Origin: Candidatus Tectomicrobia bacterium | GTDB lineage: Bacteria; UBA8248 | Reading direction: 5' to 3' | Length of the DNA stretch: 10,986 nt | Assembly (NCBI GenBank): GCA_016192135.1 | Contig: JACPUR010000009.1 | Location: 1 to 10,986, forward strand | In this document: one piece after another, positions 1-10,986 of the stretch | Layout: each line of letters opens with the position of its first letter | Position numbering within the stretch: position 1 is the first letter of the stretch | The notes under the pieces: generated by a model | Seen by the model: the letters and a program-made list of their open reading frames with translations, nothing else | Told to the model about the DNA's origin: nothing | Databases searched by the model: none | Translations under genes and position numbers: made by a program

Positions 1-81
1 AACTCCTCCCAGTTCAAAAACCTCTCCGAGGCGGACAAGCAGAAGCTGAAGGAGAAGTACAAGGCCATGATGGGCCGGTAG
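1..81 (+). CDS. C-terminal end of an unidentified protein (5' end outside window)
   Basis: The first frame is open from the window edge for 26 codons and ends in TAG at 79-81. The visible tail is hydrophilic and rich in lysine and glutamate, with the pattern F-K-N-L-S-E-A-D-K-Q-K-L-K-E-K-Y-K. It would form an amphipathic helix ending in MMGR. It has no cysteine, membrane segment or recognisable catalytic motif, so no family can be named. A strong intrinsic terminator begins about 28 bases after the stop. This supports both the reading frame and the idea that this is the last gene of its transcript. The call rests on the open frame, the clean stop and the terminator. Confidence 0.6.
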   Translation, partial: NSSQFKNLSEADKQKLKEKYKAMMGR

Positions 82-109
82 GGCGGAAGCGAAAAGGGAA
101 AAGAAAGAG

Positions 110-141
110 GCCGGAGGGGATGATCCCTCCGGCTTTTGTTT
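110..141 (+). terminator. Rho-independent terminator after the first gene
   Basis: A perfect 9-bp stem, GCCGGAGGG (110-118) with CCCTCCGGC (125-133), encloses the loop GATGAT and is followed directly by TTTTGTTT. It lies 28 bases after the stop of the upstream + strand gene, where an intrinsic terminator is expected. The tract is T-rich only on the + side, so it should work for + strand transcription. Confidence 0.9.
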
Positions 142-162
142 CGAATGAGAAACCGGACGAAC

Positions 163-249
163 GATGTCATTTCGAGCGCAGCGAGGAATCTCGAGGGTGG
201 CCGCGCCAGTAGATTCCTCACTCCGCTTCGCTCCGTTCGGAATGACATC
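163..249. repeat. REP-like inverted-repeat hairpin
   Basis: The left arm (163-191) begins GATGTCATTTCGAGCGCAGC and ends GAGGAATCT. The right arm (211-249) begins AGATTCCTCACTCCGC and ends CGGAATGACATC. The arms are largely complementary, with a short unpaired centre, so the element can fold into a long hairpin. The left-arm pattern GTCAT-(T/C)TCCGAGCG-AAGCGA-GAATCTCG recurs at 1982-2010, so two members of one family flank the ygiT-like/tldE locus. REP-like elements of this type are common between genes in many bacteria. A weak open frame starting inside the left arm is not considered coding. Confidence 0.85.
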
Positions 250-284
250 CTTGCTGTGCCCGATTTCCGGAGGAGGAAATTCCA

Positions 285-508
285 GTGAAGTGCCCTATCT
301 GCAAGCAGGGGGAGAGGCGTCCGGGGGAAACCACCATGCCCCCACCCGCGAGGGGACGACGGTGATCCTCAAGGAAGTGCCCGCCGAGGCGTGCGAGAAC
401 TGCGGAGAGCCTTATGTGCAGGACGGCGTCGCCGGATGCGTGCTGGCCCTCGCCGAGGAGACCGCCCGCAAGGGGGCCGAGGTCGAGATCCTAACCTTCA
501 CGGCGTGA
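285..508 (+). pseudogene. YgiT/MqsA-type zinc-finger antitoxin-like gene, probably frameshifted
   Basis: A GTG at 285 sits 7 bases after GGAGGAGG (270-277). It opens MKCPICKQGERRPGETTMP, the classic start of YgiT-type zinc-finger proteins (MqsA N-terminal family). That frame hits TGA at 363-365. The rest of the family pattern, REGTTVILKEVPAEACENCG followed by EPYVQ and ending EVEILTFTA, continues in the -1 frame to the TGA at 506-508. Joined at the C5 run (339-343), the two halves give both CxxC pairs (CPIC and CENC) and the usual spacing and length, about 74 residues. One base is therefore probably missing in ATGCCCCCACCC. Proteins of this family usually act as antitoxin-like partners of a DUF4258/HicA- or MqsR-type toxin encoded next to them. 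No such toxin is visible here. A sequencing error in the homopolymer is the main alternative to a real pseudogene. Programmed -1 slippage is possible but lacks a canonical slippery heptamer. Confidence 0.8.
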
Positions 509-541
509 ACTATTCAGAGCCATAAAGATTTATATTCCCCC

Positions 542-1864
542 TCACAGCGTCAGATTGAACTCCTCGACCAGCGCGCCCGGCGTCACGGCGCTCCGGGTGG
601 TGCGCTGGCGGTAGGTGCCGGGGTCGAGGATGAGCTCGCGCTCCCGCGTGAGGGCCGTGAGGTTCTCCCCCAGGACGCGGTAGGCCGTCTCGTCGAAGCG
701 CATCACGCGCAAGGGCGCCGCGATCTCGCCCCCCTCCGCCCAGAAGGTGCCGAAGCGCGTGAGCCCGGTGATGCGGCAGGAGGCGAGGTCGGAGTAGTTG
801 AGGTACCACAGATCCCCGATGTACACGCCGGTGCCCAGCCGGGCGAGGGCATCCTCCATGGGGAGGTCCCCCGCCCCCATGTCGAGCGCCTCGGGCATCT
901 CGCCTTCCGAGGCGCCGTTCGTCGGGACGCCGTACTCCTTCCCGGAGCGCGGGGAGACGAGGGACTCGCCGAGCGCGCCCTCCCTCAGCAGCGGAACGCG
1001 CGGCGCCTTGGGGAAGCCCTCCTCCTGGAAGTCCGGGCCCACGCCCGAGGCCGGGGCCTCCTCCAGGCGCACGAGGGGGCTGAGCCTCCTTCCCTCCTCG
1101 GCCATCTGGAGCAGCGAGCTCCGCCGGGTGCGCAGGCCCTTGAGGCCGAAGCCGCGCCGCGCGACCGTCGATACGAAATCCTCGACGGCGTAGGGGCTGA
1201 GGTACACGCGGTAGCGCCCCGGCGGCACGGTGCGCTCGGGCCGGGCGAGGAGCTCGGTCTCGCGGGCGGCCCGGGCGGCGCGCCCGGCGAGGGCCTCCCG
1301 GTCCCACTCGAAGCCCGCATAGCGGCCCTTGGCCGCCTTGTCCCCCCGGACATAGAAGCTCCAGTCGAAGTTGAAGGGGTGGGAGGCGAACCAGCGCCGC
1401 GCGCCCAGGCTGCTGGCAAAACCCGCGCAGATGGCCCCCTGGGCGTGGAAGCCCGCCATGTCATGGCCCTTGGAGACGGAGAGGATGTCCCTGACCGCCT
1501 CCTCGGCCGGGGGGAGGCGGTCCATCCCCTCGCTCTCGGAGACGGCGGCGTCCGCGGGATAGGCGAGGTGAGGATCCTCCGGCAGGAGGGGGAGAGCCCC
1601 GCGCAGGTCGCCGAGGATGCGGCCGATCTGCGATTGGTCTTCCTCCGCATCCCCCGTCAAGGTGACAGAGCCCTGCATCTGGCGCGCGCCCCGGATGAGT
1701 TGGAGATTGAGGCGCATCTGGCGCACCTGGCCCGCCTGGCGCACCGCCGCCTTGTTGAACCGGACGAAGCGGGACTCCTCCCCCTCGAAGTGGAGGGCGC
1801 ACACCTCGTCCCCCGTCAGGCGCCCGAAGGCGAACGCCGCCGCGCGCTCGAAGGCTTCGCGCAT
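542..1864 (-). CDS. TldE/PmbA-like protein (TldD/TldE protease partner subunit)
   Basis: This 440-residue protein has the two-part layout of the TldD/PmbA superfamily. The N-terminal alpha/beta domain contains the typical segment EESRFVRFNKAAVRQAG. The C-terminal barrel contains VEDFVSTVARRGFGLKGLRT and, near the end, ASCRITGLTRFGTFWAEGGE. It has no HExxxH metal motif, as expected of the TldE/PmbA subunit, which pairs with catalytic TldD. In known systems the heterodimer degrades unfolded peptides and processes microcin or RiPP precursors in the cytoplasm. The ATG at 1864 is preferred because GGGAG lies 8 bases upstream. A GTG at 1873 and an ATG at 1966 in the same frame are less likely; the latter would run back through the 1927-1954 palindrome. 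A TldD gene lies upstream on the same strand, after a repeat-filled gap of about 290 bp, so cotranscription is plausible but not certain. Confidence 0.85.
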   Translation of the reverse strand: MREAFERAAAFAFGRLTGDEVCALHFEGEESRFVRFNKAAVRQAGQVRQMRLNLQLIRGARQMQGSVTLTGDAEEDQSQIGRILGDLRGALPLLPEDPHLAYPADAAVSESEGMDRLPPAEEAVRDILSVSKGHDMAGFHAQGAICAGFASSLGARRWFASHPFNFDWSFYVRGDKAAKGRYAGFEWDREALAGRAARAARETELLARPERTVPPGRYRVYLSPYAVEDFVSTVARRGFGLKGLRTRRSSLLQMAEEGRRLSPLVRLEEAPASGVGPDFQEEGFPKAPRVPLLREGALGESLVSPRSGKEYGVPTNGASEGEMPEALDMGAGDLPMEDALARLGTGVYIGDLWYLNYSDLASCRITGLTRFGTFWAEGGEIAAPLRVMRFDETAYRVLGENLTALTRERELILDPGTYRQRTTRSAVTPGALVEEFNLTL

Positions 1865-1926
1865 GTCATTCACTCCCAGGAAAGCGGTTTCCCATCGGAT
1901 GTCCAACATCCGAATTATTTGAGGCC

Positions 1927-1954
1927 GTAGGGGCGGTTCGCGAACCGCCCCTAC
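1927..1954. repeat. Perfect 28-bp palindrome of the GTAGGGGCG family
   Basis: GTAGGGGCGGTTCG (1927-1940) is followed with no loop by its exact reverse complement CGAACCGCCCCTAC (1941-1954). It lies upstream of the TldE-like gene. The outer arms GTAGGGGCG/CGCCCCTAC are the same as in the elements at 7219, 8495, 9270 and 10455, while the inner part differs and is still self-complementary. Confidence 0.95.
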
Positions 1955-1981
1955 ATAAGAAATCAACCGACACCCAACTCC

Positions 1982-2136
1982 GTCACTCCGGGTGAAGCGA
2001 AGAATCTCGGTGTGGGTTTTGACATCGCAGAGACAGACCGAGATGCTTCGCGGAGTTTACCCTGAGCGCAAGCGCAGGGCTCAGCATGACATTTTCGCGG
2101 AGCCTGCCCTGAGCAACGCGAAGGGTTCAGAATGAC
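1982..2136. repeat. REP-like repeat cluster between tldE-like and tldD genes
   Basis: The left part (1982-2010) matches the hairpin at 163 (GTCACTCCGGGTGAAGCG then AAGAATCTCGG). It is partly complementary to ACCGAGATGCTTCGCGGAGT further right, so a long imperfect hairpin can form. Two direct copies of a unit of about 44 bp follow, at 2047-2090 and 2094-2136. Each starts TTCGCGGAG, contains CCCTGAGC and ends in TCAGCATGAC or TCAGAATGAC, with a 47-bp period. The cluster ends about 20 bases from the tldD stop codon. I see no gene in the 1865-2158 gap. Confidence 0.8.
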
Positions 2137-2158
2137 CCCCATCGCCAGGCTCTCCGCC

Positions 2159-3592
2159 TCATTCGCCACCGAACACCTCGACGTTCGAGAAAAGGCAGGC
2201 GGGGCTGGCGTGGCCGACGCGGATGGTCTGGTTGGGCTCGCCCTTGCCGCACTCGGGGGTGCCGAGCACCTCGAAGGTCTCGGGCCCCCCGAGCATCCGG
2301 AGACCGCGCCAGAACTCGGGCGTCACCCCCCGGTAGTTGGGGTTCCGCACCACCCGGGTGAGCATCCCCTCCTCGATGAGGCGGGCCCACTCGCAGCCGA
2401 ACTGGAACTTGAGTCGCGAGTCGTCGATGGACCACGAGCAGTTGGTCTTCATATACACCCCGCGCTCGACCGAGCGGATCATCTCGCCGAGCGCCGACCC
2501 GCCCGGCTCGATGTTGAGGTTGGCCATGCGGTCGATGGCGGGGCGCTTCCAGCCGGTGGCGCGGGTGCAGGCCACGCCCGGGAGGCCCGAGCGCGCCTGG
2601 GAGGTCATCCCTCCCAGCCCGCGCACGAGGATGCCGTCCCGGATGAGGTGCTCCCTCCGCGCGGGGACGCCCTCGTCGTCGAAGGCGTAGCCGGCGAATT
2701 CCCCCTCGACGCCCGGGTCGAAGGTGACGTTCAGGAGCTCCGAGCCGTAGCGGTAGCTCCCGAACATGTCCGGCGTGACGAAGCTCGTGCCCGCGTAGTT
2801 GCGCTCGTCCCCGAGGATGCGGTCGATTTCGAGCGGGTGCCCGATGGACTCGTGGATCTGGAGGTACATCTGGTCCGGGTCGAGAAGGAGGTCCATCCGG
2901 CCGGAGGGGCAGTTGGGGGCGCCGAGCAGCTCCTCGGCCTCGGCCGCGTAGCGCGCGGCCAGCTCGCGCAGGCGCCCGGGCTCCGCGGCCTCCCAGCCGC
3001 CCTGGCGCGAGCGGCAGGCCATCCCGTGGCTGCGGCGCTGGCTCCTCGCCCCTTCGGCGGCGGTGGCGCCCATGTCGGGCGAGAGGTAGCGGAAGCGCTG
3101 CCTCACCCGCCCGCCGCCCGAGGTGAGGTAGAGGCGCTCCTCTTCGGTGTAGGAGAGGCTGGCGTCCCAGTCCACGATGCGGCGCCCCCGGCGGAGGGCC
3201 TCGTTCAGCTCGAGCAGGAGGCCCACCTTCTCCTCGAGGGGCACCTTCTCCCAGGGCACGCGGCAGGGGCTCTCGTACTCACCCTGCGGGTGCGGGTAGG
3301 CGATGGCATCGTGATCCACCAGGCCCGCCCCGGCGCCGAGCCGGGCCCACCCCTCCGCCTCCTCCAGCGCCCGGCGGAAGCCCCTGGCCGAGAGGTCGCA
3401 GGTGGCGGCGTAGCCCATGCCGCGCCCCTGGCACAGGAGGACCATCGCGCCCGTGTCCTCGCGCACGCTCACGGGCTGGAGCACCCCCCGGTGCACCCAG
3501 ATCGTCTCGATGCGCTGGCGCACCAGGCGCAGGGACCAGAAGTCCGCGCACGGCCGGGCCGCGAGGAAGCAGCCCTCGGCCTTCTTGAACAT
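2159..3592 (-). CDS. tldD: TldD family zinc metalloprotease
   Basis: This 477-residue protein carries the TldD active-site segment QIHESIGHPLEIDRILG, with H247, E248 and H252 forming the HExxxH zinc motif. A C-terminal ECGKGEPNQTIRVGHASP places C448 where E. coli TldD has its metal-ligand cysteine, so the enzyme looks catalytically competent. The N-terminal half is the usual alpha/beta domain and the C-terminal half the barrel. TldD acts with TldE/PmbA as a heterodimer that cleaves unstructured peptides and matures or degrades small peptide substrates in the cytoplasm. The partner-like gene lies downstream on the same strand. The ATG at 3592 has GGAG 7 bases upstream. The 5' end faces a divergent phosphatase gene across about 175 bp, where the promoters of both genes should lie. 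I see no RiPP precursor in the window, so the substrate is unknown. Confidence 0.93.
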   Translation of the reverse strand: MFKKAEGCFLAARPCADFWSLRLVRQRIETIWVHRGVLQPVSVREDTGAMVLLCQGRGMGYAATCDLSARGFRRALEEAEGWARLGAGAGLVDHDAIAYPHPQGEYESPCRVPWEKVPLEEKVGLLLELNEALRRGRRIVDWDASLSYTEEERLYLTSGGGRVRQRFRYLSPDMGATAAEGARSQRRSHGMACRSRQGGWEAAEPGRLRELAARYAAEAEELLGAPNCPSGRMDLLLDPDQMYLQIHESIGHPLEIDRILGDERNYAGTSFVTPDMFGSYRYGSELLNVTFDPGVEGEFAGYAFDDEGVPARREHLIRDGILVRGLGGMTSQARSGLPGVACTRATGWKRPAIDRMANLNIEPGGSALGEMIRSVERGVYMKTNCSWSIDDSRLKFQFGCEWARLIEEGMLTRVVRNPNYRGVTPEFWRGLRMLGGPETFEVLGTPECGKGEPNQTIRVGHASPACLFSNVEVFGGE

Positions 3593-3766
3593 GGAATATC
3601 TCCACGGCTTGGGATGCCGGCGGAAGACCCGGGGCGGGCCCTCCGGTTGAATTCTCTCACACCTCCGCCGCCGGAGGAACGGGCGCCGGCCCGGGGCCTC
3701 TCCGCGCCGGGCATGCTATGCTTCGAGCCGGCCGGGCGAATTTTCGCTCCCGTGGTTTTCGCTCTC

Positions 3767-5068
3767 ATGGATAAGGCGATGGACGACGCCGCATCGGAGC
3801 TCGCCGAACGCCTGGCGCTCCTCGAGCAGGAGGTGCGCCAGCTCCGCCGGGTGCAGGAGTGCACGGCCGCGCTGATGTCCTCGCTCGATCTCTCCGAGAC
3901 CCTCGACACCATCCTGCGCACCGCCCTGGACGTGGCCGGCGCCCGCCAGGGCTCGGTGCTCCTCTACGAGCCGGACCGGAAGCACCTGCGCATCGCGAAC
4001 GCGGTGGGCCTGCGGGAGGAGACCGTCGCCGAGACCCGCGTCCCGGACGGCGAGGGCATCTCGGGCCGGGTGGCGCGCACCGGGGAGCCCCTCCTCGTCG
4101 AGAACATCGCCCGCGACCCGCGCTTCGCCGAGCGCCGGGCCCGCGCCGAGCGGTCGCGCTCCTTCGCCTGCCTCCCCCTCGCCTACCGCGGCCGCGTCCT
4201 CGGCGTCATGAACCTGAGCCACCCGAAGGGGAGAACCCCCTTCGGCAAGAGGCTCCTGCCCCTCCTCACCTCCCTCGCCCATCAGGCGGCGGTGGCCATC
4301 GTCCACGCGGAGATGCACCGCTCGCTCGTCGAGAAGGAGCGGATGGAGCAGCAGTTCGAGCTGGCGCGGGCCATCCAGGAGAGCTTCATCCCGCCCGTCC
4401 TCCACCTGACCGGCGGCGGCTTCGAGTTCTCCGGGCGGAGCGAGAGCGCCCGCGCCGTGGGCGGGGACTTCTACGACGTGCGCGAGCTGGCGGACGGCCG
4501 GCTGGCCTTCTACCTGGGGGACGTCTCGGGGAAGGGCGTGGGCGCCGCCCTCTACATGGCGCGGCTGCTGAGCGACCTGCACCACCTCATCGTGGCGGAC
4601 CCCGACCCGCGCGCCGTGCTGGGCGCCCTGAACGAGTCGCTCATCAAGCGCAGCCGCCGCGGCATGTTCGTGACCATGCTCTACGGCCTCACCGCGCCGC
4701 GCGAGGGCGTGCTGCACCTCGCCTCGGCGGGCCACCTGCCCCCCCTCGTGCGGCGGGCGGACGGCTCGGCCGGCCCCCTGGGCGTGGCCGCCTCCACCCC
4801 GCTGGGCATCGCTTCCCCGGCCGCCTACGAGGCGACCGGGGTGGAGCTCCTCGCCGGGGAGGTGCTGCTGCTCTGCTCGGACGGCGTCACCGAGGCGCAG
4901 GGCCCCTCGGGCGCGGAGTACTCGGCCGGCCGGCTCGCGCTCGACCTCGAGAAGGCCGGGCGCAGCGCCGACTCCGCGGTGGACTTTCTCTTCCGCCGCA
5001 TCCGCGACTTCCGGGACGGAGGCCCGCCCCGCGACGACGTGACGCTCCTCGCCGTCCGCGCGCAGTGA
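3767..5068 (+). CDS. GAF domain-SpoIIE/PP2C-type serine phosphatase (RsbU-like)
   Basis: The 433-residue protein starts with a short coiled coil (about 5-30). A GAF sensor domain follows (about 35-185, containing DGEGISGRVARTGEPLLVEN and ACLPLAYRGRVLGVMNL), then a helical linker rich in Glu and Gln. A SpoIIE/PP2C phosphatase domain spans about 215-431. Its metal-binding aspartates are present: D234 in GGDFYDV, D252 in GDVSGKG, D372 in CSDG and D423/D424 in DDVTLL. Such proteins dephosphorylate anti-sigma-factor antagonists (RsbV type) in partner-switching pathways, with the GAF domain sensing a small molecule or partner. No RsbV- or RsbW-like gene lies nearby, so the target is unknown. The start is uncertain: no clear Shine-Dalgarno precedes ATG 3767, GTG 3752 or ATG 3713. 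ATG 3767 was chosen because conserved sequence begins just after it. It is predicted to be soluble. Confidence 0.9.
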   Translation: MDKAMDDAASELAERLALLEQEVRQLRRVQECTAALMSSLDLSETLDTILRTALDVAGARQGSVLLYEPDRKHLRIANAVGLREETVAETRVPDGEGISGRVARTGEPLLVENIARDPRFAERRARAERSRSFACLPLAYRGRVLGVMNLSHPKGRTPFGKRLLPLLTSLAHQAAVAIVHAEMHRSLVEKERMEQQFELARAIQESFIPPVLHLTGGGFEFSGRSESARAVGGDFYDVRELADGRLAFYLGDVSGKGVGAALYMARLLSDLHHLIVADPDPRAVLGALNESLIKRSRRGMFVTMLYGLTAPREGVLHLASAGHLPPLVRRADGSAGPLGVAASTPLGIASPAAYEATGVELLAGEVLLLCSDGVTEAQGPSGAEYSAGRLALDLEKAGRSADSAVDFLFRRIRDFRDGGPPRDDVTLLAVRAQ

Positions 5069-5104
5069 GGGCCTTCATCGAAAGCCCCTGATGGGAGGGA
5101 AGCC

Positions 5105-5614
5105 ATGCCAGGCGCCGCGAAACGCCTCCAGCACGTGGGACTCCAGGTCAAGGACATGGAAGCCTCCGTCCGTTTCTACCGTGAGGTCGTGGGGCTCAAG
5201 CTCACCTCGATGCGCCCTTCTCCCCCCGCCCCCCGGGCCATATGCTTCCTGCGGGGCGCCGACATGCACCACGACGTGGTCCTCTTCGCCCAGCCCGCGG
5301 ACGGCGATCCGGATGCCGCCGGTCCGGCCGATTCCCACTTCCGCAAGGACGTGGGCATCAACCACCTGGCCTTTGAACTGGGCTCCCGGGAGGACTGGCT
5401 CGAGGAGCTGGCGCGCATCCGCCGGGCCGGGGCGAAGATCGTCTTCGGCCCGGCGGTCCACGGCGCCGAGGGAGGGGACGAGAATCCCTTCGTGGGGGGA
5501 AGCGGGAGCCACTCCTTTTACATCCTCGATCCCGACGGCAACCGGGTGGAGTTCTTCTGCTGGATGATGCGGGTCAGCCGGCCCGGCTTCGCGGCGCAGG
5601 AGTTCGAGTCGTAG
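5105..5614 (+). CDS. VOC-family protein (glyoxalase/extradiol dioxygenase fold)
   Basis: This 169-residue protein contains the paired beta-alpha-beta-beta-beta modules of the vicinal oxygen chelate fold. LQHVGLQVKDMEASVRFYRE opens the first module, INHLAFELGSREDWLEEL opens the second, and FYILDPDGNRVEFF closes it. The metal ligands expected for this fold are visible: H10, H87 and E149. The family includes extradiol catechol dioxygenases, glyoxalase I and fosfomycin-resistance enzymes. The two-module size and the H-H-E set suit a small metal-dependent lyase or dioxygenase, but the substrate cannot be read from sequence. GGGAGG lies about 6 bases before the ATG. It starts 36 bp after the phosphatase gene on the same strand and may be cotranscribed with it, and it converges with the tail cassette on the right. 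The last 20 or so residues after CWMMRVSR extend past the usual fold. Confidence 0.88.
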   Translation: MPGAAKRLQHVGLQVKDMEASVRFYREVVGLKLTSMRPSPPAPRAICFLRGADMHHDVVLFAQPADGDPDAAGPADSHFRKDVGINHLAFELGSREDWLEELARIRRAGAKIVFGPAVHGAEGGDENPFVGGSGSHSFYILDPDGNRVEFFCWMMRVSRPGFAAQEFES

Positions 5615-5660
5615 GGCGGGCAGCCGGGGCGGGCGGCTCCTCCGAAGAAGGATTTGTCGC

Positions 5661-5700
5661 CGGAATTCCCCGTAATTTCCCGGAAATTCCCGGAATTCGC
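5661..5700. repeat. Four tandem 10-bp repeats between convergent genes
   Basis: Four consecutive decamers, CGGAATTCCC, CGTAATTTCC, CGGAAATTCC and CGGAATTCGC, follow in exact 10-bp phase, then CGGGAG begins. Each has an AATT centre flanked by C/G. The array lies in the 106-bp gap between the stop of the VOC gene and the stop of the last tail gene. A weak hairpin AGCCG-GGGCGGG-CGGCT (5622-5638) precedes it but has no T tract, so I do not call a terminator. I see no gene in this gap. Confidence 0.85.
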
Positions 5701-5720
5701 CGGGAGCCCCACCGGCCCTC

Positions 5721-6215
5721 TCACCACCCTCGCGCGGCCTTGAAGTCCGCCGCCTCCTGCCGGTAGGCGAGCACCTGGGCGTCCTTCGTCCTCGCCTGGG
5801 CGATGGCTTGGTCCGCCCACGTGATATCGGCCTGGGTGTAGCTCGCGGGATCGCGCTTGACGTCCTGGGCGCGGGCCACGTCCTGGAGCGCCCGCAGCAC
5901 GTGCCGCTCCTGCATCCGCGCGTCCTCGGCCCACTGCGGCGCCAGGTAGGCCAGGATGCGCTTCGAGGTCACCCGGTCCACGTCCTGCGCCGACAGCACC
6001 GACTCCCCGGCGAAGGTGGGCGGCACCGGATTGTGCGCCGCGACGACCGCCATCACCGCCGCCTCCGCCGCCTCGTCGTGAAGGAGAAGCTGCGGCTGCT
6101 CCCCTCCCCCTTCCAGCACCGCAGACCGGAGGCTCGCCTTCCCGCCCAGGCCCGCCGCCTCAAGCTCCCGGAAGAAGTGCGGCCCCGGCATCGCGCTCAG
6201 ATTGATGATTTTCAT
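5721..6215 (-). CDS. Small hypothetical protein downstream of the tail fibre gene
   Basis: The 164-residue protein starts MKIINLSAMPGPHFFREL and contains LLHDEAAEAAVMAVVAAHNP, then a largely helical C-terminal half ending FKAARGW. It has no signal peptide or membrane segment. It is the last gene of the tail cassette, directly after the fibre gene. Phages often encode a small fibre-linked or XkdW-like protein in that position; placement rather than a diagnostic motif suggests this. The ATG at 6215 has a G7 run ending 7 bases upstream. A second ATG at 6220 gives only ATG-AAA-TGA, and its stop overlaps the true start as ATGA. This is a possible two-codon coupling cistron. The function is unknown. 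Confidence 0.75.
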   Translation of the reverse strand: MKIINLSAMPGPHFFRELEAAGLGGKASLRSAVLEGGGEQPQLLLHDEAAEAAVMAVVAAHNPVPPTFAGESVLSAQDVDRVTSKRILAYLAPQWAEDARMQERHVLRALQDVARAQDVKRDPASYTQADITWADQAIAQARTKDAQVLAYRQEAADFKAARGW

Positions 6216-6248
6216 TTCATATCCCCCCCATCGCCCATCCATTGGGTC

Positions 6249-6272
6249 CCCGAATCGACGAGTCGATTCGGG
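6249..6272. repeat. 24-bp palindrome of the CGAATCGAC family
   Basis: CCCGAATCGAC (6249-6259), the loop GA and GTCGATTCGGG (6262-6272) form a perfect 11-bp stem. It starts about 10 bases after the fibre gene stop (minus strand) and before the next gene's start, so it would form an intercistronic RNA hairpin. There is no T tract, so it is not a classical terminator. The minus-strand 16-mer GTCGATTCGGGGACCC (6259 to 6244) recurs on the + strand at 10584-10599. Confidence 0.9.
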
Positions 6273-6282
6273 ATGGGCTCCC

Positions 6283-7191
6283 TTATCCCCAAAAGACAAT
6301 TTCGTGCCGGACCTGGCCCACGGTCGCCAAACCGCTCCCGGTGGTCTTCCGGATGAACAAGAAGGAATCCTGGACTCCGTTGGCGGCGGCGGCCTCCAGA
6401 CGCTCCAGGCCGAACCCCGCCGGGTTCCCTCCCGCCGGGCTGTTGAAAAGCGAGTTCGGAAAGGTGGAAGCGCCGGTGCCGGCAATCGTGGGGTCCTTGC
6501 TGAGGGTCACATTTGAGGTGTGGCCCGCGGTGTCGTTGTATTGAAATCCCGACGCCCTGTGCTCAAAAGCATCGCCGGCGAACGCCAGCACCTGGAGGTT
6601 GTTGAGGCTGGTCCAGACCGCGTTTGGCGTGCTCGCGATGGAGATGTCGCTCGCGGCCGCCCGCTTGACCCGGTTCCAGAACGAAATCACGAACCTTTGC
6701 GCGGCCGTGTCCACGAACTGGACCGAGGCATCCGTCCGCGCCATCCCCACCAGCGTCCGCGTCACGTCGCCCGTCTTGATGGGCAGCTTGTTCGTCGTCA
6801 GGTCGGGCGCGGCCGCCGAAAGCTCAAGCGCCACCACCCCCGAATTATCGTAGGCATAAGCGTAGTAGGCCGTATTCGCGGCCAACCCAGCGTTCGAGAT
6901 GGTCTTGGCCGCCCCGAGCGGCAGGAAATACGGGTCGCCGGAGACGGGATTGAAGGGAATCGCGTCCCCCCACAGGTTGCCGGGCGATGTAGACCTTTCA
7001 AGACGGCATTCGGTCGCCGTGGATTGCCGGAAGTAGCCCCCGCAGCCGACCGGGAGCTTCGAGGCGTTGTGCTTCCCGTCCACATGGTGCTCGACCAGCG
7101 CCAGGCGGTCAATGACCCGGGCCTTGGTCGGATGGCCGCCGCCGACGGCCTCTTCGGTGTATTGCGCCGAGACGTCCGCGCCGATGGGCAT
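6283..7191 (-). CDS. Tail fibre / receptor-binding-like protein
   Basis: The 302-residue protein has a polar N-terminus (MPIGADVSAQYTEEAVGGGH) followed by beta-rich sequence. The central segment includes PYFLPLGAAKTISNAGLAAN, TAYYAYAYDNSGVVALELS and KTGDVTRTLVGMARTD. This resembles a pattern I recognise from fibre and receptor-binding proteins of siphophages, where it forms a beta-sandwich. The C-terminus ends in VGQVRHEIVFWG. It would sit at the tail tip and contact the cell surface. The ATG at 7191 is chosen over 7218 because AAAGGAGG lies 7 bases upstream. The gene is visibly richer in A/T than its neighbours on the cassette, which fits exchange of host-recognition genes. It follows the hub-like gene across a 67-bp gap holding one palindrome. 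The family identity is from recalled patterns, not a search. Confidence 0.7.
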   Translation of the reverse strand: MPIGADVSAQYTEEAVGGGHPTKARVIDRLALVEHHVDGKHNASKLPVGCGGYFRQSTATECRLERSTSPGNLWGDAIPFNPVSGDPYFLPLGAAKTISNAGLAANTAYYAYAYDNSGVVALELSAAAPDLTTNKLPIKTGDVTRTLVGMARTDASVQFVDTAAQRFVISFWNRVKRAAASDISIASTPNAVWTSLNNLQVLAFAGDAFEHRASGFQYNDTAGHTSNVTLSKDPTIAGTGASTFPNSLFNSPAGGNPAGFGLERLEAAAANGVQDSFLFIRKTTGSGLATVGQVRHEIVFWG

Positions 7192-7218
7192 GCATGTTCC
7201 TCCTTTCGTTGTCCCCAT

Positions 7219-7246
7219 GTAGGGGCGTATTGCAATCCGCCCCTAC
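7219..7246. repeat. 28-bp palindrome of the GTAGGGGCG family
   Basis: GTAGGGGCG and CGCCCCTAC flank the core TATTGCAATC, which is itself palindromic apart from one T/C mismatch. It occupies the gap between the hub-like gene stop and the fibre gene's ribosome-binding site. Read as RNA from the minus strand it would fold just upstream of the fibre gene. Confidence 0.92.
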
Positions 7247-7258
7247 GGGGTGATGGAA

Positions 7259-8470
7259 TTACGCGTAAATCGTCGTGTCCCGCTCCCCGCCGAGGAGCGC
7301 GCCGCCGGCCAGCCCCCGGGAGCCGTCCAGCGCGAAGGCCCGGGTGAGCCAGCGGCCGGTGTCCCGGAGGCGCAGCTCCACCGCCTGCTCGCGCAGGTCC
7401 ACGCCCGCGGAGATCACCTGGCCGATCTGGTTGACGAGGGGCTCGAGCTCCGCGCTCCGCAGCCAGGGAACGGAGAAGGCGACGTAGTCGTCGGGCTCGA
7501 CCTCGAGCGCCCGCAGGGTGGTGTCCCGGACGGTGATGACGCGGGAGGGGTCACGGAGGCGCTCGACGATGCGCCGCTGGACGGCCCGGGCCGCCGCCTC
7601 GTCCCGCACCCACTCCAGCTCGAGGCTCCCACCCGGGGGCAGGCGCACCCCGTAGAGGGCCTGGGAGGCGGCGTCTCGGGTGGACGCCCCGTCGTCGTGC
7701 CGCATGAAGCGGCCGTCCGCGAAGCCCGCCGCGTAGAGGACGGGCACCTGATTCACCGCCGAGTCCCGCGCCGTCTCGGCGAAGATCTCCGCCGCCCCCG
7801 AGGCAGGCAGCGCCTTCACGGGAAAGATGCTCCCCGTCTCCTCCCCCGCGATGAGGACGCGCACCCGCCCGTAGGGGTCCACCTCGAAGCGGCCGAGGAA
7901 GTCCCCCAGCAGCGAGGCGAGCACCTCGGCCGGGGAGCGGTCCTCCTGAAGGACGCCCGCCGCCTTGTAGCCGAGCGCCGACGCGGCCGACGCGGCGATG
8001 GAGAAGGCGCGCGGGTCGAGGTCCTGCGGGGAGAAGCCCCAGACCCTCGTCATCAGGTCCTCCACGATGCGGATGGGGCTCTCGATGAGGGCGCCCGAGG
8101 CGTCCTTCCTCCCCTTGCAGACGGCCTCGACGAAGCGCGCGGGCGCCACCGAGAAGGCGGCGGTGGCGATGACGCCCATCCCCTGGAAGTCCTGAGCCGG
8201 ATTCAAGGTATAGAGGCTGGGATTGATCAGGCCATTGGCGTCGAACAAAGAGACGCTCCCCTGAATCTCGTGCCCCGCGACGCACCAGGCGCCCGCCCCC
8301 GCCGTGTCGATCTGGGGGCAGCGGTAGGCGCCGCGCCCGGGCCCCAGGCCCAAGGTGAGGTCGCCATAGGCGATGGGCAGGGCCTCCCCCGGGTCGCCGG
8401 GACTCGCGTAGCGCGAGGCGCGGGCGAGGCGGAAGGGATCGTTCAGGCGGTGCTTGGTCAAGTCAGCCAT
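7259..8470 (-). CDS. Tail hub / Tal-like baseplate protein
   Basis: The 403-residue protein starts MADLTKHRLNDPFRLARASR. It has a middle region typical of tail hub proteins, with LASLLGDFLGRFEVDPYGRV followed by RVLIAGEE. The C-terminal region LEPLVNQIGQVISAGVDLRE runs into QAVELRLRDTGRW, a pattern seen in Tal/gp27-like hub proteins. In siphophages this protein closes the tail tube and carries the fibre. Its position between distal-tail-like genes and the fibre gene agrees. No peptidase or lysozyme domain is visible, so it looks like a structural hub only. The ATG at 8470 has AAAGGA about 10 bases upstream. A short segment around 8196-8272 (residues about 67-92, with the sequence DANGLINPSLYTLNPAQDF) is less GC-rich than the rest. 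Assignment is by pattern and context. Confidence 0.65.
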   Translation of the reverse strand: MADLTKHRLNDPFRLARASRYASPGDPGEALPIAYGDLTLGLGPGRGAYRCPQIDTAGAGAWCVAGHEIQGSVSLFDANGLINPSLYTLNPAQDFQGMGVIATAAFSVAPARFVEAVCKGRKDASGALIESPIRIVEDLMTRVWGFSPQDLDPRAFSIAASAASALGYKAAGVLQEDRSPAEVLASLLGDFLGRFEVDPYGRVRVLIAGEETGSIFPVKALPASGAAEIFAETARDSAVNQVPVLYAAGFADGRFMRHDDGASTRDAASQALYGVRLPPGGSLELEWVRDEAAARAVQRRIVERLRDPSRVITVRDTTLRALEVEPDDYVAFSVPWLRSAELEPLVNQIGQVISAGVDLREQAVELRLRDTGRWLTRAFALDGSRGLAGGALLGGERDTTIYA

Positions 8471-8494
8471 CTGATCTTTTCCTTTGTTGCTTCT

Positions 8495-8580
8495 GTAGGG
8501 GCGAACCTTGTGTTCGCCCGTCCGTTAGATCCGACCCGGCGCACCGATTCGAAGAGGGCGATGACGAGCATCGCCCCTAC
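8495..8580. repeat. Composite 86-bp palindromic element (GTAGGGGCG family)
   Basis: The left half is GTAGGGGCGAACCTTG plus TGTTCGCCC (8495-8519), a hairpin with stem GGGCGAAC and loop CTTGT. The right half, GGGCGATGACGAG plus CATCGCCCCTAC (8556-8580), is a second hairpin with stem GGGCGATG. About 36 bp lies between them. The outer ends form 10-bp terminal inverted repeats, GTAGGGGCGA and TCGCCCCTAC. It fills most of the gap between the small unknown gene and the hub-like gene. Size and ends resemble a very small non-autonomous element, but no target-site duplication is evident. Confidence 0.88.
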
Positions 8581-8611
8581 AAAAACCTTGCTTACGGTCC
8601 ATTCCCCCCCC

Positions 8612-9148
8612 TCACGCCCCCTCGCATTCGAGGACCACCGCGCCGCGGCGCTCGACCACCCGGCGCACGATGAACGAGGCCAGCGGCAGCACGTCCTCGA
8701 GGGAGCGGCCGGCGAAGCCCACCCGCACGTCGAGCCGCCCGCCCACCACGGGCTCCTGGGCCAGGATGCGGCCCATCCTCGGGTGGCCCTCCCCGTCCGG
8801 GGCGTTCGAGAGGGTGAGGGTGAAACCCGAGAGCTCCTTCTCCCGGAAGGCCTCGAGCGGCGAGGTGCTCCCCAGGCGGCCCTGGAGGAAGCTCCCTCCG
8901 TCGATCACCCAGGCGTGTACCCCGAGCAGCGCCTCCGAGCCCTCGCCGAGCGCCACCTGGCCGTCCAGCGTCCAGCCGCCGTCCAGGAACCAGACCTGGC
9001 CGCCCTGCCCCACCAGCAGGTCGGGCGGGACCGCGCGGCAGAAGACGCGCCGCCCGTGGGCGTTCGTCAGGTGGTAGAGCACGAGGGCCCGCCGCCCCTC
9101 CCCGTGCCGGGCGAGATCGGCGATGGCGTTGTCGGTGGCCTGGCGCAT
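8612..9148 (-). CDS. Small hypothetical tail-cassette protein
   Basis: The 178-residue protein starts MRQATDNAIADLARHGEGRR and continues ALVLYHLTNAHG. A beta-rich middle follows with glycine-rich turns (LLVGQGGQVWFLDGGWTLDG), and the end includes LEDVLPLASFIVRRVVERRG. It has no membrane segment, signal peptide or enzyme motif that I recognise. It lies between the baseplate/distal-tail-like gene and the hub-like gene, so a role in tail-tip assembly is likely from position only. The ATG at 9148 has GGAGG 5 bases upstream, a strong start. A near-copy of its first nine codons lies upstream at 9211-9237 with codon 3 changed to TAG. Palindromic elements that are inverted copies of each other lie on both sides of the gene. 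Confidence 0.75.
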   Translation of the reverse strand: MRQATDNAIADLARHGEGRRALVLYHLTNAHGRRVFCRAVPPDLLVGQGGQVWFLDGGWTLDGQVALGEGSEALLGVHAWVIDGGSFLQGRLGSTSPLEAFREKELSGFTLTLSNAPDGEGHPRMGRILAQEPVVGGRLDVRVGFAGRSLEDVLPLASFIVRRVVERRGAVVLECEGA

Positions 9149-9210
9149 GTCGTCCTCCGTGTCCGCGATGGCTACGAGGGGTCCCCGAGCGGCCCCGCCG
9201 CTTGGGGCCG

Positions 9211-9237
9211 GATGGCGTTGTCGGTGGCCTAGCGCAT
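9211..9237 (-). repeat. Duplicated translation start of the small tail gene, with stop at codon 3
   Basis: This 27-bp stretch matches 9122-9148, the start of the small tail gene, at 26 of 27 positions. The one difference turns CAG (Q3) into TAG. Read on the minus strand it is ATG-CGC-TAG followed by GCCACCGACAACGCC, preceded by AAGGTGA about 7 bases upstream, so it could be translated as the dipeptide Met-Arg. A shorter third match, CCACCGACAA (minus strand), lies at 9250-9259. A 7-bp hairpin (CGGCCCC-GCCGCTT-GGGGCCG, 9190-9210) lies between the two copies. Confidence 0.85.
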
Positions 9238-9269
9238 GGGAGGATCACCTTGTCGGTGGGAAGGCTTCT

Positions 9270-9335
9270 GTAGGGGCGATGCTTGTCATCGCCCTTCCGC
9301 GGGACCGTAGGGGCGAACACAAGGTTCGCCCCTAC
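9270..9335. repeat. Composite 66-bp palindromic element (GTAGGGGCG family)
   Basis: The left half is GTAGGGGCGATGCTTG plus TCATCGCCC (9270-9294), and the right half is GTAGGGGCGAACACAAG plus GTTCGCCCCTAC (9307-9335), with 12 bp between. The right half is the exact reverse complement of the left half of the 8495-8580 element over their shared length. The left half matches the reverse complement of that element's right half with one mismatch. The two composites are therefore inverted copies around the 8612-9148 gene. Confidence 0.9.
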
Positions 9336-9350
9336 GGATGCGAGGTGTCT

Positions 9351-10430
9351 CTAGGCGAGCCTTTCGAGGAGCTCCAGATCGAAGGCGTAGTCGTCGGGGC
9401 CCTCCTCGGCGGGGGAGAAGGCCCCGGCGAGGGTGGCGAGGAAGAGGGAGTCCTGGTCGTCCACGTCGAGGTGGGCGAAGAGCGGCTTGTTGCGCTCGGC
9501 CTCCTTGTCCTTGGCCGCCTGGAACATGGAGAGGAAGAGGCCCTTCTGCTGGGCCGAGACGTGGGCGTAGGGCAGCAGCGCCCGCCGGCCGCGGTTGAGG
9601 AGCACGCTCCGCGCCGCGCCGCTCTCGGTTTCCTGCCCGCGCTCGAGCGCCTCCTCGGCCACCACGTTCCGCCAGGCGAAGCCGTAGGCGGGCTCGAAGT
9701 AGCCGCCGAGGTAGAGTTCCGCGATCTCGAGGTGGCCCGCCGGGTTCCCCGCCTCCCCCTCGATCAGGAGCCGCCAGAAGCGGTGGCTGCGCGGCGAGGT
9801 CGTGAGGTAGCGGGCCATCGTCCCCGCCCGCCAGGCCACCGGCTCATCGAGGGCGGGCACGCCCCAGGCGTCCGCGCCGTTCGCCTGGATGCGCACCGAG
9901 GCCGCGGCGGAGAGGTTGTGCCCGTGGAGAAGGAAGGCGTCCGGCGCCTGGGCCGCGCCCAGGTCGAAGACCAGGGCCTCGGCCGCGAGGGGCGGGCTCC
10001 CCGAGCGCCAGGCGGTGCCGGGGTCGAGGTCGTGGAGCATCTTGGGCGAGCGGAACTGGGAGGCCGTGGCCTGCCAGCGGTCCCCGGCCCGGAAGGCGGG
10101 CGCCGAGGCCCCGTTCGCGAAGCGCACCCGGACGCCCTGGCCGAGCGCGGTGTCGGTCAAGGCCGTGGGGAGGCCCGAGGCCTCCCAGCTCCCCACGGGG
10201 GTCGAGGTCTTCCGCCACTTGAACGCCGCCGTCCCCACCTCTCCCTCCGTCTCGATCTCGACGGTGTAGACCTCCTGGTCCTGGCCCGCGTAGGCCCCCG
10301 AGAAGACCGCCGCGCCCGCGCCGTTCGCCACGCGGGGCACCGCCCCCCCGACGACGGCCCGCGCGACCGAGGAGGGGGCGATCGCCGTCCCCGTCCCCAG
10401 CAGGTTCTGGTACATGAAGCGGTGCGACAT
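9351..10430 (-). CDS. Baseplate/distal-tail-like structural protein with discoidin-like segment
   Basis: The 359-residue protein has a first region (about 45-130) containing VYTVEIETEGEVGTAAFKWR and FRAGDRWQATA. This beta-domain pattern recurs in virion tail proteins. A second region (about 135-245), including AWRSGSPPLAAEALVFDLG and FLLHGHNLSAAASVRIQANG, resembles a galactose-binding/discoidin fold. The C-terminal part (QQKGLFLSMFQAAKDKEAER onward) looks like a tail-completion region. It would belong to the tail tip and might bind carbohydrate. It follows the tape-measure gene in the usual order for a distal-tail protein. The ATG at 10430 has GGAGG 5 bases upstream. No transmembrane segment is seen. 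Family assignment is by recalled pattern and synteny. Confidence 0.68.
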   Translation of the reverse strand: MSHRFMYQNLLGTGTAIAPSSVARAVVGGAVPRVANGAGAAVFSGAYAGQDQEVYTVEIETEGEVGTAAFKWRKTSTPVGSWEASGLPTALTDTALGQGVRVRFANGASAPAFRAGDRWQATASQFRSPKMLHDLDPGTAWRSGSPPLAAEALVFDLGAAQAPDAFLLHGHNLSAAASVRIQANGADAWGVPALDEPVAWRAGTMARYLTTSPRSHRFWRLLIEGEAGNPAGHLEIAELYLGGYFEPAYGFAWRNVVAEEALERGQETESGAARSVLLNRGRRALLPYAHVSAQQKGLFLSMFQAAKDKEAERNKPLFAHLDVDDQDSLFLATLAGAFSPAEEGPDDYAFDLELLERLA

Positions 10431-10454
10431 GTAACCCTCCCCACATTTGATTTC

Positions 10455-10541
10455 GTAGGGGCGTATGGCATACGCCCCTCCTCTCGGACCGGTTGGCCGA
10501 TCCGGGGACCCGATAAATGGGCGAACGCCGTTCGCCCCTAC
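10455..10541. repeat. Composite 87-bp palindromic element (GTAGGGGCG family)
   Basis: The left half, GTAGGGGCGTATG plus GCATACGCCCCT (10455-10479), is a near-perfect hairpin. The right half, GGGCGAACGCCG plus TTCGCCCCTAC (10519-10541), is a second hairpin. The middle shares GATCCG and CCGAT with the middle of the 8495 element, which has almost the same length, so the two look homologous. It lies just upstream of the baseplate-like gene on the minus strand. Confidence 0.85.
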
Positions 10542-10570
10542 GTCACCTGCCCCTCCCCTTCACCCCTCCT

Positions 10571-10599
10571 CTCGAATCGACAGGTCGATTCGGGGACCC
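10571..10599. repeat. Palindrome of the CGAATCGAC family, second copy
   Basis: CGAATCGAC (10573-10581), the loop AG and GTCGATTCG (10584-10592) form a perfect 9-bp stem. The stretch GTCGATTCGGGGACCC (10584-10599) matches the minus strand of the 6244-6272 element exactly over 16 bases. The nonamer CGGGGACCC also occurs nearby at 10503-10511. The remainder of the 10431-10685 gap holds runs of C and G and no gene that I can support. Confidence 0.85.
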
Positions 10600-10632
10600 T
10601 GAAAGGCGGGGGGGCTCAAAGCCTTGCCCCTT

Positions 10633-10676
10633 CCCCCCTCAGGGGGGGGGAGGTATTGGGGGGGTGGGGTGAAGGT
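10633..10676 (+). other. C/G-run hairpin and G-rich tract (possible G-quadruplex)
   Basis: CCCCCC-TCA-GGGGGG (10633-10647) forms a short stem. On the + strand it continues into a G9 run, then AGG, a G7 run (10659-10665) and GGGG (10667-10670). This gives four or more G tracts within about 30 bases, so a G-quadruplex is possible on the + strand. The tract lies a few bases beyond the stop of the tape-measure gene. It has no T tract in either direction and is not called a terminator. Confidence 0.55.
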
Positions 10677-10685
10677 AGAAACCCC

Positions 10686-10986
10686 CTACGCCCCCGCGTG
10701 CCCGACGCGCCGCGACCGGAAGGTGCGCAGCCGCTCCTCGATGAGCCGCGCGAGCTTCTCCATCCCCCGCTCGTCCGGGAAGAGCGCCCCGCGCGCGTCG
10801 ATGTTCACCGTGACCGGGCGCCCGGCCGGGCCCCCCGAGGCCCGCCGCTCCTCCTCGAAGAGCTCGCGTATGACCGGCCGGAGGCCCTCCCTGAGCGCCC
10901 GCACCGAGGGCTCGGAGTCCACGTTCAAGACATGCTCGGGCCCCCTCTCGCCCAGGAGCCTGAGGGAGGGCCCGGTGATGAAGCGC
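10686..10986 (-). CDS. Tail tape-measure protein, C-terminal part (5' end outside window)
   Basis: The minus frame is open from the window edge to TAG at 10686-10688, giving about 99 residues. It begins RFITGPSLRLLGERGPEHVL, the hallmark of tape-measure C-termini (the usual form is T-R-P-T-L-x-L-x-G-E-x-G-P-E). It then runs through a helical, Glu/Arg-rich stretch to VTVNIDARGALFPDERGMEK and a charged helix, as in many tape-measure ends. The tape-measure protein sets tail length and usually precedes the distal-tail, hub and fibre genes, exactly as here. A start within the window is not needed: the frame is open through the edge, and a TTG at 10928 is internal. The length of the missing N-terminal part cannot be judged. 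Confidence 0.78.
   Translation of the reverse strand, partial: RFITGPSLRLLGERGPEHVLNVDSEPSVRALREGLRPVIRELFEEERRASGGPAGRPVTVNIDARGALFPDERGMEKLARLIEERLRTFRSRRVGHAGA

Follow-up and report, generated by a model that had tools for sequence, protein, structure and literature searches.

What are the short palindromes that recur between the genes of this stretch of DNA, and why do the two arms of their stems change together? The window, which is the whole contig C9 of 10,986 bp, comes from a genome of 3.92 Mb in 41 contigs. A first-pass annotation had named hairpins at 8495, 9270, 1927, 10455 and 10519, and had concluded from their paired stem differences that the folded shape matters, as RNA or as cruciform DNA, rather than the primary sequence. 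All of these hairpins are present and the observation as a whole is confirmed, while the interpretation is only partly supported, because the shape matters but the inner word of the stem matters too. The palindromes are GTAG-type REPs, occurring singly or as head-to-head REPIN pairs. Judged from sequence, and with a probability of roughly 0.8, they would be non-autonomous mobile elements of RAYT group 4 / TnpAREP subclass 2.4, the stem word being a family tag. This reading builds on direct observation of the anatomy of the elements, their copy number, their covariation, the transposase genes, the copies inside those genes, the match of words and the heterodimer rule.

Anatomy and abundance of the palindromes

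A systematic scan of the window returned the same plan for each palindrome unit, namely GTAG, GGGC, an inner word and GCCC. Two full palindromes (1927 and 7219) and three head-to-head pairs (8495-8580, 9270-9335 and 10455-10541) were found, all of them intergenic, lying between the long ORFs of the ORF list:

1927..1954, no strand, double-foot REP (full palindrome) with inner word GTTCGCGAAC (GGTTCG/CGAACC), in the gap between two PmbA/TldD-family genes
7219..7246, no strand, double-foot REP (full palindrome) with word TATTGCAATA and a single uncompensated change (TAT...ATC)
8495..8580, no strand, REPIN 1, head-to-head heterodimer GAAC/GATG, two separate hairpins under DNA parameters
8495..8519, plus strand, REP, left half of REPIN 1: foot 8495-8498, hairpin 8499-8519, word GAAC-CTTGT-GTTC, sequence layout GTAG+GGGCGAAC-CTTGT-GTTCGCCC
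8556..8580, minus strand, REP, right half of REPIN 1: hairpin 8556-8576, foot 8577-8580, word GATG-CTCGT-CATC
9270..9335, no strand, REPIN 2, the heterodimer of REPIN 1 in the opposite orientation
9270..9294, plus strand, REP, left half of REPIN 2: foot 9270-9273, hairpin 9274-9294, word GATG-CTTGT-CATC, sequence layout GTAG+GGGCGATG-CTTGT-CATCGCCC
9307..9335, minus strand, REP with both feet, right half of REPIN 2: hairpin 9311-9331, word GAAC-CTTGT-GTTC as read on the minus strand
10455..10541, no strand, REPIN 3, head-to-head heterodimer
10455..10477, plus strand, REP, left half of REPIN 3: word TAT-GGC-ATA
10519..10541, minus strand, REP, right half of REPIN 3: word AAC-GGC-GTT (GAAC-GCC-GTTC)

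The entries of the earlier palindrome list were correct, but 7219-7246, 8556-8580 and 9307-9335 were missing from it. It had also placed the copies inside the same outer arms, which does not hold: the arm ends differ between units, reading CGCCCGTCC at 8495, CGCCCTTCC at 9270 and CCCCTCC at 10455, with 10519 beginning ATGGGCG. In the paired units of the window GTAG is constant at the outer foot only, and five of the six REPIN halves have something other than CTAC next to the spacer.

The contig holds other features as well. A second palindrome, GAATCGAC-N2-GTCGATTC, lies at 6252-6269 and 10574-10591; both of its copies in the genome are on this contig, near the two ends of a phage-like gene cluster, and they are possible att-like or regulatory sites. 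Between 5724 and 10430 runs a minus-strand gene block without Pfam matches; most of the gaps between its genes contain a REP or REPIN, and two of its genes match phage families of unknown function (phrog_8610, E 6e-17; phrog_34307, E 2e-6). An inverted repeat of dispersed appearance, TCATTTCGAGCGCAGCGAGGAATCT ... AGATTCCTCACTCCGCTTCGCTCCGTTCGGAATGACA, is seen at about 165-250 and 1980-2140, with related pieces downstream.

The abundance of the elements was compared with chance. The sample used, 391 kb of the genome, was picked around known copies, so its density is not that of the genome at large; in it, GTAGGGGC occurs 162 times against 9.6 expected from shuffles. At 133 of these 162 sites the sequence runs on into a hairpin whose stem has 8 bp or more and no more than one mismatch, and 96 are perfect; with the downstream DNA shuffled as a control, hairpins were obtained at 66 of 3240 sites (2%). 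Genome-wide, the exact pattern GTAGGGGCG-N0-30-CGCCCCTAC was counted 147 times and its reversed control pattern 0 times, and exact double-foot copies number 95 and 29 in two genomes of the same genus and 0-29 in other family members. Looped copies are represented genome-wide by 50 occurrences of GGGCGAAC-N5-GTTCGCCC and 27 of GGGCGATG-N5-CATCGCCC. Within this looped subfamily the loop stays CTTGT or CTCGT while the stem changes, and a search that did not require the foot found GTAG directly 5' of 25 of 28 looped hairpins, the 3' flank not being conserved. A literature search with the raw 9-mer returned only unrelated work.

Paired changes in the inner stem

For the covariation analysis, capture relied solely on the eight outermost bases at either end, so that the 12 bases in the middle could vary freely. 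By this capture 33 of 38 copies in the sample were fully paired and five were uncompensated. Among 35 distinct double-ended sequences, drawn from all loci and many genomes, 96.7% of the inner-pair cells are complementary, changes on both sides were counted in 98 cells versus 31 after shuffling and at all six free inner pairs, and three or four standard pair types occur at most of these pairs. The covariation check proposed in the first-pass annotation, carried out as pair counts on these copies, gave a score of 0.455 versus 0.113 for shuffled sequences, with 0 of 500 shuffles as high, although such shuffle counts are not probabilities, because the captured sequences are related to each other through shared words. 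Shifting the partner column abolishes the score. G-U intermediates cannot tell RNA from DNA here, because the reading strand of the full palindromes is arbitrary.

The claim that the folded shape matters is therefore well supported, since the covariation of the inner stem is strong across many copies and genomes. The example from which the claim started fared less well. REPIN 1 and REPIN 2 are one heterodimer in opposite orientations, and the contrast of GAAC with GATG at 8495 and 9270 therefore compared its two halves rather than two states of one stem. That contrast is a case of simple duplication, by which a few palindromes would have been copied often and the covariation would reflect differences between a few ancestral sequences. 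The many copies that share one word, as with the two most frequent words of the sample, present in 12 and 11 copies, agree with such a process. As a general account it is highly improbable in view of the two-sided changes seen at every free inner pair among the 35 distinct sequences, which come from many genomes, and of words that differ widely among relatives from at least 19 phyla.

A purely mutational process is another option. Strand switching can correct short perfect palindromes, and template switching or gene conversion between the arms could copy changes from one arm to the other without selection on the fold. Uncompensated changes do occur, for example at 7219 and in the five of 38 captured copies mentioned above. 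Such a process is nonetheless very unlikely to be the explanation, as it does not account for the constancy of the CTTGT/CTCGT loop under a changing stem or for the conservation of the GTAG foot in single-foot units, nor does it predict the correspondence between word and transposase described below.

Probable cognate transposases and the word they share

A Pfam Y1_Tnp search of the genome gave no match, and the reading that no transposase is present was overturned by a profile built from family relatives. Weak Y1_Tnp matches in a sister genus pointed to genes that carry GTAG hairpins internally and in their upstream region; a profile derived from these genes found five loci in the genome, and a broader profile gave six matches at the same five loci:

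C35:142463-143053, transposase (L207), open reading frame
C1:243514-244056, transposase (L206), open reading frame
C15:38618-39103, transposase whose 5' end reads as frameshifted
C6 and C30, two transposase fragments

The gene on C35 contains an internal REPIN in frame, the right half of which is the GAACCTTGTGTTC of the window (the GAAC-CTTGT-GTTC hairpin), and the gene on C15 carries the word CACGGCCGTG both inside and upstream. The top NCBIfam match is NF047646, REP_Tyr_transpos (REP-associated tyrosine transposase), with E values of 4e-15 to 3e-19 and 56-69 bits for the copies of this genome, and of 4e-15 to 7e-22 and 56-78 bits overall, in each case under the cut-off of 80. PF01797 scores 15.7-18.9 bits in the genus, under its cut-off; it misses L206 and L207, and surveys based on PF01797 may therefore undercount group 4 RAYTs. 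In the alignment of the transposases two H, W, Q, Y and N are invariant, the genome having YVxHNP instead of YIxNNP; the HuH (NHxH), WQ and Y motifs are present, and in the C35 and C15 genes the in-frame REP lies between HuH and Tyr. A PDB comparison with TnpArep 4er8 was weak and non-significant (E 0.13). By their motifs and their in-frame REPs, the enzymes are classed as probable HuH/Y1 transposases of the RAYT group 4 / TnpAREP subclass 2.4 type.

For the most abundant words of the sample, AGGCATGCCT and GTTCGCGAAC, no match was seen among the transposases found in the genome, and the gene L109 of a sister genome holds the AGGCATGCCT word inside. The two words may be orphans, or their gene may have been lost or may lie in missing sequence. 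Other Y1 transposase regions were considered in two palindrome-carrying genomes (14 in G057 and 2 in G020) and set aside: at most a lone GTAGGGG was seen, and these enzymes probably belong to other groups because no full hairpin surrounds them. As a separate observation, the TAG of the downstream REP foot is the stop codon of the transposase in L109 (near 1725-1730), L077 (near 1439-1441) and L114 (near 2041-2046).

The analysis was extended to relatives, of which there are at least 585; the 80 examined represent 21 or more named phyla. A GTAG hairpin was found inside the gene in 63 of the 80 (about four fifths), typically 5-12 residues after HuH with a median of 8; 62 of these 63 genes are open, in a search that favours open genes. 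The internal hairpin is not obligatory, since sixteen open genes are without one. In a set that joined the loci above with eight more from the search of relatives, 42 loci had both an internal and a flanking word. The two words are identical at 25 loci and non-identical at 17, against a mean of 1.2 and a maximum of 7 identical in 2000 shuffles. On a quick transposase tree of 156 columns, built without the insert and with mostly weak inner branches, the repeated words require 8 changes, the minimum being 7 and the shuffled mean 13.6. A clade of seven members with the word GGTTCGCGAACC has a support of 99 and includes hosts from Nitrospirota, Cyanobacteriota, Chloroflexota, Calditrichota and Planctomycetota. 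Words that occur more than once are grouped on this tree even where the hosts belong to different phyla.

These results run against the part of the first-pass annotation that set the primary sequence aside: the GTAG foot and the GGGC stem base are conserved, as is the loop within the looped subfamily, and the inner word is that of the flank of the cognate transposase far more often than expected. Its choice between RNA and cruciform DNA also needs revision, for single-stranded DNA is likelier given a conserved 5' foot and a 3' flank that is not, and it is probably as single-stranded DNA that the shape acts. When a strand becomes single-stranded, for example at the replication fork, the GTAG foot and the hairpin would be bound, cut and pasted by the HuH/Tyr enzyme; binding and cutting by foot and stem, together with mobilisation in trans, are proposed by analogy with the published biochemistry of TnpAREP. 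The inner stem word could be the tag read by each transposase. Only paired changes would spread, because a change in one arm would break the hairpin and leave the copied pool, and each new word would expand with its own transposase.

Hairpins retained for a role in RNA, as transcription attenuators or as stabilisers of mRNA 3' ends, would likewise have their stems preserved by paired changes. The window copies sit in gaps between co-directional genes, the REPINs fold strongly as RNA (z -4 to -6), and transcribed roles for REPs were proposed by Di Nocera et al. (2013; PMC3733652). Such a role is quite unlikely as the explanation, however, considering that a terminator scan of the region gave one site versus 1.2 expected, that an Rfam scan found no family at threshold, and that the conserved 5' GTAG foot stands outside the stem while the 3' flank varies. 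It also leaves the match between word and transposase, and the clustering of words across phyla, unexplained.

The mobile-element reading could be carried further, in that the transposase gene would store a copy of its own tag, with internal, flanking and dispersed words changing together and, in the strongest form, with a tag-encoded peptide helping in the reading. This extension is unlikely. A search for peptides encoded by such hairpins returned nothing relevant. If true, concerted change of the words would keep enzyme and tag linked when the gene crosses phyla.

Unlike halves and the comparison with known systems

The two halves of a REPIN carry different words as a rule. Genome-wide, a GAAC unit lies within 100 bp of 25 of the 27 GATG units, and 23 of these 25 pairs are head-to-head, with a spacer from hairpin to hairpin of 6-36 bp over the 25 pairs; no GATG-GATG pair was found in the genome. 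In the sample, 14 of 21 neighbouring single-foot pairs are head-to-head, none of the 14 sampled REPINs is a homodimer, and GGCC/AGGC pairs are also heterodimeric. With DNA parameters the REPINs of the window fold as two separate hairpins, and with RNA parameters every one of them closes into a single long hairpin, which in REPIN 1 and REPIN 2 is interrupted by symmetrical 2-nt internal loops. All 28 hypothetical homodimer versions gave a single long hairpin, as did 7 of the 15 observed REPINs. Different words in the two halves would allow each half to fold on itself instead of forming a single long palindrome, which may be the selective reason for the rule, although the long fold still being favoured in 7 of the 15 observed REPINs counts against this argument. 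It is offered as an explanation, in terms of folding, of why heterodimeric REP pairs are in excess, which was known but had not been accounted for.

REPINs of Pseudomonas fluorescens are reportedly two inverted REPs that form a non-autonomous unit dependent on RAYT. The present elements differ from these in RAYT group and REP sequence, and here a REP is found inside the transposase gene. With the REP/BIME elements of E. coli and their group 2 TnpAREP, the GTAG foot, the hairpin and the HuH enzyme are held in common; the stems of the E. coli elements require a bulge (PMC8266576), whereas the stems here are perfect. The same study of 2021 describes TnpAREP of other groups as acting on the folded single-stranded REP, with GTAG essential, and the elements described here, in which the 5' foot is kept and the 3' flank is not, fit its strand-specific substrate. 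An assay of a group 4 enzyme was not found in the literature examined.

Compared by description, the elements also resemble the GTAG REPs of Di Nocera et al. (2013; PMC3733652), who define families 1-24 with stems of 6-13 bp and a GTAG terminus. These include subfamilies whose stems differ but remain complementary, and head-to-head dimers, often 20-100 bp apart, between co-directional genes; heterodimers are in an excess for which no explanation is given. The terminus, the compensated subfamilies, the head-to-head dimers, the preference for heterodimers and the location are shared. The closest likeness is to TnpAREP subclass 2.4, equated with RAYT group 4, for which Quentin et al. (2018; PMC6006769) report canonical and "double foot" REPs and link each transposase to a REP family. 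Held in common are the NH-x-H, WQ and Y-x-x-x-NP motifs, stems opening with three G-C pairs, GTAG...CTAC double-foot palindromes, a patchy spread over many phyla, and REPs that flank the gene and sit in frame between HuH and Tyr. The identity of internal and flanking words, the rule of unlike halves and the word clades that span phyla were measured here and were not found in the text examined. The elements belong, in short, to a known kind. What is added, as far as the texts examined show, is the correspondence of word and transposase, the existence of word clades spanning phyla, and the folding argument for heterodimers. The inner word of a REP points to a transposase lineage, even across phyla, and natural pairs of enzyme and word make the recognition of perfect palindromic REPs by group 4 testable.
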